A DNA stretch of 64,000 nucleotides from positions 1-64,000 of the forward strand of contig NZ_WSZK01000036.1 of NCBI RefSeq assembly GCF_009791395.1, written 5' to 3'. The translations under genes were made by a program, and so were the position numbers. Numbering within the stretch: position 1 is the stretch's first letter; each line of letters begins with the position of its first letter. Below, piece by piece: positions 1-64,000 of this stretch. The notes below the pieces were generated by a model. The model did no database searches. It saw nothing but the letters and a program-made list of their open reading frames with translations, and had not been told where the DNA came from. This DNA comes from Halomarina oriensis. GTDB lineage: Archaea; Halobacteriota; Halobacteria; Halobacteriales; Haloarculaceae.

Positions 1-572
1 TTTTCTCGCCGGAGCCTCTGAGCTGCCGAATACGAGCGTGCGTCTATGTCATGACGCAGCAACGATGCCTGAATGGCCGACTCGGTCACTGAGCATAGTT
101 CAGCGAGTTCTCCTTTAGAGAGACCTTCTCCATGATACTTCTCGCGCAGAAACGATTCGTCACGATATCGGAGGTCGGCGTCAGGGTCGTCTGGAAGGCG
201 AGAAGGCCGGCGCTCGATTCCATGCAGCTCCATCCGATGATGGACTGCGAGATACGAACAGCCGATATGGTCGGCAATCTGCTGGATCGTCCACTCTCGG
301 TCGTGGTACCACTCATTGAGCTTGGGCTTGGGTATCTCATACTCGAACCGAGAGGTCGTGATGTCATGCTTTTTAAACCATGTTTTCACAGTTGTCCGGG
401 AGCAATCCAAATCAGAGGCTATCTCTTTTTGAGTGCGATTGTGGTCTTTGTAGAGGTGAACGAGCGTTTTCCGTTCACGGTAGAGCTTTTCGTCCGCCGG
501 GAGATTCGAGCACAGTGGACATTGAGGTTGGGGCTCGGAACGACTAAACTCGTTGAGAGTCGATTGTAACAC
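1..572 (-). CDS. Partial gene: multi-HTH DNA-binding protein, cut by window edge
   Basis: The frame runs leftward from a GTG at 572 and leaves the window without a stop, so the C-terminus is unseen (190 residues visible). An in-frame TGA just upstream of the GTG limits the start. A CPLC pair sits at residues 18-21. Three helix-turn-helix-like segments follow, at about 46-69 (RTQKEIASDLDCSRTTV), 94-117 and 150-174. Proteins of this build are DNA-binding and may carry an HNH or similar nuclease further on; that part lies outside the window, so a homing nuclease is only a guess. The DNA is clearly richer in A and T than the neighbouring genes, which suggests transfer. Confidence 0.75.
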   Translation of the reverse strand, partial: MLQSTLNEFSRSEPQPQCPLCSNLPADEKLYRERKTLVHLYKDHNRTQKEIASDLDCSRTTVKTWFKKHDITTSRFEYEIPKPKLNEWYHDREWTIQQIADHIGCSYLAVHHRMELHGIERRPSRLPDDPDADLRYRDESFLREKYHGEGLSKGELAELCSVTESAIQASLLRHDIDARSYSAAQRLRRE

Positions 573-669
573 GCTTGGTAATCCAAGTACGGTCGGTGTT
601 CACGCACCGGCCTTTCGGCGAATCCGCACTTAGCACCAGGTATGTGGCCATCATAGGTAGGTTTGGCGG

Positions 670-2208
670 TCAGTCTCGCGCTTTCTGTGCGGCTTCGATG
701 TAATCGAAGTCGTGAGTCTTGATGGCGAGTCGGGAGGTCATCCCGTGGTCGGCGACCGAACAACAGGTGGCAATCTCTCGTGGACCCTGCCGCGGGTCGG
801 GCTGGGCCGAGGCGGCGATGCGCTCGACGAACCCGCCCGGCGGCTTGGGACTGCCCGACACGACGATGTCCGGGCCGTCCCACGGAATGACACCCGACAC
901 GTGGTGGTGTCCCATCCACGCCAGCGAGTATTCGTGAGTGATGAGCGTCGAGAGCCACTGTTGTTTCCGCTTGCTGGTTTCTGCCTGTGGCCGGCGATTC
1001 TGCCCATGTCGGAGGTGGCCCTTGAGCCGACCGTCGCGGAGCGGGAAGTTGATGTACGAACTCCCCTCCGCAAGCTCAAAGCCGACGTTCTCTAGCAGTT
1101 CATCGCCGTGTTCGCGGAGTTTGGCGACGGTGTTGCGAATCGACTTATACAGAATCAGGTCGCCATTGGCCTGCCGACTCGTCCCGCTCGCCCGGTCCTC
1201 GGCGTGGTTGCCGGGCATCCCGACGACGGTGACGCTATCGAACTGTTCGGAATAGGCTTTGACCTGTTCGATGAGCGGGTCCAACAGCATGTCGTGTTGC
1301 TCATCCAGCCACGCGTCGAGGTCCTCGAACTGCCCCTCGTACACGCCTTCCCCAGTCAGATAGTCTCCGCCCCAGAGCAGGTAGGCGTTATCGTAGTCCG
1401 CGCCGTGGTAGTCAGCGAGTTCGAGCGATTTCTCGGTGATGTACCTGACGATGTCTGCAACGACGTGTTTGTCGTAGACGTCGGTCCCATCGGGCAGGCG
1501 GACACGGTCGCCGGCGTGAATGTCGGTCAGATGCAACACCCAGTCTTCGCTACCAGGCGTGGTGTCGGTCGTGACTGTTGGCGTGTCGAGAGACTTAAAC
1601 TCCCGAACGAGTTGGTTGTGTCTCGATTGCCACCAGCGATTGGCCTTTCGCGTCCGCGTGCCGATATGTTCTGAGGAGCGGAGCGTGTGGTCGCCTTCGA
1701 TGGCGACGAGTTCGGCAGTCTCGTCGATGTAGACGTCCCAGCCATCGGCTTTCAGGCCGCGGAGGTACGCTTCGGTGACGCCGGGGCGTTCACCCAGGTC
1801 CTCGGCGAGGGCCTCGAAGCCGACGCCCTGCTGGAGTTGCCGGACGATGTAGCGCTCGCGCTCGGTGAGGGCGTCCTCGCTGGGCTCGCCCTCGACGGCG
1901 ACTCCCGAGAGGTCGGGATACTGCGGGCCGTCCTCGTCTGCCGTATCCCCGTCCTCGTCGTCGGCGACCGCGGGGGCGTCGCCCGTCGGCGGTTCTGTAT
2001 CCGCGACCCACACGCGGCGGTTGTCGTCGGTGCGGCGGATGGGGTTCGGGCCGGGCCACTTCCGATTGATACGGAAGATGTGGGACTTGACGGCGTTGGC
2101 GTCGTAGCCGTCGCCGAGCGTGTCGGCCATCGCCTGGGTCGTGTCGCCCAGGACGGCCATGACGCGGCGTTGTTTCTCGGTGAACGCGTCGGCGTCCGGC
2201 GCGGTCAT
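670..2208 (-). CDS. HTH-fused calcineurin-like metallophosphoesterase
   Basis: 512 residues. The metal-binding motifs of the calcineurin-like (Mre11/SbcD-type) phosphoesterase fold are present in order: DIH (229-231), GGD (280-282), GNH (333-335) and GHHH (433-436). The first 170 residues hold two helix-turn-helix-like segments (about 13-48 and 114-155) separated by an acidic linker. The family hydrolyses phosphodiesters with two metal ions. The DNA-binding N-terminus suggests a nucleic-acid substrate or a targeting role, which is inference. It lies downstream of the tail genes in the same direction. About 130 bases without a gene separate it from the upstream gene, so it may have its own promoter. 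Confidence 0.85.
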   Translation of the reverse strand: MTAPDADAFTEKQRRVMAVLGDTTQAMADTLGDGYDANAVKSHIFRINRKWPGPNPIRRTDDNRRVWVADTEPPTGDAPAVADDEDGDTADEDGPQYPDLSGVAVEGEPSEDALTERERYIVRQLQQGVGFEALAEDLGERPGVTEAYLRGLKADGWDVYIDETAELVAIEGDHTLRSSEHIGTRTRKANRWWQSRHNQLVREFKSLDTPTVTTDTTPGSEDWVLHLTDIHAGDRVRLPDGTDVYDKHVVADIVRYITEKSLELADYHGADYDNAYLLWGGDYLTGEGVYEGQFEDLDAWLDEQHDMLLDPLIEQVKAYSEQFDSVTVVGMPGNHAEDRASGTSRQANGDLILYKSIRNTVAKLREHGDELLENVGFELAEGSSYINFPLRDGRLKGHLRHGQNRRPQAETSKRKQQWLSTLITHEYSLAWMGHHHVSGVIPWDGPDIVVSGSPKPPGGFVERIAASAQPDPRQGPREIATCCSVADHGMTSRLAIKTHDFDYIEAAQKARD

Positions 2209-2342
2209 CGATGCATGGGGCGGGCTGTCGGGCCGTGAACGTGGTTCTGAAGGGGCATTGGAGGATTCGTGGACTCGATGGGCGATGCGCGGCGCTGTCG
2301 CTACGCCGTAGGGTGGAAACGGTGAGAAAGAGAGGAGAGGCG

Positions 2343-2963
2343 CTACTCGGCGACGTCGATAGCGTAGTGGAGTTTCTCGGTATCGACGAGGTCGTATCCG
2401 GCGAGCCTGCCTTCGTGGACCGTCTCGCCATCACGAAGGAACGTGACAGTAGCGTCGTTCTGTGCGGCGTCCTCGATGATGCCGGGTTTGAACGCACTGT
2501 TGAGGAAGAGACGGCGCTCGCCGTTGTGGGCTGGTCCTGACAGCTGAAAGTCACCGTGGCGCTCGCGGACGCCACTGCCGTTGTCGAGCCTGACGGTCGA
2601 CGCGACGCCCTCTGCGTCAGCGTCCGTGTCTGCGTCGTCGGTATCCGTGTCGGCGTCGGTCCACGCGAAGAACGTGAGTTCGAGACACGAGTCCTCGAAG
2701 CGACGGGCCGAGTGATACTCGACGTCGAACACGGTGGCGACGTCACAGAACGCGTCGGCCAGTTCGCCGCAACCCTCTGGCGGGACGGCGTAGACGGTCA
2801 CCGACGGGTACTCTGTGGTGTCGAGGAACGAGTAGGTGTACTCACACTCGGCGAAACCGGTCGCCGACAGGGCCGCTTCGATGGCGGTGAGGTGGGCGTC
2901 GAGGTCGTGGTCAGTCGGAAGGTCTACGCTTCGGGCAGAGGAAAGGGGTGAATCTGTTGTCAT
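2343..2963 (-). CDS. Hypothetical acidic protein
   Basis: 206 residues, no family recognised. A mixed alpha/beta N-terminal part (to about residue 105) is followed by a run of Asp/Thr/Ala repeats (DADTDTDDADTDADAE), then a second small domain that looks beta-rich. It follows the gene at 2989-3579 after a 25-base gap and is probably co-transcribed with it. Acidic composition and codon use match the rest of the virus. The position after the tail cluster makes a minor virion or accessory role possible, but nothing shows this directly. Confidence 0.7.
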   Translation of the reverse strand: MTTDSPLSSARSVDLPTDHDLDAHLTAIEAALSATGFAECEYTYSFLDTTEYPSVTVYAVPPEGCGELADAFCDVATVFDVEYHSARRFEDSCLELTFFAWTDADTDTDDADTDADAEGVASTVRLDNGSGVRERHGDFQLSGPAHNGERRLFLNSAFKPGIIEDAAQNDATVTFLRDGETVHEGRLAGYDLVDTEKLHYAIDVAE

Positions 2964-2988
2964 CGTGAGTTACTGTGGTTTGTAGTCG

Positions 2989-3579
2989 TTACTCGCCGTC
3001 GACCGACGGGTCGTAGGGGTACTCAGAAAGTGGCTCGTCGATGAAGCTGTACGGCGCGCCGGTGTACGCTTCGAGGTCGTTCGCCAACTCGCCGAACTCG
3101 GGGTGGTAGAAGTCGTCTCGGTCCAGCGTCTCGGCGACGATGCGCGTGTTGTGCGACGAGAGGATGCGCAGCGCCATCACGATGTGATGCCACCACTTAC
3201 CCTCGAACTGGCACGAGCGGTCTTTCCCGTAGCCGACGAACCAATCGCTCAGGCTCGTATCACCACGGAGTTTCGCGCGCTTGGCACTGCGCAAGTGCTG
3301 TTCGGGCCACGGCCCCTCGATGACCGCTGCACGCTCGACCGTGGCGACGTCGCAGGAGTTTGGAACCTCAGGGTATCGACTCCTGACGCCTTCGAGGCGA
3401 AGGTCGCCATCGCTGCCTTTGAGACGGTACTCGGTGTGGCCAGTCACGAATCGGTCGCCGTCAATCCGGACTAGCGGGCCGATGCGAGTGCCGCCGGGCG
3501 TTGTCACGCGCAGCGGGGCGTTCGTGTCGAAGTCGCTCCGAGAGGGGTCTGGAGTGGATTCAGCGGTCAAGAGCGTCAC
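2989..3579 (-). CDS. Hypothetical protein
   Basis: 196 residues, unrecognised. The first 65 residues look beta-rich, with many Gly/Asp turns. The C-terminal half is richer in aromatic residues (WFVGYGKD, KWWHHIVMAL). Its start lies inside the end of the upstream zinc-ribbon gene (20-base overlap), so the two are translationally linked. Confidence 0.7.
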   Translation of the reverse strand: MTLLTAESTPDPSRSDFDTNAPLRVTTPGGTRIGPLVRIDGDRFVTGHTEYRLKGSDGDLRLEGVRSRYPEVPNSCDVATVERAAVIEGPWPEQHLRSAKRAKLRGDTSLSDWFVGYGKDRSCQFEGKWWHHIVMALRILSSHNTRIVAETLDRDDFYHPEFGELANDLEAYTGAPYSFIDEPLSEYPYDPSVDGE

Positions 3580-3736
3580 CCCACCGAATCGTTACCTCTG
3601 CCTCCTGCCCACAGTTCGGGCATACCCATCCGCCGAGCGACCCACGTTCCATTACCTGCCCGCTGACTTTGCACGAACAGATGAGGTTGTCAACAGACAC
3701 CTCGTGCGAAACCCCCTGCGAGGATTCCCCGCTCAT
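3560..3736 (-). CDS. Small zinc-ribbon protein
   Basis: 58 residues from an ATG that overlaps the upstream stop as ATGA. Two cysteine pairs (CSC near residue 20 and CPNC near residue 39) make a treble-clef or ribbon-type zinc site. A longer start at 3766 would run into the upstream gene and is less likely. Role unknown; such ribbons often bind nucleic acid or a partner protein. Confidence 0.7.
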   Translation of the reverse strand: MSGESSQGVSHEVSVDNLICSCKVSGQVMERGSLGGWVCPNCGQEAEVTIRWGDALDR

Positions 3737-4116
3737 TGCCACTCCCCGTGCATGATTCGGTTCCACGCGCTCTGGATGTCCTGCCGTAGTTCGTCCTCTT
3801 CGGAGTGAGTCCCATAGCCGCAGTCACGGCACTCGATATGGTCCGAGAAGCCCCAGTCACGAGCGCCACACTCGGGACATTTCGGTTGCTGAACGTCGCT
3901 CCGGCGCGTGAGTTCGTTCCACAGGTCCGCGAGCCGGTCCGATTCCTCGTCGGATATCGACATGGCGACCGATTCCTCGTCGGATATCGACATGGCGACC
4001 GATTCCTCGTCGGATATCGACATGGCGACCGATTCCTCGCGGAGGTCGGCATACTCACGCTGGAGTGCCTCGTCACTCATCTGGTCGACGTCTTGGGACG
4101 CCGTCTCCTGAGCCAT
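3733..4116 (-). CDS. Zinc-ribbon protein with three 10-residue repeats
   Basis: 127 residues. Residues about 28-57 are three exact copies of a ten-residue unit (ESVAMSISDE). A zinc ribbon follows (CPECG...CRDCG, about 80-101). The start is supported by a promoter box 21 bases upstream, which implies a leaderless mRNA. The exact DNA identity of the repeats points to recent duplication. The repeat looks like an acidic helical spacer; its function is unknown. Confidence 0.8.
   Translation of the reverse strand: MAQETASQDVDQMSDEALQREYADLREESVAMSISDEESVAMSISDEESVAMSISDEESDRLADLWNELTRRSDVQQPKCPECGARDWGFSDHIECRDCGYGTHSEEDELRQDIQSAWNRIMHGEWQ
3941..4030 (+). repeat. Three exact 30-base tandem repeats
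   Basis: Three identical 30-base units (3941-3970, 3971-4000, 4001-4030), with nine more bases of a fourth copy. The unit length keeps the reading frame of the gene around it, so copy number can change without breaking the protein. Confidence 0.95.
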
Positions 4117-4137
4117 ACTACCACTCCCGACTATCGC

Positions 4138-4150
4138 CTCTTGAGTAGGG
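4138..4150 (-). promoter_or_regulatory. Promoter box (P-box), site 1
   Basis: Sense sequence CCCTACTCAAGAG, followed by 21 bases and then the ATG at 4116. It has the same core and spacing as the boxes at 12494, 37988, 51118 and 58727. GAGTG occurs about eight bases before the ATG, as at several other sites. Confidence 0.7.
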
Positions 4151-4152
4151 GT

Positions 4153-4599
4153 TCAGGACCACGCGTCTTCGGCAGCCTTGCGGATGGCCTCGGTGTCGTC
4201 GATTTCGTCGATGTACTCCTCGACACGCGCCCACGTCAGCGCCTCGATAGCCAACAGCGAGGCCTGCCACGGCGTGAGTTGCTCGATGACCTCGGAGATC
4301 GGCGCGGGGTCGTCGACGAGGATGGCGAGCGCGCGGCGACAGAGCACCTCGAAATCCGCCGTCGCAGTGATGAGTTGCTGGGCGTCCTGATACGTCTCGG
4401 GGTCAGAAAACCGGAAGCGGACGCCGAAGAGGATGCAGTCGACACGGCGGTGCGCCCCGAGAGTCGAGAGGTCCTGACTGGTGTGGTCGAACTCCTCGTC
4501 GGGTGCGACGTACTGGGGGCCACGCGCCTCGTAGCCCACGGCGTTCTCATAGCGCGGCTCGGTCTGGTCGGGGTCGACGGTGAACTCGGGGTCAGACAC
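4153..4599 (-). CDS. Hypothetical protein
   Basis: 148 residues, unrecognised. An N-terminal segment with many Asp and Glu is followed by a part predicted to be helical (residues 65-148). The segment GVRFRFSDPET resembles GIRFRFSAEG in the chaperone-like gene at 5158-6405. Both sit in the same operon downstream of the tail tube, so a shared tail-assembly partner is possible. It overlaps the upstream gene by 8 bases. Confidence 0.7.
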   Translation of the reverse strand: MSDPEFTVDPDQTEPRYENAVGYEARGPQYVAPDEEFDHTSQDLSTLGAHRRVDCILFGVRFRFSDPETYQDAQQLITATADFEVLCRRALAILVDDPAPISEVIEQLTPWQASLLAIEALTWARVEEYIDEIDDTEAIRKAAEDAWS

Positions 4600-4936
4600 G
4601 AGTCGGGAAGACGGTGAAGACGAGCCTGTCGTCGTCCGAGGACTGTTCCCAGCGGACGCTCGTCACACCGCCGATTGCGCCGTCGAGAAACCCATGCCAC
4701 GCGTCGATGTCGCCGGTTGTAGCGGGCGTCAGCGTGACGACGAGGCCCTCGGTGGAGAGCTCTGCCGACAGCGATTGACTATCTGGGATGTCAGGTGCGG
4801 CCGGGTGCTCGCGGGCCTCTTCGATGAAGCGGCCGAGGTTGACGTCGGCTGCTGACCACTCCCCAACCTCTGCGATAGCCGCTGGGTCGGTCACGATGCT
4901 TGATGAGCCTGCAGGATACGTTTCTGCGAAATTCAT
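4592..4936 (-). CDS. Hypothetical protein downstream of tail chaperone genes
   Basis: 114 residues, no family recognised. Alpha/beta pattern with a C-terminal beta hairpin (VRWEQSSDDDRLVFTVFPT). The start at 4936 lies 9 bases after the stop of the preceding frame. The position just after the chaperone pair suggests a tail-assembly or virion role, by context only. Confidence 0.7.
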   Translation of the reverse strand: MNFAETYPAGSSSIVTDPAAIAEVGEWSAADVNLGRFIEEAREHPAAPDIPDSQSLSAELSTEGLVVTLTPATTGDIDAWHGFLDGAIGGVTSVRWEQSSDDDRLVFTVFPTRV

Positions 4937-4945
4937 TGTGCTGGG

Positions 4946-5157
4946 TTACTGATTGCTCGACAGCGAATCGGGGTCGGCTTTCATCTTCGAGCCGTGGCCC
5001 TTCGCTTCGGATTTGGCCTGTTGGCGGGCGTCGTCCGCTCGCTTGGCGCGGACGGCCACCCACGTCTCGCGTTTCTTCCAGTCGGACCACTCGCGGACCT
5101 CGCCGAAGCCATACACCTCGTCGGGGTCCGCACCGTACGCCTCGGCGAGTTCGTCGC
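4946..5157 (-). CDS. Tail assembly chaperone extension, probably made by -1 frameshift
   Basis: About 71 codons that read well as haloviral protein (SDELAEAYGADPDEVYGF, then a basic Lys/Arg/Ala helix), in the -1 frame of the gene ending at 5158. There is no good start at the junction: the first codons after the stop of the long frame are GTA, AGC, GAC. The only internal candidate is a GTG about 15 codons in. In tailed viruses the two chaperone genes between tube and tape measure are commonly joined by programmed frameshift, and the position right after tube and sheath fits. No classic slippery heptamer is obvious (the stretch before the stop is CCACCACCCGGCGGGC), so the mechanism is inferred from frame and context. 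Confidence 0.6.
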
Positions 5158-6405
5158 TTACCTGCGCCCGCCGGGTGGTGGCGAATCGTCGACAGTGAGT
5201 GTAAACCCCGAGACGTAGTCGTTGAGGTACTGCAGGGCAGCGCCGAACAGTTGGCCTTTGACCGTATCGTGAAAGCCCAGCCACTGCTCACGGGCGATGT
5301 TCGGGTAATCCTGGCCATCGGGGTTGTGACCGGGATAGAGGACCTGCGTGACGAGACGGAACATCACCTCGTTGATGTCCTCGTCGGCCGCCTCGGGGTC
5401 GATGCGGCCGTTCTCGTCGAAGACGCGCTCGCCGAGGTCCTGGCTATCCTGCTGAAGTTCGTCGATGGCTGTGTCCTCGTCTGCGCCCTCCGCCGAAAAT
5501 CGAAAGCGAATCCCTCGCACTTCCGAGTAGGCAATCGGCGGGGCGTCTTCGAGGACCGAGAGGTCCGGCGCGTCATCGGTGGCCGTGGGTGTGTCGCCAG
5601 CCTCGGAGACACCGTGGTCGCTCTGTGACGCACGGTCCGTGTGTGCATCGGCTGTCTCGTGTGACGTGTGTGCTTCGCGGTCCGCGGGGATGTCGGTGGC
5701 GTCGGGGCTGGCGTCACCGCTCGGTGGGTCGGCCGCCTCGCCGTCGCCCGTGTCGTCGAACATGCCGTCCAAGTGGTCCTCGAACTCCGCGTCCGAGAGG
5801 TCGCCACTGCTGTGGGCGGCCTTCAACTCGCCCAACAGGGCGTCGAACTGCGCCTCGAACTCCTCGTCAGACAGCGCCCCGGCGACGTACTGCTGGCGCA
5901 GGGCCGAGAGGGCAGCCTCGGGTGACTCGTGTTCATCGAGGAGTGCCTGTGTCTCGTGGTTCGTGTGTGCATCGGGTGACTCGTGGGCCACAGATTCCTC
6001 GCCGGCCTGCTGGGCCGCGGCGTCCCCGACGTACTCGGTGTCTTCGCGCAACACCTCGGAGGGCTGGTCGACCTCGTTGTCCTCCGATTCGATGCGCGCT
6101 CGCAGGTCATCGTCTAGTCCTTCGAGAAACGACTCCGGTGGGTTCGACGGGCTGGTGGGTTCGGCCTGCTCGCGGACGTGGGCAGGCGCGTTCTCGATAG
6201 ACGAGCGAACGATTCGCTCGCCATCGTCGGCGTTGGGGTCGGTATCAGACTCGTGGTCGCCACTGGCGGTCGCGCCGTCGGCGGCGTGGGCCGGTCGGCC
6301 GGTTGATTCGAGTGTCTCCGTGTCGGCGGACGCTCGCTCCGTCCGCTCGTCGTCGGTTGGTGACTCGCTACCGTCGTCGGTCGGTGAGGGGCTATCGGAG
6401 GGCAT
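5158..6405 (-). CDS. Long acidic protein, tail assembly chaperone-like (gpG position)
   Basis: 415 residues from the ATG at 6405. The first 280 or so are low-complexity and rich in Asp, Glu, Ser, Thr, Ala and His, with repeated ESPDAHTNHET-like stretches and a duplicated helical unit (ALSDEEFEAQFDALL and DLSDAEFEDHLDGMF). The C-terminal 120 residues form a compact domain (FRLVTQVLYPGHNPDGQD, GAALQYLNDYVSGF). The gene lies between the tail tube and a -1 frame extension, which is the usual place of the G/GT chaperones. The length and acidic head are unusual for that family, so the call rests on position and frame arrangement. Confidence 0.65.
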   Translation of the reverse strand: MPSDSPSPTDDGSESPTDDERTERASADTETLESTGRPAHAADGATASGDHESDTDPNADDGERIVRSSIENAPAHVREQAEPTSPSNPPESFLEGLDDDLRARIESEDNEVDQPSEVLREDTEYVGDAAAQQAGEESVAHESPDAHTNHETQALLDEHESPEAALSALRQQYVAGALSDEEFEAQFDALLGELKAAHSSGDLSDAEFEDHLDGMFDDTGDGEAADPPSGDASPDATDIPADREAHTSHETADAHTDRASQSDHGVSEAGDTPTATDDAPDLSVLEDAPPIAYSEVRGIRFRFSAEGADEDTAIDELQQDSQDLGERVFDENGRIDPEAADEDINEVMFRLVTQVLYPGHNPDGQDYPNIAREQWLGFHDTVKGQLFGAALQYLNDYVSGFTLTVDDSPPPGGRR

Positions 6406-6426
6406 TGTGTATGGAATGTGACGCGT

Positions 6427-6462
6427 GGCCCACAACCGTGGGCCGATGCACCGAGAAGGTGC
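6427..6462 (-). terminator. Tandem hairpins after tail tube gene
   Basis: Two stems lie back to back in the 108-base gap between tube and chaperone: GGCCCAC/GTGGGCC with an AACC loop (6427-6444) and GCACC/GGTGC (6448-6462). They could attenuate transcription or protect the tube mRNA end, which would allow high tube and sheath expression relative to the chaperone. No T-run follows. Confidence 0.4.
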
Positions 6463-6513
6463 GTATTGAAAGGAACGTGAACGTGAACGGTGAACAGCCG
6501 GTGTTCGCGGGCG

Positions 6514-6924
6514 TTAGGAGTAGTCGTAGCCGTTGATCGTGGCCTCGAACTCCGGGACGCCCGTCGGGGACACGCCGGTGTGTTCCCAGTCGTCGACCAT
6601 GCAGTAGAGCAGGGTCGTCGGCTCCATCCCAGCGTCGTCGCTGGGCTTGAAGTTGACGTCGAACTCGACGTCGTCCGCACAGAGTTGCTTGAACGTCTCC
6701 GTCGACACGGACGTCACGTAGACGGTGACGCTCGCTTCGACACGCGGGACGCCGGGGTCGGTGATGGCGTTGCGGTCGACCGTGTCCTCACGGGTGCGGT
6801 CTTTCTCACCCGACACCGACATCTCCGCGACGTCGGCGATGGCTGTGCCACCGACGATGATGGCACTCGTGGTCGGGTCGTACTGTTTCGATTCCTGGAC
6901 TCCGCCGTCTCTGTAGGCTACCAT
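6514..6924 (-). CDS. Tail tube protein
   Basis: 136 residues, beta-rich, with many short hydrophobic strands (VEASVTVYVTSVSTETF, PEFEATINGYDYS). This size and pattern are typical of inner tail tube proteins of contractile tails, and the gene directly follows the sheath gene, as usual. The ATG at 6924 is preceded directly by CCCCTATTCATG-like sequence, also seen before the sheath start. The monomers stack to make the tube through which DNA passes. Confidence 0.85.
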   Translation of the reverse strand: MVAYRDGGVQESKQYDPTTSAIIVGGTAIADVAEMSVSGEKDRTREDTVDRNAITDPGVPRVEASVTVYVTSVSTETFKQLCADDVEFDVNFKPSDDAGMEPTTLLYCMVDDWEHTGVSPTGVPEFEATINGYDYS

Positions 6925-7007
6925 GAATAGGGGAGGGTGGAGGGCTAAGGGTGGTGATCGTCAGACGATGCTCGGCTCGGTTCGGCGAGGATGAGGGACG
7001 CCGGCGC

Positions 7008-8381
7008 TCAGGCCGTCGTCCGGATGTCCAGCGAGAAGCGATGGACGTCGCCGTTGACGCGGTAGCTGACGGGGATGACCCCCCAGATACGGTTGGCGCG
7101 GTCGCTCGCGTCCAGCGTCTCGGCGGCGGGCACCTGGACGTCCAGGTCCGAGTAGGGGCCGAGGTCGTACTCGTACTCGCGCAGGGCACTGCCCAGCGCG
7201 TTGTCGATCATCTGCTGCCCGGTCGCGTTGAACGGGATGCGCTCGCGTTTGAGCAGGCTGATGAGCGCACGGCGCGCCTCGGTGACGACGAGCCCCTCCG
7301 TCCGGCGGATGTCGAGGTACTTGTAGCTCGACCCGTGGCCGAGCGTCGTCAGGTCGTTCGAGAGGACGAGCGACCCGTCGGCGAAGTCCAGTGCGTTCAT
7401 CGCACCGGCGTGTTCGAGACCGGCATCCGATTTGCCGCCCTCGATAGTGCCCGTCGTCTCGGGGTCGCCGACGATGTTCGCGGGGTTGGTCCAGCCCTGC
7501 GTGTTCAGGCCGGGGAAGCCCGTCGCGTGATAGCTCGGGTCTGCCCAGACCTTCTTCGTGGCGTAGAGCCCGGCGACGAACGCGGCGACGTCGTCGTCGG
7601 ACTTGTGGGCCGTCACCGAGAAGTCGCCGCTCTGGACGTACGCTGCGACGTCCTGGGCGGCGGTGAGCGCCTCGGACTCGGTGGCGTAGTCGGCGAAGTT
7701 TACAGAGGCGGCCGTGGTGTGGACGTAGTCGCCCGACCCCCACTGGACCACCTCGTCGAGGTCGCCGACGTACTTCGCGTCCGCCCGGACGTCGGCGAGC
7801 GTTGCGAGGTCGAGTTCCGTCGGGTTGAGTTGGGCGAACGCACTCGTCCAGTCCAGGTGGGTGTAGGTCACCTCGATGCCCGTACCCGTCCCGCTGGAGG
7901 TTTCGCCGGTGACCACCTCGCCAGTGTCGTAGTTGACGAAGGCTTCGGTGGACTCGGGCGTGGCGTCGGCGTCGGGCGGGGAGTCGGTCACTGCGGTGAC
8001 CGTGTCGAGGTCGGTGCCGTCGATGCTCACCTGCGCGGTGACGTGACCCGCCATGGGCGTGTTCTGAACCGAGCCGGACGAAACCGACGACGTGTCGGAG
8101 TCGCCGATGACCTCCGTCGTTTCGGTGGCTTCGACGACGATGACCGACCACTCGGCGACGCCCATGGCGTCGAGCGCCTGGGAGGCGACGTGCGCGTCCG
8201 ACCCGTCGCCGACGTCGGCGGCCACGTCGGAGGGGCGGCGGTAGGTCTTCTTCTGGTTGTAGTCGATGTCGCCGGGAGGCGAGGACGATGCACGGGCGAA
8301 GACGATAACGTCGTTAAACGTTTCCTGGGGGACGGACGCCGTCGCCGTACTGAGTTGAACGAGGACTCTGCTCGAAGGCAT
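7008..8381 (-). CDS. Tail sheath protein
   Basis: 457 residues from the ATG at 8381. The C-terminal third has the conserved sheath region: GLVVTEARRALISLLKR, then FNATGQQMIDNALGSAL, ending in a beta domain. The middle part holds an alpha/beta subdomain with DVAAFVAGLYATKK. Sheath subunits polymerise around the tube and contract on host contact, so the virion is a myovirus. It is followed by the tube gene after an 83-base gap. Upstream are 369 non-coding bases rich in hairpins, which may act as its leader. Confidence 0.9.
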   Translation of the reverse strand: MPSSRVLVQLSTATASVPQETFNDVIVFARASSSPPGDIDYNQKKTYRRPSDVAADVGDGSDAHVASQALDAMGVAEWSVIVVEATETTEVIGDSDTSSVSSGSVQNTPMAGHVTAQVSIDGTDLDTVTAVTDSPPDADATPESTEAFVNYDTGEVVTGETSSGTGTGIEVTYTHLDWTSAFAQLNPTELDLATLADVRADAKYVGDLDEVVQWGSGDYVHTTAASVNFADYATESEALTAAQDVAAYVQSGDFSVTAHKSDDDVAAFVAGLYATKKVWADPSYHATGFPGLNTQGWTNPANIVGDPETTGTIEGGKSDAGLEHAGAMNALDFADGSLVLSNDLTTLGHGSSYKYLDIRRTEGLVVTEARRALISLLKRERIPFNATGQQMIDNALGSALREYEYDLGPYSDLDVQVPAAETLDASDRANRIWGVIPVSYRVNGDVHRFSLDIRTTA

Positions 8382-8750
8382 TGATGAATAGGGGCCGGCG
8401 GATGTCCGGGGCGGGCGACCCGGTGGTGGAGGAACCACCGCGTGGAGGGGCGCGGTGGGGAGGAACTGACGAGCGTCAGCGAGGGAGGCGACATGCGTCG
8501 CCGGAGGGCATCACAGCATGTGCCCGCCGGCGGTGAAGCCGGCCGGGCGGACCACGCCCTCCAGAGTGGGCCGTCTCCGGGTCGCCACGCGCACGATGCC
8601 GTGGCTCACGGGCACTCAGAAGGTGCTCTATGGCGTGGCGGTGCCACACACAGAGCGAAGTCCCACCACCCGGAGTCGAACCGAGTCCGCGGCCTGACCG
8701 CGGTGGGTGACCGGACGCGACGGAACGGGAGGAGAACCGGACGGCAGCGG
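8382..8750 (-). other. Hairpin-rich non-coding region upstream of sheath
   Basis: No frame here reads as acidic haloviral protein. Many perfect short stems occur in series, such as GGTGG/CCACC (about 8430-8448), CTGAC/GTCAG, GGCGAC/GTCGCC, GGGCA/TGCCC, GTGGC/GCCAC and CCGCGG/CCGCGG. The tRNA-like element at 8662-8707 sits at its upstream end. The stretch may be a structured leader of the sheath mRNA or a separate small RNA. No promoter box like that at 15103 was found here. Confidence 0.55.
8662..8707 (-). ncRNA. tRNA-like minihelix 1 (acceptor stem + T-arm)
   Basis: Minus-strand RNA: 7-base stem CCCACCG/UGGUGGG, a 15-base link that folds as CCGCGG-type hairpin sequence, a 5-base T-stem CUCGG/CCGGG and a 7-base loop UUCGACU. 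The last acceptor pair is G-U and one T-stem pair is U-G. On the plus strand both would be A-C mismatches, so the sense is minus. There is no D-arm, so this is not a normal tRNA. The loop has the invariant T-loop order (UUC, A at the fifth place). Confidence 0.5.
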
Positions 8751-8969
8751 TTAATCGACGAGCAGTTTCACGTCGCGGTAGTTGCGCTCGGTCCCGACGA
8801 CGCCGTCGAGTGCAGCGATGTGGTCGGCCTGCTCGGGCGTGGCCTCGACGAGAAGCGTCGCCCGGCCGACACGCTCGCGGAGCGTTGCGTCGGTGTCGGC
8901 GATGCGGGCGGCGACCTCGTCTCGCGGGGCTGAACAGCCCACGAGGAGATCGGGGAGGTCGTCAGTCAT
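8751..8969 (-). CDS. Small hypothetical protein
   Basis: 72 residues, alpha/beta (ATLLVEATPEQADHIAALDG). It resembles small ferredoxin-like regulatory folds but has no clear match. It overlaps the upstream zinc-ribbon gene by 4 bases (ATGA). Confidence 0.7.
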   Translation of the reverse strand: MTDDLPDLLVGCSAPRDEVAARIADTDATLRERVGRATLLVEATPEQADHIAALDGVVGTERNYRDVKLLVD

Positions 8970-9133
8970 AGTTCTACGAAAAAGCGCTTATCACAGCGTC
9001 CACAAACGGCGAGGCCGTTCACTTCACTGGGTGTTGTTGCGTCGGCCCCACAGAACGGGCAGTATTCGATGTGGTCGTTGAGACGAGGGCCGTATCTTCC
9101 GAGCAAGTCCGCGAGAGGGCACTCGTCAGTCAT
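8966..9133 (-). CDS. Zinc-ribbon protein, 55 aa
   Basis: The ATG at 9133 overlaps the upstream stop by 8 bases (ATGACTGA), which decides the start. CPFCG and CGRCDK pairs about 20 residues apart form a zinc ribbon near the C-terminus. It is one of several ribbons inserted between the tail-completion genes and the sheath. Confidence 0.75.
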   Translation of the reverse strand: MTDECPLADLLGRYGPRLNDHIEYCPFCGADATTPSEVNGLAVCGRCDKRFFVEL

Positions 9134-9812
9134 CAACCTCACCGGTTCGGACGAGTACGCCCGCCTTGACGAGCGCGTCTTCGTCGTATTCGTCGCCCGA
9201 CCACTCGACGTGGCGGGACTGGTTGGCCATGAAGAACATTGCGAGGTGGGTGTAGAACGATTCCTCACCAGCGTCGTTCGTGAGGCCGTCGTGGGCGACG
9301 ACCCACGACGAAGACGACAGACAGCCAACCTCGCCGAGCACGTCGAACCACTCCTGCTTGGAGTCGTAGTCGCTTCGCGGCGGTGTGGCGAAGACAGCGA
9401 CAGGACTGGGCGAGTACATCGGACGGACCACCGCGTCGATAGCACACGCCTGTTCGATATCGGCTGGTGTGATAATCGGCGGGGCGACCGTCAGGACCGA
9501 CGCGTCGGCGGCGGACTCTGGGACGGACTCCCGCAGGGCGTCGGGCGTCCACTCCTCGACGACGGCGACTTCGATGAGCCTGACACCGACGTCCCGAAGG
9601 CGCTCGACGTGTGTGAGCGCCGGGTTAGTCGCGCCGAGTACCTCGCCGAGGTCACTATTGGCCGGCAGGAGCGTTCCGACTGCCGTTTCGTCCGTGTCAG
9701 CCGTCGGCGTCGTGAGGATGACGACTGGCCAGGGCGGGACTGGGTCGGGGTCGGGGTCCGGCGCGGCGAAAAAGTCGTCCGGAACGACGTCGCTGATTGG
9801 TGTGTCAGTCAT
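9126..9812 (-). CDS. Hypothetical protein, sheath-operon
   Basis: 228 residues. After a Pro/Asp-rich head comes an alpha/beta domain with strand-helix units (VVILTTPTADTDETAV, RDVGVRLIEVAVVEEW, AVVRPMYSPSPVAVFATP). The pattern recalls the outer domain of contractile-tail sheath proteins, but the similarity is weak and could be chance. It lies two genes upstream of the sheath in the same operon. Function not known. Confidence 0.7.
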   Translation of the reverse strand: MTDTPISDVVPDDFFAAPDPDPDPVPPWPVVILTTPTADTDETAVGTLLPANSDLGEVLGATNPALTHVERLRDVGVRLIEVAVVEEWTPDALRESVPESAADASVLTVAPPIITPADIEQACAIDAVVRPMYSPSPVAVFATPPRSDYDSKQEWFDVLGEVGCLSSSSWVVAHDGLTNDAGEESFYTHLAMFFMANQSRHVEWSGDEYDEDALVKAGVLVRTGEVDD

Positions 9813-10026
9813 TGTTCACCGGGACGAGCACCATTTCGTACTCAGCACCACAGTCCGCGCAAGTTGCACCTGCTTGTCCATCTGAATTGCCGTGACCAGC
9901 GTGGAGGCGCACTCGACCGTAGAATCCGTCCGCTCCGCATTTAGGACAGTGGTCAGTGTTAAGCGACGGATGGACGCTGCCGCCACCTTCCCGGATGAAC
10001 GAAACGCGCGGGGGGTCGTCAGTCAT
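9805..10026 (-). CDS. Zinc-ribbon protein, 73 aa
   Basis: Zinc site from CPKCG (about residue 27) and CADCG (about 56), with His residues between. Start ATG at 10026 overlaps the upstream stop by one base. The C-terminal ending EYEMVLVPVNND is close to the FEAALVPVGDGA ending of the gene at 11441, so these two are probably paralogs. Confidence 0.75.
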   Translation of the reverse strand: MTDDPPRVSFIREGGGSVHPSLNTDHCPKCGADGFYGRVRLHAGHGNSDGQAGATCADCGAEYEMVLVPVNND

Positions 10027-10511
10027 CAAATCACCCTCACGAGCGCCGTCTCGAACGCGGCGTCGCACTTGTTGCACTCGAAGCGGACCGGGCTGGTCGG
10101 GCCGTCGACACGCCCCTGTCGGTTGAGCCAGTGTGCCGGGCTTTCGCAAGACGGGCAGACCTGTTCTTGTGCATCGACGATACCCATCGTCACACGAGTG
10201 TTCTCGGCGAGGCAGTAGGTTCTGAGCGAGCTGTAGTCGTACGCGACGGCGTCGAGTTCTTCTTCAGTGGCCGAGTCGGGAAGGGCCGCGAGGTAGTCAT
10301 CGAACGTGATTGTATCACCGATGGCGAGGGTATCGGCCACCTCCGGGTGAATGGCGAACGAATCGCCTATCATCTGGTGCGTGCGGATGATGGTCAGATA
10401 GTCACTCCGAGCGAACAGCGAGAGGTCGGCGACTCGAAACTGTGGCGTGAGTTTCTTCTCGTGTTCATCGTAGCCATGCGTGACGAGGAACGTCGGCGGG
10501 TCGTCGCCCAT
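10026..10511 (-). CDS. Hypothetical protein with C-terminal zinc ribbon
   Basis: 161 residues. The first 110 look like an ASCH- or PUA-like small domain (DSFAIHPEVADTLAIGDTI), but this is uncertain. The end carries a ribbon (CPSC...CNKC) and closes with FETALVRVI, like two neighbouring ribbon genes. This suggests a ribbon module copied among genes of this block. Confidence 0.7.
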   Translation of the reverse strand: MGDDPPTFLVTHGYDEHEKKLTPQFRVADLSLFARSDYLTIIRTHQMIGDSFAIHPEVADTLAIGDTITFDDYLAALPDSATEEELDAVAYDYSSLRTYCLAENTRVTMGIVDAQEQVCPSCESPAHWLNRQGRVDGPTSPVRFECNKCDAAFETALVRVI

Positions 10512-10702
10512 CAGATGACCACCACCGTCACGTCACACTGCGGGCAAGAGCGACTCGTCGTCGCGCCATCGCCGGTGCCGTCGAGTAGCGCCCCACAGGT
10601 CAGGCACTCGTCGGGATGGGCGTCCGGGTCGTAGCGCTCCGGGTCGTAACTGACGTGGTCCTCGGTGGTCGCGGTGCAGTTGTCGAACACCATCACGGCC
10701 AC
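10511..10702 (-). CDS. Zinc-ribbon protein, paralog of the gene at 59483
   Basis: 63 residues. YDPERYDPDAHPDECLTCG and then SCPQC with TVVVI at the end. The gene at 59483-59668 has the same order (YDPDRYDPAETNTHCLDCG, TCTTC, TVLVR). Two copies 49 kb apart in one genome argue for a useful role, which is unknown. Confidence 0.75.
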   Translation of the reverse strand: MAVMVFDNCTATTEDHVSYDPERYDPDAHPDECLTCGALLDGTGDGATTSRSCPQCDVTVVVI

Positions 10703-10703
10703 C

Positions 10704-10898
10704 TCACAGTGGCGGCCCCTCGTCGTGATGGGATTTTGTCGCCATGAGATACATCAACGCGGCGTTAGTCTGGTTGATGGCACGGTTGACCGCGTACTCA
10801 CGCTGATGACTGTCCAGTGACTCGTCTCGAAGCGCCTTGAGTGCGTTTTCGAGGTGCGTCTCGGCGTTCTCGTGGTATTCCGGTGGTGGGAAGCTCAA
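10704..10898 (-). CDS. Small helical protein
   Basis: 64 residues, predicted almost fully helical (NAETHLENALKALRDESLD, then REYAVNRAINQTNAALMYL). It has no cysteines, unlike its neighbours. Overlaps the upstream membrane-protein gene by 4 bases. Confidence 0.65.
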   Translation of the reverse strand: MSFPPPEYHENAETHLENALKALRDESLDSHQREYAVNRAINQTNAALMYLMATKSHHDEGPPL

Positions 10899-11146
10899 TC
10901 AGAACCACCGCCGTTAGCGACGGCGAGAATCCAGAGAACGAAAATCACGAGAGCCATGGGTGGATTCGGAAGCACCCACCCAACACCGGCGAGGTGGGCA
11001 GCTTTGAACAGCGGAATCGCAATTACGAACAGTACGAGACCGATTAACGCAAAGAGCACAACCACGATTAGCCCGAATAAGACCAAATCTCTAGCTCCCC
11101 GCGAATTCACGCCAAGGTTCTTCACGCGGTCGCCAATGTCAGTCAT
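10895..11146 (-). CDS. Small membrane protein (two TM helices)
   Basis: 83 residues from the ATG at 11146, which overlaps the upstream stop as ATGA. One long hydrophobic stretch (LVLFGLIVVVLFALIGLVLF) is followed by a second (MALVIFVLWILAVA). Size and topology would fit a holin or another small viral membrane protein, but no family is recognised. Confidence 0.7.
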   Translation of the reverse strand: MTDIGDRVKNLGVNSRGARDLVLFGLIVVVLFALIGLVLFVIAIPLFKAAHLAGVGWVLPNPPMALVIFVLWILAVANGGGSD

Positions 11147-11271
11147 CGGCCAGCCTCGTATGTTCCGTCGAGCATCGCCTTGCACCATGGGCAAGCCGGG
11201 AGACCACACGCGGTGGCCGTACTGTCCGCAGGGAAGCCACCACCACACCGCGGGCACGTATAGTCAGGCAT
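11143..11271 (-). CDS. Zinc-ribbon protein, 42 aa
   Basis: Starts MPDYTCPRCGGGF at an ATG at 11271 that overlaps the upstream stop by 8 bases. CPRC and CPWC, about 20 residues apart, make up nearly the whole protein. Confidence 0.65.
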   Translation of the reverse strand: MPDYTCPRCGGGFPADSTATACGLPACPWCKAMLDGTYEAGR

Positions 11272-11444
11272 CGTCGAGTAGGGTCCCCTCGAAGACGACT
11301 GGTCGGACCAGAATCGTTTCGTGGCGGAGTCGTGGGCTGCCAAGGGTTCCATCGCCGTCGTACTCGATGACGCCCGCTGCACGTAGCGCCGTGCAGTCGT
11401 CGGTGACGGGAGCTATCTTGCGGTTGAGGGAACTCGTCAGTCAT
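11264..11444 (-). pseudogene. Small gene with a frame break near its start
   Basis: From the ATG at 11444 (ATGA overlap with the upstream stop) the frame reads MTDEF and then loses sense. Dropping one C from the TTCCCTC run restores a continuous frame (LNRKIAPVTDDCTALRAAG, then VIEYDGDGTLG) to a TGA that overlaps the next start. The restored protein has about 59 residues and looks like part of a winged helix. Either the sequence has one extra base, the gene is broken, or a +1 shift is used. Confidence 0.55.
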
Positions 11445-11674
11445 GCGCCGTCACCCACGGGGACGAGTGCCGCCTCGAAACGAGCGCCACAGGAGTGACA
11501 CTCGCCTTCTATCGGCCCGGTTACTCGCCACTTGGCGAGCGGGACGTCGATATCTACGCCATCGGCGTCACCACACTCCGGACACCGCGACGGGCAGTCA
11601 AGGAGGGCGGGTCGGTCGCCGCCTTGCTCCCGTTTCCGGACACCTACGCGCGGATAGTCGACGGCATCGGTCAC
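11441..11674 (-). CDS. Zinc-ribbon protein, 77 aa
   Basis: GTG start at 11674, chosen because it overlaps the upstream stop as GTGA. Zinc pairs CPECG (about residue 31) and CHSCG (about 59). The tail FEAALVPVGDGA matches the ends of the ribbon genes at 9805 and 10026. Confidence 0.75.
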   Translation of the reverse strand: MTDAVDYPRVGVRKREQGGDRPALLDCPSRCPECGDADGVDIDVPLAKWRVTGPIEGECHSCGARFEAALVPVGDGA

Positions 11675-12093
11675 GCGAACCGCCCCTGATGCGGGTACCC
11701 GAAGCCTCGTTCGTCGCCCTCGTCGTCGGTGTCGAGTGGCACGGGCCAGTCGGGGGTGTAGCCACCTACACGCTCGCTGTGGACGACTCGTCCACCAGTC
11801 CGGCCACAACGACGACGAACCACCTCATGGCGAATCCAGCCCTCGTGTGGGCCGTCAGTGGCGAAGCGAAGCCGCTCGCGGTAGAACGGCTGGCCATCGG
11901 CCTCGCCGCGCACCTCGGCCGCGAACGGGTAGGTGGCGTCGATAGTGTGGAACGCGACGACGTGGAAATTGCCCGTCTCCCACGTGAGCGACTCGACGGT
12001 CACGGGTCCCGACAGGCGGACGGTGGCGAGACCGCGCAATGCACCGTGGATGGCCTCGCGGTCGTAGTCGTAGCCAGAGTCAGAGTCGGTCAT
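11671..12093 (-). CDS. Hypothetical protein
   Basis: 140 residues, alternating strands and loops (GNFHVVAFHTIDATYPF, PFYRERLRFATDG) that suggest a small beta barrel. No motif recognised. Overlaps both neighbours by 4 bases. Confidence 0.7.
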   Translation of the reverse strand: MTDSDSGYDYDREAIHGALRGLATVRLSGPVTVESLTWETGNFHVVAFHTIDATYPFAAEVRGEADGQPFYRERLRFATDGPHEGWIRHEVVRRRCGRTGGRVVHSERVGGYTPDWPVPLDTDDEGDERGFGYPHQGRFA

Positions 12094-12239
12094 AGCCCCA
12101 CATCGTCGAGATTAGCGACGCTGTCACGGACCGATTCGAGGGCGGCGATTGCTCCCGCCGTATCGCCCGTCTGCGTGAGATACCCGCTGACGGCGTTCCG
12201 AAGCTTCTCGTCGAGGCCCTCGGGGACGTCCTCACTCAT
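12090..12239 (-). CDS. Small protein, 49 aa
   Basis: ATG at 12239 overlaps the upstream stop (ATGA), and the TGA at 12090 overlaps the next ATG. Reads MSEDVPEGLDEKLRNAV, then GDTAGAIAALESVRDSVANL: one or two amphipathic helices. Composition is that of the neighbours, so it is very likely a real gene although short. Confidence 0.65.
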   Translation of the reverse strand: MSEDVPEGLDEKLRNAVSGYLTQTGDTAGAIAALESVRDSVANLDDVGL

Positions 12240-12472
12240 CGTCGAACACCACGGAACGAGGCCGCGACCCCCACGGCACAGCCCACACAGAGCGTGAGTC
12301 GAGCAGTCTCGACAGCGCGGGCTCCGTCTGGGGCGACGTCAGCGGCCTGGGGTGTCTCCGGGGCGCGTTTGACGAACGTGTGAGCAGGGTCGCCAGCGAA
12401 GGCGTCCTCACAACAGCCACACACGAACGTGTTATCGGCCGAGTCGTCTGAAGCGGCGGTCTGAGCGACCAT
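12236..12472 (-). CDS. Small zinc-binding protein, 78 aa
   Basis: Starts MVAQTAASDD at the ATG at 12472, with a promoter box 21 bases upstream; this rules out the longer in-frame start at 12517, which would lie upstream of that box. FVCGCCEDAF and CVGC give four or five cysteines for a zinc site. It is the first gene of the zinc-ribbon block, so that block has its own leaderless promoter. Confidence 0.7.
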   Translation of the reverse strand: MVAQTAASDDSADNTFVCGCCEDAFAGDPAHTFVKRAPETPQAADVAPDGARAVETARLTLCVGCAVGVAASFRGVRR

Positions 12473-12493
12473 ACCCCGACACACGCCCCTCGC

Positions 12494-12506
12494 CTCTTGA
12501 GTAGGG
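12494..12506 (-). promoter_or_regulatory. Promoter box (P-box), site 2
   Basis: CCCTACTCAAGAG in the sense direction, 21 bases before the ATG at 12472. It separates the zinc-ribbon block from the tail-completion genes upstream. Confidence 0.7.
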
Positions 12507-12513
12507 CCTTCAG

Positions 12514-13179
12514 TCATGGCTCGTAGCGGATTTCGACCGTCCGCTCGCCACCGTGGACACCCTCGCTGGGTTGGATATCGAACCCGGCGACCGCGTCGAG
12601 CGTCGCCACGTCCGTCAACAGGTATCGACAGGTGAGCGTGAACTGATAGCCCGCCACCTCCGTGTTCGCGCGCAACTCCGAGACGTTCACCGGCTCGCCG
12701 ACGTCACCCTGCCGGATCGTGAGAGGTATCTCGCCGGGGGCGTCACCGGCGGTTCGGAGCGTGCGCGGGACCGTGAACGCGAAGTGGCGATACACTGGCG
12801 GGACGAGTTGCTTGATGCGCTCGCCCGCACTCGTCGCCGTCGGTTCGTGGTGGCCCGCGGTGAGCATCGTCACCGACACCTCGTCGTACACCCGGCGACC
12901 TCGAAGTTCGTCTAACTGGGCGGGGTCGTCGGCGTCGACGTAGCCCAGTGTGTCGCCGATAGACTGCGCCGAGGAGAGGACGGCCGCCCGCTGGATGTCG
13001 AAGACGAGTGCGGGGTAGTCGACCGGGCTGGCGTCGTCGTCCGGGTCGAGGTCCTCGCGTGCCCACCAGCTATCGATGTCGAACGCACCCTCGTACGACC
13101 CATCGTCGAGGGCGTACTGGAGCGTGTACTCGTCGGGCGCTTGAGCGAGCAGGCGCTGTTGGGCAGGGTAGGGAAGCAT
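12514..13179 (-). CDS. Tail completion / terminator-like protein
   Basis: 221 residues. Long beta-rich C-terminal half (YRHFAFTVPRTLRTA, VAGYQFTLTCRYLLTDV, GERTVEIRYEP). It is the last of the run of connector genes behind the capsid gene, where tail-terminator proteins are usually found. The fold is not recognised from sequence, so the name rests mainly on order. AGYQF is also present in the connector gene at 14031. Confidence 0.55.
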   Translation of the reverse strand: MLPYPAQQRLLAQAPDEYTLQYALDDGSYEGAFDIDSWWAREDLDPDDDASPVDYPALVFDIQRAAVLSSAQSIGDTLGYVDADDPAQLDELRGRRVYDEVSVTMLTAGHHEPTATSAGERIKQLVPPVYRHFAFTVPRTLRTAGDAPGEIPLTIRQGDVGEPVNVSELRANTEVAGYQFTLTCRYLLTDVATLDAVAGFDIQPSEGVHGGERTVEIRYEP

Positions 13180-13194
13180 CGGTGAGGGAGAGAG

Positions 13195-13587
13195 TTACTC
13201 AGGCCCGGAGACGACGCGGAAGCCATCGTCGTCGGCGTCGGTCTCGGTATCGTCGTCGACGTGGCGGTCATCACGCACACACAGCCAGCGCGTCCGGTCG
13301 TGGCGAGCGGCGTGCTCGGCGTGGGCGAGTCGGTAGACCTCGCCGTCGATGCGCACCTGCCCGTCCTCGGCGAGGCCTTCGGCGTCCGGGGCCGTCAGGA
13401 GGTACTCGACACCGTCCATGTCGCCGAGTTGGTCGCGTGTGTATTCGGCGAGGCCTTTCGAGGAGTGATTCGCGGTGACCGTCTCCCACGGCCCGAACTC
13501 GAAGTCCGGATACCCGCCCTCGGTGTCGGTAGCGAGCAGTGGGCGATACTCGTGGGGCTCGCCGATGCGATACAGTGGGTCTTGCAT
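13195..13587 (-). CDS. Hypothetical connector-region protein
   Basis: 130 residues. PDFEFGPWETVTANHSSKG begins a domain that looks like a small beta barrel, with a very acidic tail (DDDTETDADDD). It lies 8 bases after the gp10-like gene. Head-tail joining is likely by position only. Confidence 0.6.
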   Translation of the reverse strand: MQDPLYRIGEPHEYRPLLATDTEGGYPDFEFGPWETVTANHSSKGLAEYTRDQLGDMDGVEYLLTAPDAEGLAEDGQVRIDGEVYRLAHAEHAARHDRTRWLCVRDDRHVDDDTETDADDDGFRVVSGPE

Positions 13588-13595
13588 GGTTCAGG

Positions 13596-14024
13596 TTAGA
13601 GTTGCTTCAGTGCGCGCGCCAGCGACCGGGCGGCAACACGGCCGGCGACGTCCTCGCCGTAGTCTGCTGCAGGGCCGATGACCGGCCGCGCAGGGATGTT
13701 CTTCTCGGGCACGCCATGCTCGTGGATGGCCAACAGCTTCCCGGCGCGCTCGGTCGTCGGGCCGTATCGGGCGACGCCGCCGCCCACGCTCGCGGTGCCC
13801 ATGTCCTCACGCGTCTCCTCGGAGTCGACCAGCGGCGTCGAGCCACCCTTCGCGCGAATCGTACTCGGGGCGTTGGGTGCCCACGGCGCGCCCTGGGCGT
13901 CTTGGCCGCTCTGCCAGTTGTCGTCGACCTGCTGGTGGATGGCGTCGGCGATGTCCATGGCGATGTCGTCCTCGGCGGCGGCGAGACTCGCCTGGACGCG
14001 CGGGATGAGGTTGAACTCCTGCAT
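13596..14024 (-). CDS. HK97 gp10 / virion morphogenesis-like tail protein
   Basis: 142 residues. Typical order for this family: N-terminal helices, NWQSGQDAQGAPWAPNAPST, a central LVDSEETREDM segment, then HEHGVPEKNIPARPVIGPA near the end. The family (HK97 gp10, Mu-type morphogenesis proteins) acts in head-tail joining or tail completion. Follows the connector gene at 14031 after 6 bases. Confidence 0.75.
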   Translation of the reverse strand: MQEFNLIPRVQASLAAAEDDIAMDIADAIHQQVDDNWQSGQDAQGAPWAPNAPSTIRAKGGSTPLVDSEETREDMGTASVGGGVARYGPTTERAGKLLAIHEHGVPEKNIPARPVIGPAADYGEDVAGRVAARSLARALKQL

Positions 14025-14030
14025 GGTGAG

Positions 14031-14516
14031 TCACTCCCACGGCGTGGCGTGGCGAACGACGGTGAGCGTCCCGTCGTCGATGGCCTCGCGGACACGGGCG
14101 TTCACGGTGACGGTCCGCTCGGGCTCGGAGAACTGATAGCCTGCGACGGCGTGTGTCGTCGAACGGACGCGAAGGCGCGTCCCGTCGGCGTAGTGGTCGT
14201 CGGCCGGCCGAATCGCTGGCGTCACCCCGAGGGTGTCGGCCACCGCGTCGGTCGACAGGCGAGCGTCGGGGTCGTCGAGGGCGTCCGTCCGGGCGTCGAT
14301 GGCCGTCTGTTCGTCGGCACTCGGTGTGTCGACGGCGTAGAGGCCGATAGGCGCGAAGGCGGCGAGCGGGCCGTCGTCGAGCAGGCCGACACGTGCCTTG
14401 TGCGTGGCTTCGTAGTCGGCGAGTAGCGACAACTCGGCGTCAGGCAGGCCACCGAGTCGGTCGGTCACGTCGGCGATGGACAGATCGTCGTAGTCGGTGA
14501 TGGGGAGCGAAGGCAT
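14031..14516 (-). CDS. Head-tail connector-like protein
   Basis: 161 residues from the ATG at 14516. The first 45 residues (LPITDYDDLSIADVTDRLGG, then LADYEATHKARVGLL) and the end (YQFSEPERTVTVNARVREAI) both resemble the matching parts of the gene at 15539. The two share an outer frame and differ in the middle. The start codon lies only 6 bases after the tRNA-like minihelix at 14523-14565. Confidence 0.65.
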   Translation of the reverse strand: MPSLPITDYDDLSIADVTDRLGGLPDAELSLLADYEATHKARVGLLDDGPLAAFAPIGLYAVDTPSADEQTAIDARTDALDDPDARLSTDAVADTLGVTPAIRPADDHYADGTRLRVRSTTHAVAGYQFSEPERTVTVNARVREAIDDGTLTVVRHATPWE

Positions 14517-15102
14517 AACACGCGACACCGGGCGAGTCGAACGCCCACGCGGTCCAACAGTGTCGTGAACACGCGCCGTTCACAGCGGCGCGTGTGCGAA
14601 ATGAGTTCCACGGAAGCAAGTGCGGGACGAGTCAGCCCGCAAACGACCGTCGAGTGTGACCCCGGACGGCCGCAACGATGGATGGGTAGGGGAAGGGGCG
14701 GGCGACGGTGGGGGAAATGATGAAACCCTGCCGCCGACCCGCATTGGTGGGGTGAAAGCGGACCCCAGACGACCGGTGGGCATCGAAGCCCACGCGCCTC
14801 GTGGCGCATCCAATCGGTCGCACCGGTGGGTAGGACCACCGGGACAGACGGACCCGAATCGGGGAGTGTGGCTAGACTCCCCCGGAGGTGGGGCACTATG
14901 CAAACCCCAAACGGCCGGTGGGTGTGACCCCGCTGCAGTGACGACGCCGGCCGCATTAGCATGCCGAGACGAACCACGATGCACCCACGGCCGCCGTGTC
15001 GCCGGGCGGCGACCCGTGGGGAGTGACCCGCGCAGCGTGCGTGGCCGGCCAGTCTCAGAGGGGACGAGGCGACCGACCACACCACAGCCGAGGGCCGACC
15101 CC
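14517..15102 (-). other. Hairpin-rich non-coding region driven by a P-box
   Basis: Nearly 600 bases without a haloviral-type frame. The minus frame from the GTG at 15080 is open for 166 codons, but it is Arg/Pro/Ser-rich and unlike any neighbour. Perfect stems follow one another: ACACGCGCCG/CGGCGCGTGT (14569-14595), TGGGC/GCCCA (14777-14792), CCGGTGG/CCACCGG (14823-14842), GGGGAGT/ACTCCCC (14861-14882) and GGGG/CCCC (14890-14908). CCGGTGGG occurs three times. A promoter box stands at the upstream end and a tRNA-like element at the downstream end. A structured RNA or long leader for the connector genes is the simplest reading. Confidence 0.55.
14523..14565 (-). ncRNA. tRNA-like minihelix 2 (acceptor stem + T-arm)
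   Basis: Minus-strand RNA: 7-base stem CGACACU/GGUGUCG, a 12-base link, 5-base T-stem GGGCG/CGCCC and the loop UUCGACU. The last stem pair is U-G in this sense and would be an A-C mismatch on the plus strand. It ends 6 bases before the ATG at 14516, so cutting by a tRNA 3'-processing enzyme would leave a nearly leaderless connector mRNA. That use is inference. Confidence 0.5.
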
Positions 15103-15115
15103 CTCTTGAGTAGGG
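15103..15115 (-). promoter_or_regulatory. Promoter box (P-box), site 3
   Basis: CCCTACTCAAGAG, 22 bases before a GTG at 15080. No normal gene follows, so this site probably starts the structured RNA of 14517-15102 and the connector genes behind it. Confidence 0.6.
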
Positions 15116-15127
15116 GGTAGCCAATGG

Positions 15128-15535
15128 TCAGTTCACGAAGACGCTCGTCGGCGAGCGCGTGTGCCGACCGAGGCGATTGGTCGGGTCGACGTCAAGCGCC
15201 CGCGCCCAGAACGGACTCGCCAGCCCATCGGGGCCGACAGCCGTCACGTCCGTGTCGTACTCGACGGACGTGTCCATGTCCGAGTCCGCAGCGACGCGGA
15301 CACCCTCGTCGAGCGCGCCGACCACGTCGGGATAGGCGTAGTGGGCGGCGACGAGCGTCTCCAGGCGCTCCAGAATGGTGGCACGCCGTGGGTGCTCGGC
15401 GGGCAGGTGGTCGCTCACCCGCTGGTCGACGAGCAGGTGGGCGTCGGTGATGGCGTCGGCCATCGTCTCCGAGGCGACGTCCAGTGAACCACCGTAGGCG
15501 TTGGTCACGCGCTCGGCGTCGGTGCGGGCGGCCAT
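15128..15535 (-). CDS. Head-tail connector / adaptor-like protein
   Basis: 135 residues, mainly helical in the first two thirds (MADAITDAHLLVDQRVSDHL, ATILERLETLVAAHYAY), as in phage head-tail adaptor proteins of the gp6/gp15 type. It lies in the usual place, two genes after the capsid gene. The family call is by helix pattern and position. Confidence 0.6.
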   Translation of the reverse strand: MAARTDAERVTNAYGGSLDVASETMADAITDAHLLVDQRVSDHLPAEHPRRATILERLETLVAAHYAYPDVVGALDEGVRVAADSDMDTSVEYDTDVTAVGPDGLASPFWARALDVDPTNRLGRHTRSPTSVFVN

Positions 15536-15538
15536 TGG

Positions 15539-15970
15539 TCAGTCCTCGTCGTCGACACGCCGCGCCCGGCCGTCCCGGATCGCGGCTTCGACGCCGTCGG
15601 TCAGTTCGACCTCGACCGGCGTGTAGAGCGTCCGGAAGACGTTGCCAGCGATGACCGACGTCTGGGGCGAGATACGCACCGTCTCCGGAGCGTTCTCGTC
15701 GGTGTCGGCGCTCGTGCCCGCGTCTTCGGCCTCGGCATCGACATCGTCGCCATCCGCGTCGGCGTCGGCGTCACCCTCCGCATCGTCGGGTGTGTCTTCG
15801 GCCTCGGCGTCCGCGTCGGGGAGTTCCTCCAACACGGTCGAGCGAGCCTTGTTGTCGGCTTCGTACTCACGCAGCGTCTGGAGTTCCGCATCCGAAAAGT
15901 CACGCTCACGCAACGCCGAGCGGACCTCCGAGACGGTCAGGTCGTCGTAGTCGTCGATGGGAAGCGCCAC
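15539..15970 (-). CDS. Capsid-adjacent protein with SAP-like N-terminus
   Basis: 143 residues. The N-terminal 45 (LPIDDYDDLTVSEVRSALRE) form a two-helix unit like SAP/HeH domains and match the start of the gene at 14031. An acidic Ala/Asp/Glu linker (about 50-90) leads to a beta C-terminal segment (TPVEVELTDGVEAAIRDGRA) of the kind seen in phage proteins that dock to the capsid or neck. The exact role is not known. Confidence 0.65.
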   Translation of the reverse strand: MALPIDDYDDLTVSEVRSALRERDFSDAELQTLREYEADNKARSTVLEELPDADAEAEDTPDDAEGDADADADGDDVDAEAEDAGTSADTDENAPETVRISPQTSVIAGNVFRTLYTPVEVELTDGVEAAIRDGRARRVDDED

Positions 15971-15976
15971 GAGTGG

Positions 15977-16810
15977 TTACCCGTTGATCGGGATGGCGGC
16001 GTTCGAGCGCAGGGCCGCCCAGCCACGCAGCGTCTTCATCTGCATGACCCGCTCGACGTCCTTCGAGGGTTCCTGGTACTCGCGGGTATCCATGTCGAGC
16101 CAGACACCCTCACGGCCGAGTTTCGAGGAGTCGACGAGGATGGCCTCGCCCGCCCCGAGAACGCCGGAGTTGGACATATAGACGTCGCCGATGCCGACGA
16201 TGGTGCCGACCATGCCCGAGGAGATACGCTCGTCGCCGTCTTCGGAGGCGTGCGTGAGCACCTCGTCTTTCAGGAGGTCGCCCATGCCCTGCGGGCCGAC
16301 GTAGAGTTGGTCCGGCGAGAACTGGAACGGGTCGTCGAGCAGCGTCGTGTTCGCGTCGACGATGTCGGCGTAGGTGAGCGTCCCGTTATCGTCACCGATG
16401 GCGGAGTGGTCGTTGTCCGTCGTGGCCGCCTGCAACACTTCGGCCGCGGCGGCGTCCATCCGCTCGGCCATCCGGCGCATCTTCGCGTTGGCCTCCTCGG
16501 CGACGTCGTCGAAGATGCCGTCGTTGAGCGCCTCCATCGTGATGGCGTACTCCTCGCCGTACTTGTCCCGGTAACACGGCACGCGACGCCGCTCGGACAT
16601 GTCGCGGGGGTACTCCCCGCCCTCGGGGACGATCTCGATGTCGCTCTCGTCGTCTTCGTGCACGACGAAGTTGACGACCTCGGAGTTCGCACCCGAAAGG
16701 TCGGCCGGTCGGAACGCGTTCCGGAAGACGTTGTTCTGTTCGACGGTCGCTTCGATCTGCGCGTAGACGGCATCCTCGTCAGTGAGGATGTCGTGAGTGG
16801 TCGTTGGCAT
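15977..16810 (-). CDS. Major capsid protein (HK97 fold)
   Basis: 277 residues. The pattern is typical of HK97-type capsid proteins of haloviruses: N-terminal helix, ESDIEIVPEGGEYPRDM region, a long spine helix (EEANAKMRRMAERMDAAA), then DANTTLLDDPFQFSPDQLYV and a C-terminal beta part ending ALRSNAAIPING. Just downstream of the protease-scaffold and decoration genes, as expected. It is shorter than many capsid proteins of this group. Forms the icosahedral shell. Confidence 0.88.
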   Translation of the reverse strand: MPTTTHDILTDEDAVYAQIEATVEQNNVFRNAFRPADLSGANSEVVNFVVHEDDESDIEIVPEGGEYPRDMSERRRVPCYRDKYGEEYAITMEALNDGIFDDVAEEANAKMRRMAERMDAAAAEVLQAATTDNDHSAIGDDNGTLTYADIVDANTTLLDDPFQFSPDQLYVGPQGMGDLLKDEVLTHASEDGDERISSGMVGTIVGIGDVYMSNSGVLGAGEAILVDSSKLGREGVWLDMDTREYQEPSKDVERVMQMKTLRGWAALRSNAAIPING

Positions 16811-16932
16811 TGAAGGAAACTGCTGGAGGATGGAGGGCTACTCGGCGGGCGATACACAGCGGGGAACCGCTCGAATCGATAGTGGCGGGTGGCTCCGACC
16901 GTCGCGGTGACGGTGACGGGCCGCGAAGCCGG

Positions 16933-17286
16933 TTATCGGATGAGGACGAGCGCGAAGCCGTCGGCGTCGGGGCCGGTCAGCGTCAGAATCGACGACTGGA
17001 CCGGCGTCGTCGCGGCCGACAGCTCACCAGCCGTCGCCGAGCCGTCGACGTACGTGCCGGCGGCCGTCCCGGCGGCCACCTTCGCCGGGCGCGCGCCCTG
17101 GAAGACGACGTCCGCCTTCTCCTGGTCGGCAGCATCGTACGCGAGGATGCCGTCGACGTCGCCGTCCGCACTGGCGACGACCGAGACCGTCCGGTCGCCC
17201 GTGACGGCGACGCCGTCACCTTCGGAGCCACCCCCATCGACGGTCATGCCGATGTCGTCGCCTTCGGCGAACTCGGGGAAGCTCAT
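16933..17286 (-). CDS. Capsid decoration / stabilisation-like protein
   Basis: 117 residues, nearly all beta with Gly/Ala-rich turns (DRTVSVVASADGDVDGIL, KVAAGTAAGTYVDGSATAG). Small beta proteins between scaffold and capsid genes usually decorate the head (the DUF2190/gpD-like position). Start at 17286 overlaps the stop of the upstream gene by one base. Confidence 0.7.
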   Translation of the reverse strand: MSFPEFAEGDDIGMTVDGGGSEGDGVAVTGDRTVSVVASADGDVDGILAYDAADQEKADVVFQGARPAKVAAGTAAGTYVDGSATAGELSAATTPVQSSILTLTGPDADGFALVLIR

Positions 17287-17867
17287 CAGTTCTCACCCCC
17301 GTCAAGCGCGGCCGCTTCACGCTCGTAGTGGTCGGCCGCGCCGTGAAGGCCGGCCTCGCGGGCAGCCTCCGCTTGCTCTTCGAGCGCCGCGCGCTCGTCG
17401 GCGAGGGCGGCCGACTCCTCGGCGTCCTCGCCCGGCCCGTCGCCAGTCTGGGGCGTCCCCGTCCCGGCGTCGGAGTCGGTCTCGGCCTCGGCGGCCGTCA
17501 TGGATTCGAGGGCAGCCGACAGCGCCGCCTCGGCGGAGTCCTCGCCGACCGCTTCGGCGAGAGCCGCTTCGAGTTTCTCGTGAGGCATCCCGTCGTAGAA
17601 CGCCTCACCGTACGGGCCGACGGCCGTCAGGGCCGCCACGTAGAACTCCTCGACGCGGTCGATAGTCTCGGCCTGCTCGTCGTTCTTGCGCGTCAGCGCC
17701 GCCACCTCTTCGGAGAGGTCCTCGGCCGTCTCGGCCTTGGCCTTCAGTTCGTCGTGGCGCTCTTCGTCGATGACGACCTTGCCATCGAGATCGATGTTCG
17801 GCCCCACGTCGTCGGCGGGGTCGTCGGGGGACTGTTCAGGGTCAGTAGGAGTGTCGGAGTCGCTCAT
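17286..17867 (-). CDS. Possible nested scaffold protein (internal start)
   Basis: An in-frame ATG at 17867 begins MSDSDTPTDPEQSPDDPADD exactly at the linker between protease and scaffold parts, giving 193 residues. Lambda makes its scaffold (Nu3) from an internal start of the C gene in the same way. No clear Shine-Dalgarno precedes the ATG, so the separate product is inference. Confidence 0.4.
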   Translation of the reverse strand: MSDSDTPTDPEQSPDDPADDVGPNIDLDGKVVIDEERHDELKAKAETAEDLSEEVAALTRKNDEQAETIDRVEEFYVAALTAVGPYGEAFYDGMPHEKLEAALAEAVGEDSAEAALSAALESMTAAEAETDSDAGTGTPQTGDGPGEDAEESAALADERAALEEQAEAAREAGLHGAADHYEREAAALDGGEN

Positions 17868-19310
17868 TGAATCGTCGGATGGCCCGCTGGATGTCGGCGG
17901 CGAGCCTGCGCCGGTCGCGTCGGTCGCTGAACCGTCGTCGGTGTCGGTGTCAGTCGTGGAGGGGGTGTTGTCGCCGGCAGGGCGCTCGGAGTCGCGCTCC
18001 GAAGCGGCCGACGACTCGCCGGCCGATGCCGGGTCACTGCCGTCGGTCAGGGTGTCGAGGACGCGCTCGACGTCGCTCTCGTCGACACCGACGTCGAGTA
18101 AGAGCGAGCGCACGCCGTCGGAGACGTCAGCCGCATCCTCCCCGTCAGGGGCCGCCGATGCGGCGGCGATGCGGTCGCCCGCGAGGCGATTCAGCAGGTC
18201 GAACTCGCCGTACGTCTCGAACGCCGTCTGCTCGGTCGCCGCCTGGATGGCCTCGCTAGCCACTTCGACAGAGTCGAGAGCGTCACGCTCGATGACGAGC
18301 CGAATCAGCGGGTCGCGGGCGTCATCGTCGTCCGGGACCACGTCGGTCGGGACGGCCGTCACGCCAGCGATGGCGTTCAGGCTGGCGACGACCGAGCGCA
18401 GGTCGGCCTCACTCAGGCTGGTGTGAGCGTGGAGGTCGATGCTATACAGCCGGGCGAGCGCCGCCTCGGTGGCCGCCTCGGCCTCGATAGCCGAGAGGTT
18501 ATCCACATCGGGGTGGTCGTCGAGAAGGTCGTCAACGGCCGACTTCGAGACACCAGTGACGACGATGTGTGGGTCGTGAACCGGGAACGACTCGCGGTCG
18601 TCGGGCCACGAGTGCGTCTCGTCGTTGCGCTCGTGGGTGATGTCGTCGGCCGCCTCGGCAAGCGCATCCAGAAACGCATGGAAGTCCTCGGCGTCCGTGC
18701 TCGGGTCGCCACCAGGATTCGACAGGACGACCGGGTCTGCGAGGGCCGCCTCGGCATCGTCGAGACCCGCCTTGATATCGGCTGCCGAGAGCGCGGCGAT
18801 GGCGGGGTTGTCACTCGCACTTCCGGGGGCGGTGTAGTTGCCCTTCGCCGCCCCCTCGGTGACGACCTGCATCCCCGTGAACCGAAAGCCACGCAGGATG
18901 GCCGCGCCCGTCTCGGGGTCCTCCTCGACGCTGTCGGGGTGGGCCGCCTCGATGGAGATTTCGAGATCGCCCGTCGTCAGTTGGTCGGCGACACCCGCGT
19001 CTTCGAGCACCGCCTCGTAGAGCACGCCGATGCCCGGCTGATACGCCGAGCGCGTGATGTCGCCGATGACGACGCCCCCGCCATGGCCCGTCTCGACTTC
19101 GACGCCCAGTTCGGTGGCGTACTCTGCGTCGACGGTCAGTTGGTTGCCCGCGAGCGTGGGGGCGGCAGCTTCGAGTTCGGCGGCCGGCCACAGCTTCGGG
19201 CCGTTCAGGCCGCGGGTGAACTCGTCGTCACGGAGGACCACCCCGTGGACGGTCCGGTCGGCGTTCTCGGCGAGGGCGCTACGGGTCGTGGTGTGGGCGT
19301 CGTAGGTCAT
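17286..19310 (-). CDS. Prohead protease-scaffold fusion
   Basis: 674 residues from the ATG at 19310. The first 160 match haloviral prohead proteases: HGVVLRDDEFTRGLNGPKLW, a conserved His (VETGHGGG), PGIGVLYEAVLED and LEISIEAAHPD, where the Ser is the likely nucleophile. A middle domain of unknown fold (about 230-390) and a Ser/Thr/Asp linker follow. The last 190 residues are acidic and helical, with a coiled coil (SEEVAALTRKNDEQAETIDR), as in scaffold proteins. The enzyme would cut scaffold and capsid N-termini during head maturation. It overlaps the start of the gp7-like gene's 3' end by 4 bases. Confidence 0.8.
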   Translation of the reverse strand: MTYDAHTTTRSALAENADRTVHGVVLRDDEFTRGLNGPKLWPAAELEAAAPTLAGNQLTVDAEYATELGVEVETGHGGGVVIGDITRSAYQPGIGVLYEAVLEDAGVADQLTTGDLEISIEAAHPDSVEEDPETGAAILRGFRFTGMQVVTEGAAKGNYTAPGSASDNPAIAALSAADIKAGLDDAEAALADPVVLSNPGGDPSTDAEDFHAFLDALAEAADDITHERNDETHSWPDDRESFPVHDPHIVVTGVSKSAVDDLLDDHPDVDNLSAIEAEAATEAALARLYSIDLHAHTSLSEADLRSVVASLNAIAGVTAVPTDVVPDDDDARDPLIRLVIERDALDSVEVASEAIQAATEQTAFETYGEFDLLNRLAGDRIAAASAAPDGEDAADVSDGVRSLLLDVGVDESDVERVLDTLTDGSDPASAGESSAASERDSERPAGDNTPSTTDTDTDDGSATDATGAGSPPTSSGPSDDSMSDSDTPTDPEQSPDDPADDVGPNIDLDGKVVIDEERHDELKAKAETAEDLSEEVAALTRKNDEQAETIDRVEEFYVAALTAVGPYGEAFYDGMPHEKLEAALAEAVGEDSAEAALSAALESMTAAEAETDSDAGTGTPQTGDGPGEDAEESAALADERAALEEQAEAAREAGLHGAADHYEREAAALDGGEN

Positions 19311-20167
19311 GATTGTGCAGAACCGATGAGAAGGACACACCGGCACAGCGGGTGGAGGGGCGGACTCGGAGCCGTTCCGGCCCGATACTCGGCGATACTG
19401 TAGGTCTCGCCGTGATGGGGCGCACACTGCGGACAGACACGGCTGTCACCCGCCGTCTGATACCGAGCGTACGGCGTCACCGACTCGACGCCGTTCTCCT
19501 CGTAGACGTCGAGCGTCGTCTGCGTGAACGCGTGTTGGGTCTCGGTGTGGGCGATGGCCCGCGCTCGCTGCAGGCCCGTCTCGTCGACCGCGGTGGTGAG
19601 TCGATTCGCCGCGTCCCGAAGCGTGATGCCCGCACCAAGTTCCGAGAGGACACGCCCGAGTTCGCCCGTCGTCGCATCGGTAGCCTTCTCGACGGCGCGG
19701 TAGTTCCGCAGGCGGAGGCGGCGAAGCGTCTCCTCGCGCTGGTCGGTGGCGAACGGCTCGGTCTGCTCGACAGACCGGCCCTGTTCTCGAAGGGCGTCGA
19801 TGGCGAACAACTCACCACGGCGGGCGGCCTCGCGGACGTAGTCGGCGGTGAAGTGCTGACCGTCCAACACGCGCGCCTTGGGCAGCGATTCGAGGACGCC
19901 CGTCGTGGCCATCAGTTCGGCCCAGCGCTGGAACGCCGCCTCGCGGTCGGCCCGGTCGCCAGTGCCGAAGTCCTCACGCGGTGTGATATCCTCGGGCGCG
20001 AGGTTGGCCTGCGCCTCCGACAGGCGGAGGGCGTCGTTCGTCTCGACCGTGGTACGGATCGCTCCTTTGAGCGCCCGAAAGCGTGTGGTGAGCGCTGGTC
20101 GGTAGGTCTGCTCTTTGAACGTCCACGTGCCACTCGGGTCGGCGGCGAGGCTAGCGGTGGTGGACAT
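19307..20167 (-). CDS. SPP1 gp7 / Mu gpF-type head morphogenesis protein
   Basis: 286 residues. Family hallmarks are in the C-terminal half: RARAIAHTETQHAFTQ, then DSRVCPQCAPHHGETYS and PLHPLCRCVLL. These proteins bind the portal and enter the head in small numbers. Order portal, gp7, protease is standard. The RHH regulator sits between it and the portal gene. Confidence 0.88.
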   Translation of the reverse strand: MSTTASLAADPSGTWTFKEQTYRPALTTRFRALKGAIRTTVETNDALRLSEAQANLAPEDITPREDFGTGDRADREAAFQRWAELMATTGVLESLPKARVLDGQHFTADYVREAARRGELFAIDALREQGRSVEQTEPFATDQREETLRRLRLRNYRAVEKATDATTGELGRVLSELGAGITLRDAANRLTTAVDETGLQRARAIAHTETQHAFTQTTLDVYEENGVESVTPYARYQTAGDSRVCPQCAPHHGETYSIAEYRAGTAPSPPLHPLCRCVLLIGSAQS

Positions 20168-20197
20168 GGACAGAGCGAGGAGTGGATTCGGGTCGAG

Positions 20198-20404
20198 TTA
20201 GCGCCGCGTCATGCGGTCTTCGACCTCGGTGGCCGTCTGTCGGGCGATGCGGTCGACGTCGTCCTCCGAGAGTGAATTCATTGTGAATTCATCCCGGCCA
20301 TCGAGCAGCGATTCGAGGAACGCCGGCCACGATTCGTCATCGGGCTTTTCGGCACTCAGCCGGTCGTGGAGGGCTGGCGGGACCGATATCGTCGTGCGAC
20401 TCAC
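20198..20404 (-). CDS. Ribbon-helix-helix (CopG-type) regulator
   Basis: 68 residues from a GTG at 20404. The start TTISVPPALHDRLSAEK gives the RHH beta strand and first helix, followed by WPAFLESLL. Such proteins bind short palindromes as dimers. Two TGAATTCA boxes lie between its promoter box and its start, and two more inside the gene, which implies self-repression. It sits inside the head gene cluster, an odd place for a repressor. A further box cluster near 25.05 kb is a second likely target. Confidence 0.8.
   Translation of the reverse strand: MSRTTISVPPALHDRLSAEKPDDESWPAFLESLLDGRDEFTMNSLSEDDVDRIARQTATEVEDRMTRR
20273..20291. promoter_or_regulatory. TGAATTCA operator pair inside the RHH gene
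   Basis: Two exact TGAATTCA palindromes (20273-20280 and 20284-20291), 11 bases apart centre to centre, within codons of the RHH gene. They could help the repressor loop or block elongation. Confidence 0.45.
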
Positions 20405-20405
20405 G

Positions 20406-20423
20406 TGAATTCAAATGAATTCA
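20406..20423. promoter_or_regulatory. TGAATTCA operator pair before the RHH start
   Basis: Exact palindromes at 20406-20413 and 20416-20423, 10 bases apart centre to centre. They fill the space between the promoter box (20427-20441) and the GTG at 20404, where a bound protein would block a leaderless promoter. Confidence 0.65.
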
Positions 20424-20426
20424 TCG

Positions 20427-20441
20427 CCCTTGAGTAGCGGG
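20427..20441 (-). promoter_or_regulatory. Promoter box (P-box) variant, site 4
   Basis: Sense CCCGCTACTCAAGGG: the CTACTCAAG core is kept and both flanks differ from the other sites. It ends 22 bases before the GTG at 20404 of the RHH gene and overlaps the last codons of the portal gene. The weaker flanks may fit a regulated promoter. Confidence 0.55.
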
Positions 20442-22055
20442 TCAGCCCTCTGACTCGGAGTCGCCTCCGCTCTCACCCTCGGGCAAGAACTCGCTCGCGT
20501 CGGGGGCCGTCACGCCGGCCTGGTCGGCCATGCGCTCCATCGTCGACTGCAGCGCCTCTTCGTCTTCGTCGTACTCCTCAAGCGCGACGTTGAGTTCGTC
20601 AGCCACCCACGCCGTCGGGAAGTTGAGTTTCGCACTCGAATCGGCCCAGGCCGACAGCCCCTGCATCAGATTGCGGAACTTCTCGGCGTCGAACTCCTCG
20701 TCACGCACCACCGAGTCCGTCTCGTCGGTCGCAATCGAGAGGCCCACGCCATCGAGGTCCTCCTCGCCGTACGCCGTGTCGTCCTCCCGAGCGAACTCCT
20801 CGGCCTTCAACTCGAAAATCGGCGAGAGTTTCCGCTCGAACAGTCGGCGAACAGAGAGGACGTCACGCTGGAAGTCGTCGGCGAGTTCCTCGCTGATACG
20901 CCGGTTCAGGTCGTCAGCGTAGCCGATGCGGTACTTCGGGACGCCCAGTCCGGAGGCGATGAGGTCGATACTCGTCTGAATCGAATCGTCGATGTCGGGG
21001 ACCTGCCCCGGAATCACCTCCGTATCGACGCCCGGCGGCGAGCCGAACTTGCCACCCGGGTCGACCCAGTTGTCGCCGGGGCTGTACTGTTGGTCGTCCT
21101 CCTCACGGTCGTAATGGCCCATGTAGGCCTTGATGTCCGGGTCGTCCCACTTGACGACCTCCGCGTTCGCCCCCTCGCCGACCTGGTAGTCCTCGAACTG
21201 GACTTTCAGGCGGGGGTAGGCCATGCCGGCGATGGAGCCGTTGTAGTCTTGCAGGCGGGCTCGCAGGCGTTTTTCTTCTTCCGAAATGGACTCGACGAGT
21301 GACGTCCCGCGAATCGAGCCCGAATCGAGCGTCCCGGCGTGCGTCTCGGTGGCTGTGCGGGCGTCGAACGTGGGCTTTCTCGGGATGCGCGTGACGTCGT
21401 TCTGAGAGAGCGGGACGCGGTTGCGTTCGTCCCACCCGAAGTTGCCCTCGGGATACTGGACGAACGCGGCGTACTCCTCGCGGTCGTTGGTCGGGGCCGC
21501 GTCGTCGACCTGTAGCCCACCGGCCGTCTGTGGCCGACCCTTGTTCTCCGGGCGGACCAGAATCGAGGTGCCCTCGTAGGTCAGAAAGCGGACTGTCTTC
21601 GGGTCGAAGGGCTTGAGCGACAACAGCTTTCGTTGCTCGTCGTCCTCGATGCTCGGGTCGTTCCAGACGTGCTCGATGAGCGGCTCGCCATCCACGAAGT
21701 AGTTGTAGACCGAAAACCGCAGGAGGGCATCCAGCGGTTCGTCGGCCTCCCCAGCGTAGAAGGCACAGGTGGCCGCCCACTCGTTCAGGTCATCCCGGAG
21801 GTCGTCGTTCTCGGCGGTCGCCTGCGCACCGGGGCGACAGACTTCAGAGACCCACGTGTCGATAGCCGGCGGGACGAGTAGACCCGTCTTCGCCTGTTGG
21901 CGATACAGGTCGTAGGCGTCTTTGGGGGGTTTGTCGCGGTCGATGCCCGACCCGGCCGAGTAAAACCGCCGCCCGGCCGGCGAGCGCGTCGTCGGCGACG
22001 GGACGGCATCCGTCGCAGCGGCTAAGGCAGCGCGAAAACGATCTCGATAGCTCAT
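20442..22055 (-). CDS. Portal protein
   Basis: 537 residues. Portal features of haloviruses: N-terminal AYDLYRQQAKTGLLVPPAID, a central stretch with DPKTVRFLTYEGTSILVRPE, and a long helical stem (DSIQTSIDLIASGLGVPKYR to ISEELADDFQRDVLSVRRLF). The tail is acidic and flexible. It lies between the terminase and the gp7-like gene. A dodecameric ring of this protein holds the terminase and passes the DNA. Confidence 0.9.
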   Translation of the reverse strand: MSYRDRFRAALAAATDAVPSPTTRSPAGRRFYSAGSGIDRDKPPKDAYDLYRQQAKTGLLVPPAIDTWVSEVCRPGAQATAENDDLRDDLNEWAATCAFYAGEADEPLDALLRFSVYNYFVDGEPLIEHVWNDPSIEDDEQRKLLSLKPFDPKTVRFLTYEGTSILVRPENKGRPQTAGGLQVDDAAPTNDREEYAAFVQYPEGNFGWDERNRVPLSQNDVTRIPRKPTFDARTATETHAGTLDSGSIRGTSLVESISEEEKRLRARLQDYNGSIAGMAYPRLKVQFEDYQVGEGANAEVVKWDDPDIKAYMGHYDREEDDQQYSPGDNWVDPGGKFGSPPGVDTEVIPGQVPDIDDSIQTSIDLIASGLGVPKYRIGYADDLNRRISEELADDFQRDVLSVRRLFERKLSPIFELKAEEFAREDDTAYGEEDLDGVGLSIATDETDSVVRDEEFDAEKFRNLMQGLSAWADSSAKLNFPTAWVADELNVALEEYDEDEEALQSTMERMADQAGVTAPDASEFLPEGESGGDSESEG

Positions 22056-22073
22056 TGATGGCGGGAAGAGGGG

Positions 22074-23621
22074 TTAGTAGGGCTGCGTGACGCGCGGCGA
22101 GGTGGTCTCCGCGGTGTCGATATTCCGCAGGGCGATCTCGATAGCGTCGAGTCGGTCGTCGTGACTCGCACTCGGGAACTGCAGCCACTCTTCAGTCTCG
22201 AAGGCACGCCACACCTCGTCGGTCGGGTCGCCGACGATGCGGATATCGGAGGACTCGAACTCCGCGGCCATGTTGTGGATGCGCTCTTCTTTCGACCCCG
22301 AGGACGTCGTCCCGTCGGCCGGAATGGGCGAGTCGTCTCGAAGGCGTTGGGCGACACCGCGGTTGGCGTTCTGCTCGACCAGCATCGCATCGATAGCGTA
22401 GTCGGCGAGTTCGTCGACGGCCCAGTCGGCGGCGGCCTTGACCGACATGCCACGGCGGTGAGCGAGGTGAGCGAGGTAGCCTCGGCCGACCGACCGATCC
22501 CAGGCGACGACCGCGAGTGCAGTGTAGTCAGTGTCGTTCTCGGCGGCCTGTTGGAGGTCGTCGACGAGGCCGATGTCCATCCCCGCAACCCACCGATAGC
22601 TCGACGCGGGGTTCGGAAGCTCGGAAACGTACGTGAGCCACTCCGATTTGAACACCTCGCCACTCAGGGCGTGTGGGTCCTGTTGGTTCTCTCGTCGCCA
22701 GATGGGGAGTGAGTCGTCACCGTCGACGATGTCGTACAGGAGTGATTCGGGAGGTTTGTGTTCGGGCCAGAGGACGGTGAGTGGCTGGTCGGGGATGACG
22801 CCGTTGTTCGCCAGGTTGACGTCCGCCGGGAGCGCCGCGACGTCGTCGTACACCTGCCCGTCGTCACCCCGAACCGACCACGCCCGCTGTTCGACGAGCG
22901 GCCAGTCTGACTCGCGGATCGCCGTCGACACCTTCGCATCCCACGTCGCCGAGTTGAGGATGTCCGTCTCATACAGGTCCTGTGGGTGTTTCCGGGTGCC
23001 GATGAGCGCCTGGACGAACCCACCGTCCAACGCGGAGTCGGGGTCGCCGAGGTTCTTCGTGTAGTCCCGGAAGTACTCCCGGACGTTCCGACGCTGGGTC
23101 GCAGTGCGTTGGTTCTCCCAGTCGGCGATGTCGTCCCAGACGATGACGTCGAAGTGTTTACCCGTCAACTGGGATTCGAGGCCGTACGCCGACAGGCTGG
23201 GTTCTTTGTGGTCGTTCGCTTCCGTCGTCAGTTGATGTCCCGCGGCGTTGTCGAGTTCGACACCGAAGCGCGGAGCCCAATGTTCGACCGCGTCGACTAC
23301 CTTCCCCGCCCGCTCGGCGGCGATATTGGCCGTCTTCGAGATAATAGCCACCCGAATATCGGGGTGGGTGAGCAACGCCCACGTCGGGAAGACGACGCCC
23401 ACCGACTCGCTCTTACCGTGGCCACGCGGGAGGAGACGAGCGACTTTCTTCGAGGCATGTGGGAAATCAGCGTCGACGGCCTTCCAGAGCGCGTTGTAGA
23501 GTTCCTTGAGGTGGTCGCCCGGCGGCAAGCTGTAGTCGAACAGTTGCACCGATGCAATCGCCGGGTGCGCGAGGGGGTTGCGCTCGGCGATGGCCGAGGG
23601 GCTCACACTGGTGGAACTCAT
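22074..23621 (-). CDS. terL: Terminase large subunit
   Basis: 515 residues. ATPase: Walker A PRGHGKS (65-71) and Walker B FDVIVWDD (157-164). Nuclease: RNase H-like acidic positions in GMDIGLVDD (D349), VEQNANRG (E416) and ASHDDRLDAIEIAL (D488). It drives DNA into the prohead and cuts the concatemer. It follows the small subunit with a 2-base gap and precedes the portal gene, the standard order. Confidence 0.93.
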   Translation of the reverse strand: MSSTSVSPSAIAERNPLAHPAIASVQLFDYSLPPGDHLKELYNALWKAVDADFPHASKKVARLLPRGHGKSESVGVVFPTWALLTHPDIRVAIISKTANIAAERAGKVVDAVEHWAPRFGVELDNAAGHQLTTEANDHKEPSLSAYGLESQLTGKHFDVIVWDDIADWENQRTATQRRNVREYFRDYTKNLGDPDSALDGGFVQALIGTRKHPQDLYETDILNSATWDAKVSTAIRESDWPLVEQRAWSVRGDDGQVYDDVAALPADVNLANNGVIPDQPLTVLWPEHKPPESLLYDIVDGDDSLPIWRRENQQDPHALSGEVFKSEWLTYVSELPNPASSYRWVAGMDIGLVDDLQQAAENDTDYTALAVVAWDRSVGRGYLAHLAHRRGMSVKAAADWAVDELADYAIDAMLVEQNANRGVAQRLRDDSPIPADGTTSSGSKEERIHNMAAEFESSDIRIVGDPTDEVWRAFETEEWLQFPSASHDDRLDAIEIALRNIDTAETTSPRVTQPY

Positions 23622-23623
23622 GA

Positions 23624-24340
23624 TTACGTCTGCGGATCAACGTCGAACGCCGCGTCGAGACCCGCCTTCTCGTCGCTCGTCAGGTTCAGGTCGAGGCCAT
23701 CGGCAAGCGCCGACGCCTGTTGACTCTCGGGCGACGTGTCGAGCAGGCCGAAGTCCTTCAGCCACTGGCGCGTATCCCGGCTCAATTTCTGGGTCGCCGA
23801 GAGCACGACCGTCTCCTTATACCGAATCTCCTCGACGGGCATGTCCGCCACCTCCTTTTTGCGCTCCTCGCGGTCGACCAGCGGGTGGCCCGAGTCCAGC
23901 GACGACGGTTTCTCGGCCGCCCACGCCTCGCCGTGAATCTCCTTGGCGATGTTGACCGCTACCTGGAACAGCTTCGCCCGGTGACCGTACGGCAGGTCGC
24001 CATGCCGAGCCTCGTAGCGCTCGCGGTAGTCCGCGAACGTATCGTCGATCAACTCCCGCTGCTCGTCGGTCGCAATGTCCGTGTAGAAGGCGTTGACGTC
24101 GGCGTACAGACCATGTGAGACCGCGTTGGTGTTACCCTCCGGCGGCGCTCCACCGCTGTTGCCGACCGCGTTGTCGTTGCCTTCGTGCGAACTACCGTCA
24201 GGTGACGTCCCACGATGCTGGCGGCACTTCCCCGACTCGAAGTCAGTCCCCCAGCCAGCAGCCCGACCACACGGGTCGCCCTTGCGATTCGTGCCGCCGT
24301 GGTCGCCACACTCGTCGGCGTAATTCCTGTCGTCCTCCAT
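23624..24340 (-). CDS. Terminase small subunit-like protein
   Basis: 238 residues. The N-terminus has a Cys/His cluster (CGDHGGTNRKGDPCG, then CRQH) and the repeated GNDNAVGNSGG / GNTNAVSHGLYA signature common in terminase small subunits and related proteins of archaeal viruses. A helical middle and C-terminal part follow. Position directly before terL supports the call. It would recognise the packaging site. Confidence 0.78.
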   Translation of the reverse strand: MEDDRNYADECGDHGGTNRKGDPCGRAAGWGTDFESGKCRQHRGTSPDGSSHEGNDNAVGNSGGAPPEGNTNAVSHGLYADVNAFYTDIATDEQRELIDDTFADYRERYEARHGDLPYGHRAKLFQVAVNIAKEIHGEAWAAEKPSSLDSGHPLVDREERKKEVADMPVEEIRYKETVVLSATQKLSRDTRQWLKDFGLLDTSPESQQASALADGLDLNLTSDEKAGLDAAFDVDPQT

Positions 24341-24354
24341 AGCGTGTGTTCGTT

Positions 24355-24621
24355 TTAGCTGTCAGTCGATTCGACGATGTTGTGCTCGGACAGCGCGAGT
24401 GAGCCGCCACCGAACGTGAACGGTCGCCCGTCGATGACGGGCAGGCCGCGGTAGTCCTCGTGTGAGGAGAAACCGGCGATGCGGGCGGGTGTCGGGCCGT
24501 CGTCGGGGTGGCGAAGCAAGATCGTCTCCCCGACGGCGTAGTCGGCGGCCCACTCGGGGATGGACTCGCGCATGTCGACGTAGCTCATCGTGTGAGCCAT
24601 CTCTCGGTAGGTGCGAGTCAC
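24355..24621 (-). CDS. Small hypothetical protein
   Basis: 88 residues from a GTG at 24621 that overlaps the upstream stop (GTGA). A later ATG at 24600 is also possible. The core (AVGETILLRHPDDGPTPARI) looks like a small SH3-like beta barrel. Confidence 0.65.
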   Translation of the reverse strand: MTRTYREMAHTMSYVDMRESIPEWAADYAVGETILLRHPDDGPTPARIAGFSSHEDYRGLPVIDGRPFTFGGGSLALSEHNIVESTDS

Positions 24622-24986
24622 CCTAACAGCCCGGCACCGGTGAGGCGCTCTGCGAGTTCCCGTTCGGTGTAGACGGTGACTCGCTGTTCGACGTACTGCT
24701 GTTCGGGGCTGTCGAGTGTGTGCCCGTCGGCGACGACGAGCATCGGAACGGTCCGGCCCCGACTGTCGTGACGGGCGTAGTGTTCGACCTGTCCGCTGCC
24801 CTCGATGAGGTTCTCGGCGCTGGATTCACACTCGATGGCGACCGTGAACAGGCCGGTGTCGACGAGGAGGTCGACGCGGCGACCCGTCGGATAGGTGTAC
24901 TGGCGGGAGACGCGGTCGTGGCCGAAGGCGTCGACGAGCAGTTGCTCGATTCGATCCACCAGATGTGACTCGTGTTCGTGAGGCAT
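24618..24986 (-). CDS. Possible PD-(D/E)XK-type nuclease domain protein
   Basis: 122 residues. The core GRRVDLLVDTG...FTVAIECES followed by GQVEHYARH matches the strand order of restriction-endonuclease-like folds (Asp, then a second acidic strand). The usual Lys of the E-x-K motif is not obvious (ECES), so activity is doubtful. It stands next to the terminase genes and just downstream of the TGAATTCA cluster at 25027-25066, so RHH control is possible. Confidence 0.55.
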   Translation of the reverse strand: MPHEHESHLVDRIEQLLVDAFGHDRVSRQYTYPTGRRVDLLVDTGLFTVAIECESSAENLIEGSGQVEHYARHDSRGRTVPMLVVADGHTLDSPEQQYVEQRVTVYTERELAERLTGAGLLG

Positions 24987-25026
24987 GTGAGAGAGTGAGA
25001 CCGAGACGCCGGGCGGTGAATGCAGA

Positions 25027-25066
25027 TGAATTCATATCTGCGCTACGATGAATTCATCTGAATTCA
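25027..25066. promoter_or_regulatory. Cluster of three TGAATTCA operator boxes
   Basis: Exact boxes at 25027-25034, 25049-25056 and 25059-25066. The last two repeat the 10-base spacing found before the RHH gene, and the first lies two helical turns away. The cluster fills the roughly 100-base gap between 24986 and 25084. A tiny frame here (MNSDEFIVAQI, 25032-25067) is probably a by-product of the boxes. Confidence 0.55.
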
Positions 25067-25083
25067 TGCCCGACGGCGACGGG

Positions 25084-25476
25084 TTATCGGAGGACGCCGC
25101 CACCGGAGAAGTACGCCGTGGTGTGCCACGCGCCGGTTCGTTCGTAGTAGGTGAGGGTGACGCTCGCTCGCTTTCGCGTGAGTTGGAGCGTCGACCGGCG
25201 ATTGATGAGTGCGCCGGATTCGGCCGTGACGGTGATGGGGTTGGTGTTGGCGTTGTTCCCGACGTCGGTGACGGTAATCGTGTTGCCGTCGACCTCGACG
25301 TCGACGCCGAGCGTGACGGTGTACGCACCCTGTCCGGAGTCGACCGAGACGTGGTCGATGACCTGTTGGGTGACGTTGCGGTCGGCCGACTCGTCGTCCG
25401 TAGTCGCACTCTGCTGGGCGATATACCACGCTGGGAGGCCCTCGACGTATTTCGAGAAGGTATCGTCGCGTGGCAT
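25084..25476 (-). CDS. Hypothetical beta-rich protein
   Basis: 130 residues. After a helical start, alternating strands fill the rest (AYTVTLGVDVEVDGNTITVT, STLQLTRKRASVTLTYYERT). Likely a small virion or fibre-type protein together with the next gene, judged by pattern only. Confidence 0.65.
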   Translation of the reverse strand: MPRDDTFSKYVEGLPAWYIAQQSATTDDESADRNVTQQVIDHVSVDSGQGAYTVTLGVDVEVDGNTITVTDVGNNANTNPITVTAESGALINRRSTLQLTRKRASVTLTYYERTGAWHTTAYFSGGGVLR

Positions 25477-25477
25477 C

Positions 25478-25801
25478 CTATCGTGGAGCGGTGGCGATGA
25501 GTCGCAGGCGGTAGGTGGCCTGTGCGCCAGAGGTGTTGGTCACGGTGATGCGCCACTCGTGAGGGACGGCCCCGTCGGTGAAACTGCGTGCCTGTGTGGC
25601 CGTCGTCTCGGCGTAGGGCATCCAGTCGCTCTCACCCGGAGAGTAGACCTCTTGGAGCAGGTCGTACGTCGCTGGTTGCCCACCTTGGCCGTCGTCGACC
25701 ATGAGGTGGACCGTCTCGGCGTTCTCGGTGTCGGCCGTGAGTTGGGTGCTGTCGGTGGCCGCGAGCGTCTCTGTCGTCCGGGTTTCGGTGTGTTCTAACA
25801 T
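25478..25801 (-). CDS. Hypothetical beta-rich protein
   Basis: 107 residues, Thr-rich start (ETRTTETLAATDSTQLTAD), then strands ending EWRITVTNTSGAQATYRLRL. It pairs with the gene at 25084 (1-base gap), and both look like beta-sandwich virion parts. Confidence 0.65.
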   Translation of the reverse strand: MLEHTETRTTETLAATDSTQLTADTENAETVHLMVDDGQGGQPATYDLLQEVYSPGESDWMPYAETTATQARSFTDGAVPHEWRITVTNTSGAQATYRLRLIATAPR

Positions 25802-25968
25802 GGGTGGTAGGTGACGGGCGGCGCGTCGGGCGTGTCCTCGGCGGTCGTGGTGCGGTCACGGACGGTCGAGCAGTTCGGACAGGCGTGAACCCGGTCGTCG
25901 TTATCGCCCATGACGCGGGCGAACTGCGTGCTGACCGGCGTGTCACAGGCGGTGCAGAGCGTCGTCAT
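25795..25968 (-). CDS. Zinc-ribbon protein, 57 aa
   Basis: CTACD near residue 5 and CPNCS near residue 33 form a ribbon. The tail is acidic and Pro/Thr-rich and ends in Cys (YHPC). The ATG at 25968 overlaps the upstream stop, and the stop at 25795 overlaps the next start, so it is tightly packed in the operon. Confidence 0.7.
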   Translation of the reverse strand: MTTLCTACDTPVSTQFARVMGDNDDRVHACPNCSTVRDRTTTAEDTPDAPPVTYHPC

Positions 25969-26066
25969 TGGTCCTCGGAGTCCCCTGTGCCGGCGAGTGC
26001 TTCGTACAGCGCTCGGTGCTCGCGGACGTCGCGGTCCATCCGACGCTGAGAGTCGTGATTTACCAT
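25965..26066 (-). CDS. Very small charged protein, 33 aa
   Basis: ATG at 26066 overlaps the upstream stop region. Reads MVNHDSQRRMDRDVREHRAL, then an acidic end. Charged and helical. Kept because both ends overlap neighbours and codon use fits. Confidence 0.5.
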   Translation of the reverse strand: MVNHDSQRRMDRDVREHRALYEALAGTGDSEDQ

Positions 26067-26185
26067 TGTCGAGTCCGCGCGAGCACCGTACAGACGTGCG
26101 AACAGTAGCCCGCGGGCGTCTTCACACCGGGCTCGATGGGAGTGTTACACGTGGGGCAGTGTGTCGGAGAAAGCGTGAGCGTCAT
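26060..26185 (-). CDS. Zinc-binding peptide, 41 aa
   Basis: CPTC (10-13) and CSHVC (28-32) give four or five metal ligands in 41 residues (MTLTLSPTHCPTCNTPIEPG start). Start at 26185 overlaps the upstream stop (ATGA). Confidence 0.6.
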   Translation of the reverse strand: MTLTLSPTHCPTCNTPIEPGVKTPAGYCSHVCTVLARTRQW

Positions 26186-26691
26186 TGGTCTAACGGGGAG
26201 TCGTAGGCAATCGCTTCGGCGTCGAGGACCGAAGCGACCGTCCGGAGCGCACGGTCACGCGAGAAGCCATGGCCGTCGACGTGAGCGACGTCGTACTCCG
26301 TGGGTTCGGGCTCCCAGTGTGGTTGAATCTCGATAGGGCGGCGCTTGAGCGGCGGGAGCGTCCGGTCGGCCGTCGGGGCGTCGAAACTCCGAACGTGCGT
26401 TTGCCACCAGCGAATCGGAATGCCGTCTTCGTCTCGGTACTGTCCGGCGAGGCGTTCGTTGAGGACGACGCGGGCGAGATTCAGTTGCGTCCCCTCGTAG
26501 TGATACGAACTCTCGTAGTTCGGCGCGAAATACCGCGTGCCGAGTGCGACTCGCAGGTCGTCGTGTGAGCACTCGGCCGTGATGAACGGGCCGTCAGGCC
26601 GGGGTTTCGAGAACTTCTGGGTGCGAACGTACCGGAACAGCGCCCGGAGTTCGTCCCACGGGAGCGTCCTCGAATCGATGTGGTCTGTCAT
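26182..26691 (-). CDS. Hypothetical protein
   Basis: 169 residues. Helical N-terminal part (WDELRALFRYVRTQKFSK), a middle with HDDLRVALGTRYFAPNYES and a Pro-rich stretch (PPLKRRPIEIQPHWEPEP). Unrecognised. Overlaps the upstream gene by 4 bases. Confidence 0.65.
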   Translation of the reverse strand: MTDHIDSRTLPWDELRALFRYVRTQKFSKPRPDGPFITAECSHDDLRVALGTRYFAPNYESSYHYEGTQLNLARVVLNERLAGQYRDEDGIPIRWWQTHVRSFDAPTADRTLPPLKRRPIEIQPHWEPEPTEYDVAHVDGHGFSRDRALRTVASVLDAEAIAYDSPLDQ

Positions 26692-27488
26692 AGGACTGTG
26701 GTGAGAGCGTCCAGTAGGTCACTCGCCCATTCGATGGGGACCAGTGGCGAGCCACCACCCTCGACGTAACCGATGTAGCGATAGCCGGCGAACGCGCCGA
26801 CCGACGTGTAGAGGATGTAGTCTCTGAGGATGGCGAGACGCCGCTCTGGGATGGCCGCGAGGTACTTCCCGCCGTTGGCCCCGGCGGCGATGGAGAACAA
26901 CAGCGTGGCCAGCCCCATGGCGCTCTGTGGGTCCTGCCCGATAGAGATACCGAGGGCGAACCCGACGACGGCCGACCCGATGGCCTTGACCGTCGAGTCC
27001 GACCGGAAAATCTCGTCGGGGAGATCGTCAACCGACTCCGCGGCCTTGACCGCGTCGTCGATAGCTCGCTGATACCCCGACCGGCCCACGCGGTTGCCAC
27101 CCGGCAGTGAGGGGTATTCGAGCGACGTCGCCGGGCGAGCGCTGGTGAGCGTGCGCAGGCGGTCGGTGAGCGACGGCCCGGACTGGTCGGAGTCGGTCTC
27201 TGGGTCCGTACCCGCGACGGTCGTGACAGGCGAGGGGCGAGCGACGTCGCGTTGGGCGGCCGGAATCGTGACGGTCAGGTCACGCCGAATCGCCTCGGAG
27301 TACATCTGGCGACTCGTGTAGATGCGCTTCAGTTCGTCCGGCGTCCGATTCTCGGCCTCCGCAAGCGCTTGCAGGTAGTGTGGGCGAATCGGACAGCCAC
27401 TGTAGTGCCCGCCCATCGAACTCGGCCCACCGTCGGTCTCGAAAGTACACATCTCACAGGCGAGGTGCTCGGTGTCAGTGTCGGGCAT
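26688..27488 (-). CDS. Zinc-finger protein with C-terminal membrane segments
   Basis: 266 residues. N-terminus: CEMC...H...C (about 11-32), a zinc-finger-like cluster. Middle: charged and soluble. C-terminal third: two hydrophobic stretches (AIGSAVVGFALGISIG and ATLLFSIAAGANGG), then LYTSVGAFAGYRYIGYV. A membrane-anchored protein with a cytoplasmic finger domain is likely. Role unknown. Confidence 0.65.
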   Translation of the reverse strand: MPDTDTEHLACEMCTFETDGGPSSMGGHYSGCPIRPHYLQALAEAENRTPDELKRIYTSRQMYSEAIRRDLTVTIPAAQRDVARPSPVTTVAGTDPETDSDQSGPSLTDRLRTLTSARPATSLEYPSLPGGNRVGRSGYQRAIDDAVKAAESVDDLPDEIFRSDSTVKAIGSAVVGFALGISIGQDPQSAMGLATLLFSIAAGANGGKYLAAIPERRLAILRDYILYTSVGAFAGYRYIGYVEGGGSPLVPIEWASDLLDALTTVL

Positions 27489-27501
27489 GGAAAATCGAGC
27501 C

Positions 27502-27807
27502 TCAGTAGGCCTCGGCTTTGTAGTAGCGATGCGTCGAGGAGTTGCCGTCGTACGAACCGACGACCTGCCCCTCGAACACTACCGCCATCGTCTGGTGGCG
27601 CAGTGGCCCCTCGGTAGCGACGCCGTCGTTCGATTCGACGTCGTGGGCGAGAACGGTCAGCCCGAGGACGTCGTCGACGGCCGGTGGGGACGCTTCGTGA
27701 GGGAGCTTCACCAGCGTATAGCCCGTCCGAGAGACGAGGTGGGCGTCTCGGTACGGGCCGTGTTCTACGTCCGCGTCGTAGAGCGTGAGTTTCTCGGGGC
27801 GAGTCAT
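27502..27807 (-). CDS. Hypothetical protein
   Basis: 101 residues, beta-rich, with a conserved-looking GYTLVKLPHEASPPAVDDV segment and VVFEGQVVGSYDG. Unrecognised. Overlaps the upstream membrane-protein gene by 4 bases. Confidence 0.65.
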   Translation of the reverse strand: MTRPEKLTLYDADVEHGPYRDAHLVSRTGYTLVKLPHEASPPAVDDVLGLTVLAHDVESNDGVATEGPLRHQTMAVVFEGQVVGSYDGNSSTHRYYKAEAY

Positions 27808-28208
27808 CGTTCTGGGTTCTCTCGGTCTTCGAGCGCGCTAGCGACGAGTTCCGAAGCTCCCCAGAACCCCACCTGCAAGACGAGAAGCGCGCCGAACCCG
27901 ACGGTGACTGCCGGCTCGGCGTAGGCGGGTATCCAGCGCTCGGTCCCGAACCCCGTCGCAGCCAACATGATGAGCAACGTCGCTAGCGTCAGTGACCGAG
28001 GGATGCTGTCTCGACGGGCGCTCACCTGCGTCGACCACGCAATCTGGAGCAGGCCGACGACGATGACCGTCAGCGAAAGCGTCCGGGGGCGGATGACGCC
28101 GGCGACGACGGCCGCCAGCGACACGCCGATGACGAGACAGACGATGGCGACCGCCGCCAGCGCGTGGCGCGTCCGCATCAACGACAACAGCTTACGGGTC
28201 GTCGTCAT
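27804..28208 (-). CDS. Membrane protein (four TM helices)
   Basis: 134 residues. Hydrophobic helices near 17-37 (ALAAVAIVCLVIGVSLAAVV), 45-58, 75-86 and 100-118. Short, with no large loops. Its end overlaps the next gene by 4 bases, and the following upstream gene also encodes a membrane protein, so the pair may act together. Confidence 0.7.
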   Translation of the reverse strand: MTTTRKLLSLMRTRHALAAVAIVCLVIGVSLAAVVAGVIRPRTLSLTVIVVGLLQIAWSTQVSARRDSIPRSLTLATLLIMLAATGFGTERWIPAYAEPAVTVGFGALLVLQVGFWGASELVASALEDRENPER

Positions 28209-28452
28209 TGGAGTCGCCCCCCACGTTGGCGGTTATCGTCAGTCCCTGCTGGAGGTACGACACCAGGTCGAGCAGGGCCTGCACGCCGATGAGCATCGCC
28301 GCCGAGAACAGAAACAGGCGGTCGATTTGGGCGAGCGACAGTTGTGTCGTGACGATTCCGAAGGCCTCCGCCGCCAACAGCAGTGGCGGGAGCAAACCGG
28401 CGACGACACCCACGACTCCGCGAGCGTCGAGTTTTATCTTCGGACGCGTCAT
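28192..28452 (-). CDS. Small membrane protein (two TM helices)
   Basis: 86 residues with two hydrophobic helices (GVVGVVAGLLPPLLLAAEAF and LFLFSAAMLIGVQALLDLVS) and an acidic C-terminal end (GGDSNDDDP). Such a layout fits holins and other small phage membrane proteins. The function is not shown. Confidence 0.65.
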   Translation of the reverse strand: MTRPKIKLDARGVVGVVAGLLPPLLLAAEAFGIVTTQLSLAQIDRLFLFSAAMLIGVQALLDLVSYLQQGLTITANVGGDSNDDDP

Positions 28453-28646
28453 TCATCGTTCTCGGGAGCGGCCGTTGATTCGAGTTCATGGTCGAACACG
28501 CGAAAGCGCGTGCCAGCACCGACTTCGACGACGTGTTGAAGTTCGCAATCGGCATTGCCGACCATTTCGTTCGTCGTCTCGACGATGCGACCGCGCAGCG
28601 GGCGACCGAACGGTGCGATTGTGACGGGGGACTGAGAGGAGGACAT
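28449..28646 (-). CDS. Small hypothetical protein
   Basis: 65 residues: a short beta barrel-like core (GRPLRGRIVETTNEMVGNAD, then GTRFRVFDHELES). Overlaps the membrane-protein gene at 28192 by 4 bases. Confidence 0.6.
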   Translation of the reverse strand: MSSSQSPVTIAPFGRPLRGRIVETTNEMVGNADCELQHVVEVGAGTRFRVFDHELESTAAPENDE

Positions 28647-28676
28647 CGGGATAACACGAGGAGGGCAACGCGAGGG

Positions 28677-29396
28677 CTACTGGCGTCTGGTGCGGTGGTG
28701 AGCGACGCGACGACCCGTGCCTTCGGGGAGGGCAGGCGTCGTATCGTCGTGCGTGGGGTGGAGGGCATCACGCATGGAGTGGTCCGAGCGAGCGAGTGAG
28801 CGCTGGACGGCCGTATCGAAGTTCGGCTCGTCGAACATCGTCGTCGCCGGACAGGACTTCAGCCGCTGAAGTTCCGCCTGCAAGACGAGTGGGTTGTGCT
28901 CGATGTCCTTCCGAGAGAGTTGTGTCGAGAGTCGCCGGGCACAGGCGAGCGCGTCGGCTTTCGAGAGCGGGCGATTGCGAAGTTTCCCGATTCGACCACA
29001 GACACACGCCCGGGGCGGGTTGCGAGCGGTGTCGCCCGCGCTGGGAAGCGATTCGGTCGTGTCTTGGGCCGGAACGAAATACCGGACGAGGTGGGCACGA
29101 GTGGTCTTGCTATCAGACCAGGGGTAGAGGACGTCGTAGTTCTGTCTGAAACACCCCGAGCAGATTTCGGGGTCGCGCTGGATGTCCTGGTGAAACGCAC
29201 CCAGCTCGTTGACGTCGTTGTCGGTGTCGGTATGCGGGTGTGAACGGTGAGGTTCAGGTTCGTCGCCGGTGACCGTCTGTGTCGACGAAGACGTCTTCTC
29301 GGCGTGTGGAGAGGTGTCGAGAAGGGAGTCGTCGTCGCCAGGTCGCCAGCGGTACGGTGCGTCGAGTTGTGTGTCGTCTGCTGTGGCGTGGCTCAT
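28677..29396 (-). CDS. Cys-rich hypothetical protein
   Basis: 239 residues. After a disordered acidic head (about 1-70), four cysteines in CSGC and CVCG surround NYDVLYPWSDSKTTRAHLVR, a likely zinc site. The rest is helical and Arg-rich near the end (GRRVAHHRTRRQ). The ATG is preceded directly by CCCCTTCAG, a sequence also found before the starts at 48473 and 53570. Confidence 0.65.
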   Translation of the reverse strand: MSHATADDTQLDAPYRWRPGDDDSLLDTSPHAEKTSSSTQTVTGDEPEPHRSHPHTDTDNDVNELGAFHQDIQRDPEICSGCFRQNYDVLYPWSDSKTTRAHLVRYFVPAQDTTESLPSAGDTARNPPRACVCGRIGKLRNRPLSKADALACARRLSTQLSRKDIEHNPLVLQAELQRLKSCPATTMFDEPNFDTAVQRSLARSDHSMRDALHPTHDDTTPALPEGTGRRVAHHRTRRQ

Positions 29397-29516
29397 CTGA
29401 AGGGGAGAGGAAACGCCCGGTCGTGAGCCGGACGCGACGCTGGTTGTGGAACCTCACCGCCACGCCGCGTGGCCGTGAGTTATCGAATCAAGGGTCTGTG
29501 GGCGCTTAACCTCATA

Positions 29517-29543
29517 GATAGACCCCACTGAGCAGGGTCTATC
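29517..29543. terminator. Nine-base inverted repeat after winged-helix gene
   Basis: GATAGACCC and GGGTCTATC with a 9-base loop, starting 7 bases past the stop at 29550. It lies in the 150-base gap before the gene at 29396, so it may end the upstream transcript or act as an operator for the next gene. Confidence 0.5.
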
Positions 29544-29549
29544 AGGGAG

Positions 29550-29768
29550 TTACTGTACTTCGTAAATCGTCCGCCGAGCATCCTCGGGGTCTGGGCGGGT
29601 CGTGACCAGGTCGCGCTCGACGAGCGTCTGCAACGCCGAGTCGAGCGTGTTCGGACTGATAGCCGTCCGCCGTCGGAGGGTGCGGCGGTCGGCACGACCG
29701 TCGTAGTCGATGACCGCCCAACAGAACCGTTCGGCCGTCGACAGACCTGGCGGCGGAGTAGTGGACAT
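29550..29768 (-). CDS. Winged-helix regulator (MarR-like)
   Basis: 72 residues: STAERFCWAVIDYDGRADRR, recognition region ISPNTLDSALQTLVERDLV and wing DPEDARRTIYEVQ. A minimal winged helix with no effector domain. The palindrome just downstream could be its binding site. Confidence 0.75.
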   Translation of the reverse strand: MSTTPPPGLSTAERFCWAVIDYDGRADRRTLRRRTAISPNTLDSALQTLVERDLVTTRPDPEDARRTIYEVQ

Positions 29769-29862
29769 TGGTGAAGGGGTGAGCCGTGGGACTCTATCTG
29801 CACGTTTTAAGTCAGGGGAGAAAAGTCACACGGGGCTTAGGCGCTGTGGTAGGACGGTGCAG

Positions 29863-30237
29863 TTACTCAGCGAACACCGACTGCATGACAGCGTGGTTGT
29901 CATGCAGCACTTCCAGCACCTCCTGGTCGGTCGCTATCGTATGTATCGGAGAGTCCAACAACCCCTCAGCAGACTCGCCGTGTTTCCACTGCAAGAACGC
30001 ATCCAGTTTCGCATATCGGTGGACATCGATGGCCACACCTTCGAGAGAGCCATGGTCCTTCAGATGAGTGTCGACGGCCGCCAGTATCAGCCCCCGTATG
30101 CGATATGCTTCTTGAGGCGTCGTCTCGATTGTGAATTCTCGATGTGTGACGGGATCCGCCGGGGAGCCATCCGAAGACGGCGCTAACGACGGCTTCTCAA
30201 CCACCGGATAGGCCACGCGGATGGGGGTGTCAGTCAT
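29863..30237 (-). CDS. Hypothetical protein
   Basis: 124 residues. The C-terminal part (EFTIETTPQEAYRIRGLILA, HRYAKLDAFLQWKHGESAE) looks alpha/beta. It overlaps the 3' end of the methyltransferase gene by 8 bases. Confidence 0.65.
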   Translation of the reverse strand: MTDTPIRVAYPVVEKPSLAPSSDGSPADPVTHREFTIETTPQEAYRIRGLILAAVDTHLKDHGSLEGVAIDVHRYAKLDAFLQWKHGESAEGLLDSPIHTIATDQEVLEVLHDNHAVMQSVFAE

Positions 30238-31861
30238 CGGCTTCCACCCCGCTGTTGGGCGTGAACGTCGACAGCGACGGTTCGTCGCCCGTCAACAGCT
30301 TCGTGATGAGCGCTTTCGCTAAGTTAACCGGGACGGCGTTCCCGATCTGGCGCGTCGTCTCGGTCTTGTTCCCGGCGAACTCGTACCCCGCCGGAAACCC
30401 CATCGCTGCCGCCAGTTCCGGCGGCTGAAGCATCCGGTAGTGGATGTCGAGTCCCCATGGCCAACACTCGGGGACGACCAGTGCGAAGCGATCTTTCGTC
30501 GTCACGGTCGGTAGCGGTTCGTCGACCGAACAGGCATCCGAGTTGCCGTAGTACTGGACGAGATACGGCTGAGCGACGTACGGGTCAGAGCCGGTGGCGG
30601 TGACCGTCGGGAGCGGTGCGTCGATGTCGTGGGTGCGTGGTCGTTGTCCCTCGCGCTCACTGAAGTACGGCACGAGATACGGCCGCACAACGTGCCCGTC
30701 GTGGTTCTGTGCCGTAATCGTGTGGACGGGCCGCTCGGCAGGATTGTACGCCGGATTCGAGTGCAGACCACGCTGGTAGCCGTTGCGCGGCAAGATGAAC
30801 GGATTGGGGTTCAACACCGAGATAGCACCGCGAGTTGCCACCGTCGGCAGCGGCTGGTCGGTGACGGCCCGTGGCGTCGCGTTCGACTGCTGACCGAGGA
30901 CGTAGGGCGTGGCGAGCGCGAACTTGTTCCCGCCCGCAGTGACGGTGTCGAGTGGGTCGTGGACCGACAGGGCCGTCGACGTGCCGTAGTATTTGACGAG
31001 AAACGGCTCGCCACGCTCGACGTGGGCGTCGTCCAGGTCGGTCACGTCGACCGCTGTCTGTTGGAGTCGCTCGACGTCGGCTTTTTCGAGGTCGGCCACT
31101 GCGTCCGCGAACGGTTCGAGGTCCTCACTGGCGTAGCGGCGCAGTCCTTCGGCGATGCGCTGCATCGTGTTGTTGACGAGCGGGCGGTCACGCTGCCAGA
31201 TGGACTCGCCAGTGTCCGACCAGTCGATAATCTCGGCGGCCGAGCGCCACTCCTGTAAGTCGTCGCCGCTCTTGCTGTGGGTCGGCTCGGGAAACGCCGC
31301 CCGGTTGTTCCGACGGCCGACGACGAACAACCGCCGCCGAGAGGTGGCATCGCCGTAATCCGCAGCGTTCAGAACCCGCCAGTCTACCGAGTAGCCCAGC
31401 GACGCAAAGAGGTCCACCCACCGCTCGAAGATAGAGCCATCACGCGAGGGCGTCCCGTCTTCGTCGACCGGCCCCCACTTGCGGAACTCGGGGACGTTCT
31501 CGACGAGGACGTGTTCGGGGCGCAGCAACTCGACCCAGTGCAGCAGGTGCATCGGCGAGGTCCGCATCTGCTCGTTGACCGGGGCGCTCCCGCGGGCGTT
31601 ACTGAAGTGCGTACACTGGAACCCACCGGCGACGATGTCGATGCCGGGGTCGAAGACCTCCGGCGGATGCAGTTCTTCGACTTTCGCGTTGTAGTGGCGC
31701 GCCCACGGGTGGTTCGCCTTGTGTGACTCGACGGCGATGGCGTCGTGGTTGACGGCCGCGAGGTCGACATCACGGTCGAGCGACTCGGCGGCGAGTGCGA
31801 GGCCCGCCGAGAGGCCACCCGCCCCACAGAAGAGGTCGACCGCCTGGATGGAATCACTCAC
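30230..31861 (-). CDS. DNA C5-cytosine methyltransferase
   Basis: 543 residues from a GTG at 31861 that overlaps the leader peptide's stop. Motif I is DLFCGAGGLSAGL. The catalytic motif IV is the variant GGFQCTHFS (Cys 83), in place of the usual PPCQ. Motif VI is ENV (121-123), and SRRRLFVVG is motif VIII. Motif X is near the end (TRQIGNAVPVNLA). Between them lie several repeats around DEPLPTVTTKDRF, the probable target-recognition region, of the type seen in phage enzymes. It would methylate viral DNA to avoid host restriction. Confidence 0.9.
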   Translation of the reverse strand: MSDSIQAVDLFCGAGGLSAGLALAAESLDRDVDLAAVNHDAIAVESHKANHPWARHYNAKVEELHPPEVFDPGIDIVAGGFQCTHFSNARGSAPVNEQMRTSPMHLLHWVELLRPEHVLVENVPEFRKWGPVDEDGTPSRDGSIFERWVDLFASLGYSVDWRVLNAADYGDATSRRRLFVVGRRNNRAAFPEPTHSKSGDDLQEWRSAAEIIDWSDTGESIWQRDRPLVNNTMQRIAEGLRRYASEDLEPFADAVADLEKADVERLQQTAVDVTDLDDAHVERGEPFLVKYYGTSTALSVHDPLDTVTAGGNKFALATPYVLGQQSNATPRAVTDQPLPTVATRGAISVLNPNPFILPRNGYQRGLHSNPAYNPAERPVHTITAQNHDGHVVRPYLVPYFSEREGQRPRTHDIDAPLPTVTATGSDPYVAQPYLVQYYGNSDACSVDEPLPTVTTKDRFALVVPECWPWGLDIHYRMLQPPELAAAMGFPAGYEFAGNKTETTRQIGNAVPVNLAKALITKLLTGDEPSLSTFTPNSGVEADD

Positions 31862-31904
31862 TGAACATCGCCTCGACAGACAGCCCACGGATGTGGCGTC
31901 TCAT
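31854..31904 (-). CDS. Leader peptide of the methyltransferase gene, 16 aa
   Basis: MRRHIRGLSVEAMFSE from the ATG at 31904, 22 bases behind a promoter box. Its TGA overlaps the GTG of the methyltransferase. Translation of the leader would bring ribosomes to the GTG, so the enzyme may depend on coupled re-initiation. Confidence 0.5.
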   Translation of the reverse strand: MRRHIRGLSVEAMFSE

Positions 31905-31926
31905 ACGCACGTCTCGCTGTGGTCTC

Positions 31927-31939
31927 CTCTTGAGTAGAG
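31927..31939 (-). promoter_or_regulatory. Promoter box (P-box), site 5
   Basis: Sense CTCTACTCAAGAG (second base T in place of C), 22 bases before the leader ATG at 31904. It lies 3 bases past the stop of the gene at 31942. Confidence 0.65.
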
Positions 31940-31941
31940 GG

Positions 31942-32202
31942 TCAGTGGTCGGTGTGGAAGCGGGCCTCCGCGTGGGGACCGGGATACCACCACTTCGATC
32001 CCTCGGTGTGGTCAAGCCACCCTGCGTCGGCCATGACGTGCAACCGACGGCGTATAGTGCGGTCCTGCGCCGCGTCGAGGCCGGCCCGCTCGCGGATGAG
32101 ACGGGCACGAAACGGATACTCCCGTTCAGCGAGGACGGACATGGTCGTCACCCACACGCGGTCCGAGACGGTCCACTCCGCGTGGGTGGCAGGCTCCATC
32201 AC
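31942..32202 (-). CDS. Winged-helix DNA-binding protein
   Basis: 86 residues: WTVSDRVWVTTMSVLAEREY, then LIRERAGLDAAQDRTIRRRL as recognition region and a wing ending KWWYPG. A small transcription factor, probably acting on viral promoters. Start at 32202 overlaps the upstream stop (ATGA). Confidence 0.7.
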   Translation of the reverse strand: MMEPATHAEWTVSDRVWVTTMSVLAEREYPFRARLIRERAGLDAAQDRTIRRRLHVMADAGWLDHTEGSKWWYPGPHAEARFHTDH

Positions 32203-32675
32203 TGGGTGTTGAACTGGTCGACAGTGGCTTTCATTTCAGCCGCCTGTTCACGGACGCCACGAACCCACTTGTTAATCTCGTAGACCGGCATGTAGTTCTC
32301 CTTGAAGACGAGTGTGACGGCCTCGGTTGCGTAGCCCTCTGCGGCCAGCTCGACCGTCTCGACGTAGCCGTACTCCGGGTCGGGACGAGCCTGAATGTCT
32401 TCTTTGCGGGGAAAGTACTCCCCCGCTTCGTCCGGGAGCGTCACGTCGGCCTCCCACAGCGTCGGTTCGCGGTTGCGAAGGGCGACGTTGAACCCGTCAC
32501 GATGCCAGTAGAGCGTGTCGTCTTCGATGTGCGTATTCTCACCGGGTGGGTGTTCACCCTCCATATCCCATTCCGGAAGCCACCGGACCGACGTCGGTGG
32601 CTGTATCATGTCGTCGAGGTCAAGGTCGCGTGCCTCTACCTCCGGGTGTTCGTACTCAGGAGAGTCATCAGGCAT
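32199..32675 (-). CDS. Hypothetical acidic protein
   Basis: 158 residues. Acidic, Pro-rich N-terminus and a C-terminal helix (YEINKWVRGVREQAAEMKAT). Trp-rich stretches (RWLPEWDMEGEHPPG, LYWHRDGFNVAL) are notable. Unrecognised. Confidence 0.65.
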   Translation of the reverse strand: MPDDSPEYEHPEVEARDLDLDDMIQPPTSVRWLPEWDMEGEHPPGENTHIEDDTLYWHRDGFNVALRNREPTLWEADVTLPDEAGEYFPRKEDIQARPDPEYGYVETVELAAEGYATEAVTLVFKENYMPVYEINKWVRGVREQAAEMKATVDQFNTQ

Positions 32676-32741
32676 TGGTAGCTACTCGTAGGCCGTGTAG
32701 AGACATCACGTATCGGAGCACACGACAGTATTGTCCGACGT

Positions 32742-33035
32742 TCATGCTTCAACCCGAAGAGCGTCAGCATCCAGCGCGGCCGGCGAGCCATCACCGACGT
32801 GTCGTGCTTCCGCGCCAGTCCACAGGTAGGCGTGTTCGCGCGAGCAGTGGCGGCAGGGATAGGCGGCGACGACGCGCTCGCGGTCGAGGACACAATACTC
32901 GACGGGCGTGGTCAGCGCGGTCGCCACCAGCACGTCGTCGGGGCTGTGCGGACACTGTAGCGTGACCGACGGCGTCCGCTGGCCGGCCCACCACCGACGA
33001 AGCGAGTCGATGAGACGGTCAGGCACTGCCGTCAC
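32742..33035 (-). CDS. Zinc-binding hypothetical protein
   Basis: 97 residues from a GTG at 33035 inside the end of the upstream gene (a GTG at 33026 is also possible). Metal ligands: CPHS at residues 28-31, then CVLD and CRHCSREH about 30 residues later. Reads as a ribbon with His ligands. Confidence 0.6.
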   Translation of the reverse strand: MTAVPDRLIDSLRRWWAGQRTPSVTLQCPHSPDDVLVATALTTPVEYCVLDRERVVAAYPCRHCSREHAYLWTGAEARHVGDGSPAALDADALRVEA

Positions 33036-33381
33036 CCCACGCAATTTCGCTTTCGCGTTCGTGCCACGGGCCGTCGACGTCTTCGCCACAGTTCAGACAC
33101 CGGTAGACGTTACGCTCGTACGTCGTGATGCGGTCGCCGGCGTCGTACTCTTCAGTCTCGCTGCCTTGCTCGCGGCGAAGGTGACCGTACCCACCGTGGT
33201 CGCGCGCTTCCATGTCGAGTAGCGACTGCAACCATCGCAGGTCGGTCGGCTGGAACTCCGCGCCTCTGTGCCTCAACAATCGGTGGGCCACACAGTCACA
33301 CACCGAGGGCTTACCGAACCGAGTGAGCAGCGGTATCACGTCGGCGCGACGGACTTCACCGAAAAATAGCATCTCGCTCAC
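33019..33381 (-). CDS. Zinc-binding hypothetical protein, 120 aa
   Basis: GTG at 33381 overlaps the upstream stop (GTGA); an ATG three codons on is the other choice. Helical N-terminal half with CDC, and a ribbon [17 protein letters not shown] near the end. The H-E-R-E-S stretch gives further metal ligands. Confidence 0.65.
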
Positions 33382-33815
33382 GCCACCACCCCACTCGCAA
33401 TCTCGGCGAGCGTCATGCCCTCGGCGTAGGCGGTCTCTTTCTTCACGCGGTAGTTCCCGCCGTCGGTCCGATACAGCGTCTCGGGCGCGAGAAAGCGCCA
33501 GCCCGAATCGTCGGTCCCATAGTTGGGGTCGCCGTGTTTCGCATCGAAGCGCACGCCCACCAGCGCCCGCGCGCCGAAGTTCTCGGCGAAGTATTCGAGC
33601 GCCTCGACCTCTTCCTCGTCGAGATAGATGGGCTGGCCGGCGGAGGCCTTCGCCTCGATTGCGACGAAGACACCGCCGTTGCCCGCGAGGACGTCCGGAA
33701 GGGGCCGGTCGGTGCTCGACCCGCTCGCCGGCGCGCGCATCAACGCCATCCCCAGCGCGTCGAGCAGGGTGACGAGTTCGCGCTCCCGACGCGTGCCCTT
33801 GGTGTTCCGGGGCAC
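33378..33815 (-). CDS. hjc: Holliday junction resolvase (Hjc-type)
   Basis: 145 residues. The archaeal Hjc layout is clear: basic start [15 protein letters not shown] (catalytic Glu 11 or 13), then [18 protein letters not shown] (Asp 41) and [10 protein letters not shown] (Glu 54, Lys 56). The enzyme cuts four-way junctions and would resolve branched viral DNA before packaging. GTG start, overlapping the upstream stop by one base. Confidence 0.88.
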
Positions 33816-33979
33816 TACAGCACCACCGGAAACGGGACGACTCCCGCCATCGATAGCACGAGCCAGACGACGAGGATAGTGATGGCGAGGAGCAAGCCAT
33901 AGACGAGTGCGTACCCGACGACGGCAACGAGGACGATTCCGCCCCCGAAGACGAGTTGTCTGAGTAGGTCAGTAGTCAT
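33815..33979 (-). CDS. Small single-span membrane protein, 54 aa
   Basis: Nearly all hydrophobic after the first eight residues ([18 protein letters not shown], then [18 protein letters not shown]), long enough for one or two spans. ATG at 33979 overlaps the upstream stop (ATGA). Confidence 0.6.
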
Positions 33980-34209
33980 GCGTGGGTTGAGGGAGCCTGC
34001 GTGTGTTGCCACGTCACGAGACAGCGCGGGCTGCACGCGACGGGAACGGGCGTGTCGAGCGTCCCGACCGGACAGACCGGGGCGCGGTGAGCCGGGCCGT
34101 GATACGGCAACTCGAAGACGACCGTCGAGAGCGTCGGCGTCGAGACGAGCGTCGCCCCACAGTGGCGACACTGAACGGCGCGACGGTCACGGACGGGGTC
34201 GAACGTCAC
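33976..34209 (-). CDS. Zinc-binding protein, 77 aa
   Basis: GTG at 34209 overlaps the stop of a 13-residue leader. CRHCG at residues 14-18 and C-P...C-S-P-R-C near 46-63 form a ribbon. The longer upstream frame would cross the promoter box and is rejected. Confidence 0.65.
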   Translation of the reverse strand: MTFDPVRDRRAVQCRHCGATLVSTPTLSTVVFELPYHGPAHRAPVCPVGTLDTPVPVACSPRCLVTWQHTQAPSTHA

Positions 34210-34247
34210 TGCGACCCCGCAAACAGCGTGTGTCGAAGGCGATTCAC
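34206..34247 (-). CDS. Leader peptide, 13 aa
   Basis: MNRLRHTLFAGSQ from a GTG at 34247, 22 bases behind a promoter box. Its TGA overlaps the GTG of the zinc gene, the same arrangement as at 31854 and 37886. Confidence 0.45.
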   Translation of the reverse strand: MNRLRHTLFAGSQ

Positions 34248-34269
34248 ACCCAGTGGTCGCGCTGGGTCG

Positions 34270-34282
34270 CTCTTGAGTAGGG
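34270..34282 (-). promoter_or_regulatory. Promoter box (P-box), site 6
   Basis: CCCTACTCAAGAG, 22 bases before a GTG at 34247 that opens a leader peptide. Located 6 bases past the stop of the gene at 34289. Confidence 0.65.
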
Positions 34283-34288
34283 GCCGAA

Positions 34289-34801
34289 TCACCGGCTATC
34301 GAGCGTCGCGTTGTCTTCGAGCGAGCGCTTCTGCAGCGGGTTGCCATCCGCCCGGTAGGAGTCATCGTGTCGGCCGAGGTGGTCGTGAAACGGGTCCCGA
34401 GCGAGAATGGTGTGGCGGGCGTTGATGACTGCGAGGGCGAGTTGCCCGACGTAGTGGCCGTCGTCCTGAGTCTCGTGAAACTCGTCGGTGTAGAACTCCG
34501 GGGTTGGGTAGTACCGCGCCATCCCCGTGTCGGTCGTGTTGTTCGCCCGCAGGACGACCGCGTCCCGGAGCATCGGAGCGTATGTCTTCAGTTTCGTCTC
34601 CGCCGCCTGCCAGCCGGTGTCCGAGGCGAGCCGAGCGTAGACGTGATTCGAGTCTGTCGTCCACGCCCGAATCCCCTCGTCGACGGCGACCGTCGCGGCG
34701 AGGTCAGCCGTCGCGTCCCACGCGTCGTGAGAGTCCTCGCGGGTGAATTCGTACGCCGACGCCGGGCGGCCGCGAAGGGTGAGGACCGTCCATCCCACCA
34801 T
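34289..34801 (-). CDS. Hypothetical protein
   Basis: 170 residues. The region YYPTPEFYTDEFHETQDDGH, followed by LALAVINARHTILARDPFHD, is distinctive but not assigned. It directly follows the HD gene (1-base overlap), so it may act with it. Confidence 0.65.
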   Translation of the reverse strand: MVGWTVLTLRGRPASAYEFTREDSHDAWDATADLAATVAVDEGIRAWTTDSNHVYARLASDTGWQAAETKLKTYAPMLRDAVVLRANNTTDTGMARYYPTPEFYTDEFHETQDDGHYVGQLALAVINARHTILARDPFHDHLGRHDDSYRADGNPLQKRSLEDNATLDSR

Positions 34802-35412
34802 TACTCGACCACCTGCAGGTCACGACCGGCGAGTTCCTCGGGTAACGGCCCGTCGACGGCACAGGTAATCGTCTCGGTCGAAGCCATCATGTCCGCCGTA
34901 TGCACGAGGTCTTCGAGGTCCGACAGCGGCCGTGGCCCCGCGTACCAAGCACCCATGTGCGTCTCGACGGCCCGCGCGACGCGACGGGGGAGCGTCGACT
35001 CTCGCCGGATGACCCGCGCCATCCGTAGGTCGTGGTCGTCCGTCGCCCCCGCCTGTGGGGTCTCGGGTGACCCGTTCTTGCGCTGGTCGTGGAGGATGAC
35101 GGCCGCTCGTGCACAGTCGATGTCGTAGCCGGTGAGGCGCTCTTGACCCACGTACGTCGGGGCGAGGCGTTCGAGGGCCGTCCCGAGCATCAGCGTGTGA
35201 ATCCAGAGGCCGTGTTCTCCGCGACACTGTGGGTGGTGATACCCACTCGTCGAGGCCGGCACGCGCCAGAAGTACGCCGGAGCGCGCGCAGTGAGGGCAA
35301 TCGTCTCGGCGCGAATCGCATCGTTCTCGATACGCTCGATGCTCGGAAGACGACGAACGACGTCTTCGGCGTCGAGTAGTTGTGTTGCCGTAGTCGATTG
35401 GGGAGATTGCAC
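34801..35412 (-). CDS. HD-domain phosphohydrolase
   Basis: 203 residues from a GTG at 35412. HD signature in order: H72 (GLWIHTL), H108-D109 (AVILHDQRKNG), H152 (VETHMGAW) and D174 (LVHTADMM). The family removes phosphate from nucleotides or signalling nucleotides using metal. It could adjust nucleotide pools or cut host signal molecules; the substrate is unknown. Leaderless promoter box 22 bases upstream. Confidence 0.78.
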   Translation of the reverse strand: MQSPQSTTATQLLDAEDVVRRLPSIERIENDAIRAETIALTARAPAYFWRVPASTSGYHHPQCRGEHGLWIHTLMLGTALERLAPTYVGQERLTGYDIDCARAAVILHDQRKNGSPETPQAGATDDHDLRMARVIRRESTLPRRVARAVETHMGAWYAGPRPLSDLEDLVHTADMMASTETITCAVDGPLPEELAGRDLQVVE

Positions 35413-35434
35413 AGGTAGACCACGCCTTGGCCTG

Positions 35435-35447
35435 CTCTTGAGTAGGG
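35435..35447 (-). promoter_or_regulatory. Promoter box (P-box), site 7
   Basis: CCCTACTCAAGAG, 22 bases before the GTG at 35412 of the HD-domain gene. It starts 2 bases past the stop of the small gene at 35450. Confidence 0.7.
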
Positions 35448-35449
35448 GT

Positions 35450-35605
35450 TCACGAGCGGTCGCGGACCGGCGTTACGTCGTCAATTGTCCGGACGGTCAC
35501 TCGATGAAAACACAACGCGCACAGGTCGTCAGCCCACACCGCGACGTCGTGGGGGCACTGCCGGCCGTCGAACTTTCGGATGGCCCGACACCGTCGCGGG
35601 CTCAC
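35450..35605 (-). CDS. Zinc-binding protein, 51 aa
   Basis: GTG at 35605 overlaps the upstream stop (GTGA). Cysteines at 6, 17, 29 and 32 (CPHD, CALC) suit a zinc site. It ends just before the HD gene's promoter box. Confidence 0.6.
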   Translation of the reverse strand: MSPRRCRAIRKFDGRQCPHDVAVWADDLCALCFHRVTVRTIDDVTPVRDRS

Positions 35606-35847
35606 AGCGGCCGCACCCGCGCGAAGGCGGTGTCGATGAGTGGCTGTTGGACATCTTCGTCGTCCGTGCCAGGGTCGAGAATCGCCCGACGCTGGGCGCG
35701 CCCGTCCGTGGTGGAGCGGTAGACACAGACGATGTGAGCCGGCCCCGACTCGCTGGCGTCCGTCTCGGGGGCGACCGCCGAGCGATACGGCGGGTCACGG
35801 CGGTGACTCACTGGTGGATACTCAAGGGTTGCGGCGTCGATGGCCAT
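35602..35847 (-). CDS. Small hypothetical protein, 81 aa
   Basis: Starts MAIDAATLEYPPVSHRRD. A central strand (AHIVCVYRSTTDGRAQ) and an acidic helix follow. Unrecognised. A 4-base gap separates it from the zinc gene upstream. Confidence 0.6.
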   Translation of the reverse strand: MAIDAATLEYPPVSHRRDPPYRSAVAPETDASESGPAHIVCVYRSTTDGRAQRRAILDPGTDDEDVQQPLIDTAFARVRPL

Positions 35848-35851
35848 CGTC

Positions 35852-36058
35852 TCAGTTCGTGCGGCGGCCACGCTTGGTGACCGCCGGGACGTGGCCCGTC
35901 TCGTCGGTGTGTTCGGTTGCGAGCGTCTTCGTCGCCGCGTGGACCGCAACAGACTGTGGTGAGCCCGGCGGGTGTTCGACGACGGACCGAACGTCGACGT
36001 CCTCGCACTTCGGACAGTCGAGCGTGATGACCGTCCGCTGGAGCGTCTCGCTCGTCAT
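35852..36058 (-). CDS. Small zinc-type protein, 68 aa
   Basis: MTSETLQRTVITLDCPKCED start overlaps the upstream stop (ATGA). Only one CxxC pair is present, so it may bind zinc as a dimer. Basic end (TKRGRRTN). Confidence 0.6.
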   Translation of the reverse strand: MTSETLQRTVITLDCPKCEDVDVRSVVEHPPGSPQSVAVHAATKTLATEHTDETGHVPAVTKRGRRTN

Positions 36059-36459
36059 GGAAAGAACACGTTCTCCTCGGTCGGGTATCGCTCGGCGTCC
36101 CACGCGACAACGCGCACGATATCGCAGTCAGCCAGGTGGTCGATGAACTGGTAGTTATACCGCATCCCCACCGGGACGTCCTCGTAGTCGGGCCAGAGTT
36201 CGATAGGTGCGTTGTTCAAGAGCGCGTAGGTTTCGCGTACCTCACCGTCGTAGACGAACTCGATGGCTTTCTCACCCCACGTATCCCCGAAGGTATAGCG
36301 CATGACCGGCGAGAGCACACCCGGCTTGTACTCAAAGTCGCCCTCGACGTCCATCGGACAGAACTCCCCACCGATCTCCGTCGTCACGACGCCCTCGCCG
36401 AGTGCGACGTACTCCTCTGGCGTCCGTGAGGTGGTTTCGGTGTCTTCAGCACCATTCAT
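36055..36459 (-). CDS. Hypothetical protein, 134 aa
   Basis: ATG at 36459 overlaps the upstream stop (ATGA). Beta-rich centre (VMRYTFGDTWGEKAIEFVYD) and aromatic residues toward the end (RYNYQFIDHLADCDIVRVV). Unrecognised. Confidence 0.65.
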   Translation of the reverse strand: MNGAEDTETTSRTPEEYVALGEGVVTTEIGGEFCPMDVEGDFEYKPGVLSPVMRYTFGDTWGEKAIEFVYDGEVRETYALLNNAPIELWPDYEDVPVGMRYNYQFIDHLADCDIVRVVAWDAERYPTEENVFFP

Positions 36460-36722
36460 ATTCCACACTCCAGCGTCTCGTTGTTGCAACGCGGGCACGT
36501 GTAGTGCCAGCTCTCACCGAGTGCTGGCCCGCTGCTGAGGTGGCGCTCGTGCCACTCGTCGCTGTCGAACGGCTCCCCACAGTTCGGGCAACTCGGGTCG
36601 TGCTCTGGGATAGTTCGGGGGGCTCCCCAGTCTCCCGGCCGGTACTGTTGCTGGTAGACGTCGCCGAGACTCGGCGTACCCTCGTCTCGCACTACCTTCG
36701 GAGCGAACGTATCACCAGTCAT
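36456..36722 (-). CDS. Zinc-ribbon protein, 88 aa
   Basis: CPNCGEPFDSDEWHERH and CPRCNNETLEC form a ribbon with an inserted His-rich loop, as in classical C2H2-C2C2 hybrids. Upstream half is disordered. Confidence 0.7.
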   Translation of the reverse strand: MTGDTFAPKVVRDEGTPSLGDVYQQQYRPGDWGAPRTIPEHDPSCPNCGEPFDSDEWHERHLSSGPALGESWHYTCPRCNNETLECGI

Positions 36723-36910
36723 GGATTCACCGAGAATCCGTCTTCGTCGTAGAACTTCTCGGCACCTTTGCCGATGGGTTTCATCTCAACGAGAACGCCG
36801 AGGCCGTCACAGTTGTCGCAGAACGGCCGCTCCGTCTGTGCGTGGTGGCGTTTGTTCTCGTGGTGGCAGCTCGGACATCGCCATAGCCTCTCGGTGTCTC
36901 TCGCGGTCAT
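36719..36910 (-). CDS. Zinc-ribbon protein, 63 aa
   Basis: CPSCHHENKRHH and CDNCDG pairs. ATG at 36910 overlaps the upstream stop (ATGA). The tail KPIGKGAEKFYDEDGF is probably an amphipathic helix. Confidence 0.65.
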   Translation of the reverse strand: MTARDTERLWRCPSCHHENKRHHAQTERPFCDNCDGLGVLVEMKPIGKGAEKFYDEDGFSVNP

Positions 36911-37065
36911 ATGTAGAGTTCGTAGTAGTGCGTCCCGCACTCGGGGCAGTCGGCTTCGGTGCTCTCACTCAGCTCCTCGACGACGAACGGGACCGACGCG
37001 TGACAGACCTCGCACTCGATCTCCGCGTGATACCGTTTCGTGGACTGTCGTTCGTTGCTACTCAT
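36907..37065 (-). CDS. Zinc-ribbon protein, 52 aa
   Basis: MSSNERQSTKRYHAEIECEV start, CEVCH and CPECG pairs 28 residues apart, ending YYELYI. Overlaps both neighbours. Confidence 0.65.
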   Translation of the reverse strand: MSSNERQSTKRYHAEIECEVCHASVPFVVEELSESTEADCPECGTHYYELYI

Positions 37066-37321
37066 CGTCACCCCTCGGATAGTCGCTCATCGGTAGCACG
37101 GAGTGTTCGTGACTGAGCAACTCCTGACGCTCATCCGAGTAGACGCGCGATTCGCACCAATCGCCGTTGAGGAACCGCACGGTCTTCGTCCAGTGATGGC
37201 CGTGGTTCTGGTCGCGGCGGAGGAACACCGGCCCCCACCCAGTCGCAACGTGGATGCACTTCTCACCGGGTGATTCTCGAAGCTCTTGTAAGACGCCCTG
37301 CGAGGATTCAGTACCGGTCAT
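37058..37321 (-). CDS. Hypothetical protein, 87 aa
   Basis: Starts MTGTESSQGVLQELRESPGE. The core WGPVFLRRDQNHGHHWTKTV is His- and Trp-rich. The opening SSQGVLQ/SSQGV stretch is shared with the starts of the genes at 3560 and 48628 (SSQGVSH, SSQGVYQ). Confidence 0.65.
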   Translation of the reverse strand: MTGTESSQGVLQELRESPGEKCIHVATGWGPVFLRRDQNHGHHWTKTVRFLNGDWCESRVYSDERQELLSHEHSVLPMSDYPRGDDE

Positions 37322-37614
37322 AGTACCGTCACCTCGTCGTCCGTGACGTCGATGACTTCGATGCCGTGGTCGGCCGGGTCGATTCGTAACTCGTCGTCGA
37401 GTTCCTTGGCGACCCAGTGGGTGACCGCGTCGGGCTTCATCGTGCTGTCTCCGGCGTAGATGTCTGCGCCGGCTGTCGCCACGACCGGGTTGTGTCCGCG
37501 GACCTCGGTGGGCTGAATCACGTTGACCCAGTTGTAGACGAGTAGTTCCTTGCCGTCAACCCGGACGTCGATTTCCTCGCGGCGATTGAGCCTCTGCGCA
37601 AAGTTATCGGACAT
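37318..37614 (-). CDS. Hypothetical protein, 98 aa
   Basis: ATG at 37614 (a GTG two codons earlier is also possible). Beta barrel-like pattern (EEIDVRVDGKELLVYNWVNV) with a strand-rich end (IEVIDVTDDEVTVL). Confidence 0.65.
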   Translation of the reverse strand: MSDNFAQRLNRREEIDVRVDGKELLVYNWVNVIQPTEVRGHNPVVATAGADIYAGDSTMKPDAVTHWVAKELDDELRIDPADHGIEVIDVTDDEVTVL

Positions 37615-37616
37615 GG

Positions 37617-37889
37617 TCACACCCTCACGAACGAGCTGGGGCTGACGCCCGGCTCTGTCTTCGCGTGTGCGTCGCGCTCGTCCTCGCCAGTACACTTCGT
37701 GTGGCAGACGGGACAGCGGTACTCGTTGGTTTCGTCGGCGATCTCCACCGCGACGTCGTGGCCGCGACTCCCCTCGTGGAAGCCGGCCCGCCTTTCCGCG
37801 ACGTGGCGCGGGAACAGGCCGTCGTCGGTCGTGTCGGCCGTTATCTCACAGCCCTGCCGACAGACCAGTCGGTATCGGGTCCTCGTCAT
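37617..37889 (-). CDS. Zinc-finger protein, 90 aa
   Basis: CRQGC near residue 10 and YRCPVCHTKCTGEDERDAH near residue 58: the latter is a finger with Cys and His ligands. ATG at 37889 overlaps the stop of a 26-residue leader. Confidence 0.65.
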   Translation of the reverse strand: MTRTRYRLVCRQGCEITADTTDDGLFPRHVAERRAGFHEGSRGHDVAVEIADETNEYRCPVCHTKCTGEDERDAHAKTEPGVSPSSFVRV

Positions 37890-37966
37890 CGGGCCATCTC
37901 GCCCCCGTGTCGGTCGCGCCGGTGCTGAAGAAGTTCGTGGTCTGTTGTGTCTCTTCCTTGCGCCAT
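37886..37966 (-). CDS. Leader peptide or small gene, 26 aa
   Basis: MAQGRDTTDHELLQHRRDRH and six more residues, from an ATG at 37966 placed 21 bases after a promoter box. Its stop overlaps the next ATG (ATGA). Charged, helical. Confidence 0.5.
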   Translation of the reverse strand: MAQGRDTTDHELLQHRRDRHGGEMAR

Positions 37967-37987
37967 ACCCACACTCTCACCTACCCA

Positions 37988-38000
37988 CTCTTGAGTAGGG
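37988..38000 (-). promoter_or_regulatory. Promoter box (P-box), site 8
   Basis: CCCTACTCAAGAG, 21 bases before the ATG at 37966. It starts the zinc-gene operon that runs to about 35.45 kb, 8 bases past the stop of the RepH-like gene. Confidence 0.7.
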
Positions 38001-38008
38001 GTCGGGGC

Positions 38009-39760
38009 TCAATCGGCCGCGGCCATCGCCAGCGTCGCCTGTTGGGCATCCGGAGCCACACCGTACGTGACCGTCGTTTCCCAACGCGGCTCGGGAACCC
38101 ACGATGCCGTCTCGTCGAGCAACACACCAAGCACTCGAAGATACGGCCCGAGCCACGGCCAGTGGTCGAGCAGGCGCTCGGGAGGTGGCGACCCGACAGA
38201 GAGCGCCGCCCAACAGTCCTCTAACGGACGGCGGTCGACTCCACAGTCACCGAGAACGTCGTGCAGACACGCCGCCAGCGACGGAACGTGGTCGTGGGCC
38301 GTCCAGTCACCGACGAGATACTGCGGGCGACAGCCCACGGCGTACTCGTGGCGCTCCTCACGCGTCGGCAACCGGACTCGCCACCCATCGTCAGTGGTCA
38401 GGAGTCCAAGCCGCTGAAGCGCCACCAACGTCTCGCGGTTGTTCCGGACGCTCTGGGTGGTGACGCCCGCTCGCTCGGCGAGTTCCCGTTGAGTCGAGGC
38501 CGGGCCGCCGCGAAGCAACGCCGCGACGATAGCCCGGACCGTCGGCGTCACGTCGAACGGGAGACCGGCCAAGAAGACTCGCTCGTCGGCCTGCCCAAAC
38601 GCCCACCGAAGTTCGTCGAGATACGGCGCACGCTCCTCGCCAGCGTCCTGGCCTTGCAGTCGCCACAACCCCTCAGCCAGCGCCCACGGCGACGGGGCGA
38701 ACAGACGTGCCAACGCCACCGTCTGGCGGGTCGACGCCATCCGCTTGGCCGACAACACTCGCTCGGCCGTCCGGCGCAGCGCCGGCGTCGCGTCGGTGAC
38801 GATACGCTGCCGACACAAGAACGGCTCGAACGACTCGGCGTCTTCTTGCAGGCGGTCGTCAAGGTGCGTATGAAGACGAGTGAGCGCCGGGCGAAACGCC
38901 TTGACGCCCTGGCCCCGGACGATCCACGACCCGATGACCGTCCCCGAGGGGTCGACCGGGTCGACCGTCGGCGCACCCAGACTCCGCGCCTGTTTTGCCG
39001 AGCGCGGCTCGTAGAGACACCGAAACGCCGACTGACAACCAATCCGCGAGGAGATAGCCGTCTGCGTGGCGATGAACTCCGCCAGGTGTCGCGCCACGAT
39101 ATCCGTCTCCCGCTGGCCGTTGTTCGCCAGTGCCGAACACGTCAACTCCCGCGTCACCGAGACGTCGAGCAGGTCGAAGACGTGTGTGAGCGTCCCCAAC
39201 AGGCCGTGGGCCTCTCGAAGAACCTCACTCGCCACCTCCCAGTCGATTTCGCCATCGTTGATATCGCCAGACCGGACCAACAGGCCATCACGAGCCTGCC
39301 GAATCCGACGGCGGAACTCCGACGCCTCACAGTCCGTCGGTAACCACCCGACCTGTGGCCCGTGTTGAAGCACCCACCGGTTGCCGTCCAGCAACGCCCC
39401 GAGCGAATCGTCGTTCTCACGCAGTCGCTCGTCGGTGAGAATCCGGTCGAGGACCTGGTCAGCGGCCAACGCACCGCAAAGGCGCACCGCTGTGTAGACC
39501 ATGAGCGGTGAGACCTCCACCGACACCGCGACCTCGTCCATCCCCTCCGGTGCGGAGACGTGGCGCTCCCAGTTATCGCCACGCTCCGGTGCAGGCTCGT
39601 CGAACAGCCCGAGTTCGCCCGCCTCGACCGCTCCTGCGGTGGCGTGGTGGCGGGCCAACGACAGACAGCGGACGGCCGCCCCCTCCGCCGACCACCCAGC
39701 CCCAGCCGACCCCACCCCATCGGCGGGGGCGGCCTCTCCCGAGTCTGTCCGGGGGGACAC
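38009..39760 (-). CDS. RepH-like replication protein, C-terminal part
   Basis: 583 residues from a GTG at 39760. Mostly helical, with a helix-turn-helix near 440-470 (STQRELAERAGVTTQSVRNN) and a wing (GLLTTDDGWRVRLPTREER). In phiCh1, as I recall it, the RepH-type replication protein is split into two adjacent genes beside a ParA gene, and the layout here is the same. The upstream coding part merges into this gene at a run of eight Gs in a different frame, so both may once have been one protein. The functional name is from context and memory, not from a clear motif. Confidence 0.6.
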   Translation of the reverse strand: MSPRTDSGEAAPADGVGSAGAGWSAEGAAVRCLSLARHHATAGAVEAGELGLFDEPAPERGDNWERHVSAPEGMDEVAVSVEVSPLMVYTAVRLCGALAADQVLDRILTDERLRENDDSLGALLDGNRWVLQHGPQVGWLPTDCEASEFRRRIRQARDGLLVRSGDINDGEIDWEVASEVLREAHGLLGTLTHVFDLLDVSVTRELTCSALANNGQRETDIVARHLAEFIATQTAISSRIGCQSAFRCLYEPRSAKQARSLGAPTVDPVDPSGTVIGSWIVRGQGVKAFRPALTRLHTHLDDRLQEDAESFEPFLCRQRIVTDATPALRRTAERVLSAKRMASTRQTVALARLFAPSPWALAEGLWRLQGQDAGEERAPYLDELRWAFGQADERVFLAGLPFDVTPTVRAIVAALLRGGPASTQRELAERAGVTTQSVRNNRETLVALQRLGLLTTDDGWRVRLPTREERHEYAVGCRPQYLVGDWTAHDHVPSLAACLHDVLGDCGVDRRPLEDCWAALSVGSPPPERLLDHWPWLGPYLRVLGVLLDETASWVPEPRWETTVTYGVAPDAQQATLAMAAAD

Positions 39761-41210
39761 GGTCTTTGTGTGGTTGTTTGGGGTGGACCCAACGCTGCCC
39801 GACCCCCCCCTTTAATTCGGCCGTTTCGAGGGCTGTCGTGAGCGTTTGCTGTTCTGAAGCGGCCGAGCCAGTTTCCAGTTCGTCGACGAGCGCCCACCCG
39901 ATGTTGGTGAGCGAAGCGTGATATTCCGGGCCGGGGTGGGTCTCGACGAGGCCGAGGTCCTTCGCGGTCTTGACCTGCGTGCGGAAGGTGTCGGGGTTGT
40001 TCGACAGGGCCTCACAGCCCCGAAGCGTGGCGTATGCGGCCTCGCCGAACTCGAAACCGGCGAGCGTCTCGATGACGCGGTGGGCGACCGAGTCGGGGGT
40101 GACGGAATCGAGTGCGGCCTCGAAGCGCTCGTGGTCGGCGTCGTCCAGTCCCCGGCCCAGGTTTTCGGCGTAGCCAACGCCGTCGGCCCCGAGTCGCTCT
40201 CTGAACAGGGCACCGAACTCTCGACGCAGCGCGCGGGCACGCAGCCCCGAGCAGACCAGTCGCAGGTCACAGCCCTGTGCGAGCCCGGCGAGGAACGCGG
40301 CGAAGCGCTCGCGCTGTTGGGCGCTGGCGTCGTGCCACGCGTTGGGAATGGCGAGTTCGACCGTCGGGGGGCCGCGCAGGTGGGCGCGGTGCGCGAGCGC
40401 GGCGAGCGGGCCGTCGTGAAGCGCCTGGCGGGTGAGCGCCAGACCGGCGGGGTTGCCCTGGTCCCACTCGTGGTGGAGCGTCTCGGCGAGCGCTCGGGTC
40501 TCTCCCCGCCCACAGAGGTCGAGGAGGAAATCGGCGTACTGCCCGTCGAGCGCGGAGACGCCGGCGTCGGTCAGGTCCGTGGCGGCCTGTGCTGGCGACT
40601 CACGGGTGACGAGCAGGTCGCCCGCGTGCGAGACGAGTGCGCTCCGAAGCGTGCCCTCTCCGTAGAGCGCTCGCCAGCAGTCGGTCGGGGCGAGCGGGGG
40701 CGCGGGCAGGTAGACGTCGGGAGCGACCGTCGGGTCAGCACCGACCGTCAGCCCGGCGTCGGGGGCACGGTCGACGGGAGTGGCTTCGGTGTCGGGGCGC
40801 TCGGTCGCCCGCTCCATCGACGCCCGGACGAGGCCGTCGAGTTCGCGGGCGCGCCGGTCGAGGTAAATCTCGGCCGCGCGGTCCATGTCCGGGTCGCGGG
40901 AGACAGACCAGGTTCGGTCGGAGGTCTGGAGCTTCGCGTCGACCTCCCGGCGCTGCTCGCCCGCGAGCCCGTAGGAACGATACGCCTTCCACTGCCCGTC
41001 ACGGTCACCGATGAGCTTGTTCGCGCGTTTCTGGACGAGCGCGTCGCGGGCGGCCGCTTCGGTCTCCTCGACCTCGCCGAACTTTCGGATGGTCCGGGGT
41101 GTATGATGTTCGCCACACCGCCCGCACGTCAGCGAGCGCTTCTCGCGGAGGTCCTCGACGAGCCACGTCCACCGGCACTCTCGGCAGCCGACGAACGTCA
41201 CGCGGGTCAT
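39573..41210 (-). CDS. RepH-like replication protein, N-terminal part (zinc ribbon + HTH)
   Basis: 545 codons from the ATG at 41210. The start VTFVGCRECRWTWLVEDLRE with CGRCGEHH is the zinc ribbon of the haloarchaeal DUF5817 type. A long helical part follows, then a winged helix (about 430-475: YATLRGCEALSNNPDTFRTQ, then DLGLVETHPG). After TALETAELK (about 39,810) the frame crosses a G8 run and turns Arg/Gly/Pro-rich, which is not natural coding; the downstream gene is real in another frame over the same bases. The true protein therefore ends, or shifts frame, near the G8. Confidence 0.65.
   Translation of the reverse strand: MTRVTFVGCRECRWTWLVEDLREKRSLTCGRCGEHHTPRTIRKFGEVEETEAAARDALVQKRANKLIGDRDGQWKAYRSYGLAGEQRREVDAKLQTSDRTWSVSRDPDMDRAAEIYLDRRARELDGLVRASMERATERPDTEATPVDRAPDAGLTVGADPTVAPDVYLPAPPLAPTDCWRALYGEGTLRSALVSHAGDLLVTRESPAQAATDLTDAGVSALDGQYADFLLDLCGRGETRALAETLHHEWDQGNPAGLALTRQALHDGPLAALAHRAHLRGPPTVELAIPNAWHDASAQQRERFAAFLAGLAQGCDLRLVCSGLRARALRREFGALFRERLGADGVGYAENLGRGLDDADHERFEAALDSVTPDSVAHRVIETLAGFEFGEAAYATLRGCEALSNNPDTFRTQVKTAKDLGLVETHPGPEYHASLTNIGWALVDELETGSAASEQQTLTTALETAELKGGVGQRWVHPKQPHKDRVPPDRLGRGRPRRWGGVGWGWVVGGGGGRPLSVVGPPPRHRRSGRGGRTRAVRRACTGAWR
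39803..39810 (-). other. Run of eight Gs at the RepH gene junction
   Basis: Eight C on the plus strand. Upstream coding sense ends here and downstream sense begins in the +1 frame, with a TAA just before the run in that frame. A slippage or phase-variation point, or a sequencing indel. Confidence 0.7.
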
Positions 41211-41296
41211 GGCAGCGGCCCCCACGCCGGCTGGCGGGCGATATCGCTATGTGTCTCAAACTCATCGGAGAAGGTGGACGCCACGCGCGGCGTCAT
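41207..41296 (-). CDS. Possible small gene before RepH, 29 aa
   Basis: MTPRVASTFSDEFETHSDIA and nine more residues. Its stop overlaps the RepH ATG (ATGA), which suggests coupled translation. Composition is acceptable for the virus. No promoter box was found upstream. Confidence 0.4.
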   Translation of the reverse strand: MTPRVASTFSDEFETHSDIARQPAWGPLP

Positions 41297-42203
41297 GACT
41301 GCCACCGTGTGGTCGTGGCCTGTGCGTCCGAGTCGTCCGTGGTCTGGATTGCGTGAAGCACTCTGGAAACCGCCAGTCCGACCATCGTGGCCGGGGGCGC
41401 GGCCGCCTCGTCCACTCTGACGCCCGAGTGTGGTAGCACTCGGCCGTCTTCTGACACCCACAGCCGGTGAGTCTCGACTGTCAGCGGCGGTGTCTGACGG
41501 GCGACACGCGAGCGTCAGCGCGGCGGCTAACGCGACGCGTAGCTTTATGTGGCCCGCCCCGGTAGGAGAAGGTGTTCTACGGCTTCCCTTTCTGGGGCGG
41601 GTTACTGGTTCGTAGCCCCGGCTTTGTGTCGTCGTGGCATAAAACTGCCTAGGCGTCAGACACCCGTCAGCCGCCGGGCTCGCTCGTCGGTCGGGGTCAC
41701 CATATCTGCGTACGCCACCGCAAGACTGTTTAGAACCGACGGCGAAACTCAGCACGCATACACCCCAGCCTGAGACGAGCCTTTGTGCTCACATCCCGCT
41801 GGGTTCCACCCTTGGCTCTGATCGGCACCGGGTGGCGCGCCCTTGTGGCGTGGATGTATGTTCCTATCTGAAGGGGTAGGATTCAGTGTAAGACCCGTAG
41901 GGGGTCGTGACCCCTTGGGCAGTTCTGACGACTTTGCTGGTGACCAACTGTGGTCACCAGCCGGTCGTCGTCGACGTGATACCAGCACCGACGAGCGACG
42001 CGTCTGGTCGTGTGAGCAGACAGTCAGAAACGCGCGACGTACCAGTACCGGCGAAACCTTGCCGGTGATCGGCACGCCACCCGTCGTGTAGGGGTGGCTA
42101 GCGAACATCGAGGATGAAGGGGGTAGTTCAGTTGTTAACGAGGAATTGAGCCGAGGGTGCTTAATCCCACCGCCACTGTCTCACATGCCTGACTATCGGT
42201 CGG
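41297..42203. other. Non-coding region between the par locus and RepH; candidate origin
   Basis: About 900 bases with no convincing frame. Perfect inverted repeats: CTGGTGACCA/TGGTCACCAG (41937-41960), GGGGTC/GACCCC (41901-41914), ACCGGC/GCCGGT near 42055, GCCACCC/GGGTGGC near 42090, and a distant pair GGTGTCTGAC (41489-41498) / GTCAGACACC (41655-41664). Near 41,550-41,620 GGCCCGCCCC can pair with GGGGCGGG, while GGGGC can also pair with a later GCCCC, so two folds compete. Position between parA and repH is where an origin is expected. Confidence 0.5.
41937..41960. repeat. Perfect 10-base inverted repeat in candidate origin
   Basis: CTGGTGACCA, ACTG, TGGTCACCAG. A dyad of this length and spacing could bind a replication or partition protein, or form a hairpin. 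Confidence 0.6.
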
Positions 42204-42578
42204 TCAGTCTCCGCGCCGACGCTCTAACACTTCGACCGGGTCGTCGAGGTCGGCGATGGCATCCAGACCGAGTTCGACGACCAGCGGGTAGAAATCTCGG
42301 TTCTTCTCCAAGTTGCGTTCCTCTGGGTTGGCGTCGTCAAAACCAATCGCAGTGATGCGAAAGTCGCGTTCGAGCCTGCGGCGCAACGACAACGGCAGGT
42401 GCATCGGGACGCGCTTGGTGGGTTCGTCGTCGAGTGACTCGCGGTCCGCGCCTTCTCCGTGTTCTTCGTGTTCATCGGGGTCCTCGTGGCCTGCGTGTTC
42501 CTCCTCATCGTCGCCGTCCGCGTCGTCGCTCGCGTTGAAGCGGTCCCGAACCTTTCGGGAGCGCTCGTCGTCGCTCAT
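42204..42578 (-). CDS. ParA partner protein (small, acidic head)
   Basis: 124 residues. Acidic, disordered first half (DGDDEEEHAGHEDPDEHEEH) and a C-terminal RHH-like unit (KRVPMHLPLSLRRRLERDFR, then FYPLVVELGLDAIADL). It overlaps the parA stop by 4 bases. Small RHH proteins next to ParA normally bind the centromere site and tune the ATPase. Confidence 0.65.
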   Translation of the reverse strand: MSDDERSRKVRDRFNASDDADGDDEEEHAGHEDPDEHEEHGEGADRESLDDEPTKRVPMHLPLSLRRRLERDFRITAIGFDDANPEERNLEKNRDFYPLVVELGLDAIADLDDPVEVLERRRGD

Positions 42579-43342
42579 CGGGCCACCTCACAGACCTCGG
42601 TGGCAAGTCTGTCGAACACGCCAGTCATGTCACACTCGGGTTCTTTGGCGAATATCGAGCCGCCCGCACTCCAGGCGCGCTTGATAGCCACTCGCTTCCG
42701 TATCTCGAAGACCGGCACGGCAGGCTCGAAGGCGTCGTGGAGCCACTCGACCATGGCCTCGGCTTCCCCGTCGGTGTCGATGCGGTTGGCCACGACCGCC
42801 CGCGTCTCGGCGACGCGGCCGTACTGTTCTTCGATATCGTCGATTTGGTAGTCGAACAGCAGTTCGATAGCGCGTTTCGACGTCGATTCGGCGAGCGCGG
42901 GAATCACGAGGTCGTCGGCGGCCAACAGTGCCGAGTCGGAGAGGATACCGAGCGAGGGTGGGCAGTCGAGAATAGCGACGTCGTGGCGGGCCGTCTCGGC
43001 GTGGTCCTCCAGAGCACGTTCGACGCGCTCGTACGCCCGCTTTGCCAGCGTGAGTTCCTTTTCGACGACCAGCATATCGATATGCGCTGGGGCGAGCGTC
43101 AGTTCGTCGTGTTCGACGAGGACATCGTCGAGTGGGGTGCCGTCGACGAGGACGTCGAACAGCGTCGACCCGTCGGCAGTGTACGCTTCGTTGTGTCCTA
43201 ATCCCTCAGTGGCGTTACCCTGTGGGTCGAGGTCGACGAGCAGGACGTCGACGCCGCGTTCGTTGAGCGCTCCGGCGATGTTGATAGCGACGGTGGTTTT
43301 TCCAATGCCACCTTTCTGACCGGCGAGTGCAATCGTCTGCAT
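42575..43342 (-). CDS. parA: ParA/Soj-type partition ATPase
   Basis: 255 residues. Deviant Walker A KGGIGKTT (10-17), then VDLDPQGNATEG and a Walker B region (DVAILDCPPSLGIL). Starts directly with IALAGQKGG and has no N-terminal DNA-binding domain. It would segregate low-copy viral DNA, so the virus probably persists as a plasmid. It reads toward the partner gene and the non-coding region. Confidence 0.9.
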   Translation of the reverse strand: MQTIALAGQKGGIGKTTVAINIAGALNERGVDVLLVDLDPQGNATEGLGHNEAYTADGSTLFDVLVDGTPLDDVLVEHDELTLAPAHIDMLVVEKELTLAKRAYERVERALEDHAETARHDVAILDCPPSLGILSDSALLAADDLVIPALAESTSKRAIELLFDYQIDDIEEQYGRVAETRAVVANRIDTDGEAEAMVEWLHDAFEPAVPVFEIRKRVAIKRAWSAGGSIFAKEPECDMTGVFDRLATEVCEVAR

Positions 43343-43399
43343 CGTGTGCCGTGGTGGACGCGGACACCGTGAGTGTGTCGGTGGCGCTACGGGTGTCGA

Positions 43400-43452
43400 T
43401 GAACACGAGTGTCTCGGTGAACACGCGGACTCGGGAACACCCAGTGAACACG
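43400..43452. promoter_or_regulatory. GAACAC repeats upstream of parA (candidate centromere/operator)
   Basis: Direct copies of TGAACACG at 43400-43407, 43418-43425 and 43445-43452, and a partial GAACAC at 43435-43440, in a gap of about 190 bases without a gene. Iterated sites before parA are typical for the partner protein's binding site. Confidence 0.5.
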
Positions 43453-43532
43453 GCTGTCACGCGGACCGCGTTTCACGCACGGGCCATGGAGACCACGCGT
43501 CCACTGAGTGACACGGCGGCCCCACGGACCGG

Positions 43533-43832
43533 TCATCCATCGACGTAGACCTCGGCGATGCAGCCCTCGCGGTTGGTCGGTTCGACGTGGACGGGGTCAC
43601 ACGGTGCGACGTGCGCGAACCGGACGAGCCACTTCCCGCGTGACTTCGTCACACCCAGCGCAGAGCAGATATCGTCGAGGTCGAGGCCAGCGCGCCGGTC
43701 GGGCGTTCCGCCCACCTCACAGACGAGAAACGTGAGAAACGAGCGGACGTCGGCTGCCTCTTCGGCGGTGCAGTCGTCGGTGACTGCAGGGTACTTCCGA
43801 CGCATCCACTCGCAGCGGGCGTACGATGTCAC
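43533..43832 (-). CDS. Hypothetical protein, 99 aa
   Basis: GTG at 43832 overlaps the upstream stop (GTGA). Helical N-terminal part (CEWMRRKYPAVTDDCTAEEA) and an HTH-like segment (DDICSALGVTKSRGKWLVRF). Four or more cysteines are present but not in ribbon spacing. Confidence 0.6.
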   Translation of the reverse strand: MTSYARCEWMRRKYPAVTDDCTAEEAADVRSFLTFLVCEVGGTPDRRAGLDLDDICSALGVTKSRGKWLVRFAHVAPCDPVHVEPTNREGCIAEVYVDG

Positions 43833-44173
43833 GGAGCCACCTCGCCGTCTTCGGGCAACACAGCCCGGACGACAGCAGGGAGTTCGTCCCAGGTCGTCGC
43901 CCGCAAGCCACACCAGCGCGCGAGCAAGCCGGGGTGGTCGTCGAGCGTGACGGGCTGGAAACTCTCGGCGTGGTAGTGACACAGCGACGCGCCGGCCTCG
44001 TGGATCGCCCCACCACAGCGACAGCCTTTGGCCTTCGAGATAGCGCGACACCGGCCGTGGCCCTGCCGGTAGGTTCGCCGGCGACCGCGAGCGCGGTCGG
44101 TCCGTGTCTCTTCGCTACCGGTGGTGTGACTCTCGACGGGCCGACCCCCACCGAAATCAGATAGGTCGGTCAC
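43829..44173 (-). CDS. Zinc-binding protein, 114 aa
   Basis: GTG at 44173 overlaps the upstream stop. Metal ligands: C-R-A...C-R-C-G-G...LCHYHAESF, like the DNA-binding fingers of terminase small subunits and phage HNH-associated proteins. Tail is helical. Confidence 0.6.
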   Translation of the reverse strand: MTDLSDFGGGRPVESHTTGSEETRTDRARGRRRTYRQGHGRCRAISKAKGCRCGGAIHEAGASLCHYHAESFQPVTLDDHPGLLARWCGLRATTWDELPAVVRAVLPEDGEVAP

Positions 44174-44361
44174 TCGGACCACTCCCCCATCGGGACGCGC
44201 TTCCCGCGCCACCAGTGGCCTTCGTGTGGCCCGGTCGACCACGCCCACGTGATGTGGCCACAGGCCGGACAGCCGATGTACGCCCCGCCACTCGCGCCGG
44301 TATCGACGCGGCGTCGAAGCGTCCGGCCACACGGGCACTCGACCTCGAAATCGTAGGCCAT
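44170..44361 (-). CDS. Zinc-ribbon protein, 63 aa
   Basis: FEVECPCGRTLRRRV and CPACGHITWAW: two pairs about 22 residues apart. Trp-rich end. ATG at 44361 overlaps the upstream stop by one base. Confidence 0.7.
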   Translation of the reverse strand: MAYDFEVECPCGRTLRRRVDTGASGGAYIGCPACGHITWAWSTGPHEGHWWRGKRVPMGEWSE

Positions 44362-44534
44362 CACCGACCACCCACGCCTAGCCAGCGGGCCAGTCGGACG
44401 AGCGGCCCTGCGGTCGCTCGTTCGTAGCTGTCGAGGACGGTGTACGCCGAGACCGAGTGCCCCTCGGCCATCATGTGGCGATTCGCGGCTGTCCACTGTG
44501 CGTCGAACGCGCGGAAGATGTCACGGATGCTCAT
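44361..44534 (-). CDS. Small helical protein, 57 aa
   Basis: MSIRDIFRAFDAQWTAANRH, then SAYTVLDSYERATAGPLVRL. No cysteine. Start at 44534 overlaps the upstream stop. Confidence 0.6.
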   Translation of the reverse strand: MSIRDIFRAFDAQWTAANRHMMAEGHSVSAYTVLDSYERATAGPLVRLARWLGVGGR

Positions 44535-44796
44535 TGGAATCCCTCGGGAGCCTCGACGCCATCGCAGGGCAGGTGCTCTCGATAGCGCTTGATTGTCTCA
44601 CCACAGAACGAGCAGTTCTGTGTCGGAACCGAGGCGTCGCCCTCGGGGTGAGGCAGCGCGTGTTTGCACTCGTCGGCGACGTGATAGCGGACCGTCGAGG
44701 CGGCCAGGCCGAACTCGCCACCGATATCGTAACAGGTCGCCCGTCGACGTGGCGCTCACGCATCTGCCGACACTGGGTCTCGGAGACGACTACCAT
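44531..44796 (-). pseudogene. HTH + zinc protein gene with a frame break
   Basis: From the ATG at 44796 the frame reads VVVSETQCRQMRERHVDG; at a GGG run sense moves to the -1 frame (TCYDIGGEFGLAASTVRYHV) and runs to a zinc end (NCSFCGETIKRYREHLPC). One missing G would explain it. The joined protein has the same order (HTH, then CxxC...HLPC) as the intact gene at 52496 and the end of the gene at 51152. Either a sequencing error or an inactivated copy. Confidence 0.6.
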
Positions 44797-45068
44797 CCGA
44801 CCACCGCCATGACACCCGTTGCGAAGATGCCGAGTAGCAACGCCAGCACGACGAGGGCGACCCACAACACGATGGCTGGGAGCAGTTCGTCGATGATGTC
44901 ACGCGCGATTTCCCGACCGACACCGTACGTCCAGCGGCCAATCGCTCGCCAGCCGTCTTCGCTGACGGTTCGGTACTCGCCGTAACAGAGTGCAGCGATA
45001 GAAAGGGCAGCCATGAGGCCGGCGGCGAGCCACAGGCCGAGGAACAACGTCTCGACGAGGCCTGTCAT
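44790..45068 (-). CDS. Membrane protein (two TM helices)
   Basis: 92 residues. Hydrophobic helices at about 5-28 and 63-88 (AIVLWVALVVLALLLGIFAT), with an amphipathic link between (GWRAIGRWTYGVGREI). Start at 45068 overlaps the upstream stop (ATGA). Confidence 0.65.
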   Translation of the reverse strand: MTGLVETLFLGLWLAAGLMAALSIAALCYGEYRTVSEDGWRAIGRWTYGVGREIARDIIDELLPAIVLWVALVVLALLLGIFATGVMAVVGW

Positions 45069-45334
45069 CCGACCACCTCGATAGCCCCGACAGTGACCAG
45101 ATACGCGAGTGCGAACACGACCAGGCCACCGCCGATGACGAGGAGCGTGCTGTAGAGTACCTGCCCGACGGAGAGACGGTAGCGATAGGCGGCGAGGATG
45201 TACGCCAGCCCGGACCGACGTTTCACCGAGAGGGGCATCTCTGCGTCGAGCAGAACCTGGTGGGTCGACACGGCGGTGAAGCCTGCCCACGCGGCCCCAC
45301 AGATGCAGGCGACGAGCCACGGGACGGACGTCAC
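45065..45334 (-). CDS. Membrane protein (two TM helices)
   Basis: 89 residues. Spans near 4-22 and 57-82 (YSTLLVIGGGLVVFALAYL). It forms a membrane-protein pair with the gene at 44790. Confidence 0.65.
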   Translation of the reverse strand: MTSVPWLVACICGAAWAGFTAVSTHQVLLDAEMPLSVKRRSGLAYILAAYRYRLSVGQVLYSTLLVIGGGLVVFALAYLVTVGAIEVVG

Positions 45335-45888
45335 TGGCCATCACCCAGGCTCTCACACCACCAGTCGAGTGCGCAGTCCGGACACCAGCGAATGGCCCAC
45401 GGCGGGTTCGCGGCGACTGCCTTCGCGCGGTAGTCGTGCTCGCGGTGACAGCGACTGTCGGTCGGTCCGGCCGTCGCCTCACCGGTGGGGAGACACGCGA
45501 GATTCCCGGCGGTGGACTTGACCGACGCGACCGCAATCGTCTCGAAGCGCTGTCGAAACGGCGCGTCGGGCACGGCCCGCCCATAGCGAGTGGCGAGGCA
45601 GTCCCGACACTCGTTCGCCTTGGCCGGGAGGTCAGGACGTCGTCGACGTGTCGGGGCGACACCCAGATTGCCACACCCGTCGATAGTGTGGAACGTCGTC
45701 ACCGAGTGGTCGGGTATCGTCTGGGCAGTCATCACCGCCCGCCCGGCCCGTAGTTCGTGTTCGCCCGCGAGTACTCGCGCCGTCGCATCGAGGCGGGCAA
45801 GCGCGTGGCGGTCCTCGCCGGTCGCGTGAGCGAGCATCTGCTGGGGCGTCATCATCAGCGGGTCGGCCACGGTCGCGTCGGTGCTCAT
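45331..45888 (-). CDS. Cys-rich hypothetical protein, 185 aa
   Basis: Helical start (MMTPQQMLAHATGEDRHALA), then two cysteine/histidine groups: ANECRDCLATRYGR in the middle and RWCPDCALDWWCES at the end. Probably two zinc sites. Confidence 0.65.
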   Translation of the reverse strand: MSTDATVADPLMMTPQQMLAHATGEDRHALARLDATARVLAGEHELRAGRAVMTAQTIPDHSVTTFHTIDGCGNLGVAPTRRRRPDLPAKANECRDCLATRYGRAVPDAPFRQRFETIAVASVKSTAGNLACLPTGEATAGPTDSRCHREHDYRAKAVAANPPWAIRWCPDCALDWWCESLGDGQ

Positions 45889-46028
45889 GCACTCAGCCTC
45901 CCGAGGACGGCCCCGACGAGCAGGCTACCCACCATGACGTATTCCGTCCAGCCGAGCGACCAGCCAGCGATGACGGCGAGCGTGCCGACCGCGAGGGCCA
46001 GCGCGTCGACCAGTCGGGGGGCGTTCAC
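45885..46028 (-). CDS. Small membrane protein, 47 aa
   Basis: GTG at 46028 overlaps the upstream stop (GTGA). Two hydrophobic stretches (ALALAVGTLAVIAGWSLG and YVMVGSLLVGAVLG). Confidence 0.55.
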   Translation of the reverse strand: MNAPRLVDALALAVGTLAVIAGWSLGWTEYVMVGSLLVGAVLGRLSA

Positions 46029-46213
46029 GCGACCACCCCGCTGGGGCGCTCGCCCTCCCAGACGAGCGCACAGTCGATACAGTCGACGATGCGATAGGGC
46101 GTACACTCGGGAACTGGGCAGACCCAGCCCTCGGCGTCGGTGATGAAACAGCCCCGATGGCCGTGTTGGCAGACGCGGCGGAACGACCAGTCACGGCGGT
46201 TGGGGACGTTCAC
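46025..46213 (-). CDS. Zinc-binding protein, 62 aa
   Basis: CQHGHRGCF, CPVPEC and CIDC give six cysteines and two histidines in 62 residues. GTG start overlapping the upstream stop. Confidence 0.65.
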   Translation of the reverse strand: MNVPNRRDWSFRRVCQHGHRGCFITDAEGWVCPVPECTPYRIVDCIDCALVWEGERPSGVVA

Positions 46214-46542
46214 CGCGACTCACCGCGGGCGATAGCGTAGCAGTCCTCGCGGAGGTCGGCGTCGTTGAGCATCCCAACCTCCAGACACGTCACGACGCTC
46301 CAATCCATGATGAGAAAGACGATGACGCTCCCACCCCCGACATCGGTCACCCGAACCTCGTCGGATTGCTTCCCGCCAAGTCTGAACAGTTCGTGCGTGC
46401 GGATGTGCTCGGGGGCGCGTCGGGAGGCTGCTAGCGCAGCCTCGGGGCTGATGGCGTCCGGTGGTGCGCGCTGGTCGTAGCGACCGCCCTCTGTGGCCGG
46501 TGCGACGACGTGCCACGAGAGAAACGCTGGTGGGGCGCTCAC
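46210..46542 (-). CDS. Hypothetical protein, 110 aa
   Basis: A strand-rich region (SVIVFLIMDWSVVTCLEVGM) follows a helical part. GTG start overlapping the upstream stop. Unrecognised. Confidence 0.6.
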   Translation of the reverse strand: MSAPPAFLSWHVVAPATEGGRYDQRAPPDAISPEAALAASRRAPEHIRTHELFRLGGKQSDEVRVTDVGGGSVIVFLIMDWSVVTCLEVGMLNDADLREDCYAIARGESR

Positions 46543-47159
46543 GCCTCTTCACCCCCGTCTTGCAGGTGTGGTGGGCGTGGAATCCCGGCCGCATCGAGTG
46601 CCTCGCCCCAACTGCCGAAGCGCCGCGTGTAGACGGCACTCGAATACTCGCCGAACGCATCGACGTCGTTCGACCGCGGCGGGTAGCCGAGAAACTCGTA
46701 GCCAGCGCGGAGATCGGCGAGTAGTTCCTCGTTGGGGATGTACCTGTGGTGGTCCGGGCCGGTGGCACGTGGCCCGCCCGCTTCGGTCGGCTTCTGTTCG
46801 GGGTCGAGCCCGGCGGCCTGCAATCCAGCGTCAAGCGACCCGAAGCGCCGTTGGACGGTTCGACGACCGACCCACTCTCCGCCGAGGTCACGACACCGTG
46901 GTGGGTGGCCGATGGCGTTCGCACACGCCCGCACCGAGCGGGCGATATCTGCGTTCGAGAGCCGAGGGGCGTCGAGTCGGTTCGGCGTCAGTCCAGCGGC
47001 CTCGACGGCCTCGTTCCACGACCCGAAACGGGACCCGAAGGTCGCAGTCGAATGATTGCCGTGTTCGCGGTAGTCGAGTATCCTCGGCGTCTCGCCTACC
47101 TCCTCAGCAACGCGACGGATGTCGTCGAGCAGGTCCTCCTCGGCGATGCGGACGCTCAC
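46539..47159 (-). CDS. Protein with three homing-endonuclease-associated repeats
   Basis: 206 residues. Three units, each ending in a variant of RFGSWNEAVEAAGL (about residues 44-57, 105-118 and 180-193), with helix-turn-helix-like starts. This repeat usually accompanies HNH homing nucleases and binds DNA. Here no nuclease domain is attached, so it is a stand-alone DNA-binding protein, perhaps a relic of a homing enzyme. Confidence 0.78.
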   Translation of the reverse strand: MSVRIAEEDLLDDIRRVAEEVGETPRILDYREHGNHSTATFGSRFGSWNEAVEAAGLTPNRLDAPRLSNADIARSVRACANAIGHPPRCRDLGGEWVGRRTVQRRFGSLDAGLQAAGLDPEQKPTEAGGPRATGPDHHRYIPNEELLADLRAGYEFLGYPPRSNDVDAFGEYSSAVYTRRFGSWGEALDAAGIPRPPHLQDGGEEA

Positions 47160-47491
47160 GCCTCCTCACCCCTCGTGGTCGCACAGACACGACAGAGCGC
47201 TGCGCCGTCGCTCGCGGGCAGGTTCGAGTGTCTGACGTTCGAGCAACTATCACACAGCCGGTGTGAGAGGTCCGGGACGTCCTCTAGCAACGCGTCGAGA
47301 TAGTCGATGGCCGCCCGGAGCGCCTCGTCCTCACTGGTCGAGAGTACCTCGGTCTGGTAGCGAAGTTCGAGGCGCTCACGCTCGTCAGTGAGTGCGACCT
47401 CGCCGGCCGCCTCGACGTCGATATCGAACAGCGAGTGGTCGACGTCCGGTGGGTCGGTCGGCGTGTCACCAGCAGGGTCGGCGACGGGCAT
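47156..47491 (-). CDS. Acidic protein with C-terminal zinc ribbon
   Basis: 111 residues. Acidic helical body (ALRAAIDYLDALLEDVPDL) and a ribbon with CDSC and CRVC at the end. Two GTG codons just before the ATG at 47491 are also possible starts. Confidence 0.65.
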   Translation of the reverse strand: MPVADPAGDTPTDPPDVDHSLFDIDVEAAGEVALTDERERLELRYQTEVLSTSEDEALRAAIDYLDALLEDVPDLSHRLCDSCSNVRHSNLPASDGAALCRVCATTRGEEA

Positions 47492-47847
47492 CACCACTCA
47501 CCTCCGGCCGCCTCCGCACACGCCTCGACGTCGACGCAGTGGCGTGGAGAGCGCTCGTGGAGCGCGTCGAGTGCGGTGAGTCGAACTGTCCGGGGCAACT
47601 CGCCCCACGCCACGTAGCCCATCGGGTCGGTGTGGCCCGGTCCGGGGCAGTAGTGGCTCTGGTGAATCCCGACGATAACGCCGTCTTCGAGCACGAAATC
47701 GTACTGCAGGCCGTTGTAGCGCTCGATACTGTCGCGCTCGTCGTTGATAGTCAGGAAATGCGTATCGACGTAGACCGGCTCGTCATCGCCTGCGTCGTCC
47801 CCGGTGTCCTCGTCCCAGTGGCCCTCTGGGACGGCGTACTTGCTCAT
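47491..47847 (-). CDS. Hypothetical protein, 118 aa
   Basis: Very acidic start (EDTGDDAGDDEP), then a beta-rich domain (QYDFVLEDGVIVGIHQSHYC). Single scattered cysteines. Overlaps both neighbours. Confidence 0.65.
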   Translation of the reverse strand: MSKYAVPEGHWDEDTGDDAGDDEPVYVDTHFLTINDERDSIERYNGLQYDFVLEDGVIVGIHQSHYCPGPGHTDPMGYVAWGELPRTVRLTALDALHERSPRHCVDVEACAEAAGGEW

Positions 47848-48473
47848 CGCCGGCCCTCCGGGGCGCGCAGGAGTTCGAGGTCCGTCTGGTCACCACGACG
47901 AGCGGTCCGGAGCGCCGCCAGTGCGGGCTGGTACTCCGCGGGCAACACCCGCCGGACGCACTTGCTACACCACGGGTCGTAGCCTGGCGGGAACACACCC
48001 GGTGGCTTGTCCATCCACCCGCGTGTAGGCGATACTTCGCAGGCTGCGGTCGGGCCATCCTCGTCCTCGTCGGCTGACTCGTCGTCGGTCCACGTCGGCC
48101 GGTCGTCGGTCGCGTCGTTGGTGAGCGTCACCTGCCATGTCTCACGCTGTCGCGCACGCGACTCGGCGCAGTCACACTCCTCGGCGAGCAGGTGGAGTCG
48201 GCGGCCCGACGTCACCTTCCCCGCGGTCAGGACGGTCGTGATGCGGTCACGAATCGCCCAGTCGAACGGGTGGGGCACGTCACCGGCCTGCCACGCCTCG
48301 ACGTCGAAGTCCTGCGGGATGGCGACGAGTGACGTCCCACAGTAGGGCCGCAGCGTGGTCTGTTCGGTCGGTGATTCGGCGTCCTCGGCGTCCGTCTCGA
48401 CGCTGGCTGTCGGGACGGCCGACTCGAAAAGCGATGCACTGACTGATCCGCTGGCTGCTGTGTCGTGGGGCAT
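47844..48473 (-). CDS. Hypothetical protein, 209 aa
   Basis: Ser/Glu-rich head, a central domain (FDWAIRDRITTVLTAGKVTS), then CDCAESRARQRETW and CSKCVRRVLPAEYQPAL near the end. First gene of its block: about 150 non-coding bases lie upstream, and the ATG is preceded by CCCCTTCAGAT. Confidence 0.65.
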   Translation of the reverse strand: MPHDTAASGSVSASLFESAVPTASVETDAEDAESPTEQTTLRPYCGTSLVAIPQDFDVEAWQAGDVPHPFDWAIRDRITTVLTAGKVTSGRRLHLLAEECDCAESRARQRETWQVTLTNDATDDRPTWTDDESADEDEDGPTAACEVSPTRGWMDKPPGVFPPGYDPWCSKCVRRVLPAEYQPALAALRTARRGDQTDLELLRAPEGRR

Positions 48474-48627
48474 ATCTGAAGGGGTCTGTCGGCGGCCGTG
48501 TGACCGCCGGCGAGGGCGTGTCCCTCGCTCCGATAGTATCCTGTTGGGCTACCGGTACATTATGGTTTTCTCACGTCCGTGTGAGTGTTTGACTCGCTAC
48601 GCTATCTGGAGGGTCTCGCACGGTCGC

Positions 48628-48996
48628 TCATGTGTAGCCCGCCTCGCGGAGTTCGTCAGGGGTCATCGTCTCCCCCGTCTCGGGGTGGTGGTACGTCTGT
48701 CGCCACTTGCCGCTCTCGTCTCGTCCTGCGGGTCGACGAGTCCACCGCACGCACTCACGCAGTCCGCCACATTCACACCGAGGAGCGTCCTGAACGGCCG
48801 GGGAAAACGTCTCCGCGCCGCACTCCGTACAGTGCAGGTGGTGGCGCATCTCGGCGCTGTTGTGACAGTGGTAACACTCGCGGCGGTGGTCGGACAGATC
48901 TTCGAGACCGCCGGGGAGTGGTCGCCGGGTCACTCTCGCAACGTCGAGCGTCAGCTGTCCAGTCTGATACACGCCCTGCGACGAGTGCTCACTCAT
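48628..48996 (-). CDS. Multi-zinc protein, 122 aa
   Basis: CYHCHNSAEMRHHLHCTECG and CECGGLRECVRW give at least two zinc sites. The end (YHHPETGETMTPDELREAGY) is a short conserved-looking tail. ATG at 48996 overlaps the upstream stop (ATGA). Confidence 0.7.
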   Translation of the reverse strand: MSEHSSQGVYQTGQLTLDVARVTRRPLPGGLEDLSDHRRECYHCHNSAEMRHHLHCTECGAETFSPAVQDAPRCECGGLRECVRWTRRPAGRDESGKWRQTYHHPETGETMTPDELREAGYT

Positions 48997-49325
48997 CGCT
49001 CGGTCACCCGGTAGAGGTAACCGTCGGTCCGGCTGCCGTTCACGTCCGTGATGGCGTCGTCCCATGCCGCCGCGGAGTCGAACCCGGATAGTTCGACATA
49101 CTCATTAGGGAGTTGGTCCAGCGGAAACGACTCGTCGAGCGCCCCGAGACACTCGACCGTGCAGTCACCACGCTTCGGCCCGGTGCGCGTCTCGCGCCAC
49201 CACGTCGCGCCGGTCGTCCGGTCGGCCGTCCGGAACGTGACGACCTCGCCGTGGGTTTCGAGTTGCGCACGCGCGACCGGGTGCCCGAAGATTATCGGAC
49301 CGACGTGACTCGTGGCGTTACTCAT
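48993..49325 (-). CDS. Possible ASCH/PUA-like small protein
   Basis: 110 residues from the ATG at 49325 (8-base overlap with the upstream gene). Strands and a basic loop (HGEVVTFRTADRTTGATWWR, GPKRGDCTVECLGALD) resemble the RNA-binding ASCH fold. This is a pattern-level guess. Confidence 0.5.
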   Translation of the reverse strand: MSNATSHVGPIIFGHPVARAQLETHGEVVTFRTADRTTGATWWRETRTGPKRGDCTVECLGALDESFPLDQLPNEYVELSGFDSAAAWDDAITDVNGSRTDGYLYRVTER

Positions 49326-49590
49326 CACAGACCTCTCGGGGGTCACCGACAAACTCATACATTCCTTCGACGGGTTGGGTTACCCAGCCTGCAGTCCGAA
49401 GCTGTCGAAGCGCATACTCGGCAGTGCTCTTTTTCACATCGGCACGCTCGCGCACGAGTAGCGGCGAGACACGCCCCCACGGGTTTCCAGTCCCGCGGCC
49501 TTCTTTGAGAACTTCCAGTGCCTTTTCCTCGGAATCGGATGGCTCGTGATGCTCATTCACGTCACCGGTGGTGACTACTGCCATACACAT
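49318..49590 (-). CDS. Winged-helix regulator at the divergent promoter
   Basis: 90 residues from the ATG at 49590 (or two codons later). After a disordered acidic start comes a winged helix: ALEVLKEGRGTGNPWGRVSP, ADVKKSTAEYALRQLRTAGW, wing EGMYEFVG. A TATA-like CTTTATGC lies about 27 bases upstream, as for a leaderless gene. It stands at the head of the leftward genes, facing the rightward operon, so it may control the switch between them. Confidence 0.72.
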   Translation of the reverse strand: MCMAVVTTGDVNEHHEPSDSEEKALEVLKEGRGTGNPWGRVSPLLVRERADVKKSTAEYALRQLRTAGWVTQPVEGMYEFVGDPREVCDE

Positions 49591-49608
49591 AGCGATAGCA
49601 GTTTGGTT

Positions 49609-49620
49609 AGCATAAAGCTT
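49609..49620 (-). promoter_or_regulatory. TATA-type promoter of the winged-helix regulator
   Basis: Sense GCTTTATGC centred about 27 bases before the ATG at 49590. The surrounding 100 bases are richer in A and T than anywhere nearby. Confidence 0.45.
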
Positions 49621-49710
49621 GGCCAAGTTGTTTAGCACTATGCGGAGCAAAGTTACAAGTACCCCCGACTCATAGACGTAACTGAGCAGCAGGGTGTCAC
49701 AGAAAGTGGC

Positions 49711-49728
49711 CGTGTGTTATGGCACACG
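49711..49728 (+). promoter_or_regulatory. Palindrome over the rightward promoter
   Basis: CGTGTG, TTATGG, CACACG. The TTAT core lies about 30 bases before the ATG at 49750, so the inverted repeat frames the likely TATA box. A good repressor site for the regulator next door. Confidence 0.5.
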
Positions 49729-49749
49729 ACCTGCGCTCGCACGCTGCGC

Positions 49750-50082
49750 ATGACGACAAAGACAACCACGACCCAAGACAGTATCGCTCCGCTGCGAATC
49801 CCGTCGCGGCCGGTCGCCGTTGAGGCGGCTGCCCAGGAGGTTCGCGCCCGCGTCACCTACCGTTCGCGTCGGACCGGCACCGACCAGACCGTCACCGGCA
49901 CGGTCGTCGACTGTGTACACAGCGACACCGCCGACGACGACCAGTACACGCTGCACCTCGAAACCGACGAGGGACACACCGTGTTTGCCTGCCCGACGCT
50001 TCGGAACGTCGTCTCGAAGACGTCGCGGACGACGCGACTCGGCCGCCTCCTGGCTATCGACCCCGTGGGTGATGGCGAATGA
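49750..50082 (+). CDS. Hypothetical protein, first gene of rightward operon
   Basis: 110 residues from the ATG at 49750, supported by promoter spacing. Beta barrel-like (VRARVTYRSRRTGTDQTVTG, DQYTLHLETDEGHTVFACPT). The next gene overlaps it by 4 bases. Unrecognised. Confidence 0.65.
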   Translation: MTTKTTTTQDSIAPLRIPSRPVAVEAAAQEVRARVTYRSRRTGTDQTVTGTVVDCVHSDTADDDQYTLHLETDEGHTVFACPTLRNVVSKTSRTTRLGRLLAIDPVGDGE

Positions 50083-50480
50083 GCAACCTCGCCATCTCCG
50101 CTCGTACTCGGCGGGCGGCCAAGCAAGAGTCGGGCATCCGCTGGTACGACCCCGAGACCGACCACGAACACTTCTCGCGGCCCGTCGGCGTCACGGACCT
50201 GCTGGATGCCGGTGCGGACCCCGACGCGCCCGAGGAGACGCGGCTCGTCGACCACGTGGCCATCGAGCCATACCGCGGCCCCGGTGGTGACTGGCGTGGG
50301 AAGGTCAAGCGCACGTCCCTGCGCGTCCTGCGTGATGGCGAGCGCATCACCATGCTCGCCACCAAACAGGCCGTCACCTCGGAGGTCTTCGACGACCGCG
50401 AAGACGCGGTGGCCTACTGCGAGGGCGAAGCGCCGGTGTACGCCGACGCCGACCTACGGGACGTCACGGAGGAACGATGA
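50079..50480 (+). CDS. Hypothetical protein, 133 aa
   Basis: Centre: ETRLVDHVAIEPYRGPGGDW, WRGKVKRTSLRVLRDG. The end is acidic and helical. Unrecognised; tightly coupled to both neighbours. Confidence 0.65.
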   Translation: MSNLAISARTRRAAKQESGIRWYDPETDHEHFSRPVGVTDLLDAGADPDAPEETRLVDHVAIEPYRGPGGDWRGKVKRTSLRVLRDGERITMLATKQAVTSEVFDDREDAVAYCEGEAPVYADADLRDVTEER

Positions 50481-50647
50481 CGCTCACGCACTGTCGGTGT
50501 GGTGCGCCGCTGGTCGTCGCCGAGGCAGTCGCGGGCGAGACGCGCTGTGATGCCTGTCGTGGCGACCGCGACCGCCTGCGGGCGTGTAGCGTCTGTCAGC
50601 GTCTCGGCTGCCAGGACCGTGTCCGTCGAGGGGTCTGCCATGCCTGA
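50477..50647 (+). CDS. Zinc-binding protein, 56 aa
   Basis: CRCGAP, CDACRG, CSVCQRLGC and a final C-H: four or five cysteine pairs in 56 residues, probably two zinc sites. ATG overlaps the upstream stop (ATGA). Confidence 0.65.
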   Translation: MTLTHCRCGAPLVVAEAVAGETRCDACRGDRDRLRACSVCQRLGCQDRVRRGVCHA

Positions 50648-50918
50648 ACTGGCGACACGCCCCGACGTGGCGAGTGGCTTCGAGCGCCGGTGTCTCGCCG
50701 CGCTTACCAGCCCGATGCGCGTCACCGACGTCGCGCCGGACCTCTACGAGGTCGCTTCGGAGTCGGGCAACACCTACACCGTCGACGTCCGCGAGCAGGT
50801 CTGTAGCTGTCCGCAGAGTACCTATCGTGACATACGGTGTAAGCATCTGGTGCGGGTGGCGCTCGTGACCGCTGACTCAACACGGCCACTCACCCCGCTG
50901 ACGCTCCCTGCCCGATGA
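50640..50918 (+). CDS. SWIM zinc-finger protein
   Basis: 92 residues. VCSCPQSTYRDIRCKHLVRV fits the SWIM pattern C-x-C-x9-C-x-H (C55, C57, C67, H69). SWIM fingers bind DNA or proteins and occur in recombination partners such as Sws1 and in transposases. Haloarchaeal genomes carry many short SWIM proteins. ATG overlaps the upstream stop by 8 bases. Confidence 0.8.
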   Translation: MPELATRPDVASGFERRCLAALTSPMRVTDVAPDLYEVASESGNTYTVDVREQVCSCPQSTYRDIRCKHLVRVALVTADSTRPLTPLTLPAR

Positions 50919-51097
50919 CCCTCCCGACGCTCGACGGCCGGAAGTGTGCGGGCTGTTCCCGGCTGGTGCTTCGGCGTGACCGGAGCGTCGAACCGGGCGC
51001 GCTGTGTACGGCCTGTCGGAGCGAGGACCTTCTGGTGTGTTCCTGTGGCCGCACTGGCCTCCCCGAGCGCATCGCCCTCTGTGAGCGGTCCCACTGA
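50915..51097 (+). CDS. Zinc-ribbon protein, 60 aa
   Basis: CAGCSR, CTACRS and CSCGR pairs. Overlaps the SWIM gene by 4 bases and ends just before a promoter box. Confidence 0.65.
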   Translation: MTLPTLDGRKCAGCSRLVLRRDRSVEPGALCTACRSEDLLVCSCGRTGLPERIALCERSH

Positions 51098-51117
51098 CGC
51101 TTCGGCGCTTTCTCGAC

Positions 51118-51130
51118 CCCTACTCAAGAG
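51118..51130 (+). promoter_or_regulatory. Promoter box (P-box), site 9, plus strand
   Basis: CCCTACTCAAGAG, 21 bases before the ATG at 51152. The only copy on the plus strand, and it points along the rightward genes. This orientation match is strong support that the box is a promoter. Confidence 0.75.
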
Positions 51131-51151
51131 GCTCCCGTCACGAGTGAACCT

Positions 51152-52051
51152 ATGGCAACAGGCCAACCCCTTCAGAGAGACGGCGACGGGTACGACCCCG
51201 TCGTCCTGCCCGAGGCGTTCATCGAGGCGACCGACCGGAGACGCGACCAGGCACGCGCCGTGTTGCTGGTGACTCGGACCTACCAGAAGGCCGCCGATAT
51301 CGCCGCACAGACGCCTTACTGCACGAAATCGATACGCAAGGTGTGTCGCCGGCTGGCGGAGACGGGCGGCCTCGACACACGCCGCGGTGAGACACCACCG
51401 ACGGGCGGTCACCGACCGATGCTGTTCAGAACGAGCGCGGCCTGTCGCACCGACCGCGTCACCGAGTCGCTGTACGTCGCCGCGGATCGTCGGTGTACGC
51501 ACGTCGACCCGCTGTGTCGCGGCTTTCGACAGAACGCGGTGGGGGCCTACCTCGCCACCGACGCGACCGGCGAGCGGTGTCGGTACTGTGGCCCGCGCCG
51601 TCTCGATACCGGCCCGTTCGACCACGACCGAGCGCTGTATCACATGTGGGCCGACCGAGCGACCGTCGAGTACCTCTACGTCGAGCGCAACCACTCCATC
51701 GCCACGACGGCGCGGTTACTCGGCATCGGGGCGAATCGCTGCATCCGCCGCCTCGACGCCTTCGACATTCCGCGAGCGCCGCCGGGAGACTCGCCGGAGG
51801 TTTCCAAAGCCGAGTGCGAGGCGTTTCGCGCCCGCCTCGACGACGGGGAGTCACCGCGAGCGATTGCCGCGGACTTCGAGTGGGACTCACAGACGGTCAC
51901 ACGCCACGGCCGACGGAACTGCGCTCACGGAACTGGCGACGGGACCGACAACTGCTGTCCGCTCTGTCAGCAACGCGCGCCGTCGCTCGCCAAGCACCTG
52001 CCGACCTGTGAGGAGCGTGAGTCGGTCGCGTCACAGGGGTGGTCGACGTGA
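51152..52051 (+). CDS. Multi-HTH protein with C-terminal zinc finger
   Basis: 299 residues. HTH-like units near 50-75 (YQKAADIAAQTPYCTKSIRK), 180-205 (SIATTARLLGIGANRCIRRL) and 233-255 (GESPRAIAADFEWDSQTVTR). A Cys cluster in the middle (CRYCG) and a zinc end CCPLCQQRAPSLAKHLPTC. The finger matches those of the genes at 52496 and 44531. Resembles DNA-binding parts of transposases and homing enzymes, with no catalytic motif seen. Confidence 0.7.
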   Translation: MATGQPLQRDGDGYDPVVLPEAFIEATDRRRDQARAVLLVTRTYQKAADIAAQTPYCTKSIRKVCRRLAETGGLDTRRGETPPTGGHRPMLFRTSAACRTDRVTESLYVAADRRCTHVDPLCRGFRQNAVGAYLATDATGERCRYCGPRRLDTGPFDHDRALYHMWADRATVEYLYVERNHSIATTARLLGIGANRCIRRLDAFDIPRAPPGDSPEVSKAECEAFRARLDDGESPRAIAADFEWDSQTVTRHGRRNCAHGTGDGTDNCCPLCQQRAPSLAKHLPTCEERESVASQGWST

Positions 52052-52239
52052 GCGTCGCCCGCGACCTCACCGCGAGCACTCGGTCTCTCGCGTGGTTCAC
52101 CGTCCTGCTCGGCAGTGGCCTCGCGCTTCTCGCCGTCGGCCTCGGCGGCCTTGGCTACCCGGTCGGGTCGACGCCCGCACTCGCGCTTTGGATCGCCGGC
52201 ATGGGCGTGGCGCTCCTCGCCACGGTGGGTCGTCGCTGA
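52048..52239 (+). CDS. Small membrane protein (two TM helices)
   Basis: 63 residues from a GTG at 52048 that overlaps the upstream stop (GTGA). Spans LAWFTVLLGSGLALLAVGLG and ALALWIAGMGVALLATVG. Confidence 0.6.
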   Translation: MSVARDLTASTRSLAWFTVLLGSGLALLAVGLGGLGYPVGSTPALALWIAGMGVALLATVGRR

Positions 52240-52499
52240 TGGCGGCCACGCGCCGGACGCCGAGGATAACCGACCACTCGGTGTTGCGCTATCGGATGCG
52301 GGTCGACCCGCTCGCAACTCGCCACGACGTCGAAGCCGCCCTCGCCGCTGCGACCGACCCGGTCCCGGCCTCACTCGACCACAGCGAACCCGACGAGGTG
52401 GTCCGGTGGAACGCCGCCAAACAGGTTGGATTCGCTATCGCCGTCGAAGACGCCGTCTGTAAGACGATTCTGTTGGATTTCGGTGGTGAGGGTCAGTGA
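52239..52499 (+). CDS. Hypothetical protein, 86 aa
   Basis: TDHSVLRYRMRVDPLATRHD then VEAALAAATDPVPA; the end AVCKTILLDFGGEG has the look of RelE/BrnT-like small proteins, not certain. Starts with a one-base overlap of the upstream stop. Confidence 0.55.
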   Translation: MAATRRTPRITDHSVLRYRMRVDPLATRHDVEAALAAATDPVPASLDHSEPDEVVRWNAAKQVGFAIAVEDAVCKTILLDFGGEGQ

Positions 52500-52744
52500 C
52501 CGACGTGAGCGCCGCGCAGTGTGCTCGAATCGCCACGCTCGTCGAACGGGGGTGGGCCATCCGAGAGATCGCCGCCGAAATCGGTATCAACCGCTCGACC
52601 GCTGGGAAACACATCCGACAGGAGTGTACCCACCACCAGGCACCGGGAACGACGTGTCCGGTCTGTGGCGACCGGAAGGTGAACCTGCCCCAACACCTGC
52701 CGTGTTCGGACGTCCCGGACCAGGGGGTCGAAGGTGAGGGATGA
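52496..52744 (+). CDS. HTH protein with HLPC zinc finger, 82 aa
   Basis: GTG start overlapping the upstream stop. Residues 7-41 are a clean HTH (GWAIREIAAEIGINRSTAGK). The end TCPVCGDRKVNLPQHLPC is a Cys2-His-Cys finger shared with the genes at 51152 and 44531. Confidence 0.7.
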   Translation: MTDVSAAQCARIATLVERGWAIREIAAEIGINRSTAGKHIRQECTHHQAPGTTCPVCGDRKVNLPQHLPCSDVPDQGVEGEG

Positions 52745-52802
52745 TGGCGGTCTGTAGTCGCTCGGCTTGGTCACCGAGTCGAGAAGCGGTCGACGCGACC
52801 CG

Positions 52803-52815
52803 TATGCATAAATAC
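52803..52815 (+). promoter_or_regulatory. TATA-type promoter before the DUF7504-CHAT pair
   Basis: ATGCATAAATACT in a 100-base gap, about 38 bases before the ATG at 52848. This is a host-like TATA box, not the viral P-box, so the pair can be expressed without viral factors. Confidence 0.5.
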
Positions 52816-52847
52816 TCGCCACCTGTCTACCTGCAACAAGGTTTTCC

Positions 52848-53549
52848 ATGACCGACTCGGTGCCGAATTCGGCCCCCGCTGACGACGTTGCCCATCCCGT
52901 CGAGGAAGCGTTGCAGTCACTCCACGCGAGCGGTGGCCGCATCCTGGTGAGCGGGGCCGTCGGTGAGGACGTGTTGTGTGGACTCGCCCGCAAGCTGTTC
53001 GGCGATGGCCCTCGGCCGCGCGTGTTGGCGACGGCCGACCTGGACGCGGCGGCGGTCGACGCCTGTCTCCCCTCGTCGGTCCCGGACGACCAGACAGCCA
53101 TCGTTCGCCACGGCGATGCGCGGGGGTCGGCGGCGATGCACTGTGACGGGGGTGTCGAGCGCCCGCCACCTCCATCGTGGCTGCGGGCGTTCCGAACCGA
53201 TATCTACGACGGGCTGGCGGGCGTCCGTGACGGGGTTGACCCGTCGCCAAGCGAGATACGGGTGGGCGTCCTGACGCTGCGACCGTTACTCGACGACAAC
53301 AGCCCGGACGAGGTGGCGAGTTTCTGCCGCCTGATTGGGTCGGAGGTGACGCTGTCTCGTGGTGTCGCCTTCTTCGGCTCGGGGCTACCGACGCCGACGG
53401 CGACGTTGGAGCCGATTCGAGACGTCGTCGATGCCGAAGTGCGCTTGCGCTGGGAGCCGGGGCTTGACACGCCCGAACAGCGCTGGGTGCTTCAAGACGG
53501 TACTACCAAGTCACAGTGGCACCCACTTGACATCACGACAGATGGTTGA
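52848..53549 (+). CDS. DUF7504-like protein, partner of CHAT protease
   Basis: 233 residues. The start VEEALQSLHASGGRILVSGA, then CGLARKLFGDGPRPRVLATA, is the strand-helix pattern of haloarchaeal DUF7504 proteins (RecA-like fold without a clear Walker A). The family is of unknown function and is found beside regulators. Its stop overlaps a possible TTG start of the CHAT gene, so the two are one operon. A sensor or regulator of the protease is a reasonable guess. Confidence 0.6.
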   Translation: MTDSVPNSAPADDVAHPVEEALQSLHASGGRILVSGAVGEDVLCGLARKLFGDGPRPRVLATADLDAAAVDACLPSSVPDDQTAIVRHGDARGSAAMHCDGGVERPPPPSWLRAFRTDIYDGLAGVRDGVDPSPSEIRVGVLTLRPLLDDNSPDEVASFCRLIGSEVTLSRGVAFFGSGLPTPTATLEPIRDVVDAEVRLRWEPGLDTPEQRWVLQDGTTKSQWHPLDITTDG

Positions 53550-53569
53550 CGCCCCCTTCAGGTATCGAA

Positions 53570-55657
53570 ATGCGCCCCGCTGACCGGCCGCGGGAACCAA
53601 CTGCGGAGTTGGTGTGTCCCGGCGCTCGCTCGGAGCTACGGCTTCACGACGTCGCCGAGGGTGTGCGGGCGCTGCTCGGAGCGGATGGCGCGACGTCGTG
53701 TATCGAACACACGACGGCGTGGTGTCCCTACCCACTCGATTCGGGCTGGCGCGTCGATACCGGGCGGCTCTCGGTTCCCAAACCCGTCGAGGTGGTCATC
53801 CGGACGGGGGCGGGCGACCCGCTCACGCAGGTGACTCACCGCGAGCGCTTCGACGCCGAGGCAGGCGAGTACGTCCTGCAGGTCCAATCGCTGGGCATCG
53901 TCTGTTATCTCCACGTTACAGGCACGCTCACGACCGTTTTCGAGGATGGGGCGCGCATCATCCACACCTCTGCAGACCATATCGACATCGGCCTTCGCTC
54001 GCTGCACGAACGGCCCCACGCCACCGTCGAGACGAGTGCTCACCCACGCGACCTGATGCGGGCGCTCTCGTGTTTCGGGTCGGCGCTCAAAACCACCTCA
54101 CCGGAGCGCTCGTGGCCCACGCTCCGTGGCTTTCCACCCGCACTCGACGTCGTCGACGCCGAGCGGCATTTCAACGCTCCCGAGGGGCTCGAACGGACCA
54201 GCCGGCCGATCCACCTCACGGTGCCCGAAGAGCGGCGGTACGTCCTGCCGGTCGCCTCACTCGCCTACTATCTCGACGCGCCCGTGACGCCCGGCGACCC
54301 GGCACTGCACGTCGGGGCAGAGTCCATCCCGATTCGCGGCCCGGTTGACGAGACGGTCGTCGACGACGTCGCCCACGCACGCTTCGAGTCGGGCTGCCGT
54401 CGCCTGCTCGAACAGGTGTTCACGCTGGACTGTCACGTCCGGAGTGCGGGGCAGTTCCCGGCCCTGCTCGCCGGTCACGACGCGGTCGCCGACCTCCTCT
54501 CGCCCGACCCGGAGACGCTGTATGCCGCCGACCGCGTCCAGCGCCTCGATGCGTATCTGGGCGTCGACTACGAGGCGCTTGCCGACACGGGGGCGATACC
54601 ACAGTGGAAACTCACGGCCGACCTCGCCCCGCACGCCGAGCACGTTCCATACCTCCCGTTTGGGGTGTACGACCTCGGTCACGTCCGGACGGTCGAGTTA
54701 CCGGCCGACGGCGAAGCGCGGCCGAGTCACTCGGCGAGCGGCCACGTCCCGATTGTGACGCCACCGCCCGTGGAGAGCATCGAACACGCGTGGTTGGGGC
54801 CGGGCATCCCGCTGGGGGCGTCGACGCCGACGCCAGCAGCCTGTCGTCGGCAACTCGACCCCGTGGGTGATGGCCCGGTCGAGATTGCGGTTATCGTCAA
54901 CGACGAGTCGATGGCCGCCGAGCGGTCGGTGGGCGACATCTACGAGGTGCGAGACCTCCTGGCGATGGACGTCACCGTCCACGAGGGGCTGACCGTCGCG
55001 GAGACGCGAGCGGTGCTCGAAGCCGACCGGAGTCTCGTGCATTTCGTCGGGCACGTCACCGACGAGGGGCTGCAGTGTCGTGATGGGTCGTTGGATGCAC
55101 GGACGCTCGACACGCTCGGTGCGCGGGCGTTCATCCTGAACGCCTGTCGGTCCTATCAACAGGGCCGGGCGCTCCTCGACGCCGGGGCCGTCGGCGGGCT
55201 GGTCACGCTGGCGTCGGTGGCGAACGACTCGGCGACGCGAATCGGCATTCAGGCCGCCCGACTGTTGACGGCTGGGTTCTCCCTGGCCGGTGCGTTAGCG
55301 GTGTTGCGCGAGACCCTGGCGACGGCGACGCAGTACTCGATTGTCGGAGACGGGAACGCGACGATTGCGACGACCGAGGGCGCAACACCACACAGCATCA
55401 CGCTCACTCGCTCTGGTGATGCGTTCGACATGACGTTCTACGGATACCCGACACGAAAGTGGCCGTTAGGAACGACTCATTCACCGAATATCGGGACGAG
55501 CCCACCACGCTGTCTCAATGCAGGCCGTATCACGTCGATAACGGTCACTGCCGAGGAACTCACCGAATACTTCGGGCTGTCGGGGAACATTCCGGTCCGG
55601 TACAATGGTCAGTTAGAGTGGGCACATGACCTCGGCACCCAGCTTTCGGAGCGGTAA
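53570..55657 (+). CDS. CHAT-domain (caspase-like) protease
   Basis: 695 residues from the ATG at 53570 (a TTG at 53546 overlapping the upstream stop is possible). The C-terminal domain has the CHAT dyad: His 495 in VHFVGHVTDEG and Cys 526 in FILNACRSYQQG, followed by AGAVGGLVTLASVAND. The first 440 residues have no known domain and may be the sensing part. CHAT proteases cut specific proteins and act in cell-death and defence systems. A virus-carried copy with its own TATA box may exclude other viruses. The last 70 residues contain AEELTEYFGLSGNI, a small extra domain. Confidence 0.82.
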   Translation: MRPADRPREPTAELVCPGARSELRLHDVAEGVRALLGADGATSCIEHTTAWCPYPLDSGWRVDTGRLSVPKPVEVVIRTGAGDPLTQVTHRERFDAEAGEYVLQVQSLGIVCYLHVTGTLTTVFEDGARIIHTSADHIDIGLRSLHERPHATVETSAHPRDLMRALSCFGSALKTTSPERSWPTLRGFPPALDVVDAERHFNAPEGLERTSRPIHLTVPEERRYVLPVASLAYYLDAPVTPGDPALHVGAESIPIRGPVDETVVDDVAHARFESGCRRLLEQVFTLDCHVRSAGQFPALLAGHDAVADLLSPDPETLYAADRVQRLDAYLGVDYEALADTGAIPQWKLTADLAPHAEHVPYLPFGVYDLGHVRTVELPADGEARPSHSASGHVPIVTPPPVESIEHAWLGPGIPLGASTPTPAACRRQLDPVGDGPVEIAVIVNDESMAAERSVGDIYEVRDLLAMDVTVHEGLTVAETRAVLEADRSLVHFVGHVTDEGLQCRDGSLDARTLDTLGARAFILNACRSYQQGRALLDAGAVGGLVTLASVANDSATRIGIQAARLLTAGFSLAGALAVLRETLATATQYSIVGDGNATIATTEGATPHSITLTRSGDAFDMTFYGYPTRKWPLGTTHSPNIGTSPPRCLNAGRITSITVTAEELTEYFGLSGNIPVRYNGQLEWAHDLGTQLSER

Positions 55658-55783
55658 CTACGGGCCGACGTTCCCGGTCGCACCGCCGAAACTTGGCTTG
55701 CAGTCCGAAAGCGCTGCGAGGAACAGCAGGCCGATGTACTTTGGTTCCTCACGCAGCATCGTCGAGAGTAGGCTTTCTGCCAT
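55658..55783 (-). CDS. Small membrane peptide, 41 aa
   Basis: MAESLLSTMLREEPKYIGLL, then FLAALSDCKPSF. One hydrophobic segment. AAAATTTTT lies about 27 bases upstream of the ATG at 55783, which suits a leaderless start. It converges directly on the end of the CHAT gene (adjacent stops), so a link to that gene is possible. Confidence 0.4.
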   Translation of the reverse strand: MAESLLSTMLREEPKYIGLLFLAALSDCKPSFGGATGNVGP

Positions 55784-55864
55784 ACATACACCACGTCGCG
55801 CGTTCTCGAAAAATTTTGCTAAAGAAGTGCTGTAAGAATTGACAGAAAGAAACCAGGGTGGTGG

Positions 55865-56203
55865 TTACTTCGCCATGAACTCTCGGATGGCGTGGAGTTC
55901 GCGTTCTGCAGCGGTTCGGCCGGCGTGGAGTGCGAGGACGTCGAGGCGCTGGATCGTCTCGTCGACTTTGTGTGAGGTGAGTGAGTGGCGACGTTCGGAG
56001 GCAACACGCTCACAGTCGACGTGGCCCAACTCCGCCAACAGGGATAGCTGCTGTGAGACGGTCCGCGCCGAGTAGCCAGTCTGACTGGCGAGTTCGCTCA
56101 CCGAGAGGCCGTCGCTGTCGGTCGTCCCCAGAAGTGCCTGAACGACCGCTGCCCGCGACTCCGGTGTGCAAAGCTGCAGCATCCCGCCCGCTTCGCTGAC
56201 CAT
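55865..56203 (-). CDS. Winged-helix regulator (ArsR-like)
   Basis: 112 residues from the ATG at 56203. LCTPESRAAVVQALLGTTDS, recognition part SVSELASQTGYSARTVSQQL, wing CERVASERRHSL, then a dimer helix (ERELHAIREFMAK). TTTAACATG-type TATA about 27 bases upstream, with a perfect palindrome next to it. Likely controls itself and perhaps the CHAT region. Confidence 0.75.
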   Translation of the reverse strand: MVSEAGGMLQLCTPESRAAVVQALLGTTDSDGLSVSELASQTGYSARTVSQQLSLLAELGHVDCERVASERRHSLTSHKVDETIQRLDVLALHAGRTAAERELHAIREFMAK

Positions 56204-56235
56204 GAGAGAGCCACACACGCAACCATGTTAAAGGA

Positions 56236-56253
56236 CCCGAAGTTGACTTCGGG
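56236..56253. promoter_or_regulatory. Palindrome upstream of the ArsR-like gene
   Basis: CCCGAAGT, TG, ACTTCGGG: eight-base arms. It sits directly upstream of the TATA-like box of the regulator gene and suits an operator. Confidence 0.55.
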
Positions 56254-56551
56254 CCGCACCTGCAGGCTTCTCATTTCAACGCATACTTATCAGATAACAG
56301 AAAGGTTTTAGTGAATCTCCTCGCTCTTACGAGATAGCGTGGGCTCCACGGCCGACGCAGCGCGTGACGCCTCGCGCCCTACCCCTTCAACGCCTCTCGC
56401 ACCCGGCGGTGCTCGGCCGTTCATACACTCCATGTCACGATACTAACGTCGCGGGGGCAACTCCCCCCGCAGAACCGCCTTGCAATCTCGTTGTGTGGGA
56501 CTACGCGTGTCGATAATCTCCGTTATCCCAGTCCGTAGGCCGACCGGCCGT
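56254..56551. other. Intergenic region, about 300 bases
   Basis: No gene seen. It contains an AT-rich stretch near 56280-56330 (ATACTTATCAGATAACAG) and a strong GC hairpin GCGGGGG/CCCCCGC (56451-56470), which could be a terminator. Confidence 0.5.
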
Positions 56552-56761
56552 CTACGACGATGGGTCTCCAACGGCGTAGCGACCGTCACGCTCGACGAGG
56601 CGGCCATCAGCGACCGCGGTGGCGATGGCATCCCGCGCGCTGTCGGGGTCGGTGATTGACCGCGAGAGGATGCGGACCAAGACGTGCTCGGCGACGGTGT
56701 CGCGTTGCTTTGTGGTCGTCTGGAGCTCGACGATGCGGACGACGCGCTCTGAAAGGGTCAT
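56552..56761 (-). CDS. Small winged-helix-like protein, 69 aa
   Basis: Helices VVRIVELQTTTKQRDTVAEH and ITDPDSARDAIATAVADGRL, then a wing-like hairpin (VERDGRYAVGD). Probably DNA-binding. Confidence 0.6.
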   Translation of the reverse strand: MTLSERVVRIVELQTTTKQRDTVAEHVLVRILSRSITDPDSARDAIATAVADGRLVERDGRYAVGDPSS

Positions 56762-56812
56762 AGCAGTCCAGAAGAGCTACGGGACCGTTAGTTGCCTGCT
56801 TCGAGTCTGTCG

Positions 56813-57124
56813 TCAGCCATCGGAAACAGGAACCTCCTCAACGGTGGTCTCGTGAATCTCGTCCTCGAACACGCGCTTTTCGTTCTCGTGGTTGTTCGCG
56901 TGCATCTCGGCGTTCTGACGGACCTGATAGCGGTTCAGTTCGTTGCGCTGAACTTCGTGCTCGAAGTCGCACATCTCCCAGCCACGGGCCTCGCAGGTGA
57001 CGCGGAACTTGACGGGTTTGTCCCAGCAGTCACCACAGAGGACTTGTCCGCCGTGGTTGATGCCGTTCTCGCCGTCGAGTGGCGTTTCATCGCCGCACAC
57101 GTCACACTCGTCGGTGTCGTGCAA
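56813..57124 (-). CDS. Zinc-binding protein, 103 aa; start uncertain
   Basis: CDVCGDETPLDGENGINHGG and CGDCWDKP give a zinc site, followed by a basic/acidic helix (NELNRYQVRQNAEMHANNHE). The only start in frame is a TTG at 57124. An ATG at 57181, which would overlap the upstream stop in the usual way, is one base out of frame, so a one-base indel near 57165 is suspected. Confidence 0.55.
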   Translation of the reverse strand: MHDTDECDVCGDETPLDGENGINHGGQVLCGDCWDKPVKFRVTCEARGWEMCDFEHEVQRNELNRYQVRQNAEMHANNHENEKRVFEDEIHETTVEEVPVSDG

Positions 57125-57178
57125 GACACCCGTCTCGCATTGACCGCGGCCGTGTTCCGCCTCTCGCGCCCGTCTGCA

Positions 57179-57460
57179 TCACCCGGCATGGGCGAAGTCC
57201 TCCAGACTGTACGACTGTTCGCCGACGCGCTCGTCGTACCAGAACATCGTACACCGTGGGCAGTCGAAGATGCCACGCTCGGCGGTCGTTCCGCGGGCGT
57301 TGGAGTGGCACAACGGACAGAACCCGATAGCGACGAGCGACGGCCCGACGTCGTGGGTGCCGAGCGGCCCGATGGGGAACGTGCGACCGCCGTACTTCTC
57401 CGGCGTCCAGTCGTCGGGGCCGTCGCGCCAACCCCCAGGGCCATCTGTTGGGTCAGTCAC
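57179..57460 (-). CDS. Zinc-ribbon protein, 93 aa
   Basis: GTG at 57460 overlaps the upstream stop by 8 bases. CPLCHSN and CPRCTMFWYDERVGE form a ribbon in the second half. Confidence 0.65.
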   Translation of the reverse strand: MTDPTDGPGGWRDGPDDWTPEKYGGRTFPIGPLGTHDVGPSLVAIGFCPLCHSNARGTTAERGIFDCPRCTMFWYDERVGEQSYSLEDFAHAG

Positions 57461-57707
57461 GCTTCTCTCCGACAGTCTCAAGTGGTACTTCTCTGACTCT
57501 GAACGTTGCTTTCGCTCCCATCCCGATGTGATACTCGAAGCTGTCTCGCTCGCCCAACTCATCGAACTGGGAGACGTGTTTCTCGCGCCACACGTCCGCT
57601 GCCGATTTCGACTTGAACGCTCGGAGGGGCTTGCTGCTATCGGCCCCGTACCGCACCACGACGAACACGGTCTCGTGGTTCTGTTCTGGCCTGCCTTCAT
57701 CACTCAT
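57453..57707 (-). CDS. Hypothetical protein, 84 aa
   Basis: Begins MSDEGRPEQNHETVFVVVRY. Alpha/beta with SKPLRAFKSKSAADVWREKH. ATG overlaps the upstream stop by 8 bases (ATGAGTGA). Confidence 0.6.
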   Translation of the reverse strand: MSDEGRPEQNHETVFVVVRYGADSSKPLRAFKSKSAADVWREKHVSQFDELGERDSFEYHIGMGAKATFRVREVPLETVGEKRD

Positions 57708-58380
57708 TCCAATCAGCTTCCAGATCGTGCTCACTCGCCGGTTCGGCGACACCGGTAAAATCGTCGCGTGCTTCGAGCCAGTCGAACGCCGCTTGCTCGG
57801 TGTCGAATCCGGTCGCTTTCACGCTCCCGTAGGCACCGACGGCGACCCACTCCTCGACCGGCTCGTCGTCGGGTGGTCGTCCACACTCGATGCATTCGGC
57901 GGTCGGCTCGCCGTCGGTGGTGGTGAGTCGCCACCACGCGTTTCCACAGTCACAAGCACCACCAGAGTGCATCTTCGAGAGCGGGCTGCCGGGGGCGACC
58001 GGCACGTCGAACGGGTCGACGCCGGCCACCGGCTGGATATACTCGACAGTGCCCTCTGAGTCGTCTTCGACACCCGCGACTCCCGACGGGCCGTAGTTTG
58101 CCCGCACCCTCGTCTCGCCGCCGACCTCGACGGGGCCGCCGCTCCATTCGTCCCAGAGGCCGTGATAGCGTGAGACGGTGATTGTCGCGCCGCGCTCGAC
58201 GTGTTGGGTCATGTGGTTGGGAACGATGAGCGCCCCCTCACGGTCGCCGTGACTCGCCCGCAACTGCGTGTAGTGGGTGGCCGCCGCGCCCTCCAGACGG
58301 CTCGGTTGGAACTGCGGGACGAGTTCGTATTCGTCGCCGGGTTGTTCGACTCGAAACTGTGGGGTTGTGGTGTCACTCAT
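57700..58380 (-). CDS. Hypothetical protein with zinc site, 226 aa
   Basis: Beta-rich first part (GATITVSRYHGLWDEWSGGP), then CDCGNAWWRLTTTDGEPTAE and CIECGRPP, a ribbon. The end GFDTEQAAFDWLEARDDF is helical. ATG overlaps the upstream stop by 8 bases. Confidence 0.65.
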   Translation of the reverse strand: MSDTTTPQFRVEQPGDEYELVPQFQPSRLEGAAATHYTQLRASHGDREGALIVPNHMTQHVERGATITVSRYHGLWDEWSGGPVEVGGETRVRANYGPSGVAGVEDDSEGTVEYIQPVAGVDPFDVPVAPGSPLSKMHSGGACDCGNAWWRLTTTDGEPTAECIECGRPPDDEPVEEWVAVGAYGSVKATGFDTEQAAFDWLEARDDFTGVAEPASEHDLEADWNE

Positions 58381-58705
58381 CGACAGGGGTTGCGTAGTCT
58401 GGCAACACGCCGTGTCGGCGTGCTTCCGTATCACTCATCGTCACGAGCGCGTCTGCATCCAAGACAGCCCCAGCAGGCACCCCGACGACGAGCGGGTCGC
58501 CGTGCTCGTCAACGCCGGTGGCGTCGAGCACGCAGAGATAGTCGTACTCTCGCTCGTCAAGCGTATCGCCTTCCGGCCCGCCGACGCCATAGGTCACCGC
58601 TACCAGATTGACGTGGTCTGTGCCGGTGGTTTCTAACTGCGTGCGTATCCTCTTATCACGGCCTGGATTCGACTGTGACCACCACGGTTCGCTGTCGCTT
58701 GCCAT
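58373..58705 (-). CDS. Hypothetical protein, 110 aa
   Basis: Start MASDSEPWWSQSNPGRDKRI at 58705, 21 bases after a promoter box. Middle: HVNLVAVTYGVGGPEGDTL, then YDYLCVLDATGVDEHGDPLV. Unrecognised. First gene of the block that ends at 56.8 kb. Confidence 0.65.
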   Translation of the reverse strand: MASDSEPWWSQSNPGRDKRIRTQLETTGTDHVNLVAVTYGVGGPEGDTLDEREYDYLCVLDATGVDEHGDPLVVGVPAGAVLDADALVTMSDTEARRHGVLPDYATPVDE

Positions 58706-58726
58706 ACCGTCACTCGCCACGAAGCG

Positions 58727-58739
58727 CTCTTGAGTAGAG
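58727..58739 (-). promoter_or_regulatory. Promoter box (P-box), site 10
   Basis: CTCTACTCAAGAG, 21 bases before the ATG at 58705, with GAGTG eight bases before that ATG. Confidence 0.7.
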
Positions 58740-59047
58740 GGTCGTGGGATGCTCCCCTGAAGGGGTGGGAGGTGGGCAGCCGCCCGATGCCTGTGTGGGC
58801 ATCTGGAGTGGACACACGGGACTGTATAATCGGTTCTCGTGTCCGTTCCGATTCTTCCGATACTCGCTCGATTGCCGTCAGAGGGGTGCTGGAAGGCGAC
58901 ACCGAGCGATAGAATCGGAAAAGCACACGTTCCGATAGTCAGTCCGAGTGGTCCATCCCCACACACCACTCTCCCCGGGAGGGGTGTCAACGCTCGCCCC
59001 ACGGTGAAACTACCTCGGTGCAGGACAACAGTGTCACTCCGGGGCCG
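58740..59047. other. Hairpin-rich non-coding region
   Basis: About 300 bases without a gene, upstream of promoter box 10. Stems: CCCCTGAAGGGG (58750), GATGCC/GGCATC near 58785-58803, and the large nested hairpin at 58846-58920. GC-rich ends and AT-richer centre (GTATAATCGG). Confidence 0.5.
58846..58920. ncRNA. Large nested hairpin
   Basis: Outer arms TTCCGATTCT (58846-58855) and AGAATCGGAA (58911-58920) pair perfectly over 10 bases. Inner arms CGCTCG (58865-58870) and CGAGCG (58903-58908) pair over 6. The shared order suggests a folded RNA or a protein-binding cruciform. Confidence 0.45.
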
Positions 59048-59380
59048 TCACTCGCCGTAGACGGCCGCCGAGAGTGTCGCCAATGCGACGACGTGTAGTG
59101 TCTGGTCGACTGCGAGCGGGTAGGCCTCGAAGCCGTCTTTCGGGCCGGCCCAGCGCCGCGTGTCGATGCCGTAATGTGTCGTGACTACTGCCGCGACGAA
59201 CAGCGGGAGTCGGCGGTCGACCCCTTTCGTGAGCGCGACAGCGAGCGCGGTCGTCACGGCATGGACTGCGACGTGGTCGAGGCGCACGCCCCAGTCGTCG
59301 AGTTTCTCTGCGGCCATCCGGTCGCTTTGAAGTGGGAAATCGGCGAGCAGGTGAGCGGCGAGCAGCGAGAGGTCACTCAT
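59048..59380 (-). CDS. DUF3307-type membrane protein
   Basis: 110 residues. The start LLAAHLLADFPLQSDRMAAE is the family's signature, followed by hydrophobic helices (VAVHAVTTALAVALTKG, LPLFVAAVVTTHYGIDTRRW). The family is of unknown function and common in phages and plasmids. ATG overlaps the upstream stop by 8 bases. Confidence 0.75.
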   Translation of the reverse strand: MSDLSLLAAHLLADFPLQSDRMAAEKLDDWGVRLDHVAVHAVTTALAVALTKGVDRRLPLFVAAVVTTHYGIDTRRWAGPKDGFEAYPLAVDQTLHVVALATLSAAVYGE

Positions 59381-59486
59381 CGGCGTTCCTCGCGGGGCAC
59401 AGCGGCGAATGGTGGCGGCGCTTCACTCGGTCGCCGTAGGCTTTGGTCGCCCCGCAGAGCGGGACGCACTTTGAGTGGTCAGTCAT
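59373..59486 (-). CDS. Cys-rich peptide, 37 aa
   Basis: MTDHSKCVPLCGATKAYGDR, then HHSPLCPARNADE: three cysteines and several histidines, enough for a zinc knuckle. Both ends overlap neighbours. Confidence 0.55.
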   Translation of the reverse strand: MTDHSKCVPLCGATKAYGDRVKRRHHSPLCPARNADE

Positions 59487-59668
59487 CGGACCAGCACCGT
59501 TTTTTCGCAGGTCGTACATGTCCACAGCACTGTGATGTTGTCTCCGCGCATGTCGAAGCGCTCGCCGCAGTCGAGACAGTGAGTATTCGTCTCGGCCGGG
59601 TCGTATCGGTCCGGATCGTAACGGAACCCCTCGTCCTCACCGATACACTCTGTGAGGTTGTCACCCAT
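59483..59668 (-). CDS. Zinc-ribbon protein, paralog of the gene at 10511
   Basis: 61 residues from the ATG at 59668 (8-base overlap; an ATG two codons earlier exists). Shares YDPxRYDP, CLxCG and TVxVx order with the other copy, so the ribbon pair CLDCG/CTTC is conserved. Confidence 0.7.
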   Translation of the reverse strand: MGDNLTECIGEDEGFRYDPDRYDPAETNTHCLDCGERFDMRGDNITVLWTCTTCEKTVLVR

Positions 59669-59720
59669 CGCCATCCTCGCGGCGGCTAAGTGATGTTATC
59701 TCGTCTTGTAGGTCAGTCAT
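59661..59720 (-). CDS. Micro-gene, 19 aa
   Basis: MTDLQDEITSLSRREDGDG. It starts in an ATGACTGA overlap with the upstream stop and ends in an 8-base overlap with the next start, so it bridges two genes for coupled translation. Confidence 0.45.
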   Translation of the reverse strand: MTDLQDEITSLSRREDGDG

Positions 59721-60156
59721 CGCCACTCTCCGGTAGAACGAACACGTCGTCGTGGTATTCGAGGACGAGCTGCGATTCGTACATCCCGAAACGTGTCCGC
59801 ACCTCATCAGCACCTTCGGAGTCGGCAAGCCGGGCCGCGCGGTCTTCGATGATGTGCCGAGGGGTGCCAATGTCATATTCGAGCACGACATCCAGTCCGT
59901 GTGACTTGGATGTGATGTGTCCTGTCTCAGCATTCTCTTCGTCAACGAGGTCGCACATCCGGTCGAATTTCTCACCAACTCGGTCGATGCGCACCGCTTC
60001 CTCAGCAGTTCGCTCGCACTGGTGGGTTTCGGGGTTGGCGACTTCCGACAACGAAAGTGGGGCGCGGCACGTGTTACACGCAGGAACGCCCGTTCCATCC
60101 CACTCTCCGGATATGACGCGGTCGTCCTCGCCGGAGGGGTCATCATCGTCACTCAT
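59713..60156 (-). CDS. Hypothetical protein with CxxC, 147 aa
   Basis: CNTC near residue 27 and a single C near 48, then an alpha/beta part (GLDVVLEYDIGTPRHIIEDR, YESQLVLEYHDDVFVL). Unrecognised. Confidence 0.6.
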   Translation of the reverse strand: MSDDDDPSGEDDRVISGEWDGTGVPACNTCRAPLSLSEVANPETHQCERTAEEAVRIDRVGEKFDRMCDLVDEENAETGHITSKSHGLDVVLEYDIGTPRHIIEDRAARLADSEGADEVRTRFGMYESQLVLEYHDDVFVLPESGDD

Positions 60157-60220
60157 GGCACCACACTCCGGCCTGTCCTCTGTTGATAAACGGCTTCATC
60201 TCGCCCCGTGGGTCAGTCAT
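60149..60220 (-). CDS. Micro-gene ending in WCHE, 23 aa
   Basis: MTDPRGEMKPFINRGQAGVW, then CHE. Its last residues match those of the micro-gene at 60571, and both overlap the next start by 8 bases. Confidence 0.45.
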   Translation of the reverse strand: MTDPRGEMKPFINRGQAGVWCHE

Positions 60221-60578
60221 CGCCACTCGCCCCCGGATGGCGCTCATCTTTCGGAATCGGCCACTCATCGTTTCTCCCCTCCGGGTATGCCTGCTCATAG
60301 TCGATGCCGAACAGAACGCCAAGCTGGAAGATAGTCAACCACGGCGTCTCTCGCCACTGGTCAAACTCGGCCCCCTCGAACGCTTCAGGATTCTCCCACA
60401 ACCGCATCCAGTGGTCATGCAGCTCGCCCCACGGGATGTTGTCTCGGTTCGGATGATAGCGGTCGAGTAGACGGTCTTTCTTCCCCCGCTCCATGCGGGC
60501 GAGTTTAGCCATGAATAGCGTGTTGCTCATGCTCGACATCCTGCCCTTCATCGCAGCAGGGTGGAACCCGTTACTCAT
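60213..60578 (-). CDS. Hypothetical protein, 121 aa
   Basis: Met-rich start, then DRYHPNRDNIPWGELHDHWM and TPWLTIFQLGVLFGIDYEQA. Aromatic-rich and helical. It overlaps a micro-gene at each end. Confidence 0.6.
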   Translation of the reverse strand: MSNGFHPAAMKGRMSSMSNTLFMAKLARMERGKKDRLLDRYHPNRDNIPWGELHDHWMRLWENPEAFEGAEFDQWRETPWLTIFQLGVLFGIDYEQAYPEGRNDEWPIPKDERHPGASGDD

Positions 60579-60642
60579 GGCACCACTCCGCGGTCTGCTT
60601 TCTGCCGATAACCGGCCCTATCGCCGTTCGTAGCATACTCAT
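60571..60642 (-). CDS. Micro-gene ending in WCHE, 23 aa
   Basis: MSMLRTAIGPVIGRKQTAEW, then CHE. Same length and same end as the micro-gene at 60149. Confidence 0.45.
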   Translation of the reverse strand: MSMLRTAIGPVIGRKQTAEWCHE

Positions 60643-60872
60643 CGGCCCCTCCAGTCTCCGCAGAACCCACAGACTCGCTGTGGGCTGTCGGTGTTGTTTC
60701 GCACGTTCATAACGTCCAAGACGCGGACGGCAGCCGATCCGCACGTGTCGCACGGCGATGGGTGGACTCCGGCGACGACATGAAAGCCCCCGACCGCGTC
60801 GCTCGCCGTCTCGCAGGCCTGAGAGAGCTTCCCGAGCGCCGCTGTCGGGAGTTCACAGGTGGCGTCACTCAT
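60639..60872 (-). CDS. Zinc-ribbon protein, 77 aa
   Basis: CDTCG and CGFCGDWRGR pairs about 26 residues apart, after a helical start (ALGKLSQACETASDAVGG). ATG at 60872 overlaps the upstream stop by 8 bases. Confidence 0.65.
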   Translation of the reverse strand: MSDATCELPTAALGKLSQACETASDAVGGFHVVAGVHPSPCDTCGSAAVRVLDVMNVRNNTDSPQRVCGFCGDWRGR

Positions 60873-61194
60873 CGCCACGCTCACCTCCAAACAGTCGCAT
60901 CTGGGCGTTCAGGTCTTCGGCGAACGTCGCAACGGCGGATTCGGCGTTTTCGTAGGCGACGCGTCGGAAGGCTTCGACAGCGAGCGTGAGTCGCTGTTCT
61001 GGGCCGATGACGTCGTAGGCATCACAGACACGCGCAATGTCTCTGAGCAACCCCTGCTCGATGCGACGGGCCTCAGAGGAGCCGTCTTCTGCAGCCTCGT
61101 ACTGAGTGATGCTGTTCTGGATGGCCGCCTTCATCGTCTTGACCGCCTCTTCTGAAAAGTCGGTGCCGGCTGTCTGGGTCTGGTCGTCACTCAT
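60865..61194 (-). CDS. Helical hypothetical protein, 109 aa
   Basis: Predicted all-helical (SEEAVKTMKAAIQNSITQYE, LTLAVEAFRRVAYENAESAV). No cysteines beyond one. Unrecognised. Confidence 0.6.
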   Translation of the reverse strand: MSDDQTQTAGTDFSEEAVKTMKAAIQNSITQYEAAEDGSSEARRIEQGLLRDIARVCDAYDVIGPEQRLTLAVEAFRRVAYENAESAVATFAEDLNAQMRLFGGERGDE

Positions 61195-61355
61195 CGTCGC
61201 CCCCCGATGCGTCGGTGGCGCGGGATGGGCTGGGTCTCCAACGAAGCATCGCAGTCCCCACAGACGAAGTGGCGAACCATCTTCGGCTCGCTGAACGGGT
61301 CGGGCTGAAACTCCGCGACATTCGTGATGACGTTCTCGATAGCGCAGTCACTCAT
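61191..61355 (-). CDS. Small zinc-type protein, 54 aa
   Basis: MSDCAIENVITNVAEFQPDP, then VRHFVCGDCDASLET and a basic end (RHRRIGGRR). Overlaps both neighbours. Confidence 0.6.
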   Translation of the reverse strand: MSDCAIENVITNVAEFQPDPFSEPKMVRHFVCGDCDASLETQPIPRHRRIGGRR

Positions 61356-61635
61356 CGTCAATCAACCCCAGTGTCGCTATCTCGGTGGCCATCGCCATCC
61401 GGTTGAGTGCATCGCCGAATCGGACGACCGCCGTCTTCGTGTGACCGGCCTCCAGCGCATCGGCCGCTTCGTTCAGTTTCTCGGCCGCATCGTCGGCGTG
61501 CCACGCCGGGTTATCTCCGAGCCAGTTCTTTCCGGACCCGTGCTCGTCGAGTTTCTCTCGAAACCGCTCGTCGGCGTGGTCGATCACGAGTTCCCGCGCC
61601 GCCCAGGGATAGTCTGGGTGCGTCTCCTCGGTCAT
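61348..61635 (-). CDS. Helical hypothetical protein, 95 aa
   Basis: PWAARELVIDHADERFREKL and DAAEKLNEAADALEAGHTKT; ends in an acidic tail. No motif recognised. Confidence 0.6.
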   Translation of the reverse strand: MTEETHPDYPWAARELVIDHADERFREKLDEHGSGKNWLGDNPAWHADDAAEKLNEAADALEAGHTKTAVVRFGDALNRMAMATEIATLGLIDDE

Positions 61636-62348
61636 CGGTCACCACCCGACCGGGACCGCCACGCGTGGGCGTAGTCCGCGATGGCTCTACTCCCCAATCC
61701 GCTGACTGGCTGTAGGCCGTCCGGTGTGGCGATGCGGCTGCCCATCGCCTCCTCGGAGAGCCACCGCTTGCTCACTGGCCCCACTGACTCCCACACGTCA
61801 TCCGAGACCGCGTTCGGTTGTGTGATGTCTTCAGTCACCGACGTGGCCACAGAGCCCTCAGAGGGCGCTCCTTCGCCTCGGCAGGACTCGGCTGCCAGTC
61901 CCATCGTCTCGCGGTCGTTGACGTTGCTCGCTATCGTCGCCAGGTCTTCGGGGCGCAGTTTCGAGTCAGGGTCTGCAGCGAGTTTCTGGATGTCGTCGAG
62001 GAGCTGCATCGGTGGGCGCTCGCGCAACTCCTCGCTGACCTGTTTCGGCCCGTCGCTGGGGTGGTCTTCGAGCCGGAGCCACTGCTCGATGACACCGGCG
62101 TCGTCGTGGACGTACGTGTGTGCGAACCCCACCGTTTCGGCTGCCTTCCAGAGGTCGTCTTCGACGCGGTCCCAATCGACACTGCCGCCCGCGTCTTCGA
62201 CCGCCAGCGCCCGCTCGATTGACCACAGCGCAGCGACGGCAGGAATCGTGTTGTTCAGGGCGCTGTGGACCTGTGTCTGCAATGCCTCGCGCGGTGACAT
62301 GGTGGTGGCTTTCTCGCGCGCTTCGTCGGGGAACTGACGGCGATTCAC
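61632..62348 (-). CDS. Hypothetical protein, 238 aa
   Basis: GTG at 62348 overlaps the upstream stop (GTGA). Helical first half (LNNTIPAVAALWSIERALAV, YVHDDAGVIEQWLRLEDH), then a Ser/Glu-rich linker and a short C-terminal unit. Unrecognised. Confidence 0.65.
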   Translation of the reverse strand: MNRRQFPDEAREKATTMSPREALQTQVHSALNNTIPAVAALWSIERALAVEDAGGSVDWDRVEDDLWKAAETVGFAHTYVHDDAGVIEQWLRLEDHPSDGPKQVSEELRERPPMQLLDDIQKLAADPDSKLRPEDLATIASNVNDRETMGLAAESCRGEGAPSEGSVATSVTEDITQPNAVSDDVWESVGPVSKRWLSEEAMGSRIATPDGLQPVSGLGSRAIADYAHAWRSRSGGDR

Positions 62349-62803
62349 GCCACCACCTGCTCGGTCTCGTCACAGGCGTCTCGGCCACGGTGGTCGTCGT
62401 ACGCGCCGTAGGCCTCACCACGCGTCTCGAAATCCGTCCGGCACGATGCGCCACAGGGGCACACCCAGCGGTAGACGTCGTCGGTGATTTCCACGACACC
62501 CTCTTGACCGGCGAGGTACAGCGCCTCGACGTGCTTGCGTCGCGCGCGCTCGTCGCGGAGTTCGTCGTAGGTGTCGAACAACTGCTCGCGTGTGTTCTTG
62601 GCGCGCTCGGTGAGTCGCGTGACCTCCTGTTCTAACTCGGCGATGCGCTCACGGAGTTTCGCTTCGGGCGACGCGCCATCGAAGTGTTGTTCGTGGCCAC
62701 CCGGGCAGTAAAACGGGTCACCGGTCCGCTTGAGCCGCTGTACGAGTGCGTCGTCCATCAGGAACGTCCCACAGTTGCTGTGGGCGCAGGTGAGTCGTGC
62801 CAT
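62345..62803 (-). CDS. Zinc protein with coiled coil
   Basis: 152 residues. N-terminal finger (CAHSNCGTF...FYCPGGHEQH), a central coiled coil (LRERIAELEQEVTRLTERAK) and a C-terminal ribbon (WVCPCGASCRTDF). Phage proteins with this order are known but uncharacterised. ATG 24 bases behind a promoter box. First gene of the chain down to 59 kb. Confidence 0.75.
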   Translation of the reverse strand: MARLTCAHSNCGTFLMDDALVQRLKRTGDPFYCPGGHEQHFDGASPEAKLRERIAELEQEVTRLTERAKNTREQLFDTYDELRDERARRKHVEALYLAGQEGVVEITDDVYRWVCPCGASCRTDFETRGEAYGAYDDHRGRDACDETEQVVA

Positions 62804-62827
62804 ACGACTCTACCGTCTCGCCACCTC

Positions 62828-62840
62828 CTCTTGAGTAGGG
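62828..62840 (-). promoter_or_regulatory. Promoter box (P-box), site 11
   Basis: CCCTACTCAAGAG, 24 bases before the ATG at 62803; the longest spacing among the sites. Confidence 0.65.
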
Positions 62841-62933
62841 GTCGACGACCGGCCAGCGTCGCCACTGTACGTTCAGATAGCACACCGGAGTTCCGCTGAA
62901 AAAGGAGTCTCGCAGGGTCGTCGTCGACGTCGG

Positions 62934-64000
62934 TCAGCCGAACAGCGCCGTGAGCCGGCGGCGAAGCCACCCGTCGGCTTCGATATCGTCGAGTCGGGCC
63001 TCGGCCTCGTCGAGGTCGGCCTGCAACTCACTGCGAGCCGTCTTGGCGGCGGTGAGCGCCTCGCTCTGGGCGTCGACGCGCGCGGTGAGGTCTTGGACAG
63101 TCGCTTCGAGAGCGGCGACTCGCTCGGGGCTGACGCCCGTCGTGTCGTCGGCTCCATCGCCGGCCGGTGGCTCGGTCTCCTCTTCTTCGCCCCCTGCGTC
63201 ACCGTCACCGTCACCGTCGCGCTCGTCGCCATCAGAGTCCCCGCCAGAGTCCCCGCCAGAGTCCCCGCCAGAGCCGTCGGGTGTGTCTCCCGAATCGTCG
63301 CGCTCGAAATCGGCTGGGGAGTAGCCCCACGACTCGGCGAGAGCTTCGTAGTCGGGCGTGCTCATCGGGGAGACCTCGCCGAGTGAGTCGCCCCCGACCG
63401 TCACGACCACGCCGTCGCCACGGGTCGGGGCGGTCGAACAGTTCCCCGGCGAACTCACCACACGCCAGGTGTGGGTCTCTCTCGGTGCGAGAATCCCGCC
63501 CCCGCCGTCGTCGTCCTTGTGTGAGCGGACCCCCCCGGCCTCTGAGACCGAGTCGGGAGGCGTCACCCCGTCGGCGCGAAACGAGTAGAAGGCGGTGCTG
63601 TCGGTGTCGTTGGTGAACGTGAGGTCCATGGGCGTGTCTATCGTCTCCTCGCTGTCGTCGCCGTCGCCGCTGTCCGTCCCCCCGTCGGTCCGCACCACGC
63701 CACGAGAGTCACCGATGTCCACGCCCTGTGGGGCGTTCGGCATGGCTACATCGACGGCCTCCAACCGCGACTCGTGGCGATTTTCGAGGACGATACCCGC
63801 CCGGCCGTCGCCATCACCGTCGCCGCTGACGGTCACGTTCCGCAGGTCGACGTTCCACGCATCGTCGGGGGGCGGCGTGTGATTCGACAGGCGCTGGTCG
63901 GCGGGGTCTCGACACCAGATGGCCGGGAGGCCGTCGACGTCGACGACCACGACCGTGTCGTGAATCTCGACGTCGCCGTCGGAGTTGTTGATGCAGATGG
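62934..64000 (-). CDS. Partial gene: beta-helix tail spike / adhesin-like protein
   Basis: The frame is open to the right edge, so the N-terminus is unseen (355 residues visible). Visible part: beta-helix-like strands (NVDLRNVTVSGDGDGDGRAG, then ESRLEAVDVAMPNAPQGVDI), a beta domain (TFTNDTDSTAFYSFRADG), a Gly/Asp/Ser linker with tandem GGDS units and Asp-rich repeats, and a C-terminal coiled coil (VAALEATVQDLTARVDAQSE). Such an order is typical of spikes or fibres that bind host glycans. It is the only likely virion gene outside the main cluster. Confidence 0.7.
   Translation of the reverse strand, partial: ICINNSDGDVEIHDTVVVVDVDGLPAIWCRDPADQRLSNHTPPPDDAWNVDLRNVTVSGDGDGDGRAGIVLENRHESRLEAVDVAMPNAPQGVDIGDSRGVVRTDGGTDSGDGDDSEETIDTPMDLTFTNDTDSTAFYSFRADGVTPPDSVSEAGGVRSHKDDDGGGGILAPRETHTWRVVSSPGNCSTAPTRGDGVVVTVGGDSLGEVSPMSTPDYEALAESWGYSPADFERDDSGDTPDGSGGDSGGDSGGDSDGDERDGDGDGDAGGEEEETEPPAGDGADDTTGVSPERVAALEATVQDLTARVDAQSEALTAAKTARSELQADLDEAEARLDDIEADGWLRRRLTALFG
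63229..63273 (+). repeat. Tandem 12-base repeats in the spike linker
   Basis: CAGAGTCCCCGC repeats at least three times without change. It encodes GGDS units in frame, so linker length can vary by slippage. Confidence 0.7.

Follow-up and report, generated by a model that had tools for sequence, protein, structure and literature searches.

A divergent CHAT-type protease gene and its convergent DUF7503 partner on a tailed virus of haloarchaea

The usual outcome of CHAT protease activity is growth arrest or death. Among the systems to which the locus considered here can be compared is Craspase, of type III-E CRISPR, in which Csx30 is encoded beside the TPR-CHAT protease (Csx29) as its substrate, CHAT substrates being commonly neighbours of the protease (PMC9729208). 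The haloarchaeal unit likewise has a dedicated partner gene beside CHAT, but it lacks CRISPR components and its partner is a convergently encoded peptide of about 41-49 amino acids, whereas that of Craspase is larger and lies in a CRISPR locus. The arrangement also recalls the association of CHAT with bacterial gasdermin, where the protease adjoins a candidate membrane-acting partner too; here, however, the partner is a single-helix micropeptide rather than a gasdermin, and it may or may not be activated by cleavage. No Pfam match to a gasdermin was found in either gene flanking the viral CHAT gene, and the recurrent partners of its relatives are DUF7503 and DUF7504. A further point of comparison is SAVED-CHAT of type III CRISPR (8tl0), the protease domain of which has a fold like that of the viral protein (E=4e-6); the latter differs by having no SAVED domain and an N-terminal part that does not match that of SAVED-CHAT.

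The window, i.e. the whole stretch of DNA analysed, corresponds to positions 1-64,000 of a 98-kb contig. It encodes a terminase, a portal, a major capsid protein, another PHROG 'head protein', ParA and a replication protein. The contig around the CHAT unit is therefore that of a tailed haloarchaeal virus, and the presence of the last two genes suggests that this virus is possibly maintained in a plasmid-like manner. The first-pass annotation described a unit made of a DUF7504-like gene and a CHAT gene; both are present where it placed them, at the right end of the sole long rightward block (49.7-55.7 kb). A second rightward block is found beyond the window, at the end of the contig (~93.9-98.0 kb; L029:11857-16017, + strand). 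It contains a gene for a 223-amino-acid RuvC/TnpB-like protein, with matches to Cas12u3 (E=5e-13) and to Cas12f1-like_TNB (E=9e-10), together with a weak Csm3-like match, an unknown protein of 259 amino acids and a Cmr3-like RAMP match; the block could be a CRISPR-like module carried by the virus and equipped with a mini-RuvC protein. The virus also carries two DNA methyltransferase genes (30230-31861 of the window and L028:10564-11394, both on the - strand), with no obvious restriction partner, and a gene (3733-4116, - strand) whose short product repeats the motif SDEESVAMSI in tandem.

The CHAT gene (53570-55657, + strand) encodes a protein of 695 amino acids if translation begins at the ATG in 53570, which is the likely start; the frame is also open from a TTG in 53546. 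Comparison of the protein with PF12770 (CHAT) gives an E-value of 0.016 and 15.1 bits, under the Pfam curated cut-off of 24, and the relatives behave similarly, with weak matches in 4 out of 12 only (best E=4.9e-4). A sequence search of the PDB with a CHAT profile returned no match, and a fold search of BFVD none with E <1e-3. The AlphaFold model of the viral protein (mean pLDDT 90.8) nevertheless matches, with Foldseek against the PDB, separase (E=7.7e-7), SAVED-CHAT (4.2e-6), gingipain (3.6e-5) and Csx29 (3.8e-3). The two residues initially proposed as catalytic, His495 and Cys526 (counted from the ATG in 53570), proved invariant in all 58 aligned relatives. Because of this invariance and of the matches of the model to the four proteases, we consider that the viral protein is a divergent separase-like cysteine protease of CHAT type and that it is probably active. 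Like the clan CD peptidases (PF12770, separase, gingipain), it has a His-Cys dyad, and its C-terminal protease domain is folded as theirs; it departs from them by its score below the Pfam threshold, by a C-terminal beta domain, and by an N-terminal region of about 400 residues without TPR or SAVED match.

DUF7504 had been singled out as the partner of CHAT. It does recur beside CHAT, directly upstream in 47 out of 97 CHAT genes, but this is only about half of them, and the fixed partner is another gene, DUF7503, which had been mentioned merely as a follower. A small opposite-strand gene of this family is found directly behind the CHAT stop codon in 84 of the same 97 cases. A search of 79 whole haloarchaeal genomes, made independently for CHAT and for DUF7503, gave 86 DUF7503 genes, every one of them behind the 3′ end of a CHAT gene and 85 of them convergent with it. 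Counted per genome, both families were present in 65 cases, CHAT alone in 4, neither in 10 and DUF7503 alone in none (Fisher p=7e-10), so that the CHAT family is found in 69 of the 79 genomes; a larger draw gave DUF7503 in 250 out of 292 genomes. The two stop codons overlap or are separated by at most 10 nucleotides in 61 of 82 cases. CHAT and DUF7503 distances are correlated (r=0.47, 0/2000 permutations), which in part reflects simple co-inheritance. DUF7504, on the other hand, was found in 79/79 genomes. Since it is upstream of 47 CHAT genes out of 97 and yet belongs to a family present in all the haloarchaea sampled, it was rejected as the defining partner: the obligate partner of CHAT is the convergent DUF7503 gene, and DUF7504 is optional. 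The convergent layout implies separate control of CHAT and DUF7503, each from its own promoter. The pairing belongs to one CHAT group, which includes the viral copy, because DUF7503 lies next to 78 of the 81 CHAT genes with the higher profile scores in the 79 genomes, versus 11 of the 66 with lower scores. The same genomes thus harbour a second, lower-scoring CHAT group mostly devoid of DUF7503.

In the virus, the DUF7503-like micropeptide (41 amino acids, MAESLLSTMLREEPKYIGLLFLAALSDCKPSFGGATGNVGP) is encoded in 55658-55783 (- strand), tail-to-tail with CHAT, the two stop codons abutting. PF24335 (DUF7503) matches it with E=0.012 and 15.6 bits, under the cut-off of 27; with a DUF7503 profile built without the viral copy, it ranks first of the 713 small ORFs of the window (E=8.3e-6, the next one being at 0.074). 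Its C-terminus is NVGP. From its sequence, we regard it as a divergent member of the family. A TATA-like element, AAAATTTTT, is located about 25-34 nucleotides upstream of its ATG (55808-55816, - strand), and in 81 relatives the AT fraction reaches 0.80-0.96 at -28 to -38 and drops afterwards, which is a TATA profile of leaderless type. The start codon is ATG in 80 out of 82 genes, diversity by codon position is 0.44/0.36/0.59, i.e. highest at third positions, and all synonymous codons are in use for the conserved Gly and Pro residues. The possibility of a chance ORF was ruled out by the non-circular profile test, the promoter profile and the codon-position test, and DUF7503 can be taken as a real gene. 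Further to the right, and on the opposite strand like the micropeptide, as originally described, is a gene for an ArsR/MarR-like winged-helix regulator of 117 amino acids (55865-56218, - strand; HTH_20, E=3.8e-6). No relative of it was found near the other CHAT genes examined, and its inclusion in the unit is consequently unsupported.

DUF7503 proteins are mostly 41-49 amino acids long, 43-46 being typical, and are built on the same plan: an N-terminal segment leading to N/H-P-R/K, usually a hydrophobic stretch, a small-x-small motif, and finally a short tail without charges that has Gly-Pro at its end. The strictest residues are the Pro (82/82), a Phe (79/82), the R/K (80/82) and the C-terminal Gly-Pro (76/82); counted back from the C-terminus, one constant position has A/V/T/G/S (77/82) and the one two residues later A/G (76/82). 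The initial description of a small membrane peptide is appropriate for the family, of which this is typical, but uncertain for the viral copy, because its hydrophobicity is weak: the best 17-residue mean is 1.18, which puts it in the bottom five of the 82. Some host paralogues, one of them in the clade of the viral copy, also have a weak hydrophobic stretch. A membrane role is thus not universal in the family, and membrane insertion seems to matter less than the Pro motif and the Gly-Pro end. In one host paralogue, a Ser replaces the R/K. For this reason we do not claim a basic P1 specificity of CHAT, nor separase-type ExxR cleavage at the E-x-P-R/K of the micropeptide, attractive as this would be; Craspase also shows that the P1 pocket varies between CHATs.

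The assignment of the first gene of the unit (52848-53549, + strand; 233 amino acids) to DUF7504 was correct, PF24336 giving E=1.9e-27 and 97 bits for a cut-off of 27. An AT-rich TATA-like element, CATAAATAC, is indeed present about 32-40 nucleotides upstream of its ATG (52808-52816, + strand) and may serve as its promoter; it is close to the region, around -25 to -37, where an AT-rich peak is seen across 63 DUF7504 genes. The AlphaFold model (pLDDT 86.9) has a KaiC/RecA-like fold, with a Foldseek match to KaiC at E=5e-7. DUF7504 therefore has the core of the KaiC/RadA-like regulators of haloarchaea, but differs from them by the loss of Walker A: GK[ST] is present in only one of 68 relatives and missing in the other 67 and in the viral copy. 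A connection with the HalOD1 signalling proteins is provided by a Natronosalvus plasmid, where the gene preceding CHAT encodes a DUF7504 fused to a HalOD1 output domain. The KaiC core without Walker A and the HalOD1 fusion together suggest a role in signalling or as a scaffold rather than as an ATPase. At eight CHAT genes without DUF7504 (L024:5395-6069, L038, L047, L066, L070, L077, L094 and L102), the upstream position is occupied by another co-directional family, of about 224-245 amino acids, as an alternative partner; the single member scanned has no Pfam match.

As to the origin of the viral copy, the same genome contains five further CHAT copies and six DUF7504 genes in total. The viral CHAT is 45-47% identical to the nearest host copies (47% to a chromosomal one). 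In the tree it forms a group, with 100% support, that also includes two host copies and one from Halomarina rubra; its branch is long (0.99), which could reflect relaxed constraint. Judged by these nearest relatives, the genome is that of a Halomarina-like haloarchaeon. In cellular genome contigs, 363 relatives were confirmed. Conversely, neither IMG/VR nor a set of 50,697 phage records yielded any relative, the IMG/VR scans relying on short back-translated patterns by which distant relatives may be missed. Five genomes contain the capsid genes most closely related to that of the virus; their CHAT genes are located either on different contigs or at a distance of over 100 kb. Since the viral copy nests with Halomarina copies, since no other virus was found with it and since CHAT is distant from the related capsid genes in those five genomes, the unit is host-derived accessory cargo. 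A virus-specific module was rejected, there being hundreds of relatives in genomes and none found in the virus and phage collections searched. So was a very recent capture from this host, the nearest host copies being just 45-47% identical, though in the same clade.

The account that we favour, with modest confidence, is that of a host unit captured by a virus, in which CHAT would act on, or be held by, DUF7503, with DUF7504 as a regulator. Because CHAT substrates tend to be encoded nearby, the DUF7503 peptide is most likely the protease's own substrate or an inhibitory tether. Most members of the family would be inserted in the membrane or exported, as their hydrophobic stretch, small-x-small motif and uncharged tail with Gly-Pro suggest. 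A signal received via DUF7504 or via the N-terminal domain of CHAT, either of which could be the sensor, would activate the protease, which would then cleave or release the peptide and alter the state of the membrane or of the cell, possibly leading to growth arrest or death. The virus would retain the unit as an accessory gene altering or defending its host, plausible targets being other viruses or the pathway's own copies in the host.

What makes an exclusion or cell-death function of the viral unit plausible is the analogy with other CHAT systems. Several of these take part in antiviral death (Craspase, gasdermin-linked CHAT, SAVED-CHAT), the unit is accessory cargo in a virus, and genes for a methylase and a restriction enzyme lie close to one plasmid copy. 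Superinfection exclusion or abortive infection proper, as initially proposed, in which the virus-encoded CHAT would kill or block the host upon entry of a second virus, is however rather unlikely: the unit lies mostly on chromosomes and occurs in nearly all genomes (69/79), with many copies beside housekeeping genes, no other virus was found carrying it, and PADLOC gave no match for DUF7504, CHAT or DUF7503, the HTH being the only part with one. Another possibility is a toxin-antitoxin or addiction pair maintaining the virus as a plasmid, with the peptide as toxin and CHAT as the antitoxin that degrades it, or the reverse. Two closely linked genes, one of them tiny, on a virus with ParA and a replication protein and thus possibly kept as a plasmid, would fit such a scheme, but the genes are convergent and not co-transcribed, their chromosomal positions are stable in related species, and 4 of the 79 genomes retain CHAT without detectable DUF7503; we hold it to be very unlikely.

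One could also imagine that DUF7503 is an exported signal, the last ten or so residues of which, ended by Gly-Pro, would be released and sensed, while CHAT would process the peptide or respond to it. The small residues two positions apart (77/82, then 76/82) do resemble a signal peptidase I site, and they are followed by a variable tail with its Gly-Pro end. Yet such variability of the tail is expected even without selection, the viral copy and some host copies have no good hydrophobic core, and no gene for an exporter or a receptor is linked, so that we consider this option distinctly doubtful.

The open-access literature yielded no paper on the CHAT-DUF7503 pair, no mention of DUF7503 or DUF7504, and none in which CHAT domains appear alongside haloarchaea or Haloferax; Pfam lists DUF7503 as a family of unknown function. 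DUF7503 and DUF7504 are both present in H. volcanii, and the full trio in four other Haloferax species. Haloarchaea have very high caspase-like activity, that of H. volcanii being strong and without a gene assigned to it, and archaea are said to have no clear caspase homologues (PMC3615174). CHAT is a candidate for the haloarchaeal cell-death protease behind this activity. The link is a proposal, and nothing measured here implies that CHAT prefers Asp as the P1 residue. A broader view would be that CHAT and DUF7503 constitute an undescribed, near-universal haloarchaeal pathway of cell death or membrane state, which would be the source of the caspase-like activity of H. volcanii and would have been captured by the virus, the viral peptide, deprived of most of its hydrophobic stretch, being possibly a soluble decoy in the host pathway; taken as a whole, this is unlikely.

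What the analysis does provide is the case of a virus seen carrying the haloarchaeal CHAT-DUF7503 gene set. It also provides a protease of caspase fold, found in 69 of the 79 haloarchaea sampled and tied to a micropeptide family, and hence specific genes to target in Haloferax, a genus that serves as a genetic model, where the source of the haloarchaeal caspase-like activity, a question more than 10 years old, is made testable.
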